Assembly: GCF_009882935.1 (NCBI RefSeq)
Contig: NZ_WTVA01000001.1
Span: 882,238-946,237, forward strand
DNA from: Sneathiella chungangensis
Lineage (GTDB): Bacteria > Pseudomonadota > Alphaproteobacteria > Sneathiellales > Sneathiellaceae
Length of the DNA: 64,000 nt
Direction: 5' to 3'
Under the pieces are notes generated by a model. The model did not search any database. It saw nothing but the letters and a program-made list of their open reading frames with translations, and had not been told where the DNA came from. Both the position numbers and the translations under genes were made by a program. How positions within the stretch are numbered: position 1 is the stretch's first letter; each line of letters opens with the position of its first letter. Shown here piece after piece: positions 1 through 64,000 of this stretch.

Positions 1-105
1 GCGTCGGGTCATGACAAGGAGGTCGAGGCAGCGATCGAAAAGCTTCGCAACAAGTTCGGCGATACCGTCATCGCCAAGGGACGCGGGCTTGCCGGAAAGC
101 ACTGA
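1..105 (+). CDS. dinB: 3' end of probable DNA polymerase IV (partial)
   Basis: The first 105 bases read as one open frame of 34 codons ending in TGA, entering from outside the window. The peptide ends with the pattern AIEKLRNKFGDTVIAKGRGL, which resembles the C-terminal little-finger tail of Y-family DNA polymerase IV (DinB), where an AxxxIRxKFG...A..KGR stretch is common. DinB carries out translesion synthesis. No catalytic motif lies inside the window, so the call rests on this tail only. The stop is 3 bases before the end of the convergent protease gene. Confidence 0.5.
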   Translation, partial: ASGHDKEVEAAIEKLRNKFGDTVIAKGRGLAGKH

Positions 106-108
106 CGG

Positions 109-1203
109 CTAGCCGCAGTAGCCCCGGAGCGTGGTCCAGTCCTCATCACTCAGCGCCGCGCCCCCTGTTTTTCCAGCGGCGCGGAGAGTTTCGATCCGCT
201 CGTCAAAGCCGGGATGGCTGTCGAGAAAGGACAGGAAGCCCGATGACGGGGTCTGCTTGGCCAGTTTTTCCATGAGCGGCACCATCGGCGAGATGTCATA
301 GCCCGCGGCCTGCATCCGCTCGATGGCCGAGCGGTCGGCCTCGCGTTCGAAATCGCGGCTATAGCCCGAGCCGACCGTCATCTGACCCAGCGTCGCGAGG
401 AGGGTGCCGCCCGACACATCGCCGAGCAGCAGGCTGAATATCGTCGCCACCCCGGCGTTGGTAACGAACAGCCGCATCGGGTGGTTATGGTCCGCATGGG
501 CGATCTCATGGGCGAGAACGGCGGAGAAGCCGTTGGGATGGTCGGAAATGTCGAAAAGGCCGGAGAATATCATCAACTGGCCGCCCGGCAGCGCGAAGGC
601 GTTCGCCTGTTTCGTCTTGACGACCGTAATCTTGCGGACCGGGTTTTCCTCACCGTCCGCGGCGGCAAGCGCCGTCACCAGCCGTTCCAGCACCGCCTCC
701 GCCGCCGGGTTCCTGCAGACCACGGCCTCCGCCTTGGTCCCGTCCTCGCGGGCGATGGCCTTGATAAAGATATCCCGTGTCTCCTGCCCGATCTGCGCCT
801 GCGTCTCCGTCGGGATCAGATAGGCGATCTGCCAGGCAAGCAGCGGCAGGACGACCGTGAAAATGACGATGACGGCCACCACCGCCCCGCCGCCCCAGTA
901 GAGATAGGGTTTCCACCAGCCGGCCGGACCGCCGCGCCTTTTGTGAAGATGCGGGCAGAGGCGGCGCAAGACGTCGATGAACGCGACATCGGTGATGATC
1001 AGCCGCGCATCCTCATGATCAAGCGAAAGGTTCAGTTCATCATCGCGCGTCGGGCGGTTCTCGTCATACAGCTCGCTAACCGGCCAGTCGCCCAGCAACG
1101 CGCCCTCCGTATCATGGATGAACAGCTGTCCGTCGGCGAGGGTGAGAAAGACGTCCCTCGCCTTGGCGGCTTTACCATCAAATAAGCGGGCGGCGACGGC
1201 CAT
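109..1203 (-). CDS. M48 family membrane metalloprotease
   Basis: A 364-aa membrane-bound zinc metalloprotease of the M48 (HtpX/Ste24/BepA-like) group. The zinc motif HEIAH is at residues 232-236 and the downstream glutamate ligand lies in FEREAD (about 285-290). Residues 1-90 form a soluble N-terminal domain of the kind often fused to M48 peptidases, followed by a transmembrane segment at about 104-130. The catalytic part follows this helix, so it probably faces the periplasm or membrane surface. It begins 3 bases after the stop of the DUF898 gene, a pairing often seen in Proteobacteria that suggests a joint envelope role. The substrate is unknown. Confidence 0.9.
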   Translation of the reverse strand: MAVAARLFDGKAAKARDVFLTLADGQLFIHDTEGALLGDWPVSELYDENRPTRDDELNLSLDHEDARLIITDVAFIDVLRRLCPHLHKRRGGPAGWWKPYLYWGGGAVVAVIVIFTVVLPLLAWQIAYLIPTETQAQIGQETRDIFIKAIAREDGTKAEAVVCRNPAAEAVLERLVTALAAADGEENPVRKITVVKTKQANAFALPGGQLMIFSGLFDISDHPNGFSAVLAHEIAHADHNHPMRLFVTNAGVATIFSLLLGDVSGGTLLATLGQMTVGSGYSRDFEREADRSAIERMQAAGYDISPMVPLMEKLAKQTPSSGFLSFLDSHPGFDERIETLRAAGKTGGAALSDEDWTTLRGYCG

Positions 1204-1206
1204 GGA

Positions 1207-2484
1207 TCAGAAGGCCCCCACATCCATGGCATCGGCGAACCCCTCGCCATATTTCGGCGAATTCACCGAACTTGCCGCGGTTTCCTCGAATACGTCCAGA
1301 TTCTCGATCTCCGTCGTCTCGCAGATTTTCCGGACGATCGGCACCAGCAAAAAGAGGGTGTAGAGAATATCCATGCCGATGAGGAGGAAAATGAAAAGGA
1401 CAAAGGGCAGGACGACCGCCGCGGCTTTCTGCCAGTAGATTATCGCGCCGAAAAAGCCGCCGACGACAAGCAGGCTGACAAGCATCAGTCCCATCATGAC
1501 GGCGAAGATCAACAGGACCGACCGGACGCTCAGCCGGGAGGAGAAACGCGCGCCGTTGAAGGTGGTCTTGCCGACAAGATAGCGGAATTCCCATATCCGG
1601 GTGACGAAGGAAAATATTGTCATCGTGGCAAACAGGATAACACCGGCAAGAACGAGTTTGACCACCCCTTCCCCGCTCCCGCTCTTCGCCGTTTTCACCT
1701 GGCCTGTTTCCGCCGCCATCAGTGCCTCCATCGAGAGGTCGATCGCACCGGAGGTCGCAACAAAGACCATCGCGGCGACGGCGACCAGCTGCGCGATCAG
1801 GATGGCCGGCCAGTAGAGCCGGTACAGATCGCCGGTGCTACCGCTGTAGGTGAATTGCCCGTCGCCGAAATGGGTGTTGTTGAGCTGGTAATTCAGCCGG
1901 TAGGCCTGCAGCCAGGGATAGGCCCAGCCGAGCGTTACAAGGGCAACGAAGGACCGCAGGAGGACATTCAGCGCATAGCGGATCGCGCTGCCCGACAGGT
2001 AGAAGCGGATGCCCCGCCACGCCGTCCGCGACAGGCGATAGCGCCAGAGCCGGTAGCGGGCGAATTGCCAGAAGCCGTAGAGCAGAACGAAATAGGCGAG
2101 TTGCCCAATCGCATTCACGGCGGGATTGCCGGTCGCAAATGATAGAATTTGGATCACCAGGCTGGAAACAAGCAGGATCGGGACGAGAATGATCATCGCG
2201 ATCAGGAAGCCGATGAACAGCTCCTTCGCGGTGCCCCGGTACTCCAGGCTGTCGCCGCCGATCCGCACCCCCTGCCAGAGCTGCCGGCGGATATGCGTCT
2301 TGCCCCAGAATCGGTAGATCCCGAAGGTCAAAAGACCGAAAATCTTGTTCTTTATGAGCCGGATAAGAAGATTCTTCAGCGAGACCTCGAAAAAGATATC
2401 GGAGCCGTTTCCGACCTCCCCCCCGCGGGACTTTCCCCCCTCTCTTCCATCGACGACGGGGACTGATCCTGTATCTGACGACAT
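1207..2484 (-). CDS. DUF898 (YjgN-like) polytopic membrane protein
   Basis: A 425-aa integral membrane protein with many hydrophobic segments and the repeated DUF898/YjgN pattern, in which GxxRF/LGKTxFxGxRFxxR blocks alternate with helices (LTFGIYRFWGKTHIRRQL near the N-terminus, and VGKTTFNGARFSSRL later). The ATG at 2484 is preferred over the in-frame TTG at 2490 because AGGAG sits about 8 bases before it. It is the first gene of a two-gene unit with the M48 protease, with a 3-base gap. DUF898 proteins have no established biochemical function; the linkage suggests the protease acts on it or beside it. Confidence 0.85.
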   Translation of the reverse strand: MSSDTGSVPVVDGREGGKSRGGEVGNGSDIFFEVSLKNLLIRLIKNKIFGLLTFGIYRFWGKTHIRRQLWQGVRIGGDSLEYRGTAKELFIGFLIAMIILVPILLVSSLVIQILSFATGNPAVNAIGQLAYFVLLYGFWQFARYRLWRYRLSRTAWRGIRFYLSGSAIRYALNVLLRSFVALVTLGWAYPWLQAYRLNYQLNNTHFGDGQFTYSGSTGDLYRLYWPAILIAQLVAVAAMVFVATSGAIDLSMEALMAAETGQVKTAKSGSGEGVVKLVLAGVILFATMTIFSFVTRIWEFRYLVGKTTFNGARFSSRLSVRSVLLIFAVMMGLMLVSLLVVGGFFGAIIYWQKAAAVVLPFVLFIFLLIGMDILYTLFLLVPIVRKICETTEIENLDVFEETAASSVNSPKYGEGFADAMDVGAF

Positions 2485-2552
2485 TGGCAAACTCCTATAT
2501 ACGAGCCTGCGATAATGCCCGGAAAATCGTTAACAAAGCAACTATAACGAGG

Positions 2553-3359
2553 TTAGGAGCATTTTTCCGCGGCAAGGAGGGTTAAATCACTCACATTTCC
2601 GCGCAGGGAAAAGTCGCTGTAATCGAGATGCAGGTCCGTCGCGACACCGTTGTCGAAAATCTTCATGCCGATCCTGTAGTCCGGTTCCGTCTGCTGCTGA
2701 CGGAGGTCGAAAAAAGAAATCTGTAACGGCCAATACGTCTTGCCGCGAAGCTTTTCCTCCACTTCCCGGGGCTCGAGAAGCGCCTGCGCCTTGCCGATCA
2801 CGGCGAGGGTGTCTGAAAGCCCGTCCTCCCCGTTGCCGTCATAGACTTTCGCCGACAGCAGATGGCGGCCGGTCGCCGCCGCCTTCAACAACTGCCGCGT
2901 ATGCTCCCCCGGAAAGATAACATCGGCCGCCAGTTCCATGTCGTCGATGCTCGGCTCGCTGAACTGCACAAGGAGGCCGTTCTCGCGATGCTCGGCGACG
3001 CCGCTGTATTTCTCGATAAGCTGGCCGTTCAGCATGTTCGACATGTCAAAGCGCATCATGCGCCCCGCATTATCCTCCCAAGTCGACTGGTTATAGTCGG
3101 AGACGACGACGTTACCTTCGAAATTGATCATCTCCAGCACCATGCGCTGATTGACGATCAGGCCATCGCACTGCTGCTCGACCTTGAGGACGATGCGCCC
3201 GCGCACGGCCTCGATCCCGCTGTTTTCCTTCAACTCATCAAGCTTGAGGTCATAGACCGCCTGATGGGAGGCGAGGCGGAGCGGCGCCGCGGCGCTCGGG
3301 CCGACGATCGAAAAGAGGCTGACGCCCAGCAGGGCAAGAAAGGTTTTCATCCATTTCAT
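2553..3359 (-). CDS. eipB: EipB-like periplasmic protein (DUF1849)
   Basis: A secreted protein of about 268 aa matching the DUF1849/EipB family of alphaproteobacterial envelope proteins. EipB of Brucella is a periplasmic beta-barrel protein important for envelope integrity. From the ATG at 3359 there is a signal peptide (MKWMKTFLALLGVSLF...) with likely cleavage after the Ala run near residue 25. The frame stays open to 3512, but that extension would bury the signal peptide. Cys64 (EQQCDGL) and Cys267 (AEKCS at the very end) match the conserved pair that forms a disulfide in EipB. It is a single gene, not closely linked to its neighbours. Confidence 0.85.
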   Translation of the reverse strand: MKWMKTFLALLGVSLFSIVGPSAAAPLRLASHQAVYDLKLDELKENSGIEAVRGRIVLKVEQQCDGLIVNQRMVLEMINFEGNVVVSDYNQSTWEDNAGRMMRFDMSNMLNGQLIEKYSGVAEHRENGLLVQFSEPSIDDMELAADVIFPGEHTRQLLKAAATGRHLLSAKVYDGNGEDGLSDTLAVIGKAQALLEPREVEEKLRGKTYWPLQISFFDLRQQQTEPDYRIGMKIFDNGVATDLHLDYSDFSLRGNVSDLTLLAAEKCS

Positions 3360-3708
3360 ATCGGCGATTGATCCCATTTTGGTCGAACGTTTCTGGCAGT
3401 CCTGCCGTCCAAGGGCCAGTAATAACCCGCGAATCCGGTCCTGTGAAGACTTATCGGGCAAAGAACACGCAAATGCGGCGGCTGTGGATATTTGTTCCGC
3501 GTCGCCGGGCATAAAATTCCCGTCAAATTTGCGACAAATATGAAGAAACCCTTTAGATTATTTTTTAACACCTTGAAAATATTCATCTTTATACTTTTCA
3601 GGATCTGGCATGAAGTTTGCGGGTAGAGAACCGGAGAATATTGATCGGCCTGAACTTCGGTGCGTGTTGGGAAACGTCAGGGCCGGTCCCGAGTAGGAGA
3701 TTTGAGTA
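3360..3708. other. Intergenic region, no gene recognised
   Basis: This 349-base spacer separates the divergent EipB and diguanylate cyclase genes. The part from about 3540 to 3600 is AT-rich and probably holds promoter elements, but I see no convincing -35/-10 pair, riboswitch or RNA gene. AGGAGA at 3695-3700 is the ribosome binding site of the downstream gene. Confidence 0.5.
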
Positions 3709-4425
3709 ATGTCATCACCCATGCCGCATATTTCGCCGCTGCAATCCGGTCTGCCGATGGGATTCGACGCAGAAATCGGCGCACAGCTTGAAGATTTGTC
3801 CGCCGCCCTCAAGACGAGCCTGCGTCGGCAGGCGCCGGCCAAGCACTGGCAGCTGATCAACCGCATCATCGCCTATGCCGCCAGCGCCGAGCAGCATATC
3901 AGCGAACAGCAGGAACGCATCCGCGAGCTGGAGGCGCTGTCCACCACCGATGAACTGACCGGCCTTCACAACCGCCGCGGCTTGCAGGATTTCATGACCC
4001 GCGTGCTCGCCATGGCGCGGCGGCATCACGAGGAAGGCGTGCTCGCCTTTCTGGATCTCAATGACTTCAAGGATATCAATGACCGCTATGGCCATAATGC
4101 CGGGGACGACGCGCTCTGCCTGTTCGCCGAGACGATCCGCAGAAACCTTCGGACATCCGATTTCGTCGCCCGGATCGGCGGCGACGAATTTGTTTTCGTG
4201 CTCACCCGGACGGACGAGGAAAACGGCCGCGCCCGCGCTTTCGCCATCCAGCGCGAGATCAGCGCGACATCGATTTCCGCCCGCGGCCGCAAGGTATTCC
4301 TTAAGGCCAGCATGGGCATCGTTCCTTTCGACGGCAACAGCGATTTCAACGAGCTGATGAGCGCCGCCGACCTTGCGATGTACGAGAACAAGAAGGCCAA
4401 CAAGAAAGCCGCCCGGCGGCCGTAA
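3709..4425 (+). CDS. GGDEF diguanylate cyclase
   Basis: A 238-aa protein that should condense two GTP to cyclic di-GMP. The C-terminal GGDEF domain (about 75-235) has the intact active-site GGDEF at 157-161, the DELTGLHNRRG entry motif at 81-91 and an inhibitory I-site RTSD at 148-151, exactly five residues before GGDEF, so product feedback is expected. The N-terminal 70 residues are helical with coiled-coil character (ISEQQERIRELEAL) and no transmembrane helix, so the enzyme is probably cytoplasmic and dimerises through that part. AGGAGA lies 8 bases before the ATG. It converges with the nucleotide cyclase gene, 22 bases away. Confidence 0.92.
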   Translation: MSSPMPHISPLQSGLPMGFDAEIGAQLEDLSAALKTSLRRQAPAKHWQLINRIIAYAASAEQHISEQQERIRELEALSTTDELTGLHNRRGLQDFMTRVLAMARRHHEEGVLAFLDLNDFKDINDRYGHNAGDDALCLFAETIRRNLRTSDFVARIGGDEFVFVLTRTDEENGRARAFAIQREISATSISARGRKVFLKASMGIVPFDGNSDFNELMSAADLAMYENKKANKKAARRP

Positions 4426-4447
4426 CACCGCCGGAGCGCCATCTTCC

Positions 4448-5710
4448 CTAGCTGCGGCAGAAAAGCTCGATCGGCTCGCGCACGCCGCGCAGCTCGTGAT
4501 AACCGCAGGAACGTAAATTAGACGCCGCCCCGCGCGAGGTCCGGACGAAATCGCCGGACGCGATGAGGTTCGTGCCGAGAACATCGCACAGCGCCTCGAT
4601 CCGGTTCACCTCATTCACGGCCGGGCCGATCACCGTGAAATCGAGACGGGTCTCGGAGCCCACATTGCCGTACATCACCTCGCCGACATGCAGCGCGATA
4701 TCTAGGCCCATCGTCGATTTGCCCTTGTCGCGCCGCTTCACGTTGAGCGTATCGACCCCCTCCATCATGCGCTCCGCCGATTGCAGCGCCGTTTCGCAGA
4801 TCGCCTGAACCTCATGGGGATCGGTCGAGGAGAGCTCGAATGTCGCGAGCATGCCATCGCCCATGAATTTCAGGATCTCCCCGCCCGCGGCCTCGATCGG
4901 GCTCGCCATGCAGTCAAGATAGTGATCGAGCATTTCAACGAGATCGCCCTGCCCCATGGTGTCGGAAAGGCTGGTGAATCCCTTGAGATCGGCGAAGAGG
5001 AGCACGGCATTGATGCTGTCGACGGACCCGCGCCGCACCTGGCCGGAGAGAACCTTGCGCGAGGTTTCCCGCCCGATATAGGTCTCCAGTACCGATCTTG
5101 CGGTCCGGAAGGAGGCGATTCCCTTGGCCGCGAGCCCGAAGACCGGGATCACCCGGCTCAGGAAGCGGAATTCCTCTTCGGTGAACCCGCCCTCCCGGTC
5201 GGAGGCCCAGCTTGTGATCAGCCCGGCCTGATGCTCCATCGTTTGATTCTCAAACCCCCAGCCGAAATCGAATATCTGGCAGAACCAGTCGGTCATGCCC
5301 TCGTCGCGGAATTCGACGAGAACCGGGAAATCCAGCTCCCCGCCGGTCGCCAGCGGCCGGTGCAGAAAGGTAAGCTTGTTGGTCAGCATGAAGAAGAAGG
5401 GACTCGCGAACCAGCCCTCTCCCGGCACGTCGGAATGCAGAAAATTGGTGTTGGTGACAAGCCCTTCGCCGCGCCGCCAGGTATACATGAAGGCGCTGAC
5501 CTGCGGATGGATGGCGCTGAGCGCGATATTCCCGCGCTTCAACATGACGCCCTGCTTGATCAGCCGTTCGCAGAATTCGGTGAACAGCTCGCGCACCGTC
5601 GATCCCGTCAGCCCGGCATCGATCAGCCAGGCGAACAGTTCCTCATGGTCGTCGCTTGCCTGAAATTGCCCGGAAGGGTTCTCTTTATTCGCGGTTTCCA
5701 TACTACCCAT
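4448..5710 (-). CDS. Class III adenylate/guanylate cyclase
   Basis: A 420-aa soluble cyclase. The C-terminal catalytic domain (about 225-410) has both metal-binding aspartates: Asp241 in LLFADLKGFTSLSD and Asp285 in KFMGDGMLATF. The later segment DFTVIGPAVNEVNRIEAL holds the conserved Asn/Arg of the transition-state site. Residues 20-210 are a GAF-like or otherwise uncharacterised sensory region found ahead of many alphaproteobacterial cyclases. The ATG at 5710 is chosen because CAGGTG lies just before it; a longer frame runs to 5884 but would overlap the divergent aldehyde dehydrogenase start. Whether it makes cAMP or cGMP cannot be told with certainty; cAMP is likelier by family. Confidence 0.87.
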   Translation of the reverse strand: MGSMETANKENPSGQFQASDDHEELFAWLIDAGLTGSTVRELFTEFCERLIKQGVMLKRGNIALSAIHPQVSAFMYTWRRGEGLVTNTNFLHSDVPGEGWFASPFFFMLTNKLTFLHRPLATGGELDFPVLVEFRDEGMTDWFCQIFDFGWGFENQTMEHQAGLITSWASDREGGFTEEEFRFLSRVIPVFGLAAKGIASFRTARSVLETYIGRETSRKVLSGQVRRGSVDSINAVLLFADLKGFTSLSDTMGQGDLVEMLDHYLDCMASPIEAAGGEILKFMGDGMLATFELSSTDPHEVQAICETALQSAERMMEGVDTLNVKRRDKGKSTMGLDIALHVGEVMYGNVGSETRLDFTVIGPAVNEVNRIEALCDVLGTNLIASGDFVRTSRGAASNLRSCGYHELRGVREPIELFCRS

Positions 5711-5870
5711 GGGACACCTGAGTGATTTCAATAGACCCGCTTGATATAGACTTATTTTACACCTATCAAAGCCGAAAGTGAAAAATTTAGCTGACGGCCC
5801 CCGCGCGGGCTGGCTCTCCCGCCATGCTCGTGATAGAAAACGCAAAAGCCCGGAACGAAGAAGGCACCCC

Positions 5871-7343
5871 ATGAACGAGATCAAGAAATACTGGCAGAAC
5901 TATATCAACGGCGAATGGACCGACGCCGAAGACGGTGAGCGGATCGCCATCGAGAACCCGGCGACGGGGCAAAATCTCGCCGAGGTCGCGCGTGCCCGCA
6001 AGGCCGATGTCGACCGGGCGGTTGCCGCGGCGCGCGCCTGTTTCGAGAGCCGGGAGCTCTATAACATGCGCCCGGTAAATCGCGGCGCGCTGATGTTCGA
6101 AATTGCCCGCCATATGACCGCGATGGCCGATGAGATTGCCCTTGCCGAATGCCTCGACAACGGCAAGACGCTGACCGGCGGCAAGAACGAAGCGATGGCC
6201 GCGGCCCGCTATTTCACCTATTACGGCGGCCTCGCCGACAAGATCGAGGGCCGGATGATCCCGCTCGGCGCGGATTATGTGGATTACACGATCCCCTCCC
6301 CCTTTGGTGTCTCGGCGCAGATCGTGCCCTGGAACTTTCCCCTGCAGATCGCCGCGCGGTCCGTCGCCTGCGCGCTCGCGACGGCCAATACGGTCGTCCT
6401 GAAATCGCCGGAGCTCTCGCCGCTTTCGACCTATTTTATCGCCGAGGCCTGCCACCGCGCCGGTGTGCCGAAAGGCGCGGTCAATATCCTCTGCGGCTAT
6501 GGCCATGACTGCGGCGCGGCCCTCGTCTCGCACCCCGATGTCGATCATATTGTCTTCACCGGGTCCGTCGCGACCGGGCAGTCGATCCTTCGCGCCGCCG
6601 CCGATCGCGTGATTCCCTGCGTGATGGAGCTGGGCGGCAAATCCGCCGCCGTCCTTTTCAAGGATGCGGATATCGCGCAGGCGGTCAATTCCACGGCAAG
6701 CGGTATCTTCACCCATGCCGGCCAGGTCTGTTCCGCCCAGTCGCGGCTGATCGTGCCGAAATCGCTAGAAGATGAAATCGTCGGAAAACTGGTCGCCAAG
6801 GCGAAATCGCTCTCCATCGGGCCCGGGATCGATGGCCACGACATGACACCGGTGATCTCGGCCGGTCAGGCCGACAAGATCGAGGGGATGTGCCTCGCCG
6901 CCGCGCAGGCCGGAGCGGACGCCGTCACTGGCGGGCGCAAGCGCAGCGATCTCCCCGGCCATTTCATCGAGCCGACGATCTTCACGAATGTCGCGCCGGA
7001 GATGACCATTGCGCGCGAGGAAGTCTTCGGCCCGGTCCTCTCCGTTCTCACCTATGACGACCCGGAGGAGGCGATCGCGCTGGCGAACGGCACCGACTAC
7101 GGCCTCTGCGCCGGGATCTATACGAAGGATCTGGCGATGGCCCATTGGGCGGCGGACCGCCTTGTCGCCGGGCAGGTCTTTGTCAATGAATGGTTTGCCG
7201 GCGGCATCGAGACGCCGTTCGGCGGCATGAAACGATCCGGCTACGGCCGGGAAAAGGGGCAGGAAGCACTGCTGAATTACGTCCAGACGAAGAATGTCGG
7301 CATCCGGATCACTGGTGGCGGCGGTGGACGTCCCGGCGGTTGA
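5871..7343 (+). CDS. NAD(P)-dependent aldehyde dehydrogenase
   Basis: A 490-aa ALDH-superfamily enzyme that oxidises an aldehyde to the acid. The catalytic set is complete: Asn155 in PWNFP, Glu253 in MELGGKS, nucleophile Cys287 in HAGQVCSAQ, and the cofactor-loop TGS at 230-232. An AAGAAGG ribosome site precedes the ATG at 5871; upstream frame exists but has no such signal. A RidA-family gene follows after 32 bases, probably in the same transcript, which hints at amine or amino-acid catabolism producing reactive imines. The overall pattern resembles betaine-aldehyde or aromatic/aliphatic ALDHs, but the substrate cannot be assigned. Confidence 0.93.
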   Translation: MNEIKKYWQNYINGEWTDAEDGERIAIENPATGQNLAEVARARKADVDRAVAAARACFESRELYNMRPVNRGALMFEIARHMTAMADEIALAECLDNGKTLTGGKNEAMAAARYFTYYGGLADKIEGRMIPLGADYVDYTIPSPFGVSAQIVPWNFPLQIAARSVACALATANTVVLKSPELSPLSTYFIAEACHRAGVPKGAVNILCGYGHDCGAALVSHPDVDHIVFTGSVATGQSILRAAADRVIPCVMELGGKSAAVLFKDADIAQAVNSTASGIFTHAGQVCSAQSRLIVPKSLEDEIVGKLVAKAKSLSIGPGIDGHDMTPVISAGQADKIEGMCLAAAQAGADAVTGGRKRSDLPGHFIEPTIFTNVAPEMTIAREEVFGPVLSVLTYDDPEEAIALANGTDYGLCAGIYTKDLAMAHWAADRLVAGQVFVNEWFAGGIETPFGGMKRSGYGREKGQEALLNYVQTKNVGIRITGGGGGRPGG

Positions 7344-7375
7344 GACAATTATCGAAATAACAACAGAGGTGAAAA

Positions 7376-7843
7376 ATGGCAGGCAAAATTGACGCCCATC
7401 TGGCCAAACTCGGCATTGAAATCCCGGCGGCGACGGCTCCGGCGGCGAATTATGTTCCCTACGTGAAGACGGGCAATCTCGTCTTCGTGTCGGGACAGGT
7501 CCCCTTCGTCGATGGCAAGCTCACCTATCAGGGGAAGGTCGGCAAGGATTTCACGACGGAGGAAGGCATGGCCTGCGCGCGGGTCTGCGCCCTCAATATC
7601 CTTTCCCAGGTGAAGGATGCCTGCGGCGGCGATCTCGACAAGGTCGTGCGCTGCGTCAAGCTGAGCGGCTTCGTGAACTGCACGGACGGTTTCGGCGAAC
7701 AGCCGAAGGTCGTCAACGGCGCCTCCGACCTGATGGTTGAGGTTTTCGGCGACAAGGGCCGCCACGCCCGCTTCGCCGTCGGCACCAATGCCCTGCCGAT
7801 GAATGTCGCCGTCGAGGTCGATGCGGTCTTCGAAATCAGCTAA
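7376..7843 (+). CDS. RidA family (YjgF/YER057c/UK114) protein
   Basis: A 155-aa protein of the RidA family, whose archetypes deaminate reactive enamine/imine intermediates. The family's substrate-binding arginine is Arg132 in GRHARFAVG, followed by the usual LPMNVAVEVDAVFEI end. The length is that of the longer YjgH-like RidA subgroup rather than the 130-aa archetype. AGAGGTG precedes the ATG. It follows the aldehyde dehydrogenase with a 32-base gap, so the two may act on the same nitrogenous compound. Confidence 0.9.
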   Translation: MAGKIDAHLAKLGIEIPAATAPAANYVPYVKTGNLVFVSGQVPFVDGKLTYQGKVGKDFTTEEGMACARVCALNILSQVKDACGGDLDKVVRCVKLSGFVNCTDGFGEQPKVVNGASDLMVEVFGDKGRHARFAVGTNALPMNVAVEVDAVFEIS

Positions 7844-7851
7844 GTGAAGGG

Positions 7852-7872
7852 GGAGCGCGGCATCCGCGCTCC
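7852..7872. terminator. Hairpin between convergent RidA and collar-like genes
   Basis: GGAGCGCGG (7852-7860) pairs perfectly with CCGCGCTCC (7864-7872) across a CAT loop, starting 9 bases after the RidA stop. The following bases are only mildly T-rich, so termination may be imperfect or factor-assisted. It could serve both converging genes. Confidence 0.5.
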
Positions 7873-7880
7873 TCTCCTGA

Positions 7881-8411
7881 TTAGCTTTTCACGCAATAGG
7901 TCAGCGCGATAAAGGGCGGCATGACGGGAATGGCCGCTGGCGACGTCTTGTCCGTCATCGTCGTCCGGGTCATCTGATAACCCTTGTTGTCATTATCGGA
8001 CCCCTTGCTGCCCTCGTTATTCGGGACCGATACCGTTCCGCCGTTTTCGGAATAGAAGATATCCTCATATTGATGGGTATGCGGCGGAAGATTGGCCGCC
8101 GCGAGGGTGACGTTCTCCTGCCCGCCGCTGGTTCCCGCCTTGTGGGCGCTCAGGGCCTGGCCGTCCGCGCCCTTGCCCGGTGAGCTCGTCGCCGCGCCGA
8201 CAATGACCCGGCTTGCCGCCTTGGTATAGAGGCTCCAGCCCGACGGGCAGCTCGAGACGCCATCGAAAGCCATCACCGCGCCGCTCGCCACGTCGGTGCC
8301 GCCGCCGGAACTTGCCGCCGGCTTATCGAAATAAAAAACAAGTAAGGACGTAATGACGGCGGCCACTGCCCCGCCGACAAGCGCGCCGATCCCGACTTTG
8401 ATCCAATCCAT
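7881..8411 (-). CDS. Membrane-anchored phage tail-collar-like protein
   Basis: A 176-aa protein with one N-terminal hydrophobic anchor (about 5-27) flanked by few charges, then a Gly/Ser linker and a domain resembling phage tail-fibre collar or microcystin-dependent-protein modules. The typical points are CPSGWSLY (55-62), a Gly-rich middle, NVTLAAANLPPHTHQYE with PPHTH at 109-113, and the closing VMPPFIALTYCVKS. In phage fibres this module forms trimers and carries the host-binding tip. No phage gene lies nearby and base composition is ordinary, so this looks like a resident envelope protein. Its function is not known. Confidence 0.6.
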   Translation of the reverse strand: MDWIKVGIGALVGGAVAAVITSLLVFYFDKPAASSGGGTDVASGAVMAFDGVSSCPSGWSLYTKAASRVIVGAATSSPGKGADGQALSAHKAGTSGGQENVTLAAANLPPHTHQYEDIFYSENGGTVSVPNNEGSKGSDNDNKGYQMTRTTMTDKTSPAAIPVMPPFIALTYCVKS

Positions 8412-8608
8412 TTTATTTTCTCCACAATAGTCTGCCGCAGCAGGTCGAATAGTTAAATTGCACTCCCCTTATACATATATAAGTTGTATTATTTTCAAGT
8501 TATTTTTGTTATAAGTTGTCCATAATTTTTTTTGATTTGACCCCGCGCGGCGAAAAGTTATCTGCTAGACTATGGTTTCCAACAATTTTTCAGAGTTTTC
8601 CGGGCCGG
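8412..8608. promoter_or_regulatory. AT-rich divergent promoter region with short repeats
   Basis: This 197-base spacer between divergent genes is much more AT-rich than its surroundings. It holds the inverted repeat CTTATA/TATAAG (8468-8473 and 8478-8483) and a 10-base direct repeat TATAAGTTGT at 8478-8487 and 8510-8519. These could be binding sites for a regulator of either gene; no known factor is recognised. Confidence 0.35.
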
Positions 8609-9763
8609 ATGTCTGACACCCCAACGATCAAAACCCTTCAATCCATCACCGAGGTGAGCGAGGCGGACTGGAACGCCTGCCTCGCGAATGACCATCCTTT
8701 CGTCATGCACCAGTTCCTCCGGGCGCTCGAGGAAAGCGGATCGGTCTCCGCCGAGGCCGGATGGATGCCGTACCATCTTGCCCTTGAACTGGACGGCCGC
8801 ATCGCGGGGGTGGCGCCGATGTATGTGAAGGGTCACAGCCAGGGAGAATATGTCTTCGATCACAGCTGGGCCCATGCCTATGAGCGCGCCGGGGGAAAAT
8901 ATTATCCCAAGCTCCAGCTTTCCGTCCCCTTCTCGCCGGTGACAGGGCCGCGCCTGCTGGTCCCGGAAGGACCGGAGCGGGAAATGCGCCAGCGCCTGCT
9001 GTTGCAGGGCGCGAAGGAGGTCGCCACCCGGCTTAATCTGTCCTCCGTCCATGCGACCTTTCTGGAGCCGGAGGAACGCGATCTGATGGAGGCGGACGGC
9101 CTGCTGATTCGCACCGGGGAACAGTTCCACTGGGTGAATGAAGGCTATGAAAACTTCGATGACTTTCTCGCGCAACTCTCCTCGCGCAAACGCAAGGCCA
9201 TCCGCAAGGAACGCGCGGGCGCCCTGGAAAACGACCTGGAATTCGAGATACTAACCGGCAGCGACCTTTCCGAGATTCACTGGGACGCCTTCTTCAACTT
9301 CTATATCGACACGGGCAACCGGAAATGGGGAACACCCTATCTTAACCGCCGGTTTTTCAGCCTGCTCGGGGAGTATCTCGCCGATGCGGTGGTGCTGTTC
9401 ATGGTCAGCCGCGAAGGGCGCTATATTGCCGGCGCGCTGAATCTGAAAAGCCGCGACTGCCTCTATGGCCGCTACTGGGGCTGTGTCGAGGATCACCGCT
9501 TCCTGCATTTCGAAACCTGCTACTACCGCGCCATCGACTATGCGATCGAGCATGGCATCCGCCGCGTGGAAGCCGGCGCGCAGGGTCCCCACAAGCTCGC
9601 CCGTGGCTATCTGCCCGTCGAAACCTATTCCGCACACTGGCTGCGCGATCCCGGATTTCACGATGCCGTCGCCGATTATCTGCAGACGGAAACCCGCCAG
9701 GTCGAAGCGGAAATCAACTACCTCGCCAGCCATTCGCCCTTTCGCCACGAGAATTCGGAATAA
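8609..9763 (+). CDS. FemAB/GNAT-like acyltransferase (DUF482)
   Basis: A 384-aa protein of the COG3146/DUF482 group, annotated elsewhere as peptidogalycan-biosynthesis or GNAT-like protein. The layout is the usual one: an N-terminal WNACLANDHPFVMHQFL block, a GYENFDDFLAQLSSRKRKAIRKER block in the middle, and a C-terminal LYGRYWGCVEDHRFLHFETCYY followed by EAGAQGPHKLARGY. No signal peptide or transmembrane segment is present. The ATG at 8609 starts the conserved part; the ribosome site is weak. The family has the FemAB double-GNAT fold and its substrate is unproven. Confidence 0.82.
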   Translation: MSDTPTIKTLQSITEVSEADWNACLANDHPFVMHQFLRALEESGSVSAEAGWMPYHLALELDGRIAGVAPMYVKGHSQGEYVFDHSWAHAYERAGGKYYPKLQLSVPFSPVTGPRLLVPEGPEREMRQRLLLQGAKEVATRLNLSSVHATFLEPEERDLMEADGLLIRTGEQFHWVNEGYENFDDFLAQLSSRKRKAIRKERAGALENDLEFEILTGSDLSEIHWDAFFNFYIDTGNRKWGTPYLNRRFFSLLGEYLADAVVLFMVSREGRYIAGALNLKSRDCLYGRYWGCVEDHRFLHFETCYYRAIDYAIEHGIRRVEAGAQGPHKLARGYLPVETYSAHWLRDPGFHDAVADYLQTETRQVEAEINYLASHSPFRHENSE

Positions 9764-9834
9764 GGCTCCGCGCGGCCCTATATGAGAAAAATCAATTGTT
9801 GAATTTTCCGGCGTTTTGCGGTAGTTTGAAATTG

Positions 9835-9850
9835 ACGTTTACGTAAACGT
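9835..9850. promoter_or_regulatory. 16-bp perfect palindrome, putative MerR-type (LiuR-like) operator
   Basis: ACGTTTACGTAAACGT is a perfect 16-base palindrome located 52 bases before the diiron protein start. It is embedded in a longer TTGACGTTTACGTAAACG stretch (from 9832). It resembles the ACGTAAACGT-type boxes that I recall for LiuR, a MerR-family regulator of branched-chain amino acid breakdown in Proteobacteria. A TTGAAA at 9826-9831 could be the -35. The regulator itself is not in the window, so its identity is inference. Confidence 0.5.
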
Positions 9851-9902
9851 AAAGGCAAGCCGCAAGATGCTGCCAGGAATAACGATATAAATAGGGATGA
9901 TC

Positions 9903-11006
9903 ATGACTGACCATATTACGCAGGACCCCATCTATAATACTGTGAACCGGGATGATTTTCCGGCGATGCTGGACGTGGACCGTTATGGGACACGCACGGC
10001 TGCCTTCGATGGCATTATCTCCGCGACGCATGATCATTTCTGGGATCCGCTGGATGCCACCTATCTCGATTTTTCGAGCCCCTTTGACATCTCCTCCGAC
10101 TATATCATGCCACCGGAAACGATTCCGGAGCTGCAAAGCGCCGTTGCCGACAGGCTGGACGAAGGCCAGAAAATCCAGCTCGCCAACGAAAGCACCCGTT
10201 GGAGCCTGTCCGCCATCCTGCATGGGGAACAGGGCGCGCTTTCCCTAAGCGCCAGCCTCTGCCATATCATGGTCGATCCGGGTGCGCAGGAATATGCCTC
10301 CAACCAGACGCGCGAAGAGGCGCGTCATGTCACGGCCTTCAGCCGCTATATCGGCGCCCGCTGGGGCCGCCCCTACCCTGTTGGGGAAGCCTTTGGTGAA
10401 TTGCTGAATGAGCTGGTCGGCGCCGAGGAAGTCTACAAGAAGCTGGTCGGCATGCAGATGCTGGTCGAGGGGCTCGCCATGGGCGCCTTCGCCAATATCC
10501 ACGCGAAAACCAACGATCCGCTGCTGAAACGGCTGACCCAGCTTGTCATGACCGACGAAGCCTTCCATCACAAATTCGGCAAGATCTGGGCCGACAAGAC
10601 CATCCCGAAACTCACCGCAGAAGAGCACGCCCGTGTCGAGGATTGGGCGGCCAGATGTTTCGAGACAGTCCTGTTCAACCTGATCAATATCCGCCAGAAA
10701 CGGGTGATCTATGAGCAGTTCGGCCTGGAATGGGAATGGGTCCGCGACGCCTGCCGCGAGGTTTTCACCGACGCCGACCGGCGCGAGACCCTGAAGGAAT
10801 CGACCAATATTTTCCGCGTGCTGGTGAAGACCCTGCTGAAATCCGGCATCATCACCGACCGCACCCGGCCGATCTATTCCCATTGGGTGGATATGGAGGA
10901 AATGGCCGGCGAGAACGAGGATATGGTCGGCTACGCCATCGCCGATGAGGGGATCGAGTATCTTCGGGGCCTCAATGCGGGACGCAAGGTCATCGGCCAG
11001 AAGTAA
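9903..11006 (+). CDS. Ferritin-like diiron protein
   Basis: A 367-aa mostly helical protein of the ferritin-like superfamily. Four carboxylate/histidine positions suit a diiron centre: Glu109 (HGEQGA), Glu139-x-x-His142 (EEARH), Glu189 (LVEGLA) and Glu219-x-x-His222 (DEAFHH). This E, ExxH, E, ExxH order is that of diiron oxygenases, oxidases and desaturase-like enzymes. No signal peptide or membrane helix is seen. The ATG at 9903 has AGGGA five bases ahead; an ATG six bases earlier is less well placed. It stands alone between a palindromic operator and a strong terminator. Substrate unknown; an oxygen-dependent hydroxylase or N-oxygenase is possible. Confidence 0.75.
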   Translation: MTDHITQDPIYNTVNRDDFPAMLDVDRYGTRTAAFDGIISATHDHFWDPLDATYLDFSSPFDISSDYIMPPETIPELQSAVADRLDEGQKIQLANESTRWSLSAILHGEQGALSLSASLCHIMVDPGAQEYASNQTREEARHVTAFSRYIGARWGRPYPVGEAFGELLNELVGAEEVYKKLVGMQMLVEGLAMGAFANIHAKTNDPLLKRLTQLVMTDEAFHHKFGKIWADKTIPKLTAEEHARVEDWAARCFETVLFNLINIRQKRVIYEQFGLEWEWVRDACREVFTDADRRETLKESTNIFRVLVKTLLKSGIITDRTRPIYSHWVDMEEMAGENEDMVGYAIADEGIEYLRGLNAGRKVIGQK

Positions 11007-11021
11007 CCGATAACATAGAAT

Positions 11022-11052
11022 AAAAAAAGGCGGGAAAACCTCCCGCCTTTTT
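11022..11052. terminator. Bidirectional intrinsic terminator
   Basis: GGCGGGA (11029-11035) pairs with TCCCGCC (11041-11047) over an AAAAC-type loop. It has seven A before and five T after, so it can terminate both the diiron gene on the plus strand and clpA on the minus strand. Confidence 0.88.
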
Positions 11053-11063
11053 GTTTCTATGTA

Positions 11064-13424
11064 TTACTTTTCCACCATCTCGGTGTCTTTACTGCCCTTT
11101 TTCTTCTTGCGCTTGTCCACCGCGTCTTTGCGGCCGAGCTCTTCCGCGCTTTCAATCTTGAAGGTCAGTTCGCCGGCCTTCACACCGACGGAGACATGGC
11201 CGCCCTTGGCGAGCTTGCCAAAGAGCAGTTCCTCCGAGAGCGGCTTCTTGATGCTCTCCTGAATGACGCGGGCGAGCGGACGCGCGCCGTAATTGGAGTC
11301 ATAGCCCTTCTTCGCCAGCCAGGTCGCCGCCGTATCCGTCAGCGAGATCGTGACATTGCGATCCTGAAGCTGGGTTTCAAGCTGCAGCACGAATTTCTCG
11401 ACAACGCGCGAGACGACTTCCGGCGGCAGCGGCGCGAACGCAATGGTCGCATCGAGACGGTTGCGGAACTCCGGCGTGAAGAGACGCTTGATCGCCTCCT
11501 CATCCTCGCCCTCGCGCACGTCATTGCCAAAGCCGATGGCCTGCTTGGTCATCTCATGGGCGCCCGCATTGGTCGTCATGATCAGAACCACATTGCGGAA
11601 GTCCACCTGCTTGCCGTTGTTATCCGTCAGCTTGCCATGATCCATGACCTGCAGAAGGATGTTGAAGAGATCCGGATGAGCCTTCTCGATCTCGTCGAGC
11701 AGGAGGACAGAATGCGGCTGCTGGTCAATGGCATCGGTCAGCAACCCGCCCTGGTCAAACCCGACATAGCCCGGAGGCGCGCCGATCAGGCGGCTAACCG
11801 TATGGCGTTCCATATATTCGGACATATCGAAGCGCACCAGGTTGAGCCCCATGATGGAGGCTAGCTGCCGTGCAACTTCCGTTTTGCCGACGCCGGTCGG
11901 GCCGGAGAAGAGATAGGAGCCGATCGGCTTTTCCGGCTCGCGCAGGCCCGCACGGGCGAGCTTGATGGAACTTGCCAAGGCATCGATCGCCGCATCCTGA
12001 CCGAACACCACGCGGCGGAGATCGACATCCAGCTTGCGCAGGTTAACAGTGTCTTCCTTCGAGACGGATTTCGGGGGAATGCGCGCAATCTTGGCGACCA
12101 CGGCCTCGACATCCTTGACGCCGATGGTCTTCTTGCGCTTGCTTTCCGCTTTCAGCATCTGGGCCGCGCCGACCTCATCGATCACATCGATCGCCTTGTC
12201 CGGCAACTTGCGGTCATTGATATAGCGCGAGGACAGCTCGACCGCCGCGCGGATCGCCTCCGCGGTGTAGCGGATATGATGATATTCCTCGAAATAAGGT
12301 TTCAGGCCCTTCAGGATCTTGATGCTGTCCTCGACCGTGGGTTCGCGCACATCGATCTTCTGGAACCGGCGCAGCAGCGCCCGGTCCTTTTCGAAATGAC
12401 CCCGGAATTCCTTGTAGGTCGTCGAGCCGATGCAGCGGATATCCCCGCTCGCGAGCGCCGGCTTCAGGAGGTTGGAGGCATCCATCGCGCCGCCGCTGGT
12501 CGCGCCGGCCCCGACGATCGTATGAATCTCGTCGATGAAGAGAATGGCATTATCCAGCCCCTGCAGCTCCGAGATGACGGCTTTCAGCCGCTCCTCGAAA
12601 TCGCCGCGGTAGCGCGTGCCCGCCAGCAGCGAGCCCATATCAAGCGAATAGATAACGGCGGGCAGCAACACGCTCGGCACATCGCCATGCACGATACGGC
12701 GGGCCAGCCCTTCGGCAATCGCCGTCTTGCCGACACCCGGATCGCCGACATAGAGCGGATTGTTTTTCGAACGGCGGCAGAGAATCTGGATCGTTCGATC
12801 AACCTCGTCATTGCGGCCGATCAGCGGATCGATCTTGCCCGCGGCCGCCTTTTCATTGAGGTTGATGCAATAGGCATCGAGTGCCTCGAGATTTTCAGGC
12901 TTTTCATCCGGCGGCGGCGTCTTGTCCTTTTCCGCCTTGTATTCCCCTTCAACGCCTCGGATAGCGCGGGTGGTTTCCTTGCCCGGTGCCTTGGCGACGC
13001 CGTGGCTGATATAGCTGATGGCATCCAAACGGGTCATTTCCTGCTTCTGGAGGAAATAGGCCGCATGGCTTTCTCGCTCGGAAAAAATGGCGACAAGCAC
13101 ATTCGCGCCGGTCACTTCCTCCCGGCCCGAGCTTTCAACATTGATCAGCGCGCGCTGCACCACCCGCTGGAAGCTCAGGGTCGGGCGGGCCTCGACGAAA
13201 CCATCCATGACGAGATCGTCAAGCTCGTCGGTGATAAAGGTTTCAAGGTCGCGGCGCAAAAGATCGATATCGACGTTGCAGGCCCGCATGACGGCGGCCG
13301 CATCCTGATCCTCCGTCAGCGAGAACAGCAAATGTTCCAGCATCGCGAATTCATGGCGGCGCGACGTCGCGAGGGCCATTGCACGATGTAGAGTCTCTTC
13401 AAGTGAGTTGGAAAATCCCGGCAC
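11064..13424 (-). CDS. clpA: ATP-dependent Clp protease ATP-binding subunit ClpA
   Basis: A 786-aa AAA+ unfoldase that feeds substrates, including ClpS-delivered N-degron proteins, to ClpP. Numbering from the GTG at 13424: N-domain 1-145, first AAA module with Walker A GDPGVGKT (227-234) and Walker B ILFIDE, second module with GPTGVGKT (508-515) and VLLLDE, and an IGF loop for ClpP docking at 630-632. The GTG start is preferred because it puts the family N-terminus (PGFSNSLEETLHRA) at residue 2, has GGAG upstream, and overlaps the clpS stop as TAGTG. An ATG at 13445 would add seven unusual residues. The C-terminal tail is Lys-rich. Confidence 0.96.
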   Translation of the reverse strand: MPGFSNSLEETLHRAMALATSRRHEFAMLEHLLFSLTEDQDAAAVMRACNVDIDLLRRDLETFITDELDDLVMDGFVEARPTLSFQRVVQRALINVESSGREEVTGANVLVAIFSERESHAAYFLQKQEMTRLDAISYISHGVAKAPGKETTRAIRGVEGEYKAEKDKTPPPDEKPENLEALDAYCINLNEKAAAGKIDPLIGRNDEVDRTIQILCRRSKNNPLYVGDPGVGKTAIAEGLARRIVHGDVPSVLLPAVIYSLDMGSLLAGTRYRGDFEERLKAVISELQGLDNAILFIDEIHTIVGAGATSGGAMDASNLLKPALASGDIRCIGSTTYKEFRGHFEKDRALLRRFQKIDVREPTVEDSIKILKGLKPYFEEYHHIRYTAEAIRAAVELSSRYINDRKLPDKAIDVIDEVGAAQMLKAESKRKKTIGVKDVEAVVAKIARIPPKSVSKEDTVNLRKLDVDLRRVVFGQDAAIDALASSIKLARAGLREPEKPIGSYLFSGPTGVGKTEVARQLASIMGLNLVRFDMSEYMERHTVSRLIGAPPGYVGFDQGGLLTDAIDQQPHSVLLLDEIEKAHPDLFNILLQVMDHGKLTDNNGKQVDFRNVVLIMTTNAGAHEMTKQAIGFGNDVREGEDEEAIKRLFTPEFRNRLDATIAFAPLPPEVVSRVVEKFVLQLETQLQDRNVTISLTDTAATWLAKKGYDSNYGARPLARVIQESIKKPLSEELLFGKLAKGGHVSVGVKAGELTFKIESAEELGRKDAVDKRKKKKGSKDTEMVEK

Positions 13425-13762
13425 TATTCTTTCTCCATCGTACATTGTAGGGGGTGTTGGTTTTCCCGCGCATAATCAATAACCTGCGCGACCTTCGTTT
13501 CGGCGATCTCGTATGGGAACACGCCGCAGTTCCCGACGCCTTTCTGGTGAACATGCAGCATCACCTGCACGGCGGTCTGCTCATCCATGTTAAAGAATTT
13601 CTGAAGGACGTACACAACGAATTCCATCGGCGTGTAGTCGTCATTCAAGAGAAGAACGCGCCACAGCGAGGGCTTCTTGGTTTTGGGCTTTGTTTTGGTG
13701 ACAAGGCCCGTCCCCGTTCCCCGACCGTCTTTATCCTTATCGTCGTTACCACTCATCGTCAT
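13424..13762 (-). CDS. clpS: ATP-dependent Clp protease adaptor ClpS
   Basis: A 112-aa adaptor that binds N-degron proteins and delivers them to ClpA. The recognition pocket residues are visible: Asn40-Asp41 in [12 protein letters not shown], Met46 and His70 in VMLHVHQKG. The N-terminal 30 residues are the flexible, Lys/Thr-rich tail needed for ClpA engagement. The stop codon shares its last base with the clpA GTG start, so translation is probably coupled. Two ATGs (13762 and 13756) are possible starts. Confidence 0.95.
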
Positions 13763-13820
13763 TAATGCCCAAACAGATACGGTAATTTTTTTACTCCGTT
13801 TCCTTTTTCGCCCACAGTCC

Positions 13821-13835
13821 TTGTGCAGTGCACAG
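13821..13835. promoter_or_regulatory. TGCAnTGCA element upstream of clpS, third putative PhaR-like site
   Basis: TTGTGCAGTGCACAG contains the TGCAnTGCA core (13824-13832) that also occurs twice around the phasin promoter. It lies about 60 bases before the clpS start and between clpS and the phasin terminator. The flanks differ from the two phasin sites, so binding is less certain. Confidence 0.35.
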
Positions 13836-13933
13836 TCCTACTAATTAAGTATATATCTTAGCAGGAAATTCAAAAAATATTATTACCGAAGATGAAAAAA
13901 TTCAAAAAAGTGAACGCCGCCGCTGCGGCCACG

Positions 13934-13963
13934 AAAAAAGGCCCGGAAAAATCCGGGCCTTTT
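13934..13963 (-). terminator. Intrinsic terminator of the phasin gene
   Basis: GGCCCGGA (13940-13947) and TCCGGGCC (13952-13959) form an 8-bp stem with an AAAA loop. On the minus strand the stem is followed by six T (the A-run at 13934-13939), 30 bases after the phasin stop. Confidence 0.88.
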
Positions 13964-13989
13964 CAAGACGCTTACTATACTGACTGGTG

Positions 13990-14550
13990 TTAAGCCTGCT
14001 TGGAAAACATATCGAGCGAAGCGGCATACTGTGCGCCAAAGGGCTCGACAACTGATTTCGCTGCGTCGGCAACCAGGGTGTTGAACTTGCCCATTTCAGA
14101 AACGTAGTTCTGCATGGAGTTCTTGGCGAATTCCGTCTGGATTTCGACAACCTTGGTCATGTCTTCGGTTTCCGCGATCGTCTTCGTTACGTTGAAAACG
14201 TCCTGGAGGCTGCCCGTTCCGAAATCGATCAGAGCGGCGCCGATCTTTTCGCTTTTTTCAACAGCGGCATTGCTTGCCTTGACGAAAGCTTCCGCGCTCT
14301 TCTTGTCATAGAACTGGGAACCTTCGAGAGTCTTGATAACCTTTTCAAAGCCGGACTTGCCTTCGGCAACGGCCTTCTCGTAGTTGGTCTTGAAGGTTTC
14401 GCTGTTGGACTTGAATGCCTTTTCAGCGGCTTCCGTGCCGTTGAGGAAAGCTTCCTGCAGGGACTTGCGGCCCGTAGCGACCATATCTTCAATTTCTTTG
14501 GTAACAGCAGTCGGGTCAACCGCTGCGGTATTCGTTGATTTCTTCGTCAT
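13990..14550 (-). CDS. Phasin family protein
   Basis: A 186-aa protein of the phasin_2 type, expected to coat polyhydroxyalkanoate granules. It is Ala/Lys/Glu-rich, without cysteine, mostly helical, and has the family blocks GRKSLQEAFLNGTEAAEKAF, an FYDKKSAEAFVKAS middle and a closing EPFGAQYAASLDMF. The ATG at 14550 has AGAAAGG before it; an upstream in-frame extension to 14610 has neither homology nor ribosome site and would overlap the operator. It is transcribed alone from a strong promoter and ends at a strong terminator, as expected for an abundant granule protein. No phaC or phaR is in the window. Confidence 0.9.
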   Translation of the reverse strand: MTKKSTNTAAVDPTAVTKEIEDMVATGRKSLQEAFLNGTEAAEKAFKSNSETFKTNYEKAVAEGKSGFEKVIKTLEGSQFYDKKSAEAFVKASNAAVEKSEKIGAALIDFGTGSLQDVFNVTKTIAETEDMTKVVEIQTEFAKNSMQNYVSEMGKFNTLVADAAKSVVEPFGAQYAASLDMFSKQA

Positions 14551-14587
14551 TGACTTAACCTTTCTGACTAGCGCCCTTGAATTGGGT

Positions 14588-14604
14588 TTGCTGCACTGCA
14601 ACAA
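14588..14604. promoter_or_regulatory. Putative PhaR-like operator, downstream site
   Basis: TTGCTGCACTGCAACAA reads as a dyad TTGnTGCAnTGCAnCAA, matching its own reverse complement at all non-n positions. It lies just downstream of the -10, in the untranslated leader of the phasin gene. It shares 13 identical bases (TGCACTGCAACAA) with the site at 14650-14665. PHB regulators of the PhaR family bind TGC-rich dyads, hence the assignment. Confidence 0.6.
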
Positions 14605-14613
14605 TGTCACCTG

Positions 14614-14641
14614 TATATAATAGGACGCTGATGGATGTCAA
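14614..14641 (-). promoter_or_regulatory. Phasin promoter (sigma-70 type)
   Basis: On the minus strand TTGACA (complement of 14636-14641) is followed after 16 bases by TATATA (complement of 14614-14619). The promoter sits between two copies of the TGCACTGCAACAA repeat, one upstream of -35 and one after the start point, a typical repressor layout. Confidence 0.65.
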
Positions 14642-14649
14642 TGGTTTTT

Positions 14650-14665
14650 TTGTGCACTGCAACAA
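14650..14665. promoter_or_regulatory. Putative PhaR-like operator, upstream site
   Basis: TTGTGCACTGCAACAA carries the same 13-base TGCACTGCAACAA as the site 61 bases away. It lies about 8 bases upstream of the -35 of the phasin promoter. Confidence 0.55.
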
Positions 14666-14793
14666 AATTGCAAAATTTATTTAATCTATTGTTTTTTATA
14701 TAATATTTTTCCGGCAGGCCGCAATATGGCACCGGAAATCCGCACCCGCAACAATAAATTCACAAAATTATCCGGATATTCCCTTGGCCGCGA

Positions 14794-15489
14794 TCAGAGA
14801 TCGAGACCGTTATCGCCGATCTGCAGGGTGAAATAGGTACTGCCGCCGCCCCGCCCCCCTTTGTAGTAACGCGAGGAACGGCCGAATACGGTGGGGGTAT
14901 AGGGTTCCTGGAACCGCACGCCGGTCTCGTCCCCCTTGGAGAGCACCTCGCGGAAGGGCAGCTTGGCAACATCTGAATTCTCGTCGTTCCAGGCATAATA
15001 TTTGAAATTGCCGTCGCGGCAGACCATGGCGATCCAGTAGAACTCGTCGGAATGCAGGATCTGCCCCTTGATCGCCGGTTTCTCGAAACCGGATTTGATC
15101 AGCGCCTGTTCGATCGCGATCAGGTCCTTGAGGCTGATCACGACCTTGCTTTCGCGGGTCGCCGCCGGACCGGACCCGCCGGCCGCCCCCAAGAGCCAGT
15201 TGACGCTGATCCCGCCGCTGAACACCTGCGTCGTCTGCGTCGCCGAGTCCGCCGTCGTGATCTGCAAGATATCGTAGGTCCGCACCTGCTCGTCATAGAT
15301 GGCGTTATAAATCATCCGGTAGCGGGCATTGCGACCGGGCGCGCAATTCTCGCGGATATCGTCTCCGTTGGCATAGGAAAACCACTGGAAAGGCCGGAAA
15401 ATTGGATTTTCCGTGCCCCCGTCCGCGGCGCAGGCGGCAACGAACGCCGCAAGAAAGATGGTCCGGATCAGGGGGTAAATGATTTTCAT
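14794..15489 (-). CDS. Hypothetical lipoprotein
   Basis: A 231-aa protein of unknown function. The N-terminus has a lipoprotein signal ending in LAAFVAAC with the lipidated Cys20, followed by a flexible Gly/Thr stretch, so it should be an envelope lipoprotein. The mature part contains conserved-looking blocks (CAPGRNARYRMIYNAIYDEQVRTYDI, truncated here for length, around 49-74) and ends in a Gly-rich stretch and a strand-like STYFTLQIGDNGLDL. It resembles uncharacterised alphaproteobacterial proteins only. It is divergent from the carboxypeptidase gene, which may suggest a cell-wall context. Confidence 0.6.
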   Translation of the reverse strand: MKIIYPLIRTIFLAAFVAACAADGGTENPIFRPFQWFSYANGDDIRENCAPGRNARYRMIYNAIYDEQVRTYDILQITTADSATQTTQVFSGGISVNWLLGAAGGSGPAATRESKVVISLKDLIAIEQALIKSGFEKPAIKGQILHSDEFYWIAMVCRDGNFKYYAWNDENSDVAKLPFREVLSKGDETGVRFQEPYTPTVFGRSSRYYKGGRGGGSTYFTLQIGDNGLDL

Positions 15490-15647
15490 GGGCCCTCGCC
15501 TTTCGATGACGTCGCTTTTGCTTACCAGATATTAACCATCCGTATGTAAGATCAAAAGGGAAATCAACTAATGTTGATATTATACGCACTTCAAGAGGAT
15601 AGGTTCCTTTGTTGACATACGGTGGCAAAAAAATTGTCAGGAATTTG

Positions 15648-17150
15648 ATGGACATGATTCGCCGAATTTTTTACACTCTTTCGCGAGTGGGGAAATCCAC
15701 GCGTATTTTTATCAGTAAATTCAGTAAAGCAGGTCAAACGTTGGAACGGAGAGCGAAGAATACAAAGCCACCCGCTGTTCCGGACGTCCGCCCGGTGACA
15801 CCGCACGCCTCGATCAAGGGAATGGGTGCCGTCAGGACGATTTGCGGGCTATTGTTTTTCATGGTGCTGACGATTGTCGCCGCGCCGGACACCGCTCAGG
15901 CGCGCTACGCCGCCATCGTCATGGACAGCCGCACGGGGGAAGTGCTCTATGCGCGGAACGCCGACGACCGGCTCTATCCCGCCTCCCTCACCAAGATCAT
16001 GACCCTTTACATGACCTTCGATGCCCTCAAGCGCGGCAAGCTGCGCCTCGACCAGAGGCTGCCGGTCTCGGCGCGCGCCGCCGGCCAGGCGCCAACGAAG
16101 CTTGGCCTGAAGAAGGGGGAGACGATCACGGTCCAGGACGCGATCTTCGGCCTGATCACAAAATCGGCGAATGACGCCGCGACGGTGCTGGCCGAAAGCA
16201 TGGCCCCGACCGAGGCCGCCTTCGCCCGCGACATGACGGAGCGGGCGCGCAGGCTCGGCATGAGCCGGACCAGCTTCCGTAATGCCAGCGGCCTTCCGAA
16301 CCGGCGCCAGAAAAGCACGGCCCGCGATATGGCCATTCTCGGTGCCGCGCTGATCCATGATTTCCCGCAATATTACGACTATCTCTCGCTCGAGGAATTC
16401 GATTACAAGGGCAAGGCCTACAAGAACCACAACAACCTGTTGAAAAAATATGACGGGGTGGACGGTATCAAGACAGGCTATATCCGCGCCTCCGGCTTCA
16501 ACCTCGTCGCCTCCGCCAAACGCGGCAGCAACCGCCTTGTTGGCGTCGTCTTCGGCGGCCGCACCGCCAAGAGCCGGGACATTCACATGGCCACCCTTCT
16601 CGACAAGGGCTTCGACCAGATCGAAAAGATCCATCCCTCCACGGTGCCGCTGCCCTTTGACAAGCCGATGCAGATTGCCCTGGGGCAGCCGCATATGAAA
16701 ACCGACCCGGCGCCGGTCGATGAGATCGAAGTTGCCTCGGCCGATACTATCCCGCTCCCGGTGCAGAAACAGTCGGCGGGCAGCTTTTCGCATATCCGGA
16801 ACGTCAGCGCGCTTGCAACGGCGAGCGCCAAGCCTGCCGCCTTCCAGATGGAACGGGTTGAGAAATCCGAATGGGCCATTCAGATCGGCGCCTACAGCCT
16901 GATCACCACGGCGCGCGACCAGATTCACAAGGCCGCCGCGCAGGCGAACGGCATTCTCGATGGACGCCGGGTGAATATCGAAAAGGCAATCTCGGACGGC
17001 AAGCCCTTCTACCGGGCGCAGGTGCTCGGCTTTGACGAGGCGGAAGCCCGCCAGGCCTGCAGCAATCTTGCGGAACGGCGCTTCTCCTGTTTCGTGGTCG
17101 CGCCGGACCTTCACCTTCCCAACTATATCGCCCAGAAAAGCAATTCCTGA
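15648..17150 (+). CDS. D-alanyl-D-alanine carboxypeptidase (S11) with SPOR domain
   Basis: A penicillin-binding protein of the DacF/PBP5 family that trims the terminal D-Ala from peptidoglycan. From the ATG at 15648 the serine-protease set is SLTK (113-116), SAN (173-175) and KTG (275-277). A SPOR domain, which binds denuded septal glycan, covers about 408-490 (WAIQIGAYSLITTARDQI to CFVVAP). AGGAA precedes this ATG, but a classical signal peptide begins only at the ATG at 15822 (MGAVRTICGLLFFMVLTIV, cleavage near AQA-RYAA), so that may be the true start. The intervening 58 residues are basic, coded by AT-rich DNA. The SPOR domain points to division-site action. Confidence 0.9.
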   Translation: MDMIRRIFYTLSRVGKSTRIFISKFSKAGQTLERRAKNTKPPAVPDVRPVTPHASIKGMGAVRTICGLLFFMVLTIVAAPDTAQARYAAIVMDSRTGEVLYARNADDRLYPASLTKIMTLYMTFDALKRGKLRLDQRLPVSARAAGQAPTKLGLKKGETITVQDAIFGLITKSANDAATVLAESMAPTEAAFARDMTERARRLGMSRTSFRNASGLPNRRQKSTARDMAILGAALIHDFPQYYDYLSLEEFDYKGKAYKNHNNLLKKYDGVDGIKTGYIRASGFNLVASAKRGSNRLVGVVFGGRTAKSRDIHMATLLDKGFDQIEKIHPSTVPLPFDKPMQIALGQPHMKTDPAPVDEIEVASADTIPLPVQKQSAGSFSHIRNVSALATASAKPAAFQMERVEKSEWAIQIGAYSLITTARDQIHKAAAQANGILDGRRVNIEKAISDGKPFYRAQVLGFDEAEARQACSNLAERRFSCFVVAPDLHLPNYIAQKSNS

Positions 17151-17159
17151 CACCCGCTC

Positions 17160-18020
17160 CTAGAGCGCGTTGAGCGGCACCTTCAGATAGGAGACGCCGT
17201 TTCCTTCCGCCTTGGGGAAATGGCCCGCCTGCATATTCACCTGGATGGACGGAATGATCAGCACCGGCATCGAGAGGGTCGCATCCCGTTCGGTCCGCAT
17301 CTTGACGAATTCCTCCTCGCTGATGCCGTCATGAATATGGATATTCTCCGCCCGCTGCTCGGCGACCGTCGTCTCCCAGGCAAAGTCCCGGCCGCCCGGC
17401 GCATAATCATGGCACATGAACAGCCGCGTTTCCGGCGGAAAGGCGAAGATCTTCTGGATGGACTGGTATAACGTGCGCGCATCTCCCCCCGGGAAATCGC
17501 ACCGCGCGGTTCCGTAATCGGGCATGAACAGCGTATCGCCGACAAATACCGCATCGCCGATTTTGTAGGTGACACAGGCGGGCGTATGGCCAGGGGTCGC
17601 CATCACCTCAAGCGTCATGTCGCCAACCGCCACCTTTTCCCCGTCCTTGAAAAGATGGTGGAATTGCGAGCCATCCTCCGCGACGTCGTCGCCAAAATTG
17701 AAGACTTTCTTGAAGGTCGATTGAATCGTCTTGATGACGCCGCCGATACCGATCTTCCCGCTCAGCGTTTTCTGCAGGTAAGGCGCCGCCGTCAGATGGT
17801 CCGCATGGACATGGGTTTCCAGGATCCATTCGACGGTCAGCTTCTGCGACTTGATGAAGGCGACGATCTCGTCCGCCGCCGTCGTCGATGTCCGGCCCGA
17901 GTTGTTTTCGTAATCGAGCACGCTATCGATGATGATCGCCTTCCGGATTGCCGGGTCCGAGACCACATAGCTCACGGTGAAGGTCGGTTTGTGAAAGAAT
18001 GCTTTGACGTCGGGATTCAT
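17160..18020 (-). CDS. MBL-fold persulfide-dioxygenase-like protein (Blh/ETHE1-type)
   Basis: A 286-aa metallo-beta-lactamase-fold enzyme of the ETHE1/Blh group, which uses a mononuclear iron to oxidise glutathione persulfide to sulfite. Ligand motifs are visible: THVHADH (His-x-His-x-Asp-His), GHTPACV, VFVGDTLF and MCHDY. The DUF442 rhodanese-like part present in some Blh fusions is absent. It is divergent from an ArsR-type regulator with SqrR/BigR cysteines and shares a promoter-operator region with it; the same regulator, MBL and YeeE/YedE set is the bigR operon of other bacteria. The protein should remove reactive sulfur when the repressor is released. Confidence 0.88.
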   Translation of the reverse strand: MNPDVKAFFHKPTFTVSYVVSDPAIRKAIIIDSVLDYENNSGRTSTTAADEIVAFIKSQKLTVEWILETHVHADHLTAAPYLQKTLSGKIGIGGVIKTIQSTFKKVFNFGDDVAEDGSQFHHLFKDGEKVAVGDMTLEVMATPGHTPACVTYKIGDAVFVGDTLFMPDYGTARCDFPGGDARTLYQSIQKIFAFPPETRLFMCHDYAPGGRDFAWETTVAEQRAENIHIHDGISEEEFVKMRTERDATLSMPVLIIPSIQVNMQAGHFPKAEGNGVSYLKVPLNAL

Positions 18021-18076
18021 GGGTCGCTCCTACTCCGGCGAAGGCCGATTTTTATTTTGGTCATCGCTAATCATAC

Positions 18077-18110
18077 TTGACAATATATCTATAGATACGT
18101 AGTTATACAA
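18077..18110. promoter_or_regulatory. Overlapping divergent promoters of the sulfide-response unit
   Basis: Plus strand: TTGACA at 18077-18082 with a weak TAGTTA at 18100-18105, 17 bases apart. Minus strand: TTGTAT (complement of 18105-18110) and TATATT (complement of 18082-18087), also 17 bases apart. Both spacers contain the palindrome at 18086-18097, so one bound repressor can block both directions. Confidence 0.6.
18086..18097. promoter_or_regulatory. 12-bp palindromic operator, probable SqrR/BigR box
   Basis: TATCTATAGATA is a perfect palindrome in an AT-rich stretch between the divergent MBL gene and the ArsR-family gene. BigR/SqrR repressors bind AT-rich palindromes in this position. 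The regulator identity is inferred from the adjacent gene. Confidence 0.65.
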
Positions 18111-18112
18111 GC

Positions 18113-18415
18113 ATGTATATTGAAGATATGAAAAATTCCGCTGCGCGGGCCAGCACCCTGATGAAGGCGTTATCAAGCGAAACCCGCCTGTTGCTGCTCT
18201 GCCGGATAAGCGAGGGAGAGATCTCGGTCAACGAGCTGGCCGATACGCTGGACATGCGCCCCGCCTCCGTCTCGCAGCAGCTTTCCCTGCTCAGAAAGGA
18301 TGGCCTGGTGAAAACCCGCCGGGCCGGACAGACGATTTACTACTCCCTCGACGGGGAGGAAGCGATACAGGTCATATCGGTTCTGCACGGGCTCTATTGC
18401 CAGAACAGCAAATAA
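18113..18415 (+). CDS. ArsR-family repressor of SqrR/BigR type (persulfide sensor)
   Basis: A 100-aa winged-helix repressor. The recognition helix region reads ELADTLDMRPASVSQQLSLLRKDGLV. Two cysteines, Cys30 in LLLLCRI and Cys96 in GLYCQN, are 66 residues apart, exactly the spacing of Cys41 and Cys107 in Rhodobacter SqrR, which form a tetrasulfide link with reactive sulfur and leave DNA. No metal-binding ArsR CVC motif is present. The start may be 18113 or the ATG at 18128. It overlaps no gene and is followed after 14 bases by YeeE, and is divergent from the MBL gene, all likely targets. Confidence 0.88.
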   Translation: MYIEDMKNSAARASTLMKALSSETRLLLLCRISEGEISVNELADTLDMRPASVSQQLSLLRKDGLVKTRRAGQTIYYSLDGEEAIQVISVLHGLYCQNSK

Positions 18416-18429
18416 AGGACTTTTCAGTC

Positions 18430-18873
18430 ATGGAAAACTTCACACCCTATAGCTCTCTCATCGGGGGCATCATTCTCGGGGTTGCCGCGACCCTGCTGCT
18501 GATGGCGGGTCGCATCGCGGGGATTAGCGGAATTCTGTCCAGTCTCATTCCGCCGCAAACGGGCGACGCGCTCTGGCGCGTTTTGTTTATCGCCGGGCTG
18601 ATTATCGGGGCGGCCGTCTATCCCCTCGTCGGCGGCGATATGGCCTTCCTCAACGTCAATCCATATCAGCTCTCCGACAATGCCCATTATGTCCTGCTGG
18701 TTATCGCAGGGCTGCTCGTCGGCGGCGGCACCTATGTCGGGGCCGGCTGCACCAGCGGGCATGGCATCTGCGGGCTTGGGCGATTGTCACTTCGGTCGCT
18801 TACCGCCGTGCTGATCTTCATGGCGGTTGCCGTCGTTACCGTCTTCATCATGCGCATCGTTGTAGGAGGCTAA
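18430..18873 (+). CDS. YeeE/YedE family membrane protein, first of pair
   Basis: A 147-aa membrane protein with about four helices and the family pattern VGGGTYVGAGCTSGHGICGLGRLSLRS near residues 96-122. The cysteine in GAGCTSGHGICG is at the position used for thiosulfate/sulfur relay in YeeE. AAGGA lies upstream of the ATG at 18430. Together with the next gene it forms the split version of the YeeE/YedE transporter that accompanies BigR regulators and moves sulfur compounds across the inner membrane; the direction is not settled. Confidence 0.87.
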   Translation: MENFTPYSSLIGGIILGVAATLLLMAGRIAGISGILSSLIPPQTGDALWRVLFIAGLIIGAAVYPLVGGDMAFLNVNPYQLSDNAHYVLLVIAGLLVGGGTYVGAGCTSGHGICGLGRLSLRSLTAVLIFMAVAVVTVFIMRIVVGG

Positions 18874-18875
18874 CC

Positions 18876-19301
18876 ATGTTCAATATCATCAGCCTGATTT
18901 CCGGCCTTCTCTTCGGCTTCGGCCTTGCGCTTTCGGGCATGGTCAGCCCCGGCAAGGTTGTCGGCTTTCTCGATCTCACCGGCAACTGGGACCCGAGTCT
19001 CGCCTTCGTCATGGGCGGCGGCGTCCTGGTTACCGTCATCACCTTCCGCTTTATCCTGAAGCGGTCCGTCCCCTATTTCGGATCGGAATTCAAGCTGCCG
19101 ACCAAGACGGACCTCGACAAGCGGCTGGTTACCGGCGCGGTCATTTTCGGCCTCGGCTGGGGTCTCGGCGGGCTTTGCCCCGGACCGGCGCTCAGCTCCC
19201 TCGCCTATGGCAATCCGAAGATCTTCGTCTTTGTCGGCGCGATGGTGGCCGGCATTGTCATCGCCAAGCTGCTGACGGGCGGCTTTAAAAAGACAGCCTG
19301 A
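18876..19301 (+). CDS. YeeE/YedE family membrane protein, second of pair (DUF6691-like)
   Basis: A 141-aa membrane protein, the partner half of the preceding one. It has the matching motifs FGFGLALSGMVSPGKVVGFLDL (around 13-34, written shortened) and LGWGLGGLCPGPALSSLAYG, whose cysteine mirrors the sulfur-relay cysteine of the first half. AGGAGG stands before the ATG, and only two bases separate it from the first subunit, so both are made together. Confidence 0.87.
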   Translation: MFNIISLISGLLFGFGLALSGMVSPGKVVGFLDLTGNWDPSLAFVMGGGVLVTVITFRFILKRSVPYFGSEFKLPTKTDLDKRLVTGAVIFGLGWGLGGLCPGPALSSLAYGNPKIFVFVGAMVAGIVIAKLLTGGFKKTA

Positions 19302-19387
19302 GGACGGGCGAGTATTTTCTGATTTATGTCGCGGTGAAACTTGGCTAGTCTGGGGGCCGGATATAAATAAAAAGAACGGGAAGTATC

Positions 19388-20155
19388 ATGCCATCATCCA
19401 ATAAAGTTGCCATTGTTACCGGATCCGCCACGGGCGCCGGCGCCGCCATTGCGCTAGCGCTCGCGGACAAGGGCTATAACGTCGTCATCAACTACACAAA
19501 AAGCCTGAAGGAGGCGGAGGAAACCGAAGCCGCCTGCGCCGCCAAGGGAGTGGAGACCCTGCTCTTTCAGGGGGATGTCTCCAAGGATGAGGATTGCCGC
19601 GCGATGGCCAAGGCGGCCGCGGACAAATGGGGCCGCCTCGACGTGCTGGTGAATAATGCGGGCCGGACGAAATTCGTCGCTCATAGCGATCTCGACGGGC
19701 TGAGCGCCGATGATTTCCACGATATCTATGCCGTCAACACCATCGGCCCGTTCCAGATGTCCCGCGCCGTCGCCCCCTATATGAAGGAAACCGGCAAGGG
19801 CTCGATCGTCATGATTTCCTCTGTCGCCGGAACGAACGGCATCGGTTCCAGCATCGCCTATGTCGCGTCCAAGGGCGCGCTCAACTCGATGACCAAGGCC
19901 CTCGCCCGGACGATGGGACCGGAAATCCGCGTCAACTCCATCTGCCCGGGCTTTATCGAAACCCGCTGGCTGCTGCAGGGCTATGGCGAGGATAAATACG
20001 AGGCCTACAAGAAAAGGCTTGTCCGCGACGTGCCGCTGAGAGCCGTCTGCCAGCCGGAGGATATCGCCGATGCGGTTCTCTGCTTTACCGAGGGTGGCAA
20101 TATGATCACCGGCGAGATTGTGATCGTTGATGGCGGCATGCATCTCGGCGCCTGA
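19388..20155 (+). CDS. SDR family oxidoreductase
   Basis: A 255-aa classical short-chain dehydrogenase/reductase. The cofactor motif TGSATGAG is at 11-18, NNAG at 89-92, catalytic Ser144/Ser145 in MISSVAG, and Tyr158-x3-Lys162 in YVASK. The sequence is close to 3-oxoacyl-ACP reductase-like enzymes, but the genetic context gives no fatty acid link. GGGAAG precedes the ATG. It is followed after 8 bases by a cyclotransferase-like gene and then a membrane protein, probably one transcript. Confidence 0.88.
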   Translation: MPSSNKVAIVTGSATGAGAAIALALADKGYNVVINYTKSLKEAEETEAACAAKGVETLLFQGDVSKDEDCRAMAKAAADKWGRLDVLVNNAGRTKFVAHSDLDGLSADDFHDIYAVNTIGPFQMSRAVAPYMKETGKGSIVMISSVAGTNGIGSSIAYVASKGALNSMTKALARTMGPEIRVNSICPGFIETRWLLQGYGEDKYEAYKKRLVRDVPLRAVCQPEDIADAVLCFTEGGNMITGEIVIVDGGMHLGA

Positions 20156-20163
20156 TCGCCTCC

Positions 20164-20895
20164 GTGCCGGACCTCCCTGACGATATCGCCCGCGCGCTCG
20201 GCTATCCCTATCCAAGGCCCGCGGGCTCCTATCTCTTCTCTGGTGGAATGGCACAGGAGCTGCCGCCGGAGACGGATTTCGGCGGCAGGGTTCCGGTGCT
20301 TGCCTGCGGCTCCAACGGTGCGCCGGCGCAGCTTCTTCGAAAATACGGCCCCTCGGCGGATCACTGCATTCCGGTCACGGCGGCGCGGCTTGAGGATATC
20401 TGCTGCAGCTATTCCGCGCATTTCTCAAGCTATGGGTCGGTGGCGGCCGCGCTGCACGGGGCCCCCGGCGCGGTATCGCAGGTCCATATCACCTGGCTGA
20501 CGGAGGCGGAACTCACCCGCATGCATGAAACCGAAGCCATCGGCACGAACTACAGTTTCGCGAAGCTGAACGGCGTCCATCTCACCTGCGCGGCGCAGGG
20601 CAGGATCGAGATCATCCATGCCTATATCAGCCTGCGCGGCAGTCTTCTGATCGACGGCTCGCCGATCACGCTTGGCGGGATCGACTGCCGGAACGCCTGC
20701 TATCCGGTGATGGATCAACAGGAGATTCAGGCTCGTCTCCGCGATATTGTCGCCCCCGGGATGGACCTTCATGATTTTATCCGGCAGAATATAACGGATG
20801 CGAAAATGCGCGCCGAAAGAACGTCTCTACTTGCCCGCCGCAGCCAAAAGTTCGACCACCCCGGCCTCACCACATTGCTCGATCAGGCAAGCTAA
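20164..20895 (+). CDS. Uncharacterised protein, gamma-glutamylcyclotransferase-like
   Basis: A 243-aa protein whose family I do not recognise with confidence. VLACGSNGAPAQLLRKYG (about 48-65) resembles the YGSN signature loop of gamma-glutamylcyclotransferases, with Cys in place of Tyr. HITWLTEAELTRMHETE in the middle also fits a cyclotransferase-like fold, where an acidic residue acts as base. The start is taken as GTG at 20164, 8 bases after the SDR stop, without a clear ribosome site, so coupled translation or a later start is possible. The stop abuts the next ATG (TAA-ATG), so the three genes are tightly joined. Confidence 0.55.
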   Translation: MPDLPDDIARALGYPYPRPAGSYLFSGGMAQELPPETDFGGRVPVLACGSNGAPAQLLRKYGPSADHCIPVTAARLEDICCSYSAHFSSYGSVAAALHGAPGAVSQVHITWLTEAELTRMHETEAIGTNYSFAKLNGVHLTCAAQGRIEIIHAYISLRGSLLIDGSPITLGGIDCRNACYPVMDQQEIQARLRDIVAPGMDLHDFIRQNITDAKMRAERTSLLARRSQKFDHPGLTTLLDQAS

Positions 20896-21945
20896 ATGCA
20901 AGATTTCAAACGTACAGCCCTAGCACTCCTCATCGGTGGGATCGGTGGTGGCCTATTCTTCATTGCCGACCTGCCGCTCGCCTGGATGCTGGGCTCCATG
21001 TGCTTTTCGACGGTGGCCGCGCTCCGGGGGGTTAATCTTGCGGTCAACGGAACCCTGCGCAAGATCATGACCGCCATCCTCGGCGTGATGCTCGGCTGCG
21101 GTTTCTCCACCGACACCTTGAACGCCATGAGCCGCTGGACGGGCGGTCTCCTCCTCCTCTTCGTCAGCGTCGCGCTGTCCATGTGGCTCGTCTATCTCTT
21201 CTATCGGCGGATCGGCAAGTTCGACCCCATCACGGCCTATTTCTCGGCGGCGCCGGGCGGCCTTAACGTCATGTATGAAGTGGGCGAGGCGAAGGGAGGC
21301 CATGGCCCGACCATCGCGCTGATCCATGCGTCGCGCATCCTGATCCTGGTGATGACCGTGCCCATGATCTTCCGCTATGGCGTCGGCTTTACCGGTGGCG
21401 GCCAGACGACTTCCCTCTTCGGGTCGATCCAGGATGTCGTTGGCGACGGCTGGCTGCTGCTTGCCGCGCTGATCGGCTATATCGGAGGATATTTCTGCCG
21501 CCTTCCCGCCTATCACCTGATGGGCCCCCTGCTGGCCACCGCCGTCTTCCAGATGACGGGCATCACCGATGTCTCGCCGCCGATGATCCTTGTCTACGCG
21601 GCCCAGCTCGTCATCGGAACGGCGATCGGCGCGCGCTTCCTCGGCACCCGCTTTCGCCAAATCCGCCATGTGATCGGGCTGAGCTTCGCCTCGACGACGC
21701 TGATGGTGCTGATCGCCGCCGTCTTCGCCTTTCTGTTCGCCGAGACAATCGGCGTCAGTGCCGCAGGGATTGTGCTGGCGCTCAGCCCGGGCGGCCTTGC
21801 CGAGATGTCGCTGGTTGCCCTCGCGCTCGGGATCGACGTGGCGTTCGTCTCGACCATGCATGTCATCCGCATCAGCCTGATTATCGCGCTGGTTCCCATG
21901 GCCTTCAGCGTGATCGAGCGGATCTGGGCAAAGCAGGCGAAATAG
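20896..21945 (+). CDS. AbrB family membrane protein
   Basis: A 349-aa polytopic protein of the AbrB/COG3180 membrane family (not the AbrB DNA-binding regulator). It consists of two homologous halves of about five helices, each with the signature LPLAWMLGSM or RLPAYHLMGPL near its start and an SAAPGGLNVMYEVG or ALSPGGLAEMSLVA motif (around 118 and 294). Family members are annotated as ammonia monooxygenase regulators or putative transporters without firm proof. The ATG follows the previous stop directly. It may export or import a product handled by the two preceding enzymes. Confidence 0.83.
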   Translation: MQDFKRTALALLIGGIGGGLFFIADLPLAWMLGSMCFSTVAALRGVNLAVNGTLRKIMTAILGVMLGCGFSTDTLNAMSRWTGGLLLLFVSVALSMWLVYLFYRRIGKFDPITAYFSAAPGGLNVMYEVGEAKGGHGPTIALIHASRILILVMTVPMIFRYGVGFTGGGQTTSLFGSIQDVVGDGWLLLAALIGYIGGYFCRLPAYHLMGPLLATAVFQMTGITDVSPPMILVYAAQLVIGTAIGARFLGTRFRQIRHVIGLSFASTTLMVLIAAVFAFLFAETIGVSAAGIVLALSPGGLAEMSLVALALGIDVAFVSTMHVIRISLIIALVPMAFSVIERIWAKQAK

Positions 21946-21948
21946 CGG

Positions 21949-23277
21949 CTATGCCTGCGCCCGCAGTTCCACACGGGGGTATACAACAGCCAGCGTCACC
22001 GCCCGCATGACAAAGAAGACCATCAGCGCCGCCCAGAAGCCGTGCGTTCCCCAGAGATCGCCGAAAATCTTCATCGCCGCCATATAGGCGATAAAGGCGA
22101 TGATCATGCCGTTGCGCATCTCCTTCGACTGCACCGCACCGATGAAAATGCCGTCGAGCTGATAGGACCAGATCGCGACCAGCGGCATCAGAATGAGCCA
22201 GGGCAGGAAGTCATTGGCGCGGGCCCGCACCTCGTCAATGCCGGTCAGCAAATCGATGATCGCCGGGCCGAAGACAAGATAGACGAGCGCGTAAAGGCCG
22301 GAGACGACCAGCGCCCAGAAGCCGGTGACATAGACAATTTCCCGGAGTTTATCGGGCCGCTTCGCCCCGATCGCCGTACCGATCATCCCCTCCGCTGCGA
22401 AGGCGAAGCCATCCAGACCGAAGGCCATGAAATGGACGAAATTCATCAAGACCGCCACCGCCGCAAGGGTGACATCCCCGCCCTTCGCGGCCTGCGCCGT
22501 GAAATAGGCGAAGGCGAAGATCAGCAGGATGGTGCGGATGAAGATATCGAAATTCACCGCCAGCAGCCGCGTCATCTTGGCAAGAGACAGGATCGCCGCG
22601 CGCTTCCACATGCCGCCGATTTTCAGAAGCTCCCGCCGGGCAATGTAGAGCCCGAGCGCCAGCGCGAGCGACTCGGAGATTGCCGTTGCCGCCGCGACCC
22701 CCATGACATTCCAGCCAAAGCCGATGACAAAGATCAGGTCAAGAAGGATATTGAGGCCGTTCATGAAGATCTGCACGGTAAGCGCGGCCTTGGTATTCCG
22801 GATCCCGATGAAGAAACCCATAAGCGCATAATTGGCGAGAACCGCCGGCGCGCCCCAGATACGGATCGAGAAATAATCCGCCGCCCCCGCCTCGACCGCC
22901 CTCGAGCCTTCGATGAGCAGGAGCGATAGCCACAGCACCGCGCCTTGCAGCAGGAGCACGAAAACCGCGATGACGAGGGAGAGGATCATCGCCCGCGCGA
23001 GCACGGAGCGGACCTCGTCCGCATCCTCCTCCCCGGACGCCAGGGCGACAAAACCCGTTGTCCCCATGCGCAGAAAGCCGAAGCCCCAATAGAGAAAGCT
23101 GAAGATCAGGGCGCCGATGGCAACCGCGCCGATATAGTGGGGCTCGGGCAAATGCCCGACAACGGCGGTATCCACGGCGCCGAGCAGCGGCACGGAAGAG
23201 TTTGACAAGATGATCGGCCAGGCAAGACGCCAGGTCTCGCGGTGGCTCGGGAGGGCGAAGAAACGGGAGATAGCCAT
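21949..23277 (-). CDS. MATE family efflux transporter (DinF-like)
   Basis: A 442-aa protein with about twelve transmembrane helices in two similar halves, the pattern of the MATE family of Na+/H+-coupled drug and metabolite exporters. The start WRLAWPIILSNSSVPLLGAVDTAVVGHL is the characteristic DinF-like first helix. The ATG at 23277 overlaps the last base of the upstream FAD oxidoreductase stop (TGATG), so translation is coupled. An upstream in-frame extension to 23334 lies within that gene and is unlikely to be used. The coupling suggests the exported solute is related to the amine-oxidising enzyme, but this is inference. Confidence 0.9.
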   Translation of the reverse strand: MAISRFFALPSHRETWRLAWPIILSNSSVPLLGAVDTAVVGHLPEPHYIGAVAIGALIFSFLYWGFGFLRMGTTGFVALASGEEDADEVRSVLARAMILSLVIAVFVLLLQGAVLWLSLLLIEGSRAVEAGAADYFSIRIWGAPAVLANYALMGFFIGIRNTKAALTVQIFMNGLNILLDLIFVIGFGWNVMGVAAATAISESLALALGLYIARRELLKIGGMWKRAAILSLAKMTRLLAVNFDIFIRTILLIFAFAYFTAQAAKGGDVTLAAVAVLMNFVHFMAFGLDGFAFAAEGMIGTAIGAKRPDKLREIVYVTGFWALVVSGLYALVYLVFGPAIIDLLTGIDEVRARANDFLPWLILMPLVAIWSYQLDGIFIGAVQSKEMRNGMIIAFIAYMAAMKIFGDLWGTHGFWAALMVFFVMRAVTLAVVYPRVELRAQA

Positions 23278-24548
23278 CAGAAGCCAAAATAATCGCGAAG
23301 GCGATACCCGATCATGGCGGGCGTCAGGAACCACGGCTTGCCGCTGTAATAGAACCGTTCCTCGAACGGCAGGTCGTCGAAGGCCGTCTCGCCCTCCGCG
23401 TCGCCGAGAATCTTGAGCGCCGCCTTATGGCCGAGATAGCCGGACATGGCGACGCCGGAACCGCAATAGCCCATGGCGTAATAGATCCCGTCATGCTGTC
23501 CGATTGTCGGCATCGCGGCAAAATCATAGGCGACATTCCCCGACCAGACATGGGAGACCGCAAATTCGCCAAGCTGCGGGAAGATGGCCGCAAGCGTCTT
23601 TTTCAGGCTTTTCGCCTGAACCTCCGGCGGCGCGGGAAAAATCGTCGGCCGCGCCCCCAGCAACACCCGCCGGCCATCCGGCGACGGACGGTAATAGCTC
23701 AGCATCTTGCGCGTATCGGTGATCATGCGTTTCGTCGGGAAAAGGCTCGCGACCAGATTTTCCGAGAGTTCTTCCGTCGCCATCATCGTACTGTTGACCG
23801 GGAATATCCGTTTCTGAAGATAGGGAGAGAGCGCGCCACCATAGCCATTTGTCGCCAGCAATAGCGACCGGCCTTTCAGCACGCCTTTCGCCGTCTTCAC
23901 GGTAAAGCCATCCGACGCCCGCCCGATTTCTTCGGCGCGGAGCGGCGCGACAATCCTGACGCCCGCGCGCGCCGCCGCCGCCGTCAGACCTTTTACATAT
24001 TTCGCCGGATGCAGGCCGCCGGTGTGATGCTGGCGCAGGCCGCCCTTGTAGCCGGGGCTGTCGACATCCTCGCCATAGTCTCGCGGTCCGACGATTTCTT
24101 CGGGAATATCGAGATATTTCTTGCGAATCTCGAAATCGCGGGTCATCGGGGCGAGATGCTTTTCCAGAACCGCCGGATAGAAGCGGCCGTTGAGCGCAAG
24201 GTCGCACTCGATCCCCTCCTCCGTGATCCGCTGCGCAATGAAGTCGACGGAGGCGAGCGCCTCCTTATAAATCGCGCATCCCGTCTCGACGCCATAGGCA
24301 TCGATCAGCCCGGACAGGCCCGGCTTCAAGAGATTGCCGATCATGCCGCCGTTCCGGCTGCTGGCGCCGAAACCGGGCATTTCAGCATCGAGCAATGTCA
24401 CCTGCTGCCCGCGTTTCGCCAGCGTCAACGCCGCCGACAGCCCGGTATAGCCGCCGCCGATGATCAGGACGTCCGACGCATTATCCGGCAGGACCGCACC
24501 GGTCGGTTCCGGCCGCGCCGACTCCCACCAGAAGGGTTCGGTTTTCAT
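23277..24548 (-). CDS. FAD-dependent oxidoreductase (PuuB/DAO family)
   Basis: A 423-aa flavoprotein of the D-amino-acid-oxidase superfamily, resembling gamma-glutamylputrescine oxidase (PuuB). The FAD-binding loop is LIIGGGYTGLSAALTLAKRG, and the second nucleotide contact is GVAMSGYLGHKAAL near the C-terminus. The N-terminal FWWESARPEP is typical of PuuB-like enzymes. It would oxidise a secondary or primary amine, releasing an aldehyde and H2O2. No puuA, puuC or puuD gene is adjacent. It overlaps the MATE gene by one base. Confidence 0.85.
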   Translation of the reverse strand: MKTEPFWWESARPEPTGAVLPDNASDVLIIGGGYTGLSAALTLAKRGQQVTLLDAEMPGFGASSRNGGMIGNLLKPGLSGLIDAYGVETGCAIYKEALASVDFIAQRITEEGIECDLALNGRFYPAVLEKHLAPMTRDFEIRKKYLDIPEEIVGPRDYGEDVDSPGYKGGLRQHHTGGLHPAKYVKGLTAAAARAGVRIVAPLRAEEIGRASDGFTVKTAKGVLKGRSLLLATNGYGGALSPYLQKRIFPVNSTMMATEELSENLVASLFPTKRMITDTRKMLSYYRPSPDGRRVLLGARPTIFPAPPEVQAKSLKKTLAAIFPQLGEFAVSHVWSGNVAYDFAAMPTIGQHDGIYYAMGYCGSGVAMSGYLGHKAALKILGDAEGETAFDDLPFEERFYYSGKPWFLTPAMIGYRLRDYFGF

Positions 24549-24692
24549 GAGCGAAAAATCCTTTCACGCCTCCAATTCGCGCAATCTGACCAGAGCAGGC
24601 CCGAGAGGGCAAGCCTAATTGACGCGCATTTGAATTTTTCAGCAAAAACCCCTATTTAGTAAGCAGGCATCGGTAACGGGGACAAACAGAAT

Positions 24693-25400
24693 TTGGCGAA
24701 AAATATTGAGAAGACGCCCGAAAAATCCGGGAAGGACGATGTCGAGGAATTTCTTCGGAAAGTTGCCGCCACGCCCATGCGCGCGCCGAACGGCAAGAAC
24801 GGCCGCCTGATCTTCGCCATCGACGCCACGGCAAGCCGGCAGCCGACCTGGGACCGCGCCTCCCATCTGCAGCATGAAATGTTCGAGGAGGCCGGATCGA
24901 TTGGCGGCCTTGAACTCCAGATCGCTTTTTTCAGGGGGTTCGGAGAATTCAAGGCGACGAAATGGACGACCGACAGCGAGGCGCTGATCCGGCCGATGTC
25001 ACGGGTTTTCTGCCTGGGCGGCCATACTCAGATCGAAAAGGTCTTAAAACATGCCCTGCGCCAGACAAAGAAGGAACGGATCAACGCGCTTGTCTATGTC
25101 GGCGACTGCATGGAGGAGGATGCGGACACGCTCTGTCACCTCGCGGGACAGCTCGGCATGCTGAAGGTGCCGGTGTTCCTGTTTCAGGAAGGATATGATT
25201 CCATCGCAGAGAACTGTTTCCGGCAAATCGCCAAGCTTTCCGGCGGCGCCTATTGCCGGTTTGACAGCGCCAGCGCGGCGACGCTGCGGAACCTTCTGCG
25301 GGCGGTCGCGGCCTATGCGGCGGGCGGGCGCAAGGCGCTCAGCGATTTCAGCAAAAAGTCGGGCGGCGACGCGCGACTGCTGCTTGAACAGATCAAATAG
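24693..25400 (+). CDS. VWA-domain protein
   Basis: A 235-aa protein, largely one von Willebrand factor A domain. LIFAIDATASRQPTW at about 36-50 is a MIDAS variant (Asp-x-Thr-x-Ser), GGHTQIEKVLKHAL supplies the second-loop Thr, and YVGDCMEED gives the third-loop Asp. No signal peptide or membrane helix is seen. The start is the TTG at 24693, preceded by GGGGA; the first ATG, at 24777, is also possible. It is followed after 6 bases by a J-domain membrane protein, a pair that recurs in Alphaproteobacteria. Function is unknown; a metal-dependent protein-protein interaction role is likely. Confidence 0.72.
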   Translation: MAKNIEKTPEKSGKDDVEEFLRKVAATPMRAPNGKNGRLIFAIDATASRQPTWDRASHLQHEMFEEAGSIGGLELQIAFFRGFGEFKATKWTTDSEALIRPMSRVFCLGGHTQIEKVLKHALRQTKKERINALVYVGDCMEEDADTLCHLAGQLGMLKVPVFLFQEGYDSIAENCFRQIAKLSGGAYCRFDSASAATLRNLLRAVAAYAAGGRKALSDFSKKSGGDARLLLEQIK

Positions 25401-25406
25401 CCCGCC

Positions 25407-26111
25407 ATGCTTGCCTATTTCATCATCGGCGTCTCCCTGCTCCTCGCCATCATGATCGGCGGACAGGCCTTGGCGACCGCGGATCCCAAGAATATCCTCA
25501 AGGCGGCGCGCATCGCGGCGGTGGTGGTTTGCTCCGTCCTCGCGGGCTTTTTCATTCTCACCGGCCGCTTCGCCTATGCGCCGCCCCTCGTCGTCGCCGC
25601 GCTTTTCTTTTTGCGCAACAAGCCGATGTTTGCCGGACGCAAGCCGTCGGCCGGGCAGAAATCCGACGTCGAGACCGACTGGCTGCAGGCAACGCTGAAC
25701 CATGACAGCGGCGAGATGGACGCCGTGATCCTGAGAGGGCCCTTCGAAGGGCGGCAACTCTCCGATCTGTCGCAGGCGGAAATCGGCGACTTCTACAAGC
25801 AAGCAGAGCAGGACGAGCAAACCATCGCGATCCTGGAAAGTTTCATCAGCCGCAAGTTCGGCGAGGATTTTTCGACGGCGGACGACAACGAAACCAGTTC
25901 GAAGGAAAATCGCACAAGGGCGGCGAGCGGCGGCGGACCAATGACCCGTCAGGAGGCACTCGATATCCTTGAACTCGGGAGTGACGCGAGCGTTGCCGAG
26001 ATCAAGGCGGCACATCGGCGATTGATGAAAAAGTTCCATCCCGACCACAACGGATCGGACTATATGGCCGCCAAATTGAACGAGGCGAAGGACATTCTCT
26101 TGAAGGGCTGA
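25407..26111 (+). CDS. Membrane-anchored C-terminal J-domain protein
   Basis: A 234-aa protein with hydrophobic segments at about 2-20, 33-53 and 56-70, a cytoplasmic middle region, and a C-terminal J domain (about 179-234). The HPD tripeptide that stimulates DnaK is at 211-213 in KFHPDHNGSDY. The order of N-terminal membrane part and C-terminal J domain is like DjlC or mitochondrial Tim14/Pam18 rather than DnaJ, and no zinc-finger region is present. It would recruit DnaK to the inner membrane. It follows the VWA gene closely without a clear ribosome site, so the two products probably act together. Confidence 0.8.
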   Translation: MLAYFIIGVSLLLAIMIGGQALATADPKNILKAARIAAVVVCSVLAGFFILTGRFAYAPPLVVAALFFLRNKPMFAGRKPSAGQKSDVETDWLQATLNHDSGEMDAVILRGPFEGRQLSDLSQAEIGDFYKQAEQDEQTIAILESFISRKFGEDFSTADDNETSSKENRTRAASGGGPMTRQEALDILELGSDASVAEIKAAHRRLMKKFHPDHNGSDYMAAKLNEAKDILLKG

Positions 26112-26183
26112 AAATCAGTGCTTGCTTTCGGCGCGGCCAAAATGCCATAAATTTCATAAAATTAATCAGCAGGTCAAATATAT

Positions 26184-27065
26184 ATGCCGAAAAAAGTTCG
26201 CAAGGCCGTGTTCCCTGTCGGTGGGCTTGGGACAAGATTTCTCCCGGCGACGAAAGCCATGCCGAAAGAGATGCTCCCCGTCGTCGACAAGCCGTTGATC
26301 CAGTATGCGGTGGAGGAGGCGCGCGACGCCGGGATAGAGGAATTCTTTTTCGTAACCGGCCGCGGCAAGACGATCATCGAGGATCACTTCGACAAATCCT
26401 ACGAGCTTGAAAGCGTGCTCATCGAACGGGAGAAGAGAGACCTGCTCGAGGAACTGCAGGCGAGCGTACCGAAAGCCGGGACCATTGCCTACATCCGCCA
26501 GCAGGAACCGCTCGGCCTCGGCCATGCGGTCTGGTGCGCCAAAAGGCTGGTCGGCGATGAGCCCTTCGCCGTCATTCTCGCGGACGACCTGATCCTCGCC
26601 GACACCCCCTGTCTCGCCCAGATGACCGCGGCGCGCGAGAAGATCGGCGGCGGCAATATGCTGGCGGTGATGGAGGTTCCGAAGGCGCATACCTCCCGCT
26701 ACGGCATCCTCAGCCCCGGCGAGGAACAGGGCAAGCTGATCGAAATCAAGGGGCTTGTCGAAAAGCCCGCGCCCGCCGATGCCCCCTCCAATCTCGCGGT
26801 CATCGGCCGCTATATTCTGGAGCCGAATATTTTCCCGTTACTTGAAAAGCAGGCTCGCGGCGCCGGCAACGAAATCCAGTTGACCGACGCGCTCTCGTCC
26901 CTGCTGGGCGGCGATTCCTTTTACGGCATGAAGTTCGACGGCACGCGGTACGATTGCGGCGACAAGATCGGCTTTCTCGAGGCCAATATCGCCTTTGCCC
27001 TGAACCGGGGCGACATGCGGAGCGACATGCGGGATATTGTCAAAAAAATTGCCAGTGAACTGTAG
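26184..27065 (+). CDS. galU: UTP-glucose-1-phosphate uridylyltransferase
   Basis: A 293-aa enzyme making UDP-glucose from UTP and glucose-1-phosphate. The N-terminal nucleotide motif GGLGTRFLPATK is at 13-24, followed by PKEMLPVVDKPLIQYAVEE. Later conserved stretches are AIGRYILEPNIF-like VIGRYILEPNIFPLL and the FDGTRYDCGDKIGFLEANI end. It heads a gene run with ugd and phosphomannomutase, a module for exopolysaccharide and LPS precursors. Confidence 0.96.
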   Translation: MPKKVRKAVFPVGGLGTRFLPATKAMPKEMLPVVDKPLIQYAVEEARDAGIEEFFFVTGRGKTIIEDHFDKSYELESVLIEREKRDLLEELQASVPKAGTIAYIRQQEPLGLGHAVWCAKRLVGDEPFAVILADDLILADTPCLAQMTAAREKIGGGNMLAVMEVPKAHTSRYGILSPGEEQGKLIEIKGLVEKPAPADAPSNLAVIGRYILEPNIFPLLEKQARGAGNEIQLTDALSSLLGGDSFYGMKFDGTRYDCGDKIGFLEANIAFALNRGDMRSDMRDIVKKIASEL

Positions 27066-27102
27066 TATATCGTCTCTCGGCTAACAGGACGGAGATTTTG
27101 CG

Positions 27103-28410
27103 ATGCGTATCGCTGTGGTTGGGACCGGTTACGTCGGATTGGTCTCGGGAACCTGCTTTTCGGAATTCGGTCATGATGTGATCTGCGTCGATACGGACGA
27201 GGGGAAGATCGCGAGCCTGAACGCGGGGCAAGTCCCGATCTTCGAGCCGGGCCTGCAGGCAATGATCGACAAGAACAGCCGCTCGGGCTATCTCAAGTTC
27301 AGCACCGATCTGCAAAGCGCCGTTGCGGCCGCCGACGCGGTCTTTATCGCGGTCGGCACGCCAAGCCGCCGCGGCGACGGCAAGGCGGACCTGACCTATG
27401 TCTATGCGGCAACCCGTGAAATTGCCGCGGCGCTGACCGGCTATACTGTCGTGGTAACAAAATCGACCGTCCCCGTCGGCACCGGCCGGGAAGTCGAGCG
27501 CATCCTGAAAGAGAGCAACCCGAAAGCGGATGTCGACGTCGTCTCCAATCCAGAATTCCTCCGCGAGGGCGCGGCGATAGAGGATTTCATGCGGCCGGAC
27601 CGCGTCATTGTCGGGACCCTTGTCAAGCGCGCCCAGGATGTGATGTCGGCGATCTACCGTCCCCTCTCCCTCTCTCAGACACCGCTTGTTTTCACCAGCC
27701 TTGAAAGCTCCGAGCTCACGAAATATGCGGGCAACGCGTTTCTCGCGACCAAGATCACCTTCATCAACGAGATTGCCGAACTCTGCGAGAAGGTCGGCGC
27801 GGATGTGCATGACGTTGCGCGCGGGATCGGCCTCGACCGGCGCATCGGATCGAAATTCCTGCATCCCGGCCCCGGCTTCGGCGGTTCCTGCTTTCCGAAA
27901 GACACGCGGGCGCTCTTCGAAACATCGGTTGAGGCGGGTGCGCCGCTTCGCATCGTCGATACGGTGATCGATATCAACGAGCGGCGCAAGCGGGACATGG
28001 CCGGCCGCGTCATCGCGGCCTGCGGCGGATCGCTGACGGGCAAGAAGATTGCCGTCCTCGGCCTCACCTTCAAGCCGAATACCGACGACATGCGCGAAAG
28101 CCCGAGCCTCGACATCCTGCCCGAGCTCGTCAGTGCCGGCGCAAGCGTTGCCGCCTATGATCCCGAAGGAATGCAGGAGGCCCGGAAACTTCTCGCCGAC
28201 ATCGAGTTTTGCGAGAGTTCCTATGCCACGCTCGAGAACGCCGACGCGCTCGTCATCATCACCGAATGGAACGAATTTCGCGCCCTTGACCTCGACCGGG
28301 TGAAATCCCTTATGAAAGAACCGGTTATGGTCGATTTACGGAATATTTATGATCCCCGTGATATGGCTGATAAAGGATTTACCTATAGCAGTATCGGCCG
28401 CCCGGTATAA
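27103..28410 (+). CDS. ugd: UDP-glucose 6-dehydrogenase
   Basis: A 435-aa enzyme that oxidises UDP-glucose twice to UDP-glucuronate. It has the NAD-binding GTGYVG at 7-12, a conserved Lys207 in SELTKYAGNAF, and the catalytic Cys263 in PGFGGSCFPKD. The C-terminal domain contains IAVLGLTFKPNTDDMRESP. ACGGAG precedes the ATG. It directly follows galU (37-base gap), which makes its substrate. Confidence 0.96.
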   Translation: MRIAVVGTGYVGLVSGTCFSEFGHDVICVDTDEGKIASLNAGQVPIFEPGLQAMIDKNSRSGYLKFSTDLQSAVAAADAVFIAVGTPSRRGDGKADLTYVYAATREIAAALTGYTVVVTKSTVPVGTGREVERILKESNPKADVDVVSNPEFLREGAAIEDFMRPDRVIVGTLVKRAQDVMSAIYRPLSLSQTPLVFTSLESSELTKYAGNAFLATKITFINEIAELCEKVGADVHDVARGIGLDRRIGSKFLHPGPGFGGSCFPKDTRALFETSVEAGAPLRIVDTVIDINERRKRDMAGRVIAACGGSLTGKKIAVLGLTFKPNTDDMRESPSLDILPELVSAGASVAAYDPEGMQEARKLLADIEFCESSYATLENADALVIITEWNEFRALDLDRVKSLMKEPVMVDLRNIYDPRDMADKGFTYSSIGRPV

Positions 28411-28445
28411 ATCAGGAGGCCCGCCTTCTGGAAAGCAGACAGATT

Positions 28446-29825
28446 ATGACCAAGCATGAGTTTAACCCGACCATCTTGCGCGAGTATGACATCCGGGGAA
28501 TCATTGACGAAACCCTGTTTGACGCCGACGCCGAGGCCATTGGCCGCGCCTTCGGGACCCTGCTCGCAAAGGACGGTTACCGCAATGTCGCCGTCGGCTA
28601 TGACGGGCGGAAAACCTCGCCGAAGCTGAAGGCGGCACTGACCCGGGGCCTGACCTCCACTGGCATCGACGTCTTTGATATCGGCATGGGCCCGACGCCA
28701 ATGCTCTATTACGCCACCTACGCGCTGAAGGCGGGCGGCGGCATCATGATCACGGGGTCGCACAATCCTCCGAGCCACAACGGCTTCAAGATGATGCTGG
28801 GCGGAAAATCCTTCTATGGACAGCAGATACAGGCGTTGGGACGGCTGAGCGCCAGCGGGCCCTTCGCGGAGGGCGCCGGAGAGGTCATCGATCATCCGAT
28901 CCAGGAGGCCTATGTCGCGCGGCTTATGGAGGATTTCGTGAAGGGGCGTGATCTCAGCGTCGTCTGGGATTGCGGCAACGGCGTCACCGGCGAGGCGCTG
29001 CGGAAAATCGTCGCAAAACTGCCGGGCCGGCATATGTTGCTTTTCGATGAGATTGACGGCAGCTTCCCCAATCATCACCCCGATCCGACGGTCGCGGAAA
29101 ATCTCGAGGACATGATCCGCACGGTGCGCGGCGTAAATGCCGACCTCGGCATCGCCTTCGACGGTGATGGCGACCGGATCGGCGTCGTCGACGGCCAGGG
29201 GCGCATTCTCTGGGGCGACCAGCTACTCGCCATCCTGTCCCGCGAAATTCTGGCCAACAGTCCTGGCGCGTCGATAATCGCCGATGTGAAGGCGAGCCAG
29301 ATCCTGTTTGACGCCATCCGCGATCTTGGTGGCGATCCGATCATGTGGCGGACGGGCCATTCCCTCATCAAATCAAAGATGCAGGAAGTCAACGCCCCGC
29401 TCGCCGGTGAGATGAGCGGTCATATTTTCTATAATGACCGCTACTATGGTTATGACGACGCGCTCTATGTGGCGCTCCGCCTGCTCAATATCCTGAGCGC
29501 CACCGATCAGTCCCTCGGCGCCATGCGCGACGAACTGCCGGAAATGATCAACACGCCGGAACTTCGTTTCGCCTGCCCGGACGAGGAAAAATTCGACGCC
29601 GTGACCCGTATCCAGGATGCCCTCGCCGCGGCGGGCGCGAATTATTCCGATATCGACGGCGTGCGGGTGAATACGGAAGACGGATGGTGGCTGCTGCGCG
29701 CCTCCAACACCCAGGCCGTGCTCGTCGCGCGCTGTGAAGCCCGGGACGATGCCGGACTTTCCCGGCTCAAATCCCAGCTTCAGGAAGCACTATTGAACGC
29801 GAATGTCGATGCCCCGACCTTCTAG
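28446..29825 (+). CDS. Phosphomannomutase/phosphoglucomutase
   Basis: A 459-aa enzyme of the AlgC/ManB family that interconverts hexose 1- and 6-phosphates. The phosphoserine loop TGSHNP is at 103-108 (Ser105), the metal loop DGDGDR at 239-244, the sugar-specificity loop GEMSGH in the third domain, and the phosphate-binding RASNTQ near the C-terminus. Following galU and ugd, it probably supplies glucose-1-phosphate or mannose-1-phosphate for surface polysaccharide. The gap to ugd is 35 bases, so one operon is likely. Confidence 0.93.
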   Translation: MTKHEFNPTILREYDIRGIIDETLFDADAEAIGRAFGTLLAKDGYRNVAVGYDGRKTSPKLKAALTRGLTSTGIDVFDIGMGPTPMLYYATYALKAGGGIMITGSHNPPSHNGFKMMLGGKSFYGQQIQALGRLSASGPFAEGAGEVIDHPIQEAYVARLMEDFVKGRDLSVVWDCGNGVTGEALRKIVAKLPGRHMLLFDEIDGSFPNHHPDPTVAENLEDMIRTVRGVNADLGIAFDGDGDRIGVVDGQGRILWGDQLLAILSREILANSPGASIIADVKASQILFDAIRDLGGDPIMWRTGHSLIKSKMQEVNAPLAGEMSGHIFYNDRYYGYDDALYVALRLLNILSATDQSLGAMRDELPEMINTPELRFACPDEEKFDAVTRIQDALAAAGANYSDIDGVRVNTEDGWWLLRASNTQAVLVARCEARDDAGLSRLKSQLQEALLNANVDAPTF

Positions 29826-29828
29826 GGT

Positions 29829-30212
29829 TCAGTCCTTCGCCTTGTTCGGCGCATAGAAGGCAATCTTGTGCCCTTCCGGATCCCGGAAATACCCGAAGAA
29901 GAGCTGCCCGGCGCCGCGCGGACCCGGCGCCCCCTCATCCGTTCCACCGAGTTCAAGTGCCTTGGCATACATCTTTGATACCGTTTCCGGACTGTCGAGA
30001 AGAAGGGCAGGCATCGTCCCGTTTCCAACGGTCGCCGGTTTGCCGTCATATGGCTTGATCACGCCGAGCATGGGCTGTCCGCGCGCAACGCTCCACATTT
30101 TCAGGTGATCCTCATTCACAACGCGCTTGGCGCCAATTTCGCTGAGCAGCGCTTCATAAAATTCAGTCGCTTTTTCAATATTGTTCGTTCCCAGGGTTAC
30201 GTAACCGATCAT
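29829..30212 (-). CDS. VOC/glyoxalase-like family protein
   Basis: A 127-aa single-domain member of the vicinal-oxygen-chelate superfamily. It starts MIGYVTLGTNNIEKATEFYEALL and ends GQLFFGYFRDPEGHKIAFYAPNK, as in small glyoxalase-like proteins. The canonical metal ligands are incomplete: position one is not His and the C-terminal part has Asp-Pro-Glu-Gly-His-Lys. It may be a ligand-binding or isomerase type; substrate unknown. Confidence 0.8.
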   Translation of the reverse strand: MIGYVTLGTNNIEKATEFYEALLSEIGAKRVVNEDHLKMWSVARGQPMLGVIKPYDGKPATVGNGTMPALLLDSPETVSKMYAKALELGGTDEGAPGPRGAGQLFFGYFRDPEGHKIAFYAPNKAKD

Positions 30213-30300
30213 TTTTCTTCCTTCTTATTTGATGAACAGGGAGCCCCCGCAGGCAAGCTACGTCGATTTGCGGAAATTGTATAGAGCGACTTAAATCCAA

Positions 30301-30338
30301 ACCAAAAGAAAAGAGCCGGATCAACAGATCCGGCTCTT
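30301..30338 (-). terminator. Intrinsic terminator of the small secreted protein gene
   Basis: AAGAGCCGGATC (30311-30322) and GATCCGGCTCTT (30327-30338) form a perfect 12-bp stem with an AACA loop. On the minus strand it is followed by a T-rich stretch opposite the A-run at 30303-30310. It lies about 65 bases after the stop of the minus-strand gene ending at 30403. Confidence 0.82.
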
Positions 30339-30402
30339 CCCAACCATATACATCACAAAGCCTTACCAGACGCTACGCGCTTGAATACGCATGTATATGC
30401 GG

Positions 30403-30771
30403 CTAGCTCACTTTGCCTTTCTTGGGCTGCTTCATGCCAACCCAGGATTCGCCCGACGCCATCACGCAGGTGGCGCCGTTCGGCTGTGTTAAAACAATCG
30501 TCCAGGTGAGACCATCAGGGCTTGAAAATACTTCAACCACACTTCCATTCGCCGCAAGACCTGCCGCAACCGGTGCTTCCTCGAATTTGCCGCTCAAATG
30601 CTTGAGTAGTGCGGTTCGCTCAAAACATACGCTTTGAGCGGATGCGTCTGTCACTTGGAATGAAACCAACGTGGCTGCGGAAAAGAGCACGGCAAGTCCA
30701 AAAGAAATGACAGAGCGCATGCCGGCATAACGGATGAGGGAATGCCCGGTATGGTTAATAAAACTTAACAT
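30403..30771 (-). CDS. Small secreted hypothetical protein
   Basis: A 122-aa protein of unknown function. The ATG at 30771 has a strong AAGGAGGAG ribosome site five bases upstream. A signal peptide (hydrophobic core around 22-38) ends near DASAQS, giving a mature protein of about 76 residues with two cysteines (SVCFERT and ATCVMAS) likely to form a disulfide. The mature sequence contains GSVVEVFSSPDGLTWTIVLTQPNG, which looks like a beta-sandwich repeat. Similar small proteins occur widely in Alphaproteobacteria without known role. Its own terminator follows. Confidence 0.65.
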   Translation of the reverse strand: MLSFINHTGHSLIRYAGMRSVISFGLAVLFSAATLVSFQVTDASAQSVCFERTALLKHLSGKFEEAPVAAGLAANGSVVEVFSSPDGLTWTIVLTQPNGATCVMASGESWVGMKQPKKGKVS

Positions 30772-30930
30772 ACGCTCCTCCTTTTCTGCGAATTTGCCCC
30801 GTCATTGACCCGGCGGGAAAACAAGGAGACTTATCGCCATGATGAAAAGCGTAAACAGCAAAGGTTAATATTCGATTAGTCGGCGGCCAAAAATTGGTAG
30901 ATCGTTAATCTATCGCCGGTATTCACCCCA

Positions 30931-30967
30931 AAAATAAAGGGAAAAGGGTGATTTTCACCCTTTTCCC
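30931..30967 (-). terminator. Intrinsic terminator of the arsP-like gene
   Basis: GGGAAAAGGGTGA (30939-30951) and TCACCCTTTTCCC (30955-30967) form a perfect 13-bp stem with a TTT loop. On the minus strand a TTTATTTT tract follows, opposite 30931-30938, after the permease stop. Confidence 0.85.
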
Positions 30968-30994
30968 CAATTGCCAACGCAAGCGCGCTAAGGC

Positions 30995-32053
30995 CTAGAG
31001 AATATCCGTCACCAATTGCCAGGCGACGCCGGTGGCGATAGAGCCGGATACCCCAAGGAAGAGATAGAGGGCGAAAACCGGGCGTTTCACCAGACCAAAA
31101 ACCGCAATCGCCGCCGGGATCGATGATACGCCCCCGGCCGTCATAAAGGCCATCGCCGCCCCCTGGGACATGCCAAGGTCAATCAGTCCGCCGACAAGCG
31201 GGATGGCGGCATAGCCATTCAGATAACTCGGGATCCCGACCACGACAGCGAGCGGAATAGCGAAGATACTCTCCTGCCCCACCAGCATTTCGATAAAGCT
31301 TGTCGGAACATAGATGACCATCAGGCTTTCAAGCATGAAGGCCAGGATCAACCAGCGCCCGATAAACCAGCCGTTTGACCCCGCGGAATTAAAGAAATCG
31401 CGCGAGCGTGCCGGTTCCTGCCAGAATTTCCACTGCACATCTATCGGGCCGGAAAAGCTAACCTTTTTGCGGCATCCTGAAAGCTGCCCCTTCAAGGGAT
31501 CAAGCACCCAGCCGTACCGCTGCAAAAGGTAAACCGAAAATCCTGCGAAAAGGCCGAGCGTAATGGCAATAAGTGTCTTTCCGACCGCAAAATTAAAGCC
31601 GATACCAACCGAGGTTACGACGAAAATCTCAGGATCCATGATGGGTGACGCGATCCAGAACGCCATGACCGGGGCGAGCGGAACGCCCGCCGCAAGCAGG
31701 GACGCCACAAGCGGAATCACCCCGCAGGAGCAAAATGGCGACAGTGCGCCGACCAGAGAGGCCAGGATAATCGTCGTCGTGGGGGATCCTGAAAAGGCGC
31801 GGGCGATCAGGTTATCGGCCCCGGTTGCCGAAAAATAGGCAGCAAGACCGATCGCGATAGCAAAAAACGGCGCCATGCCGACAACCGCGTCCCAAAAAAA
31901 GGCGAGGCTAACTGGGAGGTTAGCAGGATCGATGATTGCCAGCATTAGCACCAGAAAGAGCGTCGCCAGAATGACGCGATCTGTCAGCAGAGCCCACAGA
32001 CGGGACCTGCCGTGCGAGAGACTTTGTAAAGCTTCATTAATAGACATAACCAT
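30995..32053 (-). CDS. arsP: ArsP-like organoarsenical efflux permease
   Basis: A 352-aa membrane protein of the UPF0718/YraQ permease family, with about eight to ten helices. Family motifs are SPFCSCGVIPLVASLL (104-120, with Cys108 and Cys110), followed by GVPLAPVMAFWIASPIMDPE. ArsP of Campylobacter, in this family, exports trivalent methylarsenite and aromatic arsenicals. The call as ArsP rather than general permease rests on the adjacent ArsR repressor whose cysteines match a methylarsenite-selective sensor, and on the palindromic operators between them. The start may be 32053 or the ATG at 32047. Confidence 0.75.
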   Translation of the reverse strand: MVMSINEALQSLSHGRSRLWALLTDRVILATLFLVLMLAIIDPANLPVSLAFFWDAVVGMAPFFAIAIGLAAYFSATGADNLIARAFSGSPTTTIILASLVGALSPFCSCGVIPLVASLLAAGVPLAPVMAFWIASPIMDPEIFVVTSVGIGFNFAVGKTLIAITLGLFAGFSVYLLQRYGWVLDPLKGQLSGCRKKVSFSGPIDVQWKFWQEPARSRDFFNSAGSNGWFIGRWLILAFMLESLMVIYVPTSFIEMLVGQESIFAIPLAVVVGIPSYLNGYAAIPLVGGLIDLGMSQGAAMAFMTAGGVSSIPAAIAVFGLVKRPVFALYLFLGVSGSIATGVAWQLVTDIL

Positions 32054-32062
32054 ATTTCCAGA

Positions 32063-32085
32063 TTTATCGAATTAACGAATAAATA
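32063..32085. promoter_or_regulatory. arsP promoter -10 region and second half-operator
   Basis: On the minus strand, TTGCAA (32103-32108) and TATTTA (opposite 32080-32085) are 17 bases apart and form a plausible promoter. TATCGAA at 32065-32071 repeats a half-site of the main palindrome, beside an inverted TTCG-like element (opposite 32075-32080), so a second repressor binding site may overlap the start point. Confidence 0.45.
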
Positions 32086-32113
32086 ACACCTATTCGGCGC
32101 CCTTGCAAGCCAT

Positions 32114-32135
32114 TATTTCGATAATTATCGAAATA
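32114..32135. promoter_or_regulatory. 22-bp perfect palindromic ArsR operator
   Basis: The half TATTTCGATAA (32114-32124) is followed directly by its exact inverse TTATCGAAATA (32125-32135). It lies 18 bases after the arsR stop and just upstream of the -35 of the permease promoter. ArsR-family repressors bind such AT-rich dyads, so this is very likely the ArsR site controlling the permease. Confidence 0.75.
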
Positions 32136-32152
32136 TAGGGAATCTGGTGGAA

Positions 32153-32479
32153 TCAGCTGTCTTCAGTGACGGCCTCTGTATGGGAAAGATCGACCCCCAT
32201 GCAGCATTTATCGGTGAGGAGCTGAACAAGCCCCTCGACCTTTTTGTAATTGACAAAACAGCGTAATGTCCGGCTTTCCCGTTCCTGCCGGATCAGGTCA
32301 CCGGCAATCAGATTTGAAATATGGTGGGACAGGGTTGAGGCCGGAATATCGAGAAGGCCCTGAATCTCACCAACAGAAAGCCCCTTCTCGCCCGCCTGAA
32401 CAAGATATTGAACAATCCGGAGACGGACAGGGTGACCAAGCTTGGCAAGGACGTCCGCGGCTTCTTCAGTCTCCATCAT
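32153..32479 (-). CDS. arsR: ArsR-family repressor, methylarsenite-sensor type
   Basis: A 108-aa winged-helix repressor with recognition helix region IPASTLSHHISNLIAGDLI. It has three cysteines: Cys74 (TLRCFVNY), Cys92 and Cys93 (TDKCCMG). Their spacing of 18 and 19 residues is exactly that of Cys83, Cys101 and Cys102 of Shewanella putrefaciens ArsR, which binds trivalent methylarsenite selectively. The CxC or CVCDLC motif of inorganic arsenite sensors is missing. It lies 27 bases after mipZ and may be partly read from that gene. The permease follows, behind its own operator. Confidence 0.88.
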   Translation of the reverse strand: MMETEEAADVLAKLGHPVRLRIVQYLVQAGEKGLSVGEIQGLLDIPASTLSHHISNLIAGDLIRQERESRTLRCFVNYKKVEGLVQLLTDKCCMGVDLSHTEAVTEDS

Positions 32480-32506
32480 GATAAAGATCTTTCAAAAATG
32501 GCGGCG

Positions 32507-33385
32507 TTAAAGTTTTTCGACTTTATCCTCGATACCCGGCAAATTCAGGGATTTGATCAGATGCCGAAGCTCGTGACGCGCCGCCACATGGCTCATCGAC
32601 ATTTTAACGCCAACGCCTTTCTTGTTCAAATCAAGCATTGTCAGGCCCTTGAGGAATAGTTCCCGGAAGACCACCCGTTCCCCGAAGCCGGGCGCGGCGC
32701 GAAAGGAAATGCGCGAGGCGAGCTTGCTGAGGATCTTCTCGATATGCCGCTTGTTATGGGCGTCGGTATGCGAGAGGCGATTGCGCATCACGACCCAGTC
32801 GATCTTGTGGTTGTCGATAAGCGCACGGCGCTTGCGCTGCTCCCAGACCATTTCGCTGTACCAGCTCGGTTTTTCCACTTCCAGGCTCGACCCATTGACC
32901 GTCGCCAGCAAGTCAAGGTCGATAAAGCTGTCGTTCATCGGGGTCAGCAGGGTATCGGCGAAGGAATGACCAAGCTTGGAGATAAAGCTGTCGGCGCCGG
33001 GACAATCGACAACGACGAAGTTATTTTCATAGACGAGTTCCTGCAGCGCCGCGACGAACCTTGCCCGTTCATCCGACTGCGCCTCATCCATATTCTTTTT
33101 GGGGCTGGGCTCAATCACCCGAAGCGTCGGCATCGCCAGCTGTAATTTCTTCTTGGAAATATAGCTCTGGCGGTTTTCGATATACCGCCCGAGCGTTTTC
33201 TGCTTGCCGTCCAGGTCGATCGCGCCAACCTTGAAGCCCATCGTCAGCAAGGAGATGATGATATGCATAGCGGTCGTCGACTTGCCCGACCCGCCTTTCG
33301 CATTTCCCACGACAATTATATGTGCGCGGGTGGGCTGTTCATTTTCTGGATTCGGTTCGTCCAAAGTCACTGTCACGTTCGACAC
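32507..33385 (-). CDS. mipZ: Division-plane positioning ATPase MipZ
   Basis: A ParA-like ATPase that forms a polar gradient and inhibits FtsZ away from midcell in Alphaproteobacteria. From the GTG at 33385 (292 aa, GGGGG about 8 bases upstream) the deviant Walker A KGGSGKSTT is at 30-38 within HIIVVGNAKGGSGKST; the following MHIIISLLTMGFKVGAIDLDGKQKTLGRYIENR (shown in part) is the MipZ signature. The frame is open to another GTG at 33469, which adds 28 residues without family similarity. It sits apart from parAB here. Confidence 0.93.
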   Translation of the reverse strand: MSNVTVTLDEPNPENEQPTRAHIIVVGNAKGGSGKSTTAMHIIISLLTMGFKVGAIDLDGKQKTLGRYIENRQSYISKKKLQLAMPTLRVIEPSPKKNMDEAQSDERARFVAALQELVYENNFVVVDCPGADSFISKLGHSFADTLLTPMNDSFIDLDLLATVNGSSLEVEKPSWYSEMVWEQRKRRALIDNHKIDWVVMRNRLSHTDAHNKRHIEKILSKLASRISFRAAPGFGERVVFRELFLKGLTMLDLNKKGVGVKMSMSHVAARHELRHLIKSLNLPGIEDKVEKL

Positions 33386-33533
33386 GTTTATTTCGCCCCC
33401 AGCAATTTTCACCGCCGCCAACTGGCCGACCACATTCGGCCTGATGCCGTAATTTAGTAAACCAGCCACCGTTACAAGACAAGCATCATATCGGGATCGG
33501 ATTTACAAATTATTGACAAATATCAGGAATCTC

Positions 33534-34532
33534 TCATTCAAATATGATCGGCTGATCCGGTTTAAAGGCATGGTGGGCAAAGGCGAAATCAACCGTATAG
33601 TGGACATCTTCCAGTCCCGTCGCCGTCCGCCGCCGCACGGTCACATTGCCGATATCCACGCCCTCCCCGATGACCGCCGCATCAAGCGCAGAATTCTGCC
33701 CTTCCTCCCACTCGATGACAAGACCGTCCGTCGTTTCGATCCGTTTTTCCCGGCGCAGAAAATCGAGCGCCCAGGCGCGCCCTTCCGCGACCACGACCCG
33801 CGATAGCGGCGGCACGAACTCCGGCAGCTCCCCATTATAGAGGAAAGGCTGCCAGGCGCTGTCATATTGCTGGTAGGGATTTAGGCCATAGCGGCGGAAA
33901 TTTTCGTCATTCGGAACGAGAATCCGCCCCTCCGGCTGACGCTTTTTGAAATTTGCAAAGGATTCGATTCTGACCGGCAGCATCTTTAGCTCGGTCCCCA
34001 TAAGCTCGCCGACGATCGCCCGCCCGGTGAACTGCTGCCACCAGCTTTCGGTCTGGCGGTCATACATCACGAGATCAGAGTTCCTGAGCTTTCCCGTCGT
34101 CCCGAAATCGAGCCGCATCTCACCCGTCGACGGATGGCGGATCCGCCGGTCGAACACCAGTGACGCATTACAGAGCGGACAGAAGGTCACGGCGATGGGA
34201 ACACCGCCGATCTCGTCATTGACGATCTCGTGCCACATCAGAACCTGCAGCGGATAGGCCTTCGCCTCCCCGTTGACGACAACGCCGATAACCGGCTCGG
34301 TTTCCGTCAGGTGAGCGGCGTCTGCCGCGGCGATGAATTTCGGATCGTCAATCGCCGGAATGCCGTCCTTCGGCACCCCGCCCGACTTTATCTCATCGAG
34401 CGGCACCTCGGTCCTGGAGAAATCGGTTTTCGGCCAGGCTTTCGACCAATAGTCGGGATTGGCCGAGGCGGGATACGCCCCCCATAGCGACAGCAGGAGA
34501 AGGATCAACAAGGGCCTTAAAATCTGTTTCAT
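33534..34532 (-). CDS. DUF3179 domain secreted protein
   Basis: A 332-aa protein with a signal peptide (MKQILRPLLILLLLSLWGAYPASA, cleavage before NPDYW). The mature part is a DUF3179 domain, with AYPLQVLMWHEIVNDEIGGVPIAVTFCPLCNASLVFDR (around 98-135, shown in part) and ESWWQQFTGRAIVGELMG as family landmarks. The CPLCNA pair of cysteines is typical and could be redox active or metal binding. The ATG at 34532 has GGATGGGA before it; a long upstream open frame is not credible. DUF3179 proteins are periplasmic with no established function. It is divergent from the flavoprotein gene. Confidence 0.85.
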   Translation of the reverse strand: MKQILRPLLILLLLSLWGAYPASANPDYWSKAWPKTDFSRTEVPLDEIKSGGVPKDGIPAIDDPKFIAAADAAHLTETEPVIGVVVNGEAKAYPLQVLMWHEIVNDEIGGVPIAVTFCPLCNASLVFDRRIRHPSTGEMRLDFGTTGKLRNSDLVMYDRQTESWWQQFTGRAIVGELMGTELKMLPVRIESFANFKKRQPEGRILVPNDENFRRYGLNPYQQYDSAWQPFLYNGELPEFVPPLSRVVVAEGRAWALDFLRREKRIETTDGLVIEWEEGQNSALDAAVIGEGVDIGNVTVRRRTATGLEDVHYTVDFAFAHHAFKPDQPIIFE

Positions 34533-34608
34533 ATCCCATCCTAGAACCGGTTGGTTCGGGATCGAAATCAAGCCTTTGTGAATTGATGAAAAACTGGTAG
34601 GGACGGCT

Positions 34609-35718
34609 ATGGCCGTCGATGTTGAAAATATCGTGATTGGCGCCGGCGTGATCGGTCTCGCCATCGCACGGGAGCTTGCCGTCGCAGGCCGCGATGTGCT
34701 GGTGCTCGAAAAGGCCGGACATTTCGGCGAAGAAACCTCCTCGCGCAACAGCGAGGTCATCCATGCCGGGATCTATTATCCGAAAGACAGCCTGAAGGCC
34801 CGTTTCTGTGTCGAGGGCAAGCAACTCCTCTATGACTATTGCCGGACGCGCCATATTCCGCACAGGAACTGCGGCAAGCTGATTGTCGCGACCGCCGAGG
34901 AGGAGAGGACAACCCTTGAATCGCTTGCCGCGAAGGCGGCGGCCAACGGGGTCGACGATGTCGTGTTCCTGACGAAGGAAGAAGCCGTCAAAATGGAGCC
35001 CGCGCTCAACTGCACAGGCGCCCTTCTCTCCCCGTCGACAGGCATTATCGACAGTCACCAACTGATGCTCGCCTATGTCGGCGAGATAGAGGATAACGGC
35101 GGCGCCATCGCCTATCACACGACCTTCCAGCATGCCGGAAAGACAGCGGACGGATTTACGGTGACCGCCGGCGGCACGGCGATTGACTGCCGCAACCTGA
35201 TCAATTCGGCGGGGCTCTCGGCGCAAGCGGTCGCACGGACGATCGACGGCCTCGCACCAAAGCAGATCCCGGAACGGTATCTCACCAAGGGCAGTTATTT
35301 CACCATGTCCGCCCGCGCCCCCTTCTCCCATCTGATCTATCCCGTGCCGAATACGGCGAGCCTCGGCATTCATGTGACGATCGACCTTGCCGGGCAGATC
35401 CGCTTCGGCCCCGATCAGGAATGGGTGGACGATATCGACTATCGGGTCGACCCGGCCCGCGCTGATGATTTCTACGAGGCGATCCGCCGTTACTTCCCGG
35501 CGCTTCCCGATGACAGCCTTATCCCCGCCTATTCAGGCATCCGCCCCAAGGTCCAGACGCCGGAGGGCGCGATGGCCGATTTCGTGATTGCGGGAGAGGA
35601 CGCGCACGGGATTCCGGGCCTTGTCAATCTCTTCGGCATGGAAAGCCCGGGCCTGACCTCCAGCCTCCAGATCGGCGCCTTCGTTAAGGATATCCTGCGG
35701 AAAACGGACCGAATGTGA
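34609..35718 (+). CDS. L-2-hydroxyglutarate oxidase-like FAD protein
   Basis: A 369-aa flavoprotein close to L-2-hydroxyglutarate dehydrogenase/oxidase (LhgO type). The dinucleotide loop [15 protein letters not shown] starts at residue 10, and [21 protein letters not shown], the family hallmark with the flavin contact His, follows at about 45-65. The C-terminal region has [16 protein letters not shown] and [12 protein letters not shown]. It would oxidise L-2-hydroxyglutarate to 2-oxoglutarate and pass electrons to quinone or oxygen. The substrate is inferred from family resemblance; other 2-hydroxy acids are possible. Confidence 0.83.
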
Positions 35719-35778
35719 ATCGCTGAAATTAACCAGAATTCGTGGAAATCGGCATATTCCGGCCGTTGTTTTATTGCT

Positions 35779-35803
35779 TTTCCGCTCACCGGGCGGAAAT
35801 TTT
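35779..35803 (+). terminator. Possible terminator after the FAD oxidoreductase
   Basis: TTTCCGC (35779-35785) and GCGGAAA (35793-35799) form a 7-bp stem with a TCACCGG loop, followed by four T. The stem is short, so strength is moderate. It lies 60 bases after the stop. Confidence 0.45.
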
Positions 35804-35807
35804 GCAA

Positions 35808-35859
35808 ATCCTTTACCGATATCGGCGAAAGGATGCTGCGAACTTCGAAAATCGGTAAA
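35808..35859. promoter_or_regulatory. Dyad region upstream of the leucine dehydrogenase-like gene
   Basis: ATCCTTTACCGAT (35808-35820) is followed by ATCGGCGAAAGGAT (35821-35834), an almost perfect inverted repeat with one mismatch/offset. TTTACCGAT (35812-35820) is repeated in inverse as ATCGGTAAA at 35851-35859. The set lies 80-130 bases before the gene and could be a regulator binding cluster. The factor is unknown. Confidence 0.4.
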
Positions 35860-35941
35860 ATTTAAATTGATTTCGCGCTTTTTTAAGAAAATATCAAAGG
35901 AAAGACGCTAGATTCGTTTACTTATTTTATCGAGGTTCGTT

Positions 35942-37009
35942 ATGACAGTATTTACTGCAAAAGAGTTCGACAACCACGAAGACGTCTTGTTTTTCCATGA
36001 CAGAAAAACCGGTCTGAAGGCGATTATCGCCGTGCATGACACCACGTTGGGCCCGGCCCTCGGCGGCACCCGCATGTGGGATTATGGATCCGAGGAAGAC
36101 GCCATCGCAGACGTTCTCCGCCTCTCGCGCGGGATGACCTACAAATCCTCGCTTGCCGGGATCAATCTCGGCGGCGGCAAATCCGTGATCATCGGGAATT
36201 CGCATACCGACAAGACGCCGGAACTGTTCGAAGCCTTCGGCCGCGCCGTCGATCAGTTAGGCGGCACCTATATCGCCGCCGAAGATGTCGGCACCACCGT
36301 CAAGGACCTTGAAATCGCCCGGCGGCGCACCCGCCATATCGCGGGCATCAGCGAAGGCAATGCCGGCGATCCGTCGCCCGCCACCGCCTGGGGCGTATTT
36401 CACGGATTGCGCGCCGCCGTCGAGTTCGAGCTGAAAAAGACGACGCTTGCCGGCGTCACGGTCGCCGTTCAGGGACTTGGAAATGTCGGATACGGGCTCT
36501 GCGAGCTTCTGAGGAACGCCGGCGCCCAGCTGATTGTCGCCGACCCCCATGACGCCGCGGTGGAGAAAGCCGTAAAGAACCTTGGCGCAACCGCTGTCGG
36601 GATTGACGCCATTTACGATCAGGACGCCGACGTCTTCGCCCCCTGCGCGCTCGGCGCCATCCTGAATGACGAGACGATAGCCCGGCTGAAGGTTCGGGCC
36701 GTCGCCGGTTCCGCCAATAACCAGCTTGCCGAGGATCGCCACGCCAAGATGTTGATGGAAAAGGGAATTCTCTATGCGCCCGATTATGCGATCAATGCGG
36801 GCGGCATCATCATCATCAGTCACGAAGGGCCCAGCTTCAACCGCGAGAAAGCGATGCGGCAGGTCGCCGAGATTCACGATACCTGCCTGAATATATTCAA
36901 GCGGGCAAGAGCGGAGAAGGTAACGACCGCCGAAATCGCCGACAAGATCGCACTTGAGCGGCTGGACCGGGTCAAATCCGAAAAAGGCGATCTCGCGCTT
37001 GCCAGCTGA
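35942..37009 (+). CDS. Leucine dehydrogenase-like amino acid dehydrogenase
   Basis: A 355-aa member of the Glu/Leu/Phe/Val dehydrogenase family; the short length and absence of N-terminal extension are those of leucine dehydrogenase. The substrate motif LGPALGGTRMW is at 36-46, the conserved lysines are Lys68 (GMTYKSSL) and Lys80 (LGGGKSVI), and the NAD-binding loop is VAVQGLGNVGYGL. It would deaminate leucine, isoleucine and valine to the 2-keto acids, using NAD. Its product 2-ketoisocaproate feeds the isovaleryl-CoA and methylcrotonyl-CoA genes 7 to 18 kb away. Valine or phenylalanine specificity cannot be excluded. Confidence 0.9.
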   Translation: MTVFTAKEFDNHEDVLFFHDRKTGLKAIIAVHDTTLGPALGGTRMWDYGSEEDAIADVLRLSRGMTYKSSLAGINLGGGKSVIIGNSHTDKTPELFEAFGRAVDQLGGTYIAAEDVGTTVKDLEIARRRTRHIAGISEGNAGDPSPATAWGVFHGLRAAVEFELKKTTLAGVTVAVQGLGNVGYGLCELLRNAGAQLIVADPHDAAVEKAVKNLGATAVGIDAIYDQDADVFAPCALGAILNDETIARLKVRAVAGSANNQLAEDRHAKMLMEKGILYAPDYAINAGGIIIISHEGPSFNREKAMRQVAEIHDTCLNIFKRARAEKVTTAEIADKIALERLDRVKSEKGDLALAS

Positions 37010-37015
37010 CGAAAC

Positions 37016-37885
37016 TTATGACCAGCGGTTATGGACCCAGAACCAGTGGTCCGGCCGCTCGGTTATCCAGCGCTCGAACACCTCGTTGATCGCTTTTAAC
37101 ATCGCATAGACGTCCGTCGGCCTGTCGCCGGTTGCCGGTATATCCAGCGCCGGATAGATGGTGAGGCGACGGCGCCCGCCGTCGAGCCGCTCGGCGCGCA
37201 TCGGATAGACCGGCACATCCATCTTGCAGGCGATCTCGGCGACCGCCGGTGCCGTCATGGCCTCCCGCCCGAAGAAGGGCACCGCGATGCCGCTGTTGAG
37301 TTTCTGATCGTTCAGCAGCACGATCGCCCCGCCGCTCCGCGCCGCCTTTACGATGGTTCGTGCCCCCTCGTTTCCCTTCGGTACGAAGCGATAATTGGGA
37401 TCAGCCCGCATCTCCTGGAAATACTCTTCGACCAGCGGGTTGTTGGCCGCCCGGTAAATGCCGGTCGCGCGCGCACCGAGACGCCTGCCGACCAGCGCCA
37501 CCAGCTCCCACGGGCCATAATGGGCGGTCACGAAGAAGGCGGCCTTGCCGCTTTCAAGATATTCGTCGAGATATTCACCGCCGACAATCTCGACCGTGTC
37601 CGTATCGCTGAGGATTTCCCGGTTGAACGGGATTTCGCCGACATTGCGCCCGAGATTATCCCACATGCGTGCCAGCGTTTCCTCCACCTGCGTGGCGGTG
37701 AGATGGGGAAGCGCCATCCGCATATTCTCCCGCGCCAGCCGATGCACGCCCAATCGCGGGCCGATTTTCCGCGCGAGCCATCCGGCGAAGGCCGCCGCCC
37801 GCGCTCGACCGAGCAGGCGGAACAGGCCGACCGCCGCGCGGACAGCAATCCATTCAAGACGGTATCGCAGGGAAACCTTGCTCAT
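37016..37885 (-). CDS. Lipid A biosynthesis acyltransferase-like protein
   Basis: A 289-aa member of the LpxL/LpxM (HtrB) family. The acyl transfer motif HYGPWE is at 122-127, with GNEGARTIVKAARSGGAIVLLNDQKLNSG (about 179-207, shown in part) in the second half. A basic, hydrophobic N-terminus suggests membrane attachment. The start codon overlaps the lpxK stop by four bases (ATGA), making it the last gene of the DUF374-waaA-lpxK operon. It should add a secondary acyl chain to lipid A. Confidence 0.86.
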   Translation of the reverse strand: MSKVSLRYRLEWIAVRAAVGLFRLLGRARAAAFAGWLARKIGPRLGVHRLARENMRMALPHLTATQVEETLARMWDNLGRNVGEIPFNREILSDTDTVEIVGGEYLDEYLESGKAAFFVTAHYGPWELVALVGRRLGARATGIYRAANNPLVEEYFQEMRADPNYRFVPKGNEGARTIVKAARSGGAIVLLNDQKLNSGIAVPFFGREAMTAPAVAEIACKMDVPVYPMRAERLDGGRRRLTIYPALDIPATGDRPTDVYAMLKAINEVFERWITERPDHWFWVHNRWS

Positions 37886-38871
37886 GCCGCCGGTGTTTTC
37901 AGAAGCGAGAGAAGCATGCTACGAAGCGCGCCCGGGTTCGCGAAATTCATCTCGACATCAAAGACCGCGACCATCATTTTTTCATTTGCCGCGAGCCGTA
38001 CATAGTCTTTCCGGGTCGTCACCAACGCCGCCTCCAGGGCGGCGGCCCGCTCCACCATTATCATGATTTCATCTTTATTATAAACATGATGGTCGGGATA
38101 GCTAAAGCTGTCCATCAGGTCGCAGCCGGCGAATTTCAGCGTTTCGAAAAACTTCTCTGGGCGGCCGATTCCGGCGAAGGCGACAACCTTTTCGCCGCTG
38201 AGCTCTTCGGTTGCCGGTTTCGGCACAATATGGGAAGTGAAAACATCTGTATTACTATTTAACCGGTTAAATACATTAGACTCAGTAATTCCGCCAACCA
38301 GGATGACCGCGTCGGACCGGGCAAGCCCGGCCGCAAGCGATTCCCGGAGCGGTCCGGCGGGCAGCAGCCGGCCATTCCCGACGCCGTAATCCGCGTCGAT
38401 CACAAGCAGGGAAAAATCCTTACGCAGGGACGGGTTCTGAAATCCGTCATCCATGATGACAACATCGGCGCCGGCCTTCGCTGCGGCGCGGGCGCCCGCA
38501 ACCCGGTCCGCGGCGACCCAGGTGGGCGCCGTCTCGGCCAGGATCAGGGCCTCGTCGCCGACATCGGAAAACTGATGAACGTCAAGCACGACTCGGACCG
38601 GGCCTTTCAGACGGCCGCCATATCCGCGTGTCAGGAAATGCGGTCGTTTCCCTTCCGCGATGAACAATTGCGCGATGGCGACGGCCGCCGGCGTCTTGCC
38701 CGCCCCGCCCGCAACCACATTGCCAACGCAGATCACCGGCACCTCGACGGCCTCGCTGCGCTGCATCGACCGGTGCAGCCGGCTCCCCGCGCCATAGAGC
38801 CAGGCCGCCGGCGCGAGCAGCAAGGGCAGGACGCTTTTACTCTCGCGGCGCCAGAATTGCGGGGTCTTCAT
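37882..38871 (-). CDS. lpxK: Tetraacyldisaccharide 4'-kinase
   Basis: A 329-aa kinase that phosphorylates the 4' position of the lipid A precursor. The Walker A-type loop is VGNVVAGGAGKTPAAVAI (about 50-67), followed by FLTRGYGGRLKGP and DDGFQNPSLRKDFSLLVID. The N-terminal helix (SVLPLLLAPAAWLYG) anchors it to the inner membrane. It overlaps waaA and the acyltransferase by four bases on each side. Confidence 0.95.
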   Translation of the reverse strand: MKTPQFWRRESKSVLPLLLAPAAWLYGAGSRLHRSMQRSEAVEVPVICVGNVVAGGAGKTPAAVAIAQLFIAEGKRPHFLTRGYGGRLKGPVRVVLDVHQFSDVGDEALILAETAPTWVAADRVAGARAAAKAGADVVIMDDGFQNPSLRKDFSLLVIDADYGVGNGRLLPAGPLRESLAAGLARSDAVILVGGITESNVFNRLNSNTDVFTSHIVPKPATEELSGEKVVAFAGIGRPEKFFETLKFAGCDLMDSFSYPDHHVYNKDEIMIMVERAAALEAALVTTRKDYVRLAANEKMMVAVFDVEMNFANPGALRSMLLSLLKTPAA

Positions 38872-40139
38872 TCCGCCCCCCTTTCCAGCAGCCGTTCGAT
38901 CTGCCGAAGGGTTTTTTCAAGCGTTTCCTGACCGACCGCAACAACTTCCGCCGACCGCGCCGCCATGTCCGCGCAGAGGTCCGGCGCATCGAGATACCGC
39001 GCCACAGCCGCCGCAAGGGTGTCGGTATCCGTGACTTCCAGACTGGCGGAGAGGTAATCGAAATCGGCCATGATCTCGGTGAAATTATCCATATGCGGTC
39101 CGTGCAGCAGCACGCAGTCGAGCCGCGCCGCCTCAAGCGGGTTCTGCCCGCCATTCGGCACCAGCGACCCGCCGATAAGAACGATCTTCGCCAGCCGGTA
39201 AAACAGGCCAAGCTCGCCAATGGTATCGGCGATATACACGCCCGTCTCCAGCGTCAGCGGCGCGTCGGTGGAACGGCGGACAACAGTCAGCCCCTGCCCG
39301 ATGGCAAGCGTCGCAATGTCCTCTCCGCGCTCCGGATGGCGGGGCACGATCACGGTGAGCAGGTCCGGCCGCTTTTCGCAGAGCGTCCGATGCGCGGCGA
39401 GGATTATTTCCTCCTCCCCCCGGTGGGTGCTGGCGGCCAGCCAAAGCGGACGGGCGGCAATATCTTGGGTCACCACCGCCAGGGCATCCGCATCGACGGG
39501 CAACGGCTCCGCCGCGAATTTCAGATTGCCGAAACATTCCACGGAAATTGCCCCAAGTTCCCGGAGCCTCTCGGCGGATGTTTCCGACTGCGCCGAACAA
39601 AAGCTGAAATGACCGAGAAGCTGCCGCGAAAAGCCAAGCGACTTCCGCCAGAAACGATAGGATTTTTCGGTGATCCGGGCATTGGCCATCATCATTGGAA
39701 TGCGGCGCGCGGCGCTCTCCGAAATCAGGTTGGGCCAGATTTCCGATTCCATCCAGATCGCCAGATCGGGCCGCCAGTGATCGAGAAACCGCTCGACGGC
39801 GTCTTTCATATCGACGGGAACGAACTGGTGAAAGGCCCGCTCCGGCAGGCGCGCCGCCATGATTTCGGCGGAGGTGCGCGTCCCTGTGGTGACAAGAATA
39901 GACCGCTCCGGCGCGGCCTTCAGTAGGCCGTCGATCAGGGTGAGCGCCGAGACCGACTCGCCGACCGAGGCGGCATGGATCCAGACGAGCTGGCCCGTCG
40001 GGCGATCCCGGGAGGCGTTGCCGAGCCGCTCGGGAAACCGGGCCGGATCCTCCTTCCCGGCGGCGAGGCGCTTGTCGAGGTGACGGCGAAGGGCCGGCGC
40101 GCCGATCCGCAAAAGGCCGTTATAGAGGGCAAGCAGCAT
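38868..40139 (-). CDS. waaA: 3-deoxy-D-manno-octulosonic acid transferase
   Basis: A 423-aa Kdo transferase attaching Kdo to lipid IVA. It starts at the ATG at 40139 (MLLALYNGLLRIGAPALR), which overlaps the stop of the preceding DUF374 gene as TGATG. Motifs are WIHAASVGESVSALTL, the acceptor-side PERAFHQFVPVD and GGSLVPNGGQNPLEAA near the C-terminus. A membrane-anchoring helix is at the N-terminus. It is followed by lpxK with a 4-base overlap. Confidence 0.94.
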   Translation of the reverse strand: MLLALYNGLLRIGAPALRRHLDKRLAAGKEDPARFPERLGNASRDRPTGQLVWIHAASVGESVSALTLIDGLLKAAPERSILVTTGTRTSAEIMAARLPERAFHQFVPVDMKDAVERFLDHWRPDLAIWMESEIWPNLISESAARRIPMMMANARITEKSYRFWRKSLGFSRQLLGHFSFCSAQSETSAERLRELGAISVECFGNLKFAAEPLPVDADALAVVTQDIAARPLWLAASTHRGEEEIILAAHRTLCEKRPDLLTVIVPRHPERGEDIATLAIGQGLTVVRRSTDAPLTLETGVYIADTIGELGLFYRLAKIVLIGGSLVPNGGQNPLEAARLDCVLLHGPHMDNFTEIMADFDYLSASLEVTDTDTLAAAVARYLDAPDLCADMAARSAEVVAVGQETLEKTLRQIERLLERGAE

Positions 40140-40876
40140 CAGACTTCCGCGGCTTTCTTGTGCGGCTTGACCGGCTTGTCGCGCGCCTCGGGCTCCACCG
40201 TTTCGCGATGGCACAAGGCATCCGCGTCGCGTGTGATCCTGGTAAGGCTCGCCTCGATCGCCGCACGCGCCGCCTCGAAGGCGCCGTTCTCGTCGCGTCT
40301 CGGCACCTCTATCCCGTCGCCCCAGATGACGACGCCACGGCTGAACGGGGCGGCGAGGAGGAACCGGTCCCAGCTTCCGAGGATCTTGCCGCGCGTCGTC
40401 GAAAAACTGACGGGATAGACAGTCATGCCCGACATCGCCGCCAGCCGGACGACGCCATCCTGCGCGCGCATCCGGGGACCGCGGGGGCCATCCGGCGTGA
40501 TCACCGCAACCTCGCCCTTTTTAAGGGCCTTCAGCATCTGCTTGATCGCCGACGCCGCGCCCTTGCTCGCCGATCCGCGAACGCTGTCCTGTCCCCAATG
40601 CTTGATCGTGCGGGCGATAATCTCGCCGTCGCCGTGATGGGAGATCATGACATTCACCCGGGTTTTATTCTGCACGGAAATCGGCATCATCAGAAGGCGA
40701 CCGTGCCAGAAGGCGAGAATGAAGGGGTCTCCCGCGCTCATCCGCGCATGCGGCGCCTCGCCGTTGATGACCTGCCAGCGGCTGGTGCGGTAGACAAGCC
40801 AGATATAGCCCGCCGCCAGGACGCTGATCACGGCCTTCGCGCCATCGCTTTTCAGTATTTTCTTTATCGCCTTCAA
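40139..40876 (-). CDS. DUF374 lysophospholipid acyltransferase-like protein
   Basis: A 245-aa protein of the DUF374 family within the lysophospholipid acyltransferase superfamily. Family motifs are FWHGRLLMMP, ISHHGDGEIIARTI and VAVITPDGPRGPRM, with an N-terminal membrane helix around 13-30. In Alphaproteobacteria it usually precedes waaA and lpxK, as here. The role is probably in lipid A or LPS core acylation but is not proven. The C-terminal tail is Lys-rich. Confidence 0.86.
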   Translation of the reverse strand: MKAIKKILKSDGAKAVISVLAAGYIWLVYRTSRWQVINGEAPHARMSAGDPFILAFWHGRLLMMPISVQNKTRVNVMISHHGDGEIIARTIKHWGQDSVRGSASKGAASAIKQMLKALKKGEVAVITPDGPRGPRMRAQDGVVRLAAMSGMTVYPVSFSTTRGKILGSWDRFLLAAPFSRGVVIWGDGIEVPRRDENGAFEAARAAIEASLTRITRDADALCHRETVEPEARDKPVKPHKKAAEV

Positions 40877-40880
40877 AAAC

Positions 40881-41021
40881 CTACGCTTTCACCGGGAAAA
40901 TCCACGCCCCGATATATATTGCCCGCACCGCCTTTGCCAGTTCAATTGCCAAATCCGGCCCTTTTTCCGACGCGATGGATTGCTGCCGCTTCAATATCTC
41001 ATTAATCTGGTCTATGTTCAT
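40881..41021 (-). CDS. 46-aa conserved-looking small protein at operon head
   Basis: A small frame of 46 codons, MNIDQINEILKRQQSIASEK followed by a middle rich in Ala/Glu and ending AIYIGAWIFPVKA. It lies 4 bases ahead of the DUF374 gene and 42 bases from the divergent oxidoreductase start. The composition is protein-like: an amphipathic helix, then a hydrophobic C-terminal stretch. The same minus-strand frame stays open far upstream, opposite the oxidoreductase gene, but that part is an antisense shadow. No ribosome site is clear. Likely real from position and composition, but function is unknown. Confidence 0.5.
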   Translation of the reverse strand: MNIDQINEILKRQQSIASEKGPDLAIELAKAVRAIYIGAWIFPVKA

Positions 41022-41063
41022 TAAAAACATGCCGTTTCGGCTATATATGCAGAAAGCCGCCCG

Positions 41064-43145
41064 ATGACAAATACCGCCGCCCCCGAGATCCGCGCTTCCG
41101 CCTGCCCGCACGACTGTCCGTCGACCTGCGCACTGGAAATCGAGCGGTTGAACAGCCGGCAAATCGGGCGCGTACGGGGGGCCGAGAACAACAGCTATAC
41201 CGCCGGCGTCATCTGCGCAAAAGTCGCCCGCTATGCCGAGAGGACCCATCATCCGGACAGGCTGATGCATCCCATGCGGCGCATCGGCGAGAAAGGCTCG
41301 GGCGCGTGGCAGCAGATCAGCTGGGATGATGCCCTCGACGAGGTGGCCGAGGCCTTTCTCAAGCGCGAGGCGCAATATGGCAGCGAGACCATCTGGCCCT
41401 ATTACTACGCCGGGACGATGGGTCTCGTGCAGCGCGACGGGATCAACCGGCTTCGTCACGTGAAGAAATATTCCGAACAGAAACTGACCATCTGCACGAC
41501 GCTTGCGCGCGGCGGCTGGATGGCCGGAACCGGATCCCTGCATGGCCCGGACCCGCGCGAGATGGCAAAATCGGACCTTGTCGTCATCTGGGGCACCAAC
41601 GCCGTGCATACCCAGGTGAATGTGATGACCCATGCGACGCGCGCGCGCAAGGACCGCAGCGCCAAGATCGTCGTCATCGACACCTATCGCAACGCGACGG
41701 CGCAAACCGCCGATCTGCATCTTTGCGTCAATCCGGGCACCGACGGAGCGCTCGCCTGCGCCGTTATGCATGTCCTCTTCAAGGAGGGGATGGCGGACCG
41801 CGCCTATATGGAGAAATTCACGAAAGGCTGGAAGGAGCTGGAAGCGCATCTTCAGGACAAGACGCCGGACTGGGCCGCCGCAATCACCGGCCTGACGCCC
41901 GAGGAGATTTACGCCTTCGCCCGCCTCTACGGCCAGACAAAGAAATCCTTCCTGCGTCTCGGATACGGCTTCGCGCGGAGCCAGAACGGACCCGTCAACA
42001 TGCATGCGGCAAGCTGTCTCGCCGCCGTCACCGGCTCCTGGCAATATGAGGGCGGCGGCGCCATGCATAACAACGGCGGCATCTATCACTGGGACAAGAC
42101 CCTGATCGAGGGGCTGGATGCGATCGATCCGGCGATACGCACCCTCGACATGTCCCGTATCGGCCCGGTGCTGACCGGCGACAAGACCGATCTCGGCGAC
42201 GGGCCTCCGGTCACCGGTTTGCTCATCCAGAATACCAATCCGATGGATGTCGCGCCGGAACTTGGCAAGGTGCATGCCGGGTTCGCCCGCGACGATCTGT
42301 TCGTCTGCGTGCATGAACAGTTCATGACCGAAACGGCGAAGATGGCCGATATCCTGCTGCCGGCGACGACTTTCGTCGAGCATGACGATCTGTATCAGGC
42401 GGGCGGCCAGAGCCATATCATGATGGGACCGAAAATCATCGACCCGCTCGGGGAGTGCCGCTCCAACCATGGGGTGATCTCGGGACTTGCGAAACGCCTC
42501 GGCGCGGAGCATCGCGGCTTTGACATGACGGCGATGGAGATGATCGACGAGACGCTTAAAGTCTCCGGCTGGCCCGATGCCGAGACGCTGACGGAGAAAA
42601 AATGGCACGACTGCATGATCGATTTCGACAGCGCCCATTATCTCAACGGCTTCGCCCATAGCGATCGCAAATTCCATTTCACGCCGGACTGGTCGAAAAT
42701 CGGTGCCGATTATGAAGGAATGCCGGCCCTTCCCGATCATTGGGAGGCCATCTTTGTCGCCGACGCGGAGCATCCCTTCCGGATGGTGACCGCGCCCGCG
42801 CGCAATTTCCTCAACACCAGCTTCACGGCGACGCCGACGTCGCTGAAACGGGAAAAACGCCCGACGGTCAAGATACACAGCCAGGACGCCGCCGCCATCG
42901 GCACGGAGGATGGCGCCATTGTGCGGATCGGCAACAGGCTTGGCTCCCTCCTGATCCATGCCGAGATTTTCGACGGGCTCAATCCGGGAACGGTGATCGT
43001 CGAGAGCGTCTGGCCCGGAAAATTCTTTATCGAGAAGGTCGGGATCAATCTGCTGGTCAGCGCGAAGGCGCCGAAGCCGAACGGCGGCGCGGCGTTTCAT
43101 GACACGGCTGTCTGGATACGGCCCGAGGCGGACGCGTCAGATTAA
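41064..43145 (+). CDS. Molybdopterin-dependent oxidoreductase, DMSO reductase family
   Basis: A 693-aa enzyme with a bis-molybdopterin guanine dinucleotide cofactor. The N-terminal CPHDCPSTC supplies three cysteines of a [4Fe-4S] cluster, with the fourth in GVICAK near residue 54. Molybdopterin-binding stretches LVVIWGTNAVHTQ, LLIQNTNPMD and TATPTSLKREKRPTVKIHSQ lie in order. The last 120 residues form the dinucleotide-binding domain. No twin-arginine signal is present, so it should be cytoplasmic. No electron-transfer subunit or maturation gene is near, and the substrate is unknown; it resembles formate-dehydrogenase-like proteins of unassigned role. Confidence 0.87.
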   Translation: MTNTAAPEIRASACPHDCPSTCALEIERLNSRQIGRVRGAENNSYTAGVICAKVARYAERTHHPDRLMHPMRRIGEKGSGAWQQISWDDALDEVAEAFLKREAQYGSETIWPYYYAGTMGLVQRDGINRLRHVKKYSEQKLTICTTLARGGWMAGTGSLHGPDPREMAKSDLVVIWGTNAVHTQVNVMTHATRARKDRSAKIVVIDTYRNATAQTADLHLCVNPGTDGALACAVMHVLFKEGMADRAYMEKFTKGWKELEAHLQDKTPDWAAAITGLTPEEIYAFARLYGQTKKSFLRLGYGFARSQNGPVNMHAASCLAAVTGSWQYEGGGAMHNNGGIYHWDKTLIEGLDAIDPAIRTLDMSRIGPVLTGDKTDLGDGPPVTGLLIQNTNPMDVAPELGKVHAGFARDDLFVCVHEQFMTETAKMADILLPATTFVEHDDLYQAGGQSHIMMGPKIIDPLGECRSNHGVISGLAKRLGAEHRGFDMTAMEMIDETLKVSGWPDAETLTEKKWHDCMIDFDSAHYLNGFAHSDRKFHFTPDWSKIGADYEGMPALPDHWEAIFVADAEHPFRMVTAPARNFLNTSFTATPTSLKREKRPTVKIHSQDAAAIGTEDGAIVRIGNRLGSLLIHAEIFDGLNPGTVIVESVWPGKFFIEKVGINLLVSAKAPKPNGGAAFHDTAVWIRPEADASD

Positions 43146-43571
43146 TCCGAGAGAGCGAAGCTCCGCCGCCATTTCCTCAGAAAGCTCGCCCTCGCTGTCG
43201 TCATCGGACTTGCTCTCCTCGACAATATCACGCAGATCGCGCGGGGCGTCGTCCGCTTCCAGATAGCGCCAGCCCTGATGCGGGGCACGCGGGAAAAGCT
43301 CCGTTTCGATAAGCTCCGAATCCAGCATCAGGCCGCATTTCTCGCCTTCGGTATCGTAGAGCCGCTCAAGGCCGAGGACGCGCTGGCGCGCCGCGATATG
43401 CCCCTTGATGATCCAGTAGACGGATCCACCGTCGAGAAGTTCATCCTCGCGGGTCGGCCGTTGCTTCGTTACATGACACAGCGGTCCGGCAATCAGCCGT
43501 CGAGACTGGTTGGCGCGAAGCTGATCGACCGACGTGATGCCGACGCTGACGATTAGGAGATGTACTGACAT
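43137..43571 (-). CDS. DUF1489 family protein
   Basis: A 144-aa protein of the DUF1489 family, nearly restricted to Alphaproteobacteria. Family features are SVHLLIVSVGITSVDQL at the N-terminus, a TKQRPTREDELLDGGSVYWIIKG block, and PHQGWRYLEADDAPRDL. No catalytic motif is known. Its 3' end overlaps that of the convergent oxidoreductase by 9 bases. It is probably a cytoplasmic housekeeping protein. Confidence 0.88.
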   Translation of the reverse strand: MSVHLLIVSVGITSVDQLRANQSRRLIAGPLCHVTKQRPTREDELLDGGSVYWIIKGHIAARQRVLGLERLYDTEGEKCGLMLDSELIETELFPRAPHQGWRYLEADDAPRDLRDIVEESKSDDDSEGELSEEMAAELRSLGLI

Positions 43572-43616
43572 GCCTCTTAAATACCCCGAAACCGCCCCGT
43601 TTGTCCAGCAAGGGAA

Positions 43617-44522
43617 CTAGCCGAGCTTTCCCTTGAGGGCTCTGGCGACACTGGAAACCGGCGCGCGGTCAAGAAAATCGGAAATGAACCAGGCCGTGGT
43701 GACGAGTTTCTTGAGGTCGATCCCGCTGTCGATGCCCATGCCGTCGAGCATATAGACCACATCCTCCGTCGCCACATTGCCCGTTGCGCCCGGCGCATAA
43801 GGACAGCCGCCGAGACCGGCAACGGAGCTGTCGAGCTTGGAGATGCCCATTTCCAGCGCCGCCAGATAGTTCGCCAGCGCCTGGCCGTAGGTATCGTGAA
43901 AATGCACGCCGATCACCTCGAGCGGGATGACATTGGCGACCGCCTCGATCACTTTCTTGGTGCGGATCGGCGTCCCCACTCCGATGGTGTCGGCGATGGA
44001 AACCTCGTAAGCGCCCATGTCATACAGCTTCTTTGACACATCGGCGACAGCCTCGGGCGTGATCTCCTCGTCGAACGGGCTTCCAAGCGCGCAGGAAACA
44101 CTCGCCCGATAGGGAATGCCTGCGGCCTTTGCCGCTTCCGTCACCGGCGCGAACCGCTCCAGGCTTTCGGCAATGGAGCAATTGATGTTGCGCTGATTGA
44201 ATTTTTCGGACGCCGCGCTGAAAATTTCGATCTCATCGGCGCCGGAGGCGACGGCGCCTTCATATCCCTTCATATTGGGTGTCAGAACCGCATAGGTCAC
44301 GTCGTCCCGGCGCGAGATTTTTTCCATCACCTCGGCGGTGTCCGCCATCTGCGGCACCCATTTCGGCGAGACGAAACTGCCGGTCTCGATGGCCTTGACG
44401 CCGGCATCGACCAGCCGCTCGATCAGTTCGACCTTGATCCCCGCGGGGACCATCTGCTTCTCATTCTGCAGGCCGTCCCGCGCGCCCACTTCGAAAATTC
44501 GTACCTTTGACGGAAGCGTCAT
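43617..44522 (-). CDS. Hydroxymethylglutaryl-CoA lyase
   Basis: A 301-aa enzyme cleaving HMG-CoA to acetyl-CoA and acetoacetate, the last step of leucine breakdown. The N-terminal VFEVGARDGLQNEK-type metal-binding stretch (IFEVGARDGLQNEKQMVP) and the HMG-lyase signature GCPYAPGATGNVATED, with its reactive cysteine, are present. It overlaps the stop of the methylcrotonyl-CoA carboxylase alpha gene by four bases, so the two are translationally coupled. Confidence 0.95.
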   Translation of the reverse strand: MTLPSKVRIFEVGARDGLQNEKQMVPAGIKVELIERLVDAGVKAIETGSFVSPKWVPQMADTAEVMEKISRRDDVTYAVLTPNMKGYEGAVASGADEIEIFSAASEKFNQRNINCSIAESLERFAPVTEAAKAAGIPYRASVSCALGSPFDEEITPEAVADVSKKLYDMGAYEVSIADTIGVGTPIRTKKVIEAVANVIPLEVIGVHFHDTYGQALANYLAALEMGISKLDSSVAGLGGCPYAPGATGNVATEDVVYMLDGMGIDSGIDLKKLVTTAWFISDFLDRAPVSSVARALKGKLG

Positions 44523-46540
44523 GCTGTCTCCTCGCTTTCAAGGCGGACGAGCACGGTTCCCTCATCCACCTGATCTCCAACTTCGAAAAATACGTCCTCG
44601 ATAATACCATCCTTGAAGGCTGTCAACGTATGCTCCATTTTCATCGCCTCCAATACAACCAGGGGGTCACCCTTGCTCACCCGCGTCCCCGCATTGGCGA
44701 AAATCTGGATCAGCTTGCCCGGCATCGGTGCCGTGATCGCGCCCGCGCCGCCCTCGGCGCTATCGGCATCGAAATCATCGACGACGCGAGCGATCTCGAC
44801 CTGACGTCCGGTGGTCATGACAATGATCTTGGCGCCCTGGGTGACGACGGCGGCGTCGATTTTATGCCCATTCAGATCAGCGTGGAGGCTCCCGTCCGCC
44901 GCCAGCTCGGCATGAACATGCAGCGGGACTTCGGGCAGTTCAAGCAGAAATCCGCCTTTTTCATAGACAACATGAACCGTTATTTCCGACCCGTCCACCT
45001 CGAACTTGAAATCGTCATGGCCGGTATCATTGGGGCGCCAGGCCGTAAGGTCATCCCAGGGCGAATAGGGATCATTCGTCGCGGCGCGGGCAGCCTTGTG
45101 ACCCTTCTCGCGCTCCAGCAGCAGATGCGCGACGGCAAGCGCCATCTCCTCTTCTGTCGGGGCAAGCGGTCCGGGCACCAGATCGGCCTTGAAACGCTCG
45201 ATGAAGCCGGTATCCAGATCCTTCGCCGCAAAAGACGGATGGCCGGCGATATTGCCAAGGAACGCCAGGTTCGTCGCGACGCCCGCCACCTGATAGTCAT
45301 CCAGGGAGGCGCTCAGTTTCTGAAGCGCCATGTCCCGCGTCTCGTCCCAGACGATCAGCTTGGCGATCATCGGATCATAAAACGGCGTCACCGTGTCACC
45401 TTCGCGCACGCCGGTATCAATCCGGACGCCGTCCGCTTCCCGGGGCGGCCGCAACCGAAGAAGTTGCCCCGTCGCGGGCAGGAAGTCATTCGCCGGGTCT
45501 TCCGCATAGAGCCGCACCTCGAACGCATGGCCGGAGATGGAAAGATCTTCCTGAGTGCAGGGGAGCTCTCCTCCCGCCGCGACTCGCAGCTGCCATTCCA
45601 CGAGATCCTGCCCGGTGATCATCTCGGTCACCGGATGCTCCACCTGAAGGCGGGTATTCATTTCCATGAAATAGAACGCATCTTCCTTGAGCCCGTTGGA
45701 GACATCGGCGATAAACTCGATGGTGCCCGCACCGACATAGCCAATCGCCTTTGCCGCCGCCACGGCCGCCGCGCCCATGGCCTCGCGCATCGCCACCGGC
45801 ATATCCGGCGCCGGCGCTTCCTCGATCACCTTCTGGTGCCGCCGCTGGAGGGAGCAGTCCCGCTCGAACAGATGCACGGCGTTGCCATGGGTATCAGCGA
45901 ATACCTGGATCTCGATATGGCGCGGCTTGGTGAGGAATTTCTCGATCAGGACACGCGCATCTCCGAAGGCCGACTGCCCTTCCCGCTGGGCGGAGGCCAG
46001 CGCCGCCGGGAATTCTTTTGCGGAATGGACACTCCGCATGCCCTTGCCGCCGCCGCCCGCGACCGCCTTGATCAGGACGGGATAACCGATTTTCTCCGCC
46101 TCCGCCGCCAGCAGGTCCGGATCCTGATCCTCCCCGTGATACCCCGGCACGACCGGCACGCCCGCCTTGACCATCAGGGCTTTCGCCGCGTCTTTCAGCC
46201 CCATGGCGCGAATCGCGTCCGCGGGCGGGCCGATAAAGACGATGCCGGCTTTTGCGCATTTCTCGGCAAATCCCGCATTCTCCGACAGGAAGCCATAGCC
46301 CGGATGGATCGCCTCCGCTCCCGTCCGCCGCACGACCTCAAGGATCGTGTCCGCCTTCAGGTAGCTTGCCGAAACTTCCGGCGGGCCGATCAGGACAGCC
46401 TCATCCGCCATCTGGACATGGCGGGCGTTGGCGTCCGCCTCGGAATAAACGGCAACCGTCCGGACGCCCAGCTTCGCCGCCGTGGCCATGACCCGACAGG
46501 CAATCTCTCCGCGATTAGCGATAAGTATCTTTTTAAACAC
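44519..46540 (-). CDS. Methylcrotonyl-CoA carboxylase alpha (biotin) subunit
   Basis: A 673-aa biotin-containing subunit. The biotin carboxylase part (about 1-445) has the ATP-grasp loop AVAGGGGKGMR and MEMNTRLQVEHPVTE. A BT linker region follows, and the biotinyl domain ends the protein with EAMKMEHT, biotin-accepting Lys634. It is assigned to methylcrotonyl-CoA rather than acetyl- or propionyl-CoA because the beta subunit, a hydratase and HMG-CoA lyase flank it in a leucine-degradation order. The gap to the hydratase gene is 22 bases. Confidence 0.92.
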   Translation of the reverse strand: MFKKILIANRGEIACRVMATAAKLGVRTVAVYSEADANARHVQMADEAVLIGPPEVSASYLKADTILEVVRRTGAEAIHPGYGFLSENAGFAEKCAKAGIVFIGPPADAIRAMGLKDAAKALMVKAGVPVVPGYHGEDQDPDLLAAEAEKIGYPVLIKAVAGGGGKGMRSVHSAKEFPAALASAQREGQSAFGDARVLIEKFLTKPRHIEIQVFADTHGNAVHLFERDCSLQRRHQKVIEEAPAPDMPVAMREAMGAAAVAAAKAIGYVGAGTIEFIADVSNGLKEDAFYFMEMNTRLQVEHPVTEMITGQDLVEWQLRVAAGGELPCTQEDLSISGHAFEVRLYAEDPANDFLPATGQLLRLRPPREADGVRIDTGVREGDTVTPFYDPMIAKLIVWDETRDMALQKLSASLDDYQVAGVATNLAFLGNIAGHPSFAAKDLDTGFIERFKADLVPGPLAPTEEEMALAVAHLLLEREKGHKAARAATNDPYSPWDDLTAWRPNDTGHDDFKFEVDGSEITVHVVYEKGGFLLELPEVPLHVHAELAADGSLHADLNGHKIDAAVVTQGAKIIVMTTGRQVEIARVVDDFDADSAEGGAGAITAPMPGKLIQIFANAGTRVSKGDPLVVLEAMKMEHTLTAFKDGIIEDVFFEVGDQVDEGTVLVRLESEETA

Positions 46541-46562
46541 CGGTTAAATTTCCTATATCAGG

Positions 46563-47357
46563 TTAAATAATATGCCAATTGGGCTTGCGCTTGTCGAGGA
46601 ACGCCTGAACGCCCTCCTTCCCTTCGTCGGTCGCCCGCCGGGCGGCAATCCGTTCGGCTGTCTCCTCGATAACATCCTGATCGATGGGACGATCGGAGAC
46701 CGTATAGATGAGGTCCTTGGAATCGGCCATGGCGCCCGGCGCATTCTTCATGATCTGGTCAATCAGGCGGTCCCGCGCCTCCGCCAGGTGGCTCACATCC
46801 TCAACCACGTCATGCAGCAGGCCGAGGCGATGGGCCTCCGTCGCGTCAAAGACCTCCGCCGTCAGGAAATACCGGCGGCAGGCACGGACGCCGATCGCCT
46901 CCACCACATAGGGGGAGATGACAGCCGGAAGGAGCCCGAGCTTCACCTCGGAAAGGCAGAACTTCGCTGATTTCACGCCGATTGCGATATCGCAGGCCGC
47001 GACCAGACCGAGCCCCCCGCCATAGGCCGCGCCCTGAACCAGCGCGATGGTCGGCTTCGGGATCGCATGAAGGTTTTTCAGCATCCTCCCCAGGACAATG
47101 CTGTCTTCGCGGTTATCCTCCTCGGTGAAATGCGCGGCGCGTTTCATCCAGTTGAGATCCGCCCCGGCGCAAAAGCTTTTTCCGGCGGCGGCGACCACGA
47201 CGGCGCGGACACCATCCTGATGGCCGACATCCTCGAACATGTCGCCAAGACGCTCGATCAGCTCCTCATCGAAGGCATTATGCACCTCCGGCCGGTTAAG
47301 CGTAATGGTCGCGATGCCGTCGGTCGAGAAATGCAATACCGCTGATTCTTCACTCAT
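46563..47357 (-). CDS. Methylglutaconyl-CoA hydratase (enoyl-CoA hydratase family)
   Basis: A 264-aa crotonase-fold protein. The acyl-CoA oxyanion pieces are KSFCAGADLNWMKR (around 68-81) and QGAAYGGGLGLVAACDIA. Position between the two methylcrotonyl-CoA carboxylase genes implies hydration of 3-methylglutaconyl-CoA to HMG-CoA; an isohexenylglutaconyl-type role is a weaker alternative. It begins 9 bases after the beta subunit stop. Confidence 0.88.
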   Translation of the reverse strand: MSEESAVLHFSTDGIATITLNRPEVHNAFDEELIERLGDMFEDVGHQDGVRAVVVAAAGKSFCAGADLNWMKRAAHFTEEDNREDSIVLGRMLKNLHAIPKPTIALVQGAAYGGGLGLVAACDIAIGVKSAKFCLSEVKLGLLPAVISPYVVEAIGVRACRRYFLTAEVFDATEAHRLGLLHDVVEDVSHLAEARDRLIDQIMKNAPGAMADSKDLIYTVSDRPIDQDVIEETAERIAARRATDEGKEGVQAFLDKRKPNWHII

Positions 47358-47366
47358 AAAACTCTC

Positions 47367-48974
47367 CTACATTCTAAAGAGGCCGAATTTTGTCGGCTCG
47401 ATGGGGGCGTTGAGGGAGGCCGAAATGCCAAGGCCCAGAACCATCCGGCTTTCCGCCGGATCGACAATACCATCATCCCAGATGCGCGCGCTCGCAAAAT
47501 AGGGATGCCCCTCCTTTTCGTACTGCGCTTCTACCGGCGCCTTGAAGGCGGCTTCCTCCTCCGCGCTCCAGGTTTCGCCACGCGCTTCCATGCCGTCGCG
47601 CTTGACGGTGGCGAGCACGGCGGCGGCCTGCTGCCCGCCCATAACGGAAATGCGCGCGTTCGGCCACATCCAGAGAAGGCGCGGGCTATAGGCGCGGCCG
47701 CACATGCCATAGTTACCCGCCCCGAAGGAGCCGCCGAAAATCATCGTGAATTTCGGCACCTTGGCCGTGGCGACCGCCGTCACGAGCTTGGCGCCGTCCT
47801 TGGCGATACCGCCTGATTCATATTTCTGCCCGACCATGAAGCCGGTAATATTCTGCAAGAAGACAAGCGGGATATTCCGCTGGCAGCAAAGCTCGATAAA
47901 ATGCGCGCCTTTAACGGCGGATTCCGAAAAGAGGATGCCGTTGTTTGCCACGATACCGACCGGATAGCCATGGATATGGGCAAAACCCGTGACCAGGGTC
48001 GTTCCGTAATTTTTCTTGAACTCCTCGAACTCGGAGCCATCGACGACGCGGGCGATAATCTCCCTCACATCGAAGGGCGTGCGCATATCCTTCGGGATCA
48101 GACCATAAATTTCCTTCGGATCGTAAAGCGGCGGCCTGGGGCTGCGAACCTCAAGCGGCATGGGTTTCGGACGATTGAAACCCGCCACGCAGCTTCGGGC
48201 AATCTGCAACGCATGCAGGTCATTTTCGGCCATATGGTCAGTGACGCCGGAAATGCGGGAATGAACCTCCGCCCCGCCCAGATCCTCCGCCGAGACAACT
48301 TCGCCGGTTGCCGCCTTCACCAGCGGCGGACCGGCAAGGAAGATGGTGCCCTGATTGCGGACGATAATGCTTTCATCGCACATCGCCGGAACATAGGCGC
48401 CGCCGGCAGTGCAGGAGCCCATCACCACGGCAATCTGCGGAATGCCAAGCGCCGACATATTTGCCTGATTGTAGAAGATGCGGCCAAAATGCTCACGGTC
48501 TGGGAAAACATCCTGCTGGTTGGGAAGGTTCGCCCCGCCGGAATCCACAAGATAAATGCAGGGAAGATTGTTTTGCAGCGCCACTTCCTGCGCCCGGAGG
48601 TGCTTCTTCACCGTCAGCGGATAATAGGTCCCGCCCTTTACCGTCGCATCATTGCAGACCACGACGCATTCGCGGCCCTCGATGCGTCCAATCCCGGTAA
48701 TCACGCTGGCGGAATGGATATCGCCGCCATACATGTCCCAGGCCGCCATCTGGCTGAATTCCAGAAAGGGTGAACCGGGATCAAGGAGCTTGCGCACCCG
48801 TTCGCGCGGGAGCAGTTTGCCGCGTGAGAGATGTTTCTCGCGCGCGCGTTCGCCGCCGCCCTGCTTGACGATGGCGACCTTTTCCTTCAGATCCTCAACC
48901 AGCCCCGCCATATGCGCGGCATTGGCCTTGAAGTCATCACTCCGGGTGTTGAGACTGCTTTTCAATACGGACAT
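47367..48974 (-). CDS. Methylcrotonyl-CoA carboxylase beta (carboxyltransferase) subunit
   Basis: A 535-aa carboxyltransferase with the two halves of the crotonase-like fold. Landmarks are [44 protein letters not shown] and the second-half [21 protein letters not shown] (each shown in part), all typical of the MCC/GCC beta group. It starts the operon that continues with the hydratase, MCC alpha and HMG-CoA lyase. The promoter is probably in the 105-base gap shared with the divergent SDR. Confidence 0.94.
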
Positions 48975-49079
48975 CTAGTTCACTTTCCTTCAGAGTGCAC
49001 TTAAATCGATAGCTTGGCGAACGTCGCCCTATGTGTTACGGATTCGCTTCCAAACAAGAACCAAAAAAAGGAGCCATGA

Positions 49080-49862
49080 ATGGCCTATAATCCATTTGAC
49101 CTGACCGGGAAGGTCGCCCTCATCACAGGCGGAAACGGGGGCATTGGCCTTGGCATGGCAGACGCCATCGCCCAGGCGGGAGGCGATATTTGCATCTGGG
49201 GCACGAACGAGACCAAAAACGCGGCCGCCGTCGAAAAGCTGAAGGCCCACGGCACCCGCGTCTCCTCGCTTCTTTGCAATGTTGCGGATGAAAAGGAAGT
49301 TCAGGACTGCTTTGCCGAGACGCTGTCGCAATTTGGCCGCGTCGATGGCTGCTTTGCGAATGCGGGCGTCAGTTCGGGCAAGAAATCCTTCCTGGATATC
49401 GATGATGCGGAATGGCACCGCGTTCTCAATATCAATCTCGATGGCGTCTTTTACACCTTCCAGGCAGCGACGAAACATATGGTGGAGCGCGCCGAGAACG
49501 GGGATCCGGGCGGGCGCCTCATCGGCACAGCCAGCCTCGCGGCCATCTCCGGCGCCGCACGGAACGAACATTATGCCGCGACCAAGGGCGGCGTGATTTC
49601 CATGATCCGGGCGCTGGCGGTCGAATTCGCCGGCAAGGGCATCACGGCCAACGCCATCCTGCCCGGCTGGATCGAAACCGCGATGACGGAAAATGCCATC
49701 GCCTGGCAGAAATTTTCCGATGCGGTGAAGCCGCGCATCCCGGCGCGCCGCTGGGGCCAGCCCGAGGATTTCGGCGGCATGGCCGTCTATCTGATGTCGG
49801 ACGCCAGCGCCTATCACACGGGCGATACCATGCTGATCGACGGCGGCTATTTCCTCTTTTAG
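49080..49862 (+). CDS. SDR family oxidoreductase
   Basis: A 260-aa classical short-chain dehydrogenase. The cofactor loop TGGNGGIG follows VALI at about 16-23, NAGVSSGK holds the NAG, Ser is in GTASLAAISG, and Tyr-x3-Lys in HYAATKGG. AAAGGAG precedes the ATG. It is divergent from the methylcrotonyl-CoA carboxylase operon and may be co-regulated with it. The substrate is not predictable; a hydroxyacyl or sugar-like role is possible. Confidence 0.88.
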   Translation: MAYNPFDLTGKVALITGGNGGIGLGMADAIAQAGGDICIWGTNETKNAAAVEKLKAHGTRVSSLLCNVADEKEVQDCFAETLSQFGRVDGCFANAGVSSGKKSFLDIDDAEWHRVLNINLDGVFYTFQAATKHMVERAENGDPGGRLIGTASLAAISGAARNEHYAATKGGVISMIRALAVEFAGKGITANAILPGWIETAMTENAIAWQKFSDAVKPRIPARRWGQPEDFGGMAVYLMSDASAYHTGDTMLIDGGYFLF

Positions 49863-49930
49863 GCCGATCACAACTCCCGGCTCCGCCAGGGCGGGGCCGG
49901 AACCATCAAATTTCTGCGCCCCCATTTGCA

Positions 49931-50542
49931 TCACCAGCCCCCTCTCGTCAGCCATTCATCGAGTTGGCCAACCCGATCCGCGCCCCAGAAGCGTTCCCCA
50001 TCCACGATGAAGAAGGGCGCGCCGAAGACTTTCTTCTTGAAAACCGTCTCCTCAACCGAGGATTTGAACTCCGCCTTGATCTCGTCCGCCTGCACAGCCC
50101 CCATAAAGGCGGCGCGATCCAGACCTACTTCCTCCGCGATGTCGGCCACAATCGCGATATCGGAAATATCCTTGCCCGAGACGAAATAGGCGGCGAAAAC
50201 GTTCTTCGCAAACTCGACGGCTTTTTCCGGGTCCTCCCGCGAAATCCAGAGAAACCCGCGGGACGCGCCCAGGGTCAGCTTCGGGAAGTCCGCCGGCATG
50301 ACGAAGGGGATTTTGTGATAGCGGGCGGTGCGGTCGAAATCCATCCGCGAATAGTCCCCCTTCAGCGGATATTGCGTGAGCGGAAAGGTCTTCTCGCCCT
50401 GCATGGCAATGCCCAGCATGAAGGGATGCCAGACAACCGCGCGCCCATGCTTCTCGGCGACCGGCCCGATCACATGGCTGCCGAGATAGGCATAAGGCGA
50501 GGAAAAATCGAAATAAAAATCTATCGGGCCCGGCATCGTCAT
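49931..50542 (-). CDS. 2-hydroxychromene-2-carboxylate isomerase-like (DsbA/GST-kappa family)
   Basis: A 203-aa thioredoxin-fold protein of the HCCA isomerase/GST-kappa family. It begins IDFYFDFSSPYAYLGSHVI, where Ser in FSSPYAY replaces the cysteines of DsbA and contacts glutathione. It ends FKKKVFGAPFFIVDGERFWGADRV. Such proteins isomerise aromatic ring-cleavage products, but some act as glutathione transferases in acyl-CoA settings. It starts 3 bases after the acyl-CoA dehydrogenase stop, so it belongs to the thiolase/dehydrogenase operon. Confidence 0.87.
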   Translation of the reverse strand: MTMPGPIDFYFDFSSPYAYLGSHVIGPVAEKHGRAVVWHPFMLGIAMQGEKTFPLTQYPLKGDYSRMDFDRTARYHKIPFVMPADFPKLTLGASRGFLWISREDPEKAVEFAKNVFAAYFVSGKDISDIAIVADIAEEVGLDRAAFMGAVQADEIKAEFKSSVEETVFKKKVFGAPFFIVDGERFWGADRVGQLDEWLTRGGW

Positions 50543-50545
50543 GCT

Positions 50546-51682
50546 CTACGCCGCCGCCAGGTTACGGGCGATGACCAGCTTCTGGATGTCCGACGTGCCC
50601 TCATAAATCTGGCAGACCCGGACATCACGGTAGATCTTCTCGACCGGGTAGTCCGCGATATAACCATTCCCCCCGAGTGTCTGGATCGCGCCGGAGCAGA
50701 CTTCCTCCGCCATTTCGGAGGCGAAGAGCTTGGCCATGCTGGCCTCAGTGAGGCAGGGTAGCCCCGCGTCTTTCAGGCTGGCCGCATGCAGCACCATCTG
50801 CCGCGCCACCTCCAGCTTGGTTGCCATATCCGCGAGGCGGAAGCCAACCGCCTGATGCTCGATAATCGCCTTTTCAAACGACTGGCGCTCCTTCGCATAG
50901 GCAATGGCATGGGCAAGGGCGGCCCCGGCCATGCCGACGCTTTGCGCGGCGATGCCGATACGGCCTGTTTCCAGATTGGCGAGCGCGATACGATATCCCG
51001 CCCCTTCCGGCCCCAACATATTCGCCGCCGGGATATGCACATCATCAAAGGCGATCTGGCAGGTATCGGAGGCTTTCTGCCCCAGTTTCTTCTCGATTGA
51101 AACGACGCGATATCCCTCACTGATCGTCGGCACGATGAAACAGCTGATCCCCTTCTTGCCCGCGTCGGGGTCGGTCACCGCGAAAACCAGCGCGACATCC
51201 GCCGTCTTGCCCGAGGTGATAAACTGCTTGGTGCCGCTTATGACATAATGATCGCCCTCTTTCCGCGCCCGGGTGCGAAGCGCCGAGGCATCCGATCCCG
51301 CCTGCGGTTCGGTCAGGCAAAAGGCGCCCAGTTCCTCACCTTTGGCAACCGGGACAAGGAAGGTGTTTTTCTGCGCTTCCGTTCCCTCTTTCAGGACGGC
51401 CGCGCAATAGGGCGAGTTATTCACGCTCATCACGGTCGAGAGGGCGCCGTCGCCGGCGGCAATTTCCATCAGCGCCAGCGCATAGGAAACGTAATCCGCC
51501 CCGGCCCCGCCATATTCTTCTGGCACGGTCATGCCCATCAGGCCGAGTGCGCCCATCTCGTTCAAAACACCGCGCGGAATGGACGATTGTTCTTCCCACT
51601 CGACAGAATTCGGGGCCAGACGATCTTGCGCAAAGTCACGCGCCATGTCGCGGATCATGGTCTGCTCTTCAGTTAAAATCAT
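50546..51682 (-). CDS. Acyl-CoA dehydrogenase
   Basis: A 378-aa FAD enzyme. The catalytic glutamate is in CQIYEGTSDIQ near the C-terminus, as in medium- and short-chain enzymes. GAFCLTEPQAGSDASALRT and a YVISGTKQFITSG stretch are the FAD/substrate loops. It lies in an operon with a thiolase and the GST-kappa-like gene, beside isovaleryl-CoA dehydrogenase. A branched or short acyl-CoA, such as 2-methylbutyryl- or isobutyryl-CoA, is a plausible substrate. Confidence 0.9.
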   Translation of the reverse strand: MILTEEQTMIRDMARDFAQDRLAPNSVEWEEQSSIPRGVLNEMGALGLMGMTVPEEYGGAGADYVSYALALMEIAAGDGALSTVMSVNNSPYCAAVLKEGTEAQKNTFLVPVAKGEELGAFCLTEPQAGSDASALRTRARKEGDHYVISGTKQFITSGKTADVALVFAVTDPDAGKKGISCFIVPTISEGYRVVSIEKKLGQKASDTCQIAFDDVHIPAANMLGPEGAGYRIALANLETGRIGIAAQSVGMAGAALAHAIAYAKERQSFEKAIIEHQAVGFRLADMATKLEVARQMVLHAASLKDAGLPCLTEASMAKLFASEMAEEVCSGAIQTLGGNGYIADYPVEKIYRDVRVCQIYEGTSDIQKLVIARNLAAA

Positions 51683-51712
51683 CCGGCTCCCTCCCTTCCG
51701 TTGCTTGCGCGT

Positions 51713-52900
51713 TTAGTTGACGAGTTCGAGCGCCATTGCCGTCGCTTCGCCGCCGCCGATGCAGAGAGAGGCAACACCGCGTGTCTTGCCGTATTTCTGC
51801 AGGGCAGAGAGGAGCGTGACAACGATCCGCGCCCCCGAAGCACCAACCGGATGGCCAAGCGCGCAGGCACCACCATGCACATTGACCTTCTCATGATCGA
51901 GGCCAAGGTCCTTCATCGCCGCCATGGTGACGACAGCGAACGCTTCGTTAATCTCGAACAGATCAACATCGTCTTTTGTCCAGCCGACCTTGTCCATCAC
52001 CTTCTGGATCGCATCGATCGGCGCCATGGTGAATTCGGACGGTTTGCGGGCATGGGTCGAATGGGCGAGGAATTTCGCAATCGGCTTCAGGCCGCGCTTC
52101 TTTGCCTCGCTCTCCCGCATCAGGACGAGCGCAGCACCACCATCAGAGATGGATGAACTGTTCGCCGCCGTTACTGTCCCGTCCTTCGCAAAGGCGGGCT
52201 TCAGGGAAGGAATTTTGTCCGGGTTGCCTTTAAGTGGCTGCTCATCCTTGTCGATGGTCACGTCGCCCTTGCGGGTCTTGACGGTCACCGGCGTAATTTC
52301 CGCGGCAAAAGTCCCATCTTCCGTTGCCTGTTTCGCCCGCCGCAGCGATTCAATCGCATATGAATCCTGCGCTTCCCGGGTAAACTGGTAAAGACCTGCC
52401 GTTTCCTCAGCAAAGCTGCCCATCAGGCGGCCTTCCTCATAGGCATCCTCCAGACCGTCCAGGAACATATGGTCCTTCACCTCGCCATGGCCCAGCCGAA
52501 GGCCGGTCCGCATTTTCGGCAGGATATAGGGGGCGTTGGTCATGCTTTCAAATCCGCCCGCGACAACGACATTGTTGCTGCCGGCCATCAGCGCGTCATA
52601 GCCATACATCGCCGCGCGCATGCCGGAGCCGCACATCTTGTTGACGGTGGTGCAGCCGACACTGTCGGGGATGCCCGCGCCGAAGGAGGCCTGGCGCGCC
52701 GGCGCCTGGCCGAGACCGGCGGGAAGAACGCAGCCCATGATCACTTCGTCAATATCGGTTCCGGTGACCCCGGCGCGGTCCATCGCCGCCTTGATCGCAA
52801 CGGCGCCCAGTTCGGGGGCCTTGACCTCTGAAAGGTCGCCCTGGAACCCGCCCATTGGCGTCCGTGCCATACCAACGATGACAATTGGATCTTCACTCAT
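51713..52900 (-). CDS. Acetyl-CoA C-acyltransferase (thiolase)
   Basis: A 395-aa thiolase. The nucleophile is in VNKMCGSGMRA (about 84-94), with GGACALGHPVGASGARI and CIGGGEATA providing the active-site His and second Cys. The start ATG at 52900 has AAGGAG ahead. In this context it may cleave acetoacetyl-CoA from HMG-CoA-derived acetoacetate or a methyl-branched 3-ketoacyl-CoA. The next genes downstream are the acyl-CoA dehydrogenase and the GST-kappa-like gene. Confidence 0.93.
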   Translation of the reverse strand: MSEDPIVIVGMARTPMGGFQGDLSEVKAPELGAVAIKAAMDRAGVTGTDIDEVIMGCVLPAGLGQAPARQASFGAGIPDSVGCTTVNKMCGSGMRAAMYGYDALMAGSNNVVVAGGFESMTNAPYILPKMRTGLRLGHGEVKDHMFLDGLEDAYEEGRLMGSFAEETAGLYQFTREAQDSYAIESLRRAKQATEDGTFAAEITPVTVKTRKGDVTIDKDEQPLKGNPDKIPSLKPAFAKDGTVTAANSSSISDGGAALVLMRESEAKKRGLKPIAKFLAHSTHARKPSEFTMAPIDAIQKVMDKVGWTKDDVDLFEINEAFAVVTMAAMKDLGLDHEKVNVHGGACALGHPVGASGARIVVTLLSALQKYGKTRGVASLCIGGGEATAMALELVN

Positions 52901-52942
52901 TTTTTTCTCCTTATCATTTATCGAAGATGTGCCTTCGTGAAC

Positions 52943-54115
52943 TTAACTTGTTTCATCAAAGAGTTCGCGCCCGATCAGCATCCGCCGAACTTCGCTGGTA
53001 CCCGCGCCAATTTCATAGAGTTTGGCATCGCGGAGCAAACGTCCCGTCGGATATTCGTTGATATAGCCATTGCCGCCCAGCGCCTGGATCGCCTCCAGCG
53101 CCATCCAGGTGGCCTTCTCCGCCGCATAGAGGATCACCCCGGCGGCATCCTTTCGTGTCGTCTCGCCGCGGTCGCAGGCCCGGGCAACGGCATAGACATA
53201 GGCCTTGCAGGCATTCATGGTCGAATACATGTCGGCGATTTTACCCTGCATCAGCTGGAAGGTGCCGATGGGCTGGCCGAATTGTTCGCGGTCATGGATA
53301 TAGGGAATGACCGCGTCCATGCAGGCCTGCATGATACCGAGCGGACCGGCGGAAAGCACGACCCGCTCATAGTCAAGGCCACTCATCAGCACCCGGACAC
53401 CCTCGTTAAGCGGCCCGAGAATATTTTCCTCCGGCACCTCGCAATCCTCGAACACCAGTTCGCAGGTGTTGGAACCGCGCATACCGAGTTTGTCGAGCTT
53501 CTGCGCCGTGGAAAAGCCGGGGAATCCCTTTTCAATGATGAAGGCGGTAATGCCGCGCGGCCCGGCGTCCGGCACCGTTTTCGCATAGACCACCAGCACA
53601 TCGGCGTCGGGCCCGTTGGTGATCCAGAATTTATTGCCGTTCAGGATATAGCGATCGCCCTTTTTGTCGGCGCGAAGCCGCATGGACACAACGTCCGACC
53701 CCGCCCCCGGCTCGCTCATAGCAAGGGCGCCCACATGATCCCCGCTGATCAGCTTGGGAAGATATTTCTGCTTCTGCGCGGCGTTGCCGTTGCGGCGGAT
53801 CTGGTTGACGCACAGGTTCGAATGGGCGCCGTAGGAAAGCCCGACCGAGGCCGACGCCCGGCTTATTTCCTCAACGGCGATACAATGCTCGAGATAGCCC
53901 AGCGCCGATCCGCCATATTCCTCCTCCACCGTAATGCCGAGAAGTCCGAGATCGCCCATCTTCTTCCACATATCCATCGGGAACTGGTTCGTCGCGTCGA
54001 TCTCGGCGGCCCGCGGCGCAAGTTCCTCCTGCGCGAAGCTCGCGACCGTATCGCGGAGCATGTCGGCGGTTTCGCCAAGACCGAAATTCAGACCGGGAAA
54101 ATGAATTGCTGACAT
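52943..54115 (-). CDS. Isovaleryl-CoA dehydrogenase
   Basis: A 390-aa acyl-CoA dehydrogenase. The usual YEGT glutamate is replaced ([12 protein letters not shown]), and the catalytic base is instead the glutamate of [14 protein letters not shown] in the fifth helix region, as in isovaleryl-CoA dehydrogenase. [18 protein letters not shown] and [18 protein letters not shown] are the FAD loops. It oxidises isovaleryl-CoA to 3-methylcrotonyl-CoA, which the carboxylase nearby uses. It is the first gene of the minus-strand run that continues with the thiolase, after a 42-base gap. Confidence 0.93.
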
Positions 54116-54203
54116 CGTTTTTCCTTACCTTCAAACAAGATTGAGTTGCTGGCTGATGGATACGCGACGGGCCCAGCAGGATTAATATGGCGCGGCAACG
54201 CAT

Positions 54204-54686
54204 TCATGTCGATACCACGTCACGCCCAAAGTTCACCTGATCCGATTTTCCCGTCAGGCACATCATCGTAAACAGTCCCGTGAGGCAATGCCTCCTCTCG
54301 CCGCTTTCTTCCGCATAGGCGTCCGCCTGGCAGACAAAAAGCGTCTTTCCGGCTTTGACGACCTGCGCCCGCGCCCGCAAGCGCGTTCCTTGCGCGGGGT
54401 TCAGAAAGTTCACCTTGAACTCCGTCGTCAGAACGGTACTGTCCGGCGGATAAAGGGAGTAGCAGGCATAGCCGGCCGCAGAATCCGTGAGCGCCGAGAC
54501 AAGGCCGCCGTGGAAAAACCCATGCTGCTGCGTCAGGCCCGGACGTCTCTCGAGCGCGAGTTCGCAAAGCCCCGGCTCCAGCCGGTCGATCCAGGCCCCG
54601 ATGTCCGCCATATAGGGCTGGCGCGCGAAACTGTCTCGCACGACATGGTCATAATCCGGATTACGCGGCTTGAAGTCTGCCAACAT
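54204..54686 (-). CDS. PaaI family hotdog thioesterase
   Basis: A 160-aa single hotdog domain of the PaaI/COG2050 thioesterase group. The pattern LTQQHGFFHGGLVSALTDSAAGYA includes the catalytic Asp/Asn-side loop, and TTEFKVNFLNPAQGTRLRARAQVVKAG follows (each shown in part). GGGAACGGGA precedes the ATG at 54686; an upstream extension to 54725 is less likely. It hydrolyses an acyl-CoA or releases CoA from dead-end intermediates. It is divergent from a LysR-type regulator. Confidence 0.85.
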   Translation of the reverse strand: MLADFKPRNPDYDHVVRDSFARQPYMADIGAWIDRLEPGLCELALERRPGLTQQHGFFHGGLVSALTDSAAGYACYSLYPPDSTVLTTEFKVNFLNPAQGTRLRARAQVVKAGKTLFVCQADAYAEESGERRHCLTGLFTMMCLTGKSDQVNFGRDVVST

Positions 54687-54824
54687 GTCCCGTTCCCGCT
54701 TTATGAACCGTTTGCATCCTCTCACCGCAGCCGGTTCTACCTGTTATTTGGCTGGAATATAAGGAATTTATGTCAATAGATAAAATCATTTGTTTCGATC
54801 ATAACTATTGATATCATCTATAGC
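54687..54824. promoter_or_regulatory. LysR-type regulatory spacer
   Basis: This AT-rich 138-base spacer lies between the divergent thioesterase and LysR genes. ATAGAT (54776-54781) and its inverse ATCTAT (54816-54821) flank it near the LysR start, with a TGATATCA palindrome at 54809-54816. It is the expected location for LysR binding. Confidence 0.35.
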
Positions 54825-55724
54825 ATGGATATTTACCAGCTCAGATATTTTCTCGCCATCGTCGAGACGAACAATTTCTCCCGTGCGGCGGAACGCGCCT
54901 TCGTTAGCCAGCCAACCCTGTCGGCGGGCATCAAAAAGCTGGAGACGGAACTCGGTACGCCGCTCTTCAACCGCGATGCCCGGAAAATTTCCCTGACGGA
55001 GGCAGGTCGCCGTTTCCTGCCCCATGCGCGGACCATTATCTATGAATGCAATGCCGCGAAATCGGACATCGTACGCAAAAGCCCGGTCCGGCGATTGCAG
55101 CTTGGCCTGTTGCGCAGCGCGCCTAGCGCGCGCGTCGCCGCCCTTCTCGACGACTTTGGCAAAGCCCATCCGGACATCCAGATCTCCATCAAGGACGGAT
55201 CGACGGCGCAGCTCCAACGCTGGCTCGACGAAGGGCGCATCGATGTCGCCCTCTCGGTGACACCGGATGCCGAAAGCAACACGGAATTTGTGCAGCTTTA
55301 TAAATGGAAATACATGGTTGCCGTTCCCTCGGGCCATTCCTTTTCCGGCAGGAACGCCATTCCGCTAAAGGAGCTCGACCGGCTCGATTTCCTGCATCGC
55401 ACCCATTGCGAGGCGGAAACGGAACTCACCCGCATGTTCGCGAGCGCCGGCGTCAACCCGCATATCATTTTCCGTACAGACCAGGACGAGAAGGCGCTGG
55501 CGTTCGTCGGCGCGGGCCTTGGCCTTTGCATGATGCCCGATATCCTGAACGCGCCCGGCGTTACGCTTCTGCCCGTGGAGGGGATTAATATCTACCGCAC
55601 GATCGGCCTTGTCTGGCGGGCAAAAGACGAAAACGATCTTATCCGCTCCTTCCAGATGTTCGCGGTCAGCCATGACTGGTATCCCGAACGGGCGGGCAGC
55701 AAAAATCTCGACTGGGCGCGCTAG
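54825..55724 (+). CDS. LysR family transcriptional regulator
   Basis: A 299-aa regulator. The N-terminal winged helix reads MDIYQLRYFLAIVETNNFSRAAERAFVSQPTLSAGIKKLE (shown in part across 1-40), the classic LysR start, followed by TPLFNRDARKISLTEAG. Residues from about 90 form the periplasmic-binding-like ligand domain. It resembles OxyR/CynR-type members, but the two OxyR redox cysteines are not seen at the usual place. It probably controls the divergent thioesterase and itself. Confidence 0.9.
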   Translation: MDIYQLRYFLAIVETNNFSRAAERAFVSQPTLSAGIKKLETELGTPLFNRDARKISLTEAGRRFLPHARTIIYECNAAKSDIVRKSPVRRLQLGLLRSAPSARVAALLDDFGKAHPDIQISIKDGSTAQLQRWLDEGRIDVALSVTPDAESNTEFVQLYKWKYMVAVPSGHSFSGRNAIPLKELDRLDFLHRTHCEAETELTRMFASAGVNPHIIFRTDQDEKALAFVGAGLGLCMMPDILNAPGVTLLPVEGINIYRTIGLVWRAKDENDLIRSFQMFAVSHDWYPERAGSKNLDWAR

Positions 55725-55729
55725 GCGGC

Positions 55730-57139
55730 TTAAATCAGCACGAGGGTCGCGAGGCCGAGGAAGGCGACAAAGCCGACGATATCCGTTACCGTCGTCACGA
55801 AGACGCTGGAGGCGATGGCCGGGTCGATATTCATCTTGTCGAGCGTGACCGGCACCACCATTCCCGCGATGCCAGCCACGAGAATATTCACGATCATCGC
55901 CAGCGCGATAATGGCGCCGATTTCCGGATCGGCAAACCAGGCCCAGGCGATGCCGCCGATCAGCACCGCGAAAACGCAGCCGTTCAGAAACGCGACCATC
56001 GCCTCTTTTCGCAATATCCGGAGCACGTTGGCGGCGGTAAGTTCCTTCGTCGCCAGCGCCCGCACCGCCACGGTCAGGGTCTGGGTGCCCGCGTTGCCGC
56101 CCATGCTGGCGACAATCGGCATCAGGACGGCAAGCGCAATAATCGCCTCCATCGTCGCATCGAAAAAGCTGATCGCGACGGAGGCGGCAATGGCCGTCAG
56201 CAGGTTGACGAACAGCCAGAGGAAGCGCGCGCGGGTTGTCGAATAGACGCTGCCGAACAGGTCGTCCTCCGACACGCCGCCGAGCCGGAGGATGTCTTCT
56301 TCCGCCTCTTCACTGATAACATCGACGATATCGTCAACCGTGATCACACCGATCAGCGCGCCGTCATCGTTCACCACGGCCGCGGAAGCGAGGCGGTATT
56401 GCTGGAAGAGATAGGCGACGTCTTCCTGGTCCATATCGACCGGGATGAGCTTCTGCTCCGTATCCATGATATCGCGTACGAGGACATCGCGCTTGCTCCG
56501 CATCGCGCGGTTGAGCGGGACCGTGCCAATCGGGTGGTGACGCGGATCGACCACGAAGATTTCGTAAAATTCATCCGGCAAGTCTTCGGTATCGCGCATG
56601 TAGTCGATGGTCTGACCGATGTTCCAGTATTCCGGAACGGCGATCAGGTTGCGCTGCATCAACCGGCCGGCGCTGTCCTCACCGTAGGAGAGGCCTTCCT
56701 GCAGGGCGGCGCGGTCATCCGGCGGGATCTCGTTCAGGACCTCGCGCTGCTCCTCCTCCTCGAAATTCTCGAGAAAATCGACGGCGTCATCGAGTTCGAG
56801 CTCATTGAGGAAGGCGGCAATCTCCGCCGGCTCCATTTCATCGACAAGATGGTCCCGGACATTCTCGTCAAGAGCCGAATAGACATCGGGTTCCAGACGC
56901 CCTTCCATGATCTTGAGGAACGGCAGGCGCAGCTTCGGCTTGAGCTGTTCGATCAGGTCGGCGACGTCGGCGGAATGCCAGTCCTCCAGCTTTTCATGAA
57001 TGAAAAGCGCGTCGTCGCGCTCGACCGCGTCCTGGATTTCCTGGACGATTTCGTCGCTCAGCCCATAGGTCGGCGTGGCGCTTTCTTCCGCGAGAGCGAC
57101 GTCATCCTCGGTCTTTTCCGTTGCATCGGACATAATCAA
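55730..57139 (-). CDS. mgtE: Magnesium transporter MgtE
   Basis: A 469-aa Mg2+ channel. In order it has the N-domain (about 25-150, helical HEAT-like, with LNELELDDAVDFLENFEEEEQ), two CBS domains (about 150-270) that sense Mg2+ and gate the pore, and five transmembrane helices (about 300-469) including the pore signature MGGNAGTQTLTVAVRALA. The start codon overlaps the malic enzyme stop by four bases. The length is normal for the family. Confidence 0.95.
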   Translation of the reverse strand: MIMSDATEKTEDDVALAEESATPTYGLSDEIVQEIQDAVERDDALFIHEKLEDWHSADVADLIEQLKPKLRLPFLKIMEGRLEPDVYSALDENVRDHLVDEMEPAEIAAFLNELELDDAVDFLENFEEEEQREVLNEIPPDDRAALQEGLSYGEDSAGRLMQRNLIAVPEYWNIGQTIDYMRDTEDLPDEFYEIFVVDPRHHPIGTVPLNRAMRSKRDVLVRDIMDTEQKLIPVDMDQEDVAYLFQQYRLASAAVVNDDGALIGVITVDDIVDVISEEAEEDILRLGGVSEDDLFGSVYSTTRARFLWLFVNLLTAIAASVAISFFDATMEAIIALAVLMPIVASMGGNAGTQTLTVAVRALATKELTAANVLRILRKEAMVAFLNGCVFAVLIGGIAWAWFADPEIGAIIALAMIVNILVAGIAGMVVPVTLDKMNIDPAIASSVFVTTVTDIVGFVAFLGLATLVLI

Positions 57140-59463
57140 CCTTCATCTATAAGACGTTCTCTCCGCGCGACGGGTCCCGGCATCATTTTGCCCGCCTTGT
57201 GGTCCTGCGCATCCACCGCCGCGATTGCCGTCATGTTGACGAGGCCCCGCACCGTAATTGAGGCGGCGGTGACATGCACCGATTTTGACATGCCGATCAA
57301 TATCGGGCCGACGGCAATTCCGTTGCCGATGCTCTTAGCAATATTATAGCTGATATTCGCCGCATCAAGATTAGGCATGATTAAAAGATTGGCTGCCCCC
57401 TGCAGGCGGGAGTTCGGGAAGATCGCCTCGCGGATCGCCGGGATCAGGGCCGTATCCGCCTTCATCTCCCCTTCGATCTCGAGTTCCGGCGCCAGCTTCT
57501 CGATAATCGCGAGCGCTTTGCGGGCGTTCCGGGCCGAGGGCATGTCGGTCGAGCCGAAATTGGAATAGGACAGCAAGGCCGCCTTGGGTTCGATTCCGAA
57601 GCGCCGCACTTCATCGGCGGAGAGGATCGCGAGTTCGGCCAGTTCCTCCGGCGTATGTTCGTGGCTGATCTGGGTATCAGTGAAAAAGAGCGTCCGGTCA
57701 GGCATGATGAGAAGATGCAGCGCCGAGGCATCACGGACCCCTTCGCGGAACGGGATAATGTCGGAGACGCGGCGGTAATGCTGGTCATATTTGCCGAAGG
57801 TGCCGCAAATCATCGCATCCGCATGTCCGAGATGCACCATCATCGCGCCGATGATTGTGGTATTGGTGCGGATGCGCGCCTTCGCCGTCTCCACATCGAC
57901 GCCGAAGCGTTCGCGGAGCTTGTGATAGGCCTGCCAATATTCCCGGTAGCGCGGATCGTCTTCCGGATCGACAATCTCGAAATCAATACCGGGCTTGATC
58001 CGGAGGCCCAGCTTTTTCACGCGATATTCGATGACCTTCGTCCGGCCGATGAGGATGGGCGATGCCAGCCCTTCGTCCACCACCGTCTGCGCCGCCTGCA
58101 GGACCCGCTCCTCCTCGCCTTCGGCATAGGCGACATGCATGAGTTCCTGGCGCGCCCGGTCGAAGAGGGGTTTCATGACGAAGCCGGTCCGGTAGACGAA
58201 ATGCGAAAGGCGCTGGTGATATTTCTCAAGATCGTCTATCGGGCGCGTCGCGACGCCACTGTCCATCGCCGCCTTGGCAACCGCGAAGGAGACATGCAGA
58301 TACAGGCGCGGATCGAAGGGTGTCGGGATCAGATAATCGGGCCCGAAGCTCGCCTGCGTACCGCCATAGGCTTTGGAAACGATATCCGACTGCTCCGCCA
58401 TGGCAAGATCGGCGATGGCCTTCACCGCGGCGATTTTCATCTCCTCATTGATTTCCGTCGCCCCGACATCGAGAGCACCCCGAAACAGATAGGGAAAGCA
58501 GAGGACGTTATTCACCTGGTTCGGATAGTCCGACCGGCCCGTCGCGATTATCGCATCCGGCCGCACGGCCTTTGCTTCTTCGGGCAAGATTTCCGGCGTC
58601 GGATTGGCGAGCGCCAGGATGATCGGCTTGTCCGCCATCGTCGCCACCATCTCGGGCTTGAGCGCGCCGGGTCCGGAACAGCCGAGGAAGATGTCCGCGC
58701 CATGCATGGCGTCGGCCAGCGTGCGTTTGTTGGTATCGACGGCGAAGACGGACTTGTAGGGATCCATTTCCACCTTTCGCCCCTCATAGACCACGCCGTG
58801 AATATCGCAGACGATGATATTCTCTTTCGGAAGGCCGAGGCTCACCAGGAGATTGAGGCAGGCGAGCGCCGCCGCACCAGCACCGCAGGTCGTCAGCCGT
58901 ACTTCCTTGATATCCTTCTCGACAACCCGAAGCGCGTTATAGACGGCGGCCGCAACACAGATGGCCGTGCCATGCTGATCGTCATGAAAAACCGGGATAT
59001 TCATCCGCTCGCGGCAGAGCTTCTCGACGACGAAGCATTCCGGCGCCTTGATATCCTCAAGGTTGATGCCGCCAAAGGTCGGCTCCATCGCGGCAATGAT
59101 ATCGACGAGTTTTTCCGGGTCCCTTTCGTCGAGCTCAATATCGAAGACGTCAATTCCAGCGAATTTCTTGAACAGGACCGCCTTTCCCTCCATCACCGGC
59201 TTGGAGGCCAGCGGCCCGATCGCGCCGAGACCAAGAACCGCCGTCCCGTTGGTGACGACGCCAACCAGATTGCCCCGCGCCGTCAGCTCGGCCGCCTGCA
59301 CAGGATCATCGGCGATGGCAAGGCAGGGATGCGCCACGCCCGGTGAATAGGCAAGCGCCAGGTCGGTTTGCGTATCCATCGGCTTGGTCGGCATTATCGT
59401 CAGCTTTCCGGGTTTCGGAAACCGATGATAATCCATCGCTTTTTCAGAAATGTCCTTTGTCAT
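57136..59463 (-). CDS. maeB: NADP-dependent malic enzyme with PTA-like domain
   Basis: A 775-aa enzyme converting malate to pyruvate with NADPH production. The malic domain (about 20-160) starts [14 protein letters not shown] and contains [18 protein letters not shown]. The NAD(P)-binding part follows with [20 protein letters not shown] and [19 protein letters not shown]. The C-terminal 330 residues are the phosphotransacetylase-like regulatory domain typical of MaeB. The ATG at 59463 is preceded by AGGAGAGCAGGG; a frame upstream to 59550 is not needed. It is translated just ahead of mgtE with a 4-base overlap. Confidence 0.95.
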
Positions 59464-59665
59464 GCTTCCCTGCTCTCCTGAATAAAACCAGTGCCTGCAT
59501 GTACACGATGACAATACCCGGCACCACCATAAATACAGTAGCGGCATCAATATTTTAAGGGAATACGAGAACGCCCCTATACCACCCTATCATAGCGCAG
59601 TTGGGGAAAGTTTCATGAAATTGTTATGGAATATTTCCAGGCTGCCCCTGAGGGGGAGGAAAAAA

Positions 59666-59751
59666 TGGTGCGGTCGAGAAGACTCGAACTTCCACCCGTG
59701 TTACCGGACAGCGACCTCAACGCTGCGCGTCTACCATTCCGCCACGACCGC
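59666..59751 (-). tRNA. tRNA-Leu(GAG)
   Basis: The minus strand folds as a class II tRNA. The acceptor GCGGTCG pairs with CGACCGC; the CAGCG/CGCTG anticodon stem encloses a TTGAGGT loop with anticodon GAG at 59716-59718. The variable arm is long, and GTTCGAGTC is the T-loop. The encoded 3' CCA is present (opposite 59666-59668). It reads leucine CUC/CUU. The next genes are on neither side co-oriented in an obvious operon. Confidence 0.95.
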
Positions 59752-59817
59752 ACAATGGATCAGGGGAATAACAAATGTTTACACCCTGCGCAACAACTGA
59801 ATCGCTATTTCCGCGAA

Positions 59818-60072
59818 TTAAAATTCCGGGAGGTTTCTTTTCACGTTATCGGTAATGGAAATACCGATGTTATCGTCGACAATAATGATGCCGCCATAGG
59901 CAATCGGCTTGTTGTTGGCGAGCACGATCGCGTCATCCTCGGCGCCGGCGTCCAGTTCGATCACCGCGCCGCGCCCCATTTTCAGAAGCTGATGAATAGG
60001 CATGATGGCTTTTCCCAGAACTACCGAGATTTCAACATCAACGCCTTCAATTGCCTTGTCTTCGTCGCTCAT
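59818..60072 (-). CDS. fliN: FliN-like flagellar switch (SpoA domain) protein
   Basis: An 84-aa protein consisting almost only of a SpoA/FliN domain. The block VDVEISVVLGKAIMPIHQLLKMGRGAVIELDA (shown in part, about 10-42) and the closing NNKPIAYGGIIIVDDNIGISITD are the C-ring signature. The ATG at 60072 has GAAGG ahead; an in-frame GTG at 60099 is less likely. FliN usually sits with fliM and fliG in flagellar operons, and none is here. It may be the sole copy, a second copy, or a component of an injectisome-like switch. Confidence 0.85.
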   Translation of the reverse strand: MSDEDKAIEGVDVEISVVLGKAIMPIHQLLKMGRGAVIELDAGAEDDAIVLANNKPIAYGGIIIVDDNIGISITDNVKRNLPEF

Positions 60073-60191
60073 CGCCTTCAATCCTGTGGCCTCTGACACT
60101 GCCAGTATGACGGATCAGGGTTAACAGGGTATTAATGGACCAGGGCTCCGGGAAATATTGCTGTTTTGCCCGAAACTGCTATATAGCCTTC

Positions 60192-60857
60192 ATGCAGGAA
60201 ATTGAATGGAAAATCTCCGACGATCTGGTGCCCTATGAGGAGGCTCTCGCGCTGATGGAGGCCCGGGTCGCCGCCATCCGGGAGGGAACCGCGCGGGAGC
60301 TTGTCTGGCTGCTGGAGCATCCGCCGCTCTACACCGCGGGGACCAGCGCCGATACGGCGGATCTGAAGGACCCGGAGCGTTTCCCCGTCTATAACGCCGG
60401 ACGCGGCGGCCAATATACCTATCACGGTCCGGGGCAGCGCATCGCCTATGTAATGCTGGACCTCAAGAAACGGGGGGCAGATATCCGCGCCTATGTCCAG
60501 GACCTGGAGGATTGGGTCATTGACGTACTGGCGCAATATCAGATCAAGGGCGAGAAGCGATGTGAGCGTGTCGGCGTCTGGGTCGACCGGGGATTTCGCG
60601 AGGATAAAATCGCCGCGATCGGCGTGCGCGTGCGCCGCTGGGTGAGCTTTCACGGCATCTCCATCAACGTCGACCCGGATCTCAGCCATTATGAGGGGAT
60701 CGTGCCCTGCGGGATCGCCGAACATGGGGTGACGTCTCTCGTCGATCTGGGACTCCCGGTCAGCATGGCCGAGGTCGATACGGAACTGAAAGCCGCCTTC
60801 GAGCGCGTATTCCTTAAAGACGGCGACCTCGGAAAACTTGTGCCCGAGGCCGCCTGA
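60192..60857 (+). CDS. lipB: Octanoyltransferase LipB
   Basis: A 221-aa enzyme transferring octanoyl groups from ACP to lipoyl domains. [19 protein letters not shown] is the substrate pocket motif (around 73-91), [17 protein letters not shown] contains the catalytic Lys, and IVPCGI the nucleophilic Cys. The ATG at 60192 begins at the family start; an upstream frame from 60135 is not conserved. It is divergent from FliN and convergent with the propionyl-CoA carboxylase genes. Confidence 0.95.
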
Positions 60858-60860
60858 GGC

Positions 60861-62828
60861 TTATTCGAATTCCAGAATAACGTCGTCCACGGCCAGGATA
60901 TCGCCGGCGCCCGCCTTCACGGCGGAAACCACACCATCCTGCTCGGCGCGAAGAATATTTTCCATCTTCATCGCCTCGACCACGGCGAGCGCCTGTCCGG
61001 CCTTGACTTCGTCGCCCTCCGAGACATTGACGGCGACGATCATGCCCGGCATCGGACAGAGGAGGAACTTGGACATATCCGGCGCGACCTTGACCGGCAT
61101 CAATTCGGCGAGCCTGGCCGCCTCCGGGGTGCGAATGGCAAGGCTGACCTCCGCCCCGCCGTGGGTCAGGCGGACGCTGCCGCGGAAAAGACCCAGCTGG
61201 GCGATCATCTTGACGCCGTTGACCTTGGCCTTGACGCGGCGCTTGCCCGGAGCCCATTTGGAGCGAATGGCGATGACACGATCCCCGATGGTGACGTCGA
61301 TCCCGCCCTTGGCATCCTCGACGGAAATTTCGACGGATTTCTCCTTGCCCTCGGAGACAACCCATTTATCGGCGGTCTTTGCCACCACATTCTTGAGGGA
61401 CCTGCTCGCCGCGCGAAGATGGACCAGCGCGGCAATCGCCACGAGATTTTCGTAAGTCTCATCGTCAAGCGGCGCGCCGTGGAAGCCATCCGGATATTCC
61501 TCGGCGATAAAGCCAGTGGTCAGCTTGCCCGCCTTGAAGCGCGGATGGTTGCAGACCGCATTCAGGAAATTGATGTTATGGGCGATGCCGCTCACCTCAT
61601 AGGCATCGAGCGCCCGGCCCATTTCCGCAATCGCCTCATCGCGGTCCTTGCCGTAGGTGACCAGCTTGGCGATCATCGGATCATAGAACATGGTGATCTC
61701 GGATCCTTCGGTGACCCCCGTATCGACCCGGACATTCTCGCCCTTGGGCACTTTGTAGCGGCTCAGGCGCCCAATGGAGGGCAGGAAGCCCCGGTAGGGG
61801 TCCTCCGCATAGAGGCGGCTCTCCAGAGCCCAGCCAGTGAGCTTGATATCCTCCTGCGTCATCGCCAGCTTCTCGCCATAGGCAACGCGGATCATCTGCT
61901 CGACAAGGTCAATCCCGGTGATCAGCTCCGTCACCGGATGCTCCACCTGCAGGCGGGTATTCATTTCCAGGAAATAGAAGCTCTTGTCGCTGCCGACGAT
62001 GAACTCGACCGTCCCGGCGGAGTGATAATCCACTTCCTTCGCCAGCGCGACGGCCTGCTCGCCCATGGCCTTGCGCAGCTTCTCGTCGACAAAGGGGCTC
62101 GGCGCCTCCTCAATGACTTTCTGGTGCCGCCGCTGGACGGAACATTCCCGTTCCCCCAAATAGAGGCAATTGCCATGCTTGTCGGCCAGCACCTGAATTT
62201 CGATATGGCGCGGATCGACGACGAATTTCTCGATAAAGATCCGGTCATCGCCGAAGCTGCTGATGGCTTCGTTCTTGGCGGACTGGAATCCCTCGCGCGC
62301 TTCCTCGTCGTTATGGGCAATGCGCATGCCCTTGCCCCCGCCCCCGGCGGAGGCCTTGATCATGACCGGATAGCCAATCTCCTTGGAGATCTTGACGGCA
62401 TGCGCGGCGTCGGTGATCAGGTCCATATGTCCCGGTACCGTGTTCACCCCGGCGGCATGCGCGAGTTTCTTGGACGCGATCTTGTCGCCCATGGACGCAA
62501 TCGCTTTCTTGCCCGGGCCGATAAAGGCGATTCCCGCCGCATCGAGCGCGTCGGCGAAGGTCTGGTTCTCCGACAGGAAGCCATAGCCCGGATGCACGGC
62601 CTCGGCGCCGGTTTCCTTGCAGGCATTGATGATCTTCTCGATCACCAGGTAACTCTCCGCGGCGGCGGCCGGACCGATATGCACGGCCTCATCGGCCATC
62701 TGCATATGCACGGCGCCGTCATCCGCATCGGAATAGACCGCCACGGTCTTGATGCCCATCGCCCGGGCGGTACGGATAACACGGCAGGCGATTTCGCCGC
62801 GGTTGGCTATCAGGATCTTTTTGAACAT
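60861..62828 (-). CDS. pccA: Propionyl-CoA carboxylase alpha (biotin) subunit
   Basis: A 655-aa biotin-dependent subunit. The N-terminal biotin carboxylase domain (about 1-445) begins MFKKILIANRGEIACRVIRTA and has ASAGGGGKGMR and MNTRLQVEHPVTE. A BT domain follows, and EAMKMEN near the C-terminus holds the biotin Lys621. The ATG at 62828 has GAGGG ahead. A second biotin carboxylase subunit (44519-46540) is leucine-specific, so this one is assigned to propionyl-CoA by its pairing with the following beta gene. Confidence 0.92.
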   Translation of the reverse strand: MFKKILIANRGEIACRVIRTARAMGIKTVAVYSDADDGAVHMQMADEAVHIGPAAAAESYLVIEKIINACKETGAEAVHPGYGFLSENQTFADALDAAGIAFIGPGKKAIASMGDKIASKKLAHAAGVNTVPGHMDLITDAAHAVKISKEIGYPVMIKASAGGGGKGMRIAHNDEEAREGFQSAKNEAISSFGDDRIFIEKFVVDPRHIEIQVLADKHGNCLYLGERECSVQRRHQKVIEEAPSPFVDEKLRKAMGEQAVALAKEVDYHSAGTVEFIVGSDKSFYFLEMNTRLQVEHPVTELITGIDLVEQMIRVAYGEKLAMTQEDIKLTGWALESRLYAEDPYRGFLPSIGRLSRYKVPKGENVRVDTGVTEGSEITMFYDPMIAKLVTYGKDRDEAIAEMGRALDAYEVSGIAHNINFLNAVCNHPRFKAGKLTTGFIAEEYPDGFHGAPLDDETYENLVAIAALVHLRAASRSLKNVVAKTADKWVVSEGKEKSVEISVEDAKGGIDVTIGDRVIAIRSKWAPGKRRVKAKVNGVKMIAQLGLFRGSVRLTHGGAEVSLAIRTPEAARLAELMPVKVAPDMSKFLLCPMPGMIVAVNVSEGDEVKAGQALAVVEAMKMENILRAEQDGVVSAVKAGAGDILAVDDVILEFE

Positions 62829-62851
62829 TGTTTTTCCCTCTACCTTCGACC

Positions 62852-64000
62852 CTATAGCGGAATATTGCCGTGCTTCTTCCACGGATTTTCCAGTTGTTTG
62901 TTTTTCAGCATGCGCAGCGACGTGGTGACCCGGTGCCGGGTATTGTTGGGCATGATCACGTCATCGATGAAGCCGCGATGGCCGGCGATGAACGGATTGG
63001 CAAAGCGTGATTGATATTCGTCGGTCCGCTTCTGGATTTTCTCCGCATCCCCGATCTCGGAACGGAAAATAATCTCCACCGCCCCCTTGGAGCCCATGAC
63101 CGCGATCTCCGCCGATGGCCAGGCGTAATTAACGTCACCGCGCAAATGCTTCGATGCCATCACGTCATAGGCGCCGCCATAGGCTTTGCGGGTAATGACG
63201 GTGACCTTCGGCACTGTCGCCTCCGCATAGGCAAACAGAAGCTTCGCGCCATGCTTGATGATCCCCCCATATTCCTGCGAGGTGCCGGGCAGGAAACCGG
63301 GCACGTCGACCAGCGTGACAATGGGAATATTGAAGCAGTCGCAGAAGCGGACAAAACGCGCCGCCTTCTTGGAGCTGTCGATATCAAGGCACCCGGCGAG
63401 AACCATCGGCTGGTTGGCGACAATGCCGACGGTCTGCCCGTCCATGCGGCCAAAGCCGGTAATGATATTCTTTGCAAACGCCGGCTGGATTTCGAAGAAG
63501 TCCCCCTCATCGACCAGTTTCTCGACAAGCTCCATCATGTCATAGGGCTTGTTGGGATTGGCGGGGACCAGCGTGTTGAGGCTTTTTTCCTTGCGGTCCG
63601 GATCATCGAAGCTCTTGCGGACTGGGGAGGATTCCAGATTGCTGGAGGGGAGGAAATCAACAAGGCGGCGAACTTCCGTCAGGACTTCCACATCATTGTC
63701 ATAGGCGTTATCGGCAACCGAGGATTTACTGGTATGGGTGCCGGCGCCGCCGAGTTCCTCCGCCGTCACAGTCTCGTTGGTGACCGTTTTCACCACATCC
63801 GGGCCCGTCACGAACATGTAGGAGCTGTCGCGGACCATGAAGATAAAGTCGGTCATCGCCGGGGAGTAGACCGCACCGCCCGCGCAAGGCCCCATGATAA
63901 CAGAGATCTGCGGCACGACGCCGGAGGCCATCACATTCCTTTGGAACACCTCGGCATAGCCTGCGAGGCTGTCGATGCCTTCCTGGATACGCGCGCCACC
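62852..64000 (-). CDS. pccB: Propionyl-CoA carboxylase beta subunit (partial, cut at window end)
   Basis: 383 codons of the carboxyltransferase subunit, running off the right edge so the N-terminus is missing. [42 protein letters not shown] and [17 protein letters not shown] (each shown in part) are the PccB/AccD5 signatures. It is followed after 23 bases by pccA. The pair carboxylates propionyl-CoA to methylmalonyl-CoA, the entry for isoleucine, valine and odd-chain fatty acids into the TCA cycle. Confidence 0.95.

Follow-up and report, generated by a model that had tools for sequence, protein, structure and literature searches.

Directly behind mipZ, the genome of Sneathiella chungangensis (3.81 Mb in 15 contigs) carries a gene for an ArsR-family repressor followed by a gene for a permease of family PF03773. 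Comparison with related loci gives good support to the reading of this pair as an ArsR-repressed arsenical efflux cassette. We further consider it rather probable that the two genes serve the efflux of a trivalent arsenical, which would most likely be an organoarsenical such as methylarsenite.

Organization of the Locus

In the window, i.e., the whole stretch of 64,000 nucleotides that was analyzed, the genes of the locus lie on the minus strand and succeed one another, in the order of transcription, as mipZ, a 27-bp gap, arsR, a 99-bp gap, the permease gene and an intrinsic terminator. The two genes that the initial annotation had placed directly behind mipZ are borne out by the open reading frames and by the short mipZ-arsR gap. 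The features discussed below are:

32507-33469, minus strand: mipZ (PF09140, 359 bits), upstream neighbor of arsR
32153-32479, minus strand: arsR, coding for a winged-helix ArsR/SmtB repressor of 108 aa
32258-32260, minus strand: codon of Cys74, which most members of the ArsR family share and which precedes the CC pair by 18 residues
32201-32206, minus strand: codons of Cys92-Cys93, which align with Cys95-Cys96 (NCC) of AfArsR; proposed two-thiol site for trivalent arsenicals
32114-32135, no strand: predicted operator O1, a perfect 22-bp palindrome, TATTTCGATAATTATCGAAATA
32103-32108, minus strand: predicted -35 hexamer of the permease promoter, TTGCAA, weak consensus, position conserved in the genus
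32080-32085, minus strand: predicted -10 hexamer of the permease promoter, TATTTA, 17 bp from the -35 hexamer
32053-32074, no strand: predicted operator O2, TATTTCCAGATTTATCGAATTA on the plus strand, one mismatch to the motif, adjoining the translation start of the permease gene
30995-32047, minus strand: permease gene, PF03773 (ArsP_1), 350 aa from the start conserved in relatives
31724-31732, minus strand: CSC motif, permease residues 106-108, in SPFCSCGVIPL
30938-30968, minus strand: intrinsic terminator of the arsR-permease unit, 14-bp stem and T-rich tail

The permease reading frame opens at 32053 (30995-32053, minus strand), and relatives conserve the second ATG, at 32047 (MSxNEAL).

Insertion of the Cassette Behind mipZ

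In five genomes of the genus (G005, G011, G012, G015, and G019), mipZ is directly followed by a gene for a 122-aa protein, located at 30403-30771 in S. chungangensis, with neither arsR nor a permease gene in between. Because these five genomes show the site empty, arsR and the permease gene are, as judged from this comparison, a cassette that was inserted between mipZ and its former neighbor in one half of the genus. The 122-aa protein itself has no Pfam match; it is 70-80% identical in sequence and conserved 3' of mipZ where the cassette is missing. A permease 68-100% identical to that of S. chungangensis is found in 11 of the 25 genus genomes, S. chungangensis included, and 10 others of the 25 have only a permease that is 45-52% identical. 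The permease of the nearest named relative, Sneathiella sp. HT1-7, falls inside the same genus clade.

The other half of the genus harbors a non-orthologous arsR-permease module (eight loci), which combines the 45-52% identical permease with an ArsR of a different clade and, where seen, with an operator-like palindrome near ACTAGT (such as ACCATTAAACTAGTTTTATGGT) that lies upstream of arsR. Genomes of the genus carry one module or the other.

Insertion behind mipZ would place arsR on the mipZ transcript, or under an operator-free promoter, and would thereby uncouple it from its own feedback. Transcription from mipZ is the likely source of arsR expression, and ArsR is apparently not autoregulated, as judged from the operator-free sequence in front of its gene.

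Operators and Predicted Permease Promoter

The perfect palindrome reported upstream of the permease gene was confirmed; it lies between the two genes, downstream of arsR. Palindromes with arms of at least 11 occur about 0.1 times per 64 kb of simulated sequence, which makes O1 mildly surprising by statistics alone, and its acceptance as an ArsR-family operator is based not on these statistics but on its conservation in relatives. With up to three mismatches allowed, the 22-mer TATTTCGATAATTATCGAAATA has a single site in the whole 3.81-Mb genome, and it is perfect or near-perfect between arsR and the permease gene in the ten members of the genus that were examined, S. chungangensis included. 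A degenerate form of the motif has matches in 9 of 385 alphaproteobacterial genomes (reversed control, 0/385); all nine sites directly adjoin an ArsR of the same family, seven of them together with the same type of permease.

For motif and neighbor counts, 80 named loci, 634 kb in total, were collected by ArsR alignment. They contain 46 exact TATTTC-N10-GAAATA sites, versus none for three control patterns of the same size; the motif is exact in 43 of the 80 loci and present with at most one mismatch in 65, no more than 700 bp from arsR. Beside the same ArsR family, it precedes both ArsP-type permeases and ArsH in relatives, and an identical string of 22 letters, TATTTCTATTATTCTGGAAATA, precedes Klebsiella arsR-arsH (L035 and L049) and recurs in an alphaproteobacterial arsR-permease unit (L026). 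On the strength of these comparisons, the palindrome at 32114-32135 is a predicted operator of the ArsR family, to which we infer that ArsR binds.

The palindrome keeps the role of operator that the initial annotation had given it, as one of two operators, none of which precedes arsR. The other, O2, was absent from that annotation and lies 61 bp from O1. Genus orthologs keep an O1-O2 spacing of 61-65 bp with a -35/-10 pair between the two sites, and the operators would flank the permease promoter predicted from this alignment, whose hexamers are weak in S. chungangensis and clearer in some relatives. O1 is the sole exact motif site of the genome and O2 the sole further site at the arsR-permease locus; with one mismatch allowed, 14 motif sites are found genome-wide, versus 9 for the control. 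No operator before arsR or mipZ was found among the motif sites of the genome at up to one mismatch. With O1 and O2 alone at the locus, nothing therefore suggests an operator before arsR or mipZ, and ArsR seems to have a single target. The operator pair is not new in itself, since paired operators, mostly 37-62 bp apart, are common in divergent gammaproteobacterial arsR/permease units. Elsewhere in the window, a perfect 18-bp palindrome at 38256-38273, TATTTAACCGGTTAAATA, is possibly another operator.

The Sensor and its Cysteines

ArsR scores 55.7 bits against NF033788 (cut-off 55) and matches AfArsR of Acidithiobacillus ferrooxidans (PDB 6J05) in a sequence search with an E value of 3.4e-9. 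As(III)-responsive repressors of the R773 type carry Cys32, Cys34, and Cys37 (CxCxxC) in the DNA-binding domain. This motif is absent from the DNA-binding domain of the S. chungangensis protein, whose first cysteine is residue 74, and the initial annotation was correct in listing Cys74, Cys92, and Cys93 without the inorganic-arsenite motif. A third ligand cysteine of the AfArsR type, about six residues past the CC pair, is also absent, the C-terminal stretch CCMGVDLSHTEAVTEDS having no cysteine after Cys93.

The spacing of 18 and 19 residues between these cysteines had been taken as the mark of a methylarsenite sensor. This argument is not borne out, because the same C-17-CC spacing is common to all 80 ArsRs compared, including those that have a third cysteine and stand beside arsH or acr3/arsC, and it is not diagnostic of such a sensor. 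The third C-terminal cysteine, on the other hand, is distributed unevenly: it is present in 2 of 37 ArsRs paired with the S. chungangensis type of permease (35 lack it) versus 26 of 30 whose partner is arsH or an inorganic arsenic gene (Fisher p 3e-12, no correction for relatedness). The permease-linked ArsRs are scattered over several places of the ArsR tree. Absence of the third cysteine was also considered as a mark of permease units in general and had to be restricted, since 14 of the 38 ArsRs next to the gammaproteobacterial type of permease carry one.

In the ArsR tree, the S. chungangensis protein falls among gammaproteobacterial ArsRs associated with arsP-type permeases and arsH, including that of Shewanella waksmanii (L083), the nearest to SpArsR of Shewanella putrefaciens among the sequences compared; SpArsR itself was compared by its published description. 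SpArsR is described as having a two-coordinate MAs(III) site, Cys101-Cys102, and as not responding to As(III) because it lacks a third cysteine (PMC13236881, PMC11868830). In these accounts the site consists of Cys101 and Cys102 only; Cys83 was listed in addition by the initial annotation. The likeness to SpArsR that was proposed initially holds for the CC pair without a third C-terminal cysteine, as published for SpArsR, and not for the spacing. Selectivity of the S. chungangensis ArsR for MAs(III) is plausible on these grounds, and its cysteine pattern together with its genomic company would make an organic trivalent arsenical the most likely ligand. The operator is of no help on this point: it also serves a third-cysteine ArsR beside arsC/ACR3 (L043) and hence does not discriminate between organic and inorganic arsenic.

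About 57 kb upstream of the 64-kb window lies a second arsR gene (L003; contig C12, 825548-825823; 7534-7863 of L040), whose product has extra C-terminal cysteines (CCKESHMSC...NCC) and is followed by a Cys-rich protein of 176 aa.

The Permease

The permease matches PF03773 (ArsP_1) with 131.6 bits, against a cut-off of 32.3. Its CSC motif is invariant in the aligned permease clade, and C(S/T)C, placed in a membrane segment, has been given as universal in ArsP (PMC4435449). An AlphaFold model built from ten sequences (pLDDT 80.5) has CSC at a break between helices 89-102 and 107-119. In a PF03773 tree built without the ArsP proteins of Campylobacter jejuni and S. putrefaciens, the ArsR-linked permeases form two deep clades, that of S. 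chungangensis and that of gammaproteobacteria; on this tree, the permease clade is distinct from the one run by the same ArsR family in gammaproteobacteria. The designation as an ArsP-like permease is supported by the family match and by the CSC motif, with the proviso that this clade is separate from that of the gammaproteobacterial ArsR-linked permeases.

Six relatives of the permease lack CSC (they have CGVT, CGMT, or CSVS) and have no ArsR neighbor, and two of them (L054 and L055) have a LysR regulator instead; a changed substrate is suggested for these proteins.

No solved structure matched the permease by sequence, whether single sequence or profile, and a Foldseek search with the model returned nothing at E <= 0.001. 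Structural comparison of the model brought up proteins of the ion-transporter superfamily, ArsB included, at Z values of about 13-15, a range that helical proteins attain and that was therefore given no weight as evidence. For residues 20-350, elevator proteins of this superfamily and ArsB (10tp_A; Z 13.8, rmsd 5.0, 298 aligned) rank near the top, which weakly suggests that ArsP and ArsB may share a fold.

Arsenic-Related Setting

The arsR gene adjoins a PF03773 permease gene in 45 of the 80 named loci and arsH in 17, with arsM, acr3, or arsC beside others; a Rubrobacter permease 38% identical to that of S. chungangensis adjoins arsM. In Xenorhabdus and Chromohalobacter (four loci), an arsM-like gene adjoins the arsR/permease unit. 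The S. chungangensis genome has one PF03773 gene and, elsewhere, one ACR3 gene with no recognized arsR beside it, and no ArsH was found in it; inorganic arsenite may therefore have its own exporter. A search of the same genome for ArsM gave 13 weak methyltransferase matches, none over the cut-off, which were rejected since matches of this kind also turned up in each of the 14 control genomes. Without an ArsM over the cut-off, methylarsenite, if it is the substrate, would come from other organisms. A literature search for a link between Sneathiella and methylarsenite found none. What had been described as a minimal two-gene resistance to methylated arsenicals is retained as an ArsR-controlled PF03773 unit whose ArsR family and operator serve arsenic genes elsewhere, with a methylated ligand as the presumed inducer.

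Proposed Mechanism

In the model that we favor, expression of ArsR would be steady, driven either jointly with mipZ or by a promoter without an operator, and an ArsR dimer on O1 and O2, around the permease promoter, would keep the permease off. Binding of a trivalent arsenical to the Cys92/Cys93 pair would release ArsR, and the ArsP-type permease, with CSC between two helices of its membrane domain, would then export the arsenical; transcription would end at the hairpin 30938-30968. More tentatively, and with somewhat less than even confidence in the combination, the unit may represent a separate lineage of PF03773 organoarsenical exporters recruited by the same combination of ArsR and operator that in gammaproteobacteria controls ArsP-type permeases and ArsH; in Sneathiella, a feedback-uncoupled ArsR would be expressed from the mipZ transcript, and two operators would clamp the promoter of the pump.

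Alternative Ligands and Substrates

The unit might instead sense and export inorganic As(III) or Sb(III), with Cys74 and the Cys92/Cys93 pair of the partner subunit forming a three-thiol site and the permease exporting arsenite. Cys74 could indeed supply a third ligand from the other subunit and so permit As(III) binding; most of the ArsR family retains it, inorganic arsenic clusters included, and an arsR-arsC-acr3 locus (L043) stands under the same operator, for which reason use of the operator as a marker of organoarsenical units was dropped. Cys74 is, however, lacking in 6 of the 37 ArsRs paired with the S. chungangensis type of permease, and the skew of the third C-terminal cysteine toward arsH and inorganic partners (26/30 versus 2/37) points the other way, as do the ACR3 arsenite exporter present in the genome and the export of trivalent organoarsenicals by a published ArsP (PMC12607644). 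We regard an inorganic substrate as rather unlikely.

Two further readings dispense with arsenic. The CC pair could be a general thiol/redox or mercury switch, oxidized or bound to Hg(II), and the permease could remove a thiol-reactive compound other than arsenic: diamide takes ArsRs of Paracoccus off DNA (PMC9137774), and a peptide of the AfArsR site binds Hg(II) far tighter than As(III) (PMC11212059). That peptide is nevertheless ordered by As(III) and not likewise by Hg(II) (PMC11212059), and arsenic genes are the genomic company of this ArsR family throughout, so we find such a switch quite improbable. Export of Cu/Zn by an SO_0444-like permease, or membership in the SaoE family, with ArsR sensing a divalent metal, strikes us as very improbable. 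SO_0444 (NF033936, 88.2 bits) and SaoE (NF040736, 63.1 bits) are indeed the only NCBIfam models that the permease matches, and SO_0444 mutants are sensitive to Cu and Zn (PMC3219624), but both scores fall far below the respective curated cut-offs, 300 and 325, the two models give similar scores to arsenic-linked permeases, and SO_0444 is linked to a ZntR-type regulator (PMC3219624), whereas the regulator is an ArsR here and relatives stand with arsH or arsM. An organic trivalent arsenical remains our preferred substrate.

Significance and Comparison with Known Systems

Trivalent methylated arsenic is regarded as a natural antibiotic that microbes use against one another (PMC11868830). If the unit is a minimal, dedicated single-target exporter in a genome with no detectable ArsM or ArsH, it would confer resistance against neighbors, outside inorganic arsenic metabolism. 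The operator TATTTC-N10-GAAATA offers a handle for locating such units across phyla, and the third-cysteine rule a testable means of predicting whether specificity is organic or inorganic. ArsR relatives are found on many plasmids of Enterobacteriaceae, several of them from poultry or swine, and a link with organoarsenical feed additives is conceivable; on two E. coli plasmids (L050 and L051), arsR is divergent from a PF03773 permease gene with the same type of operator.

Units of this kind are already known. The SpArsR-arsP pair of S. putrefaciens 200 (Sput200_1227/1226) has the same CC pair, as published no third C-terminal cysteine, and a partner of the ArsP family. AfArsR belongs to the same family and has the CC pair where its last helix ends; its third ligand, Cys102, has no counterpart in S. 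chungangensis. ArsP of C. jejuni, an organoarsenical exporter likened here by its description, shares PF03773 and the C(S/T)C motif (PMC4435449) but belongs to an ars operon of four genes that also encodes an inorganic transporter. The arsR-arsH units of Klebsiella and related plasmids encode an ArsR 51% identical to that of S. chungangensis and also have an operator of the TATTTC-N10-GAAATA type. They differ in their target, arsH, in an ArsR that usually has a third C-terminal cysteine (CCAGGSC), and in an operator placed before arsR, which is hence presumably autoregulated. The gammaproteobacterial loci compared here have a permease of the other deep PF03773 clade, and their arsR and permease genes mostly diverge around shared operators, which can serve both genes, whereas in S. 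chungangensis arsR stands behind mipZ and operators are found only before the permease gene. The closest parallel to this arrangement is man-made: in feedback-uncoupled ArsR bioreporters, the repressor is likewise independent of the promoter that it controls, which carries a second ArsR site, the uncoupled expression of arsR giving a tunable output and the added site lowering the background (PMC3918153). Those circuits were built; that of S. chungangensis would have arisen naturally, by insertion behind mipZ. New here are the mipZ-linked, apparently non-autoregulated, single-target architecture and the separate permease clade.
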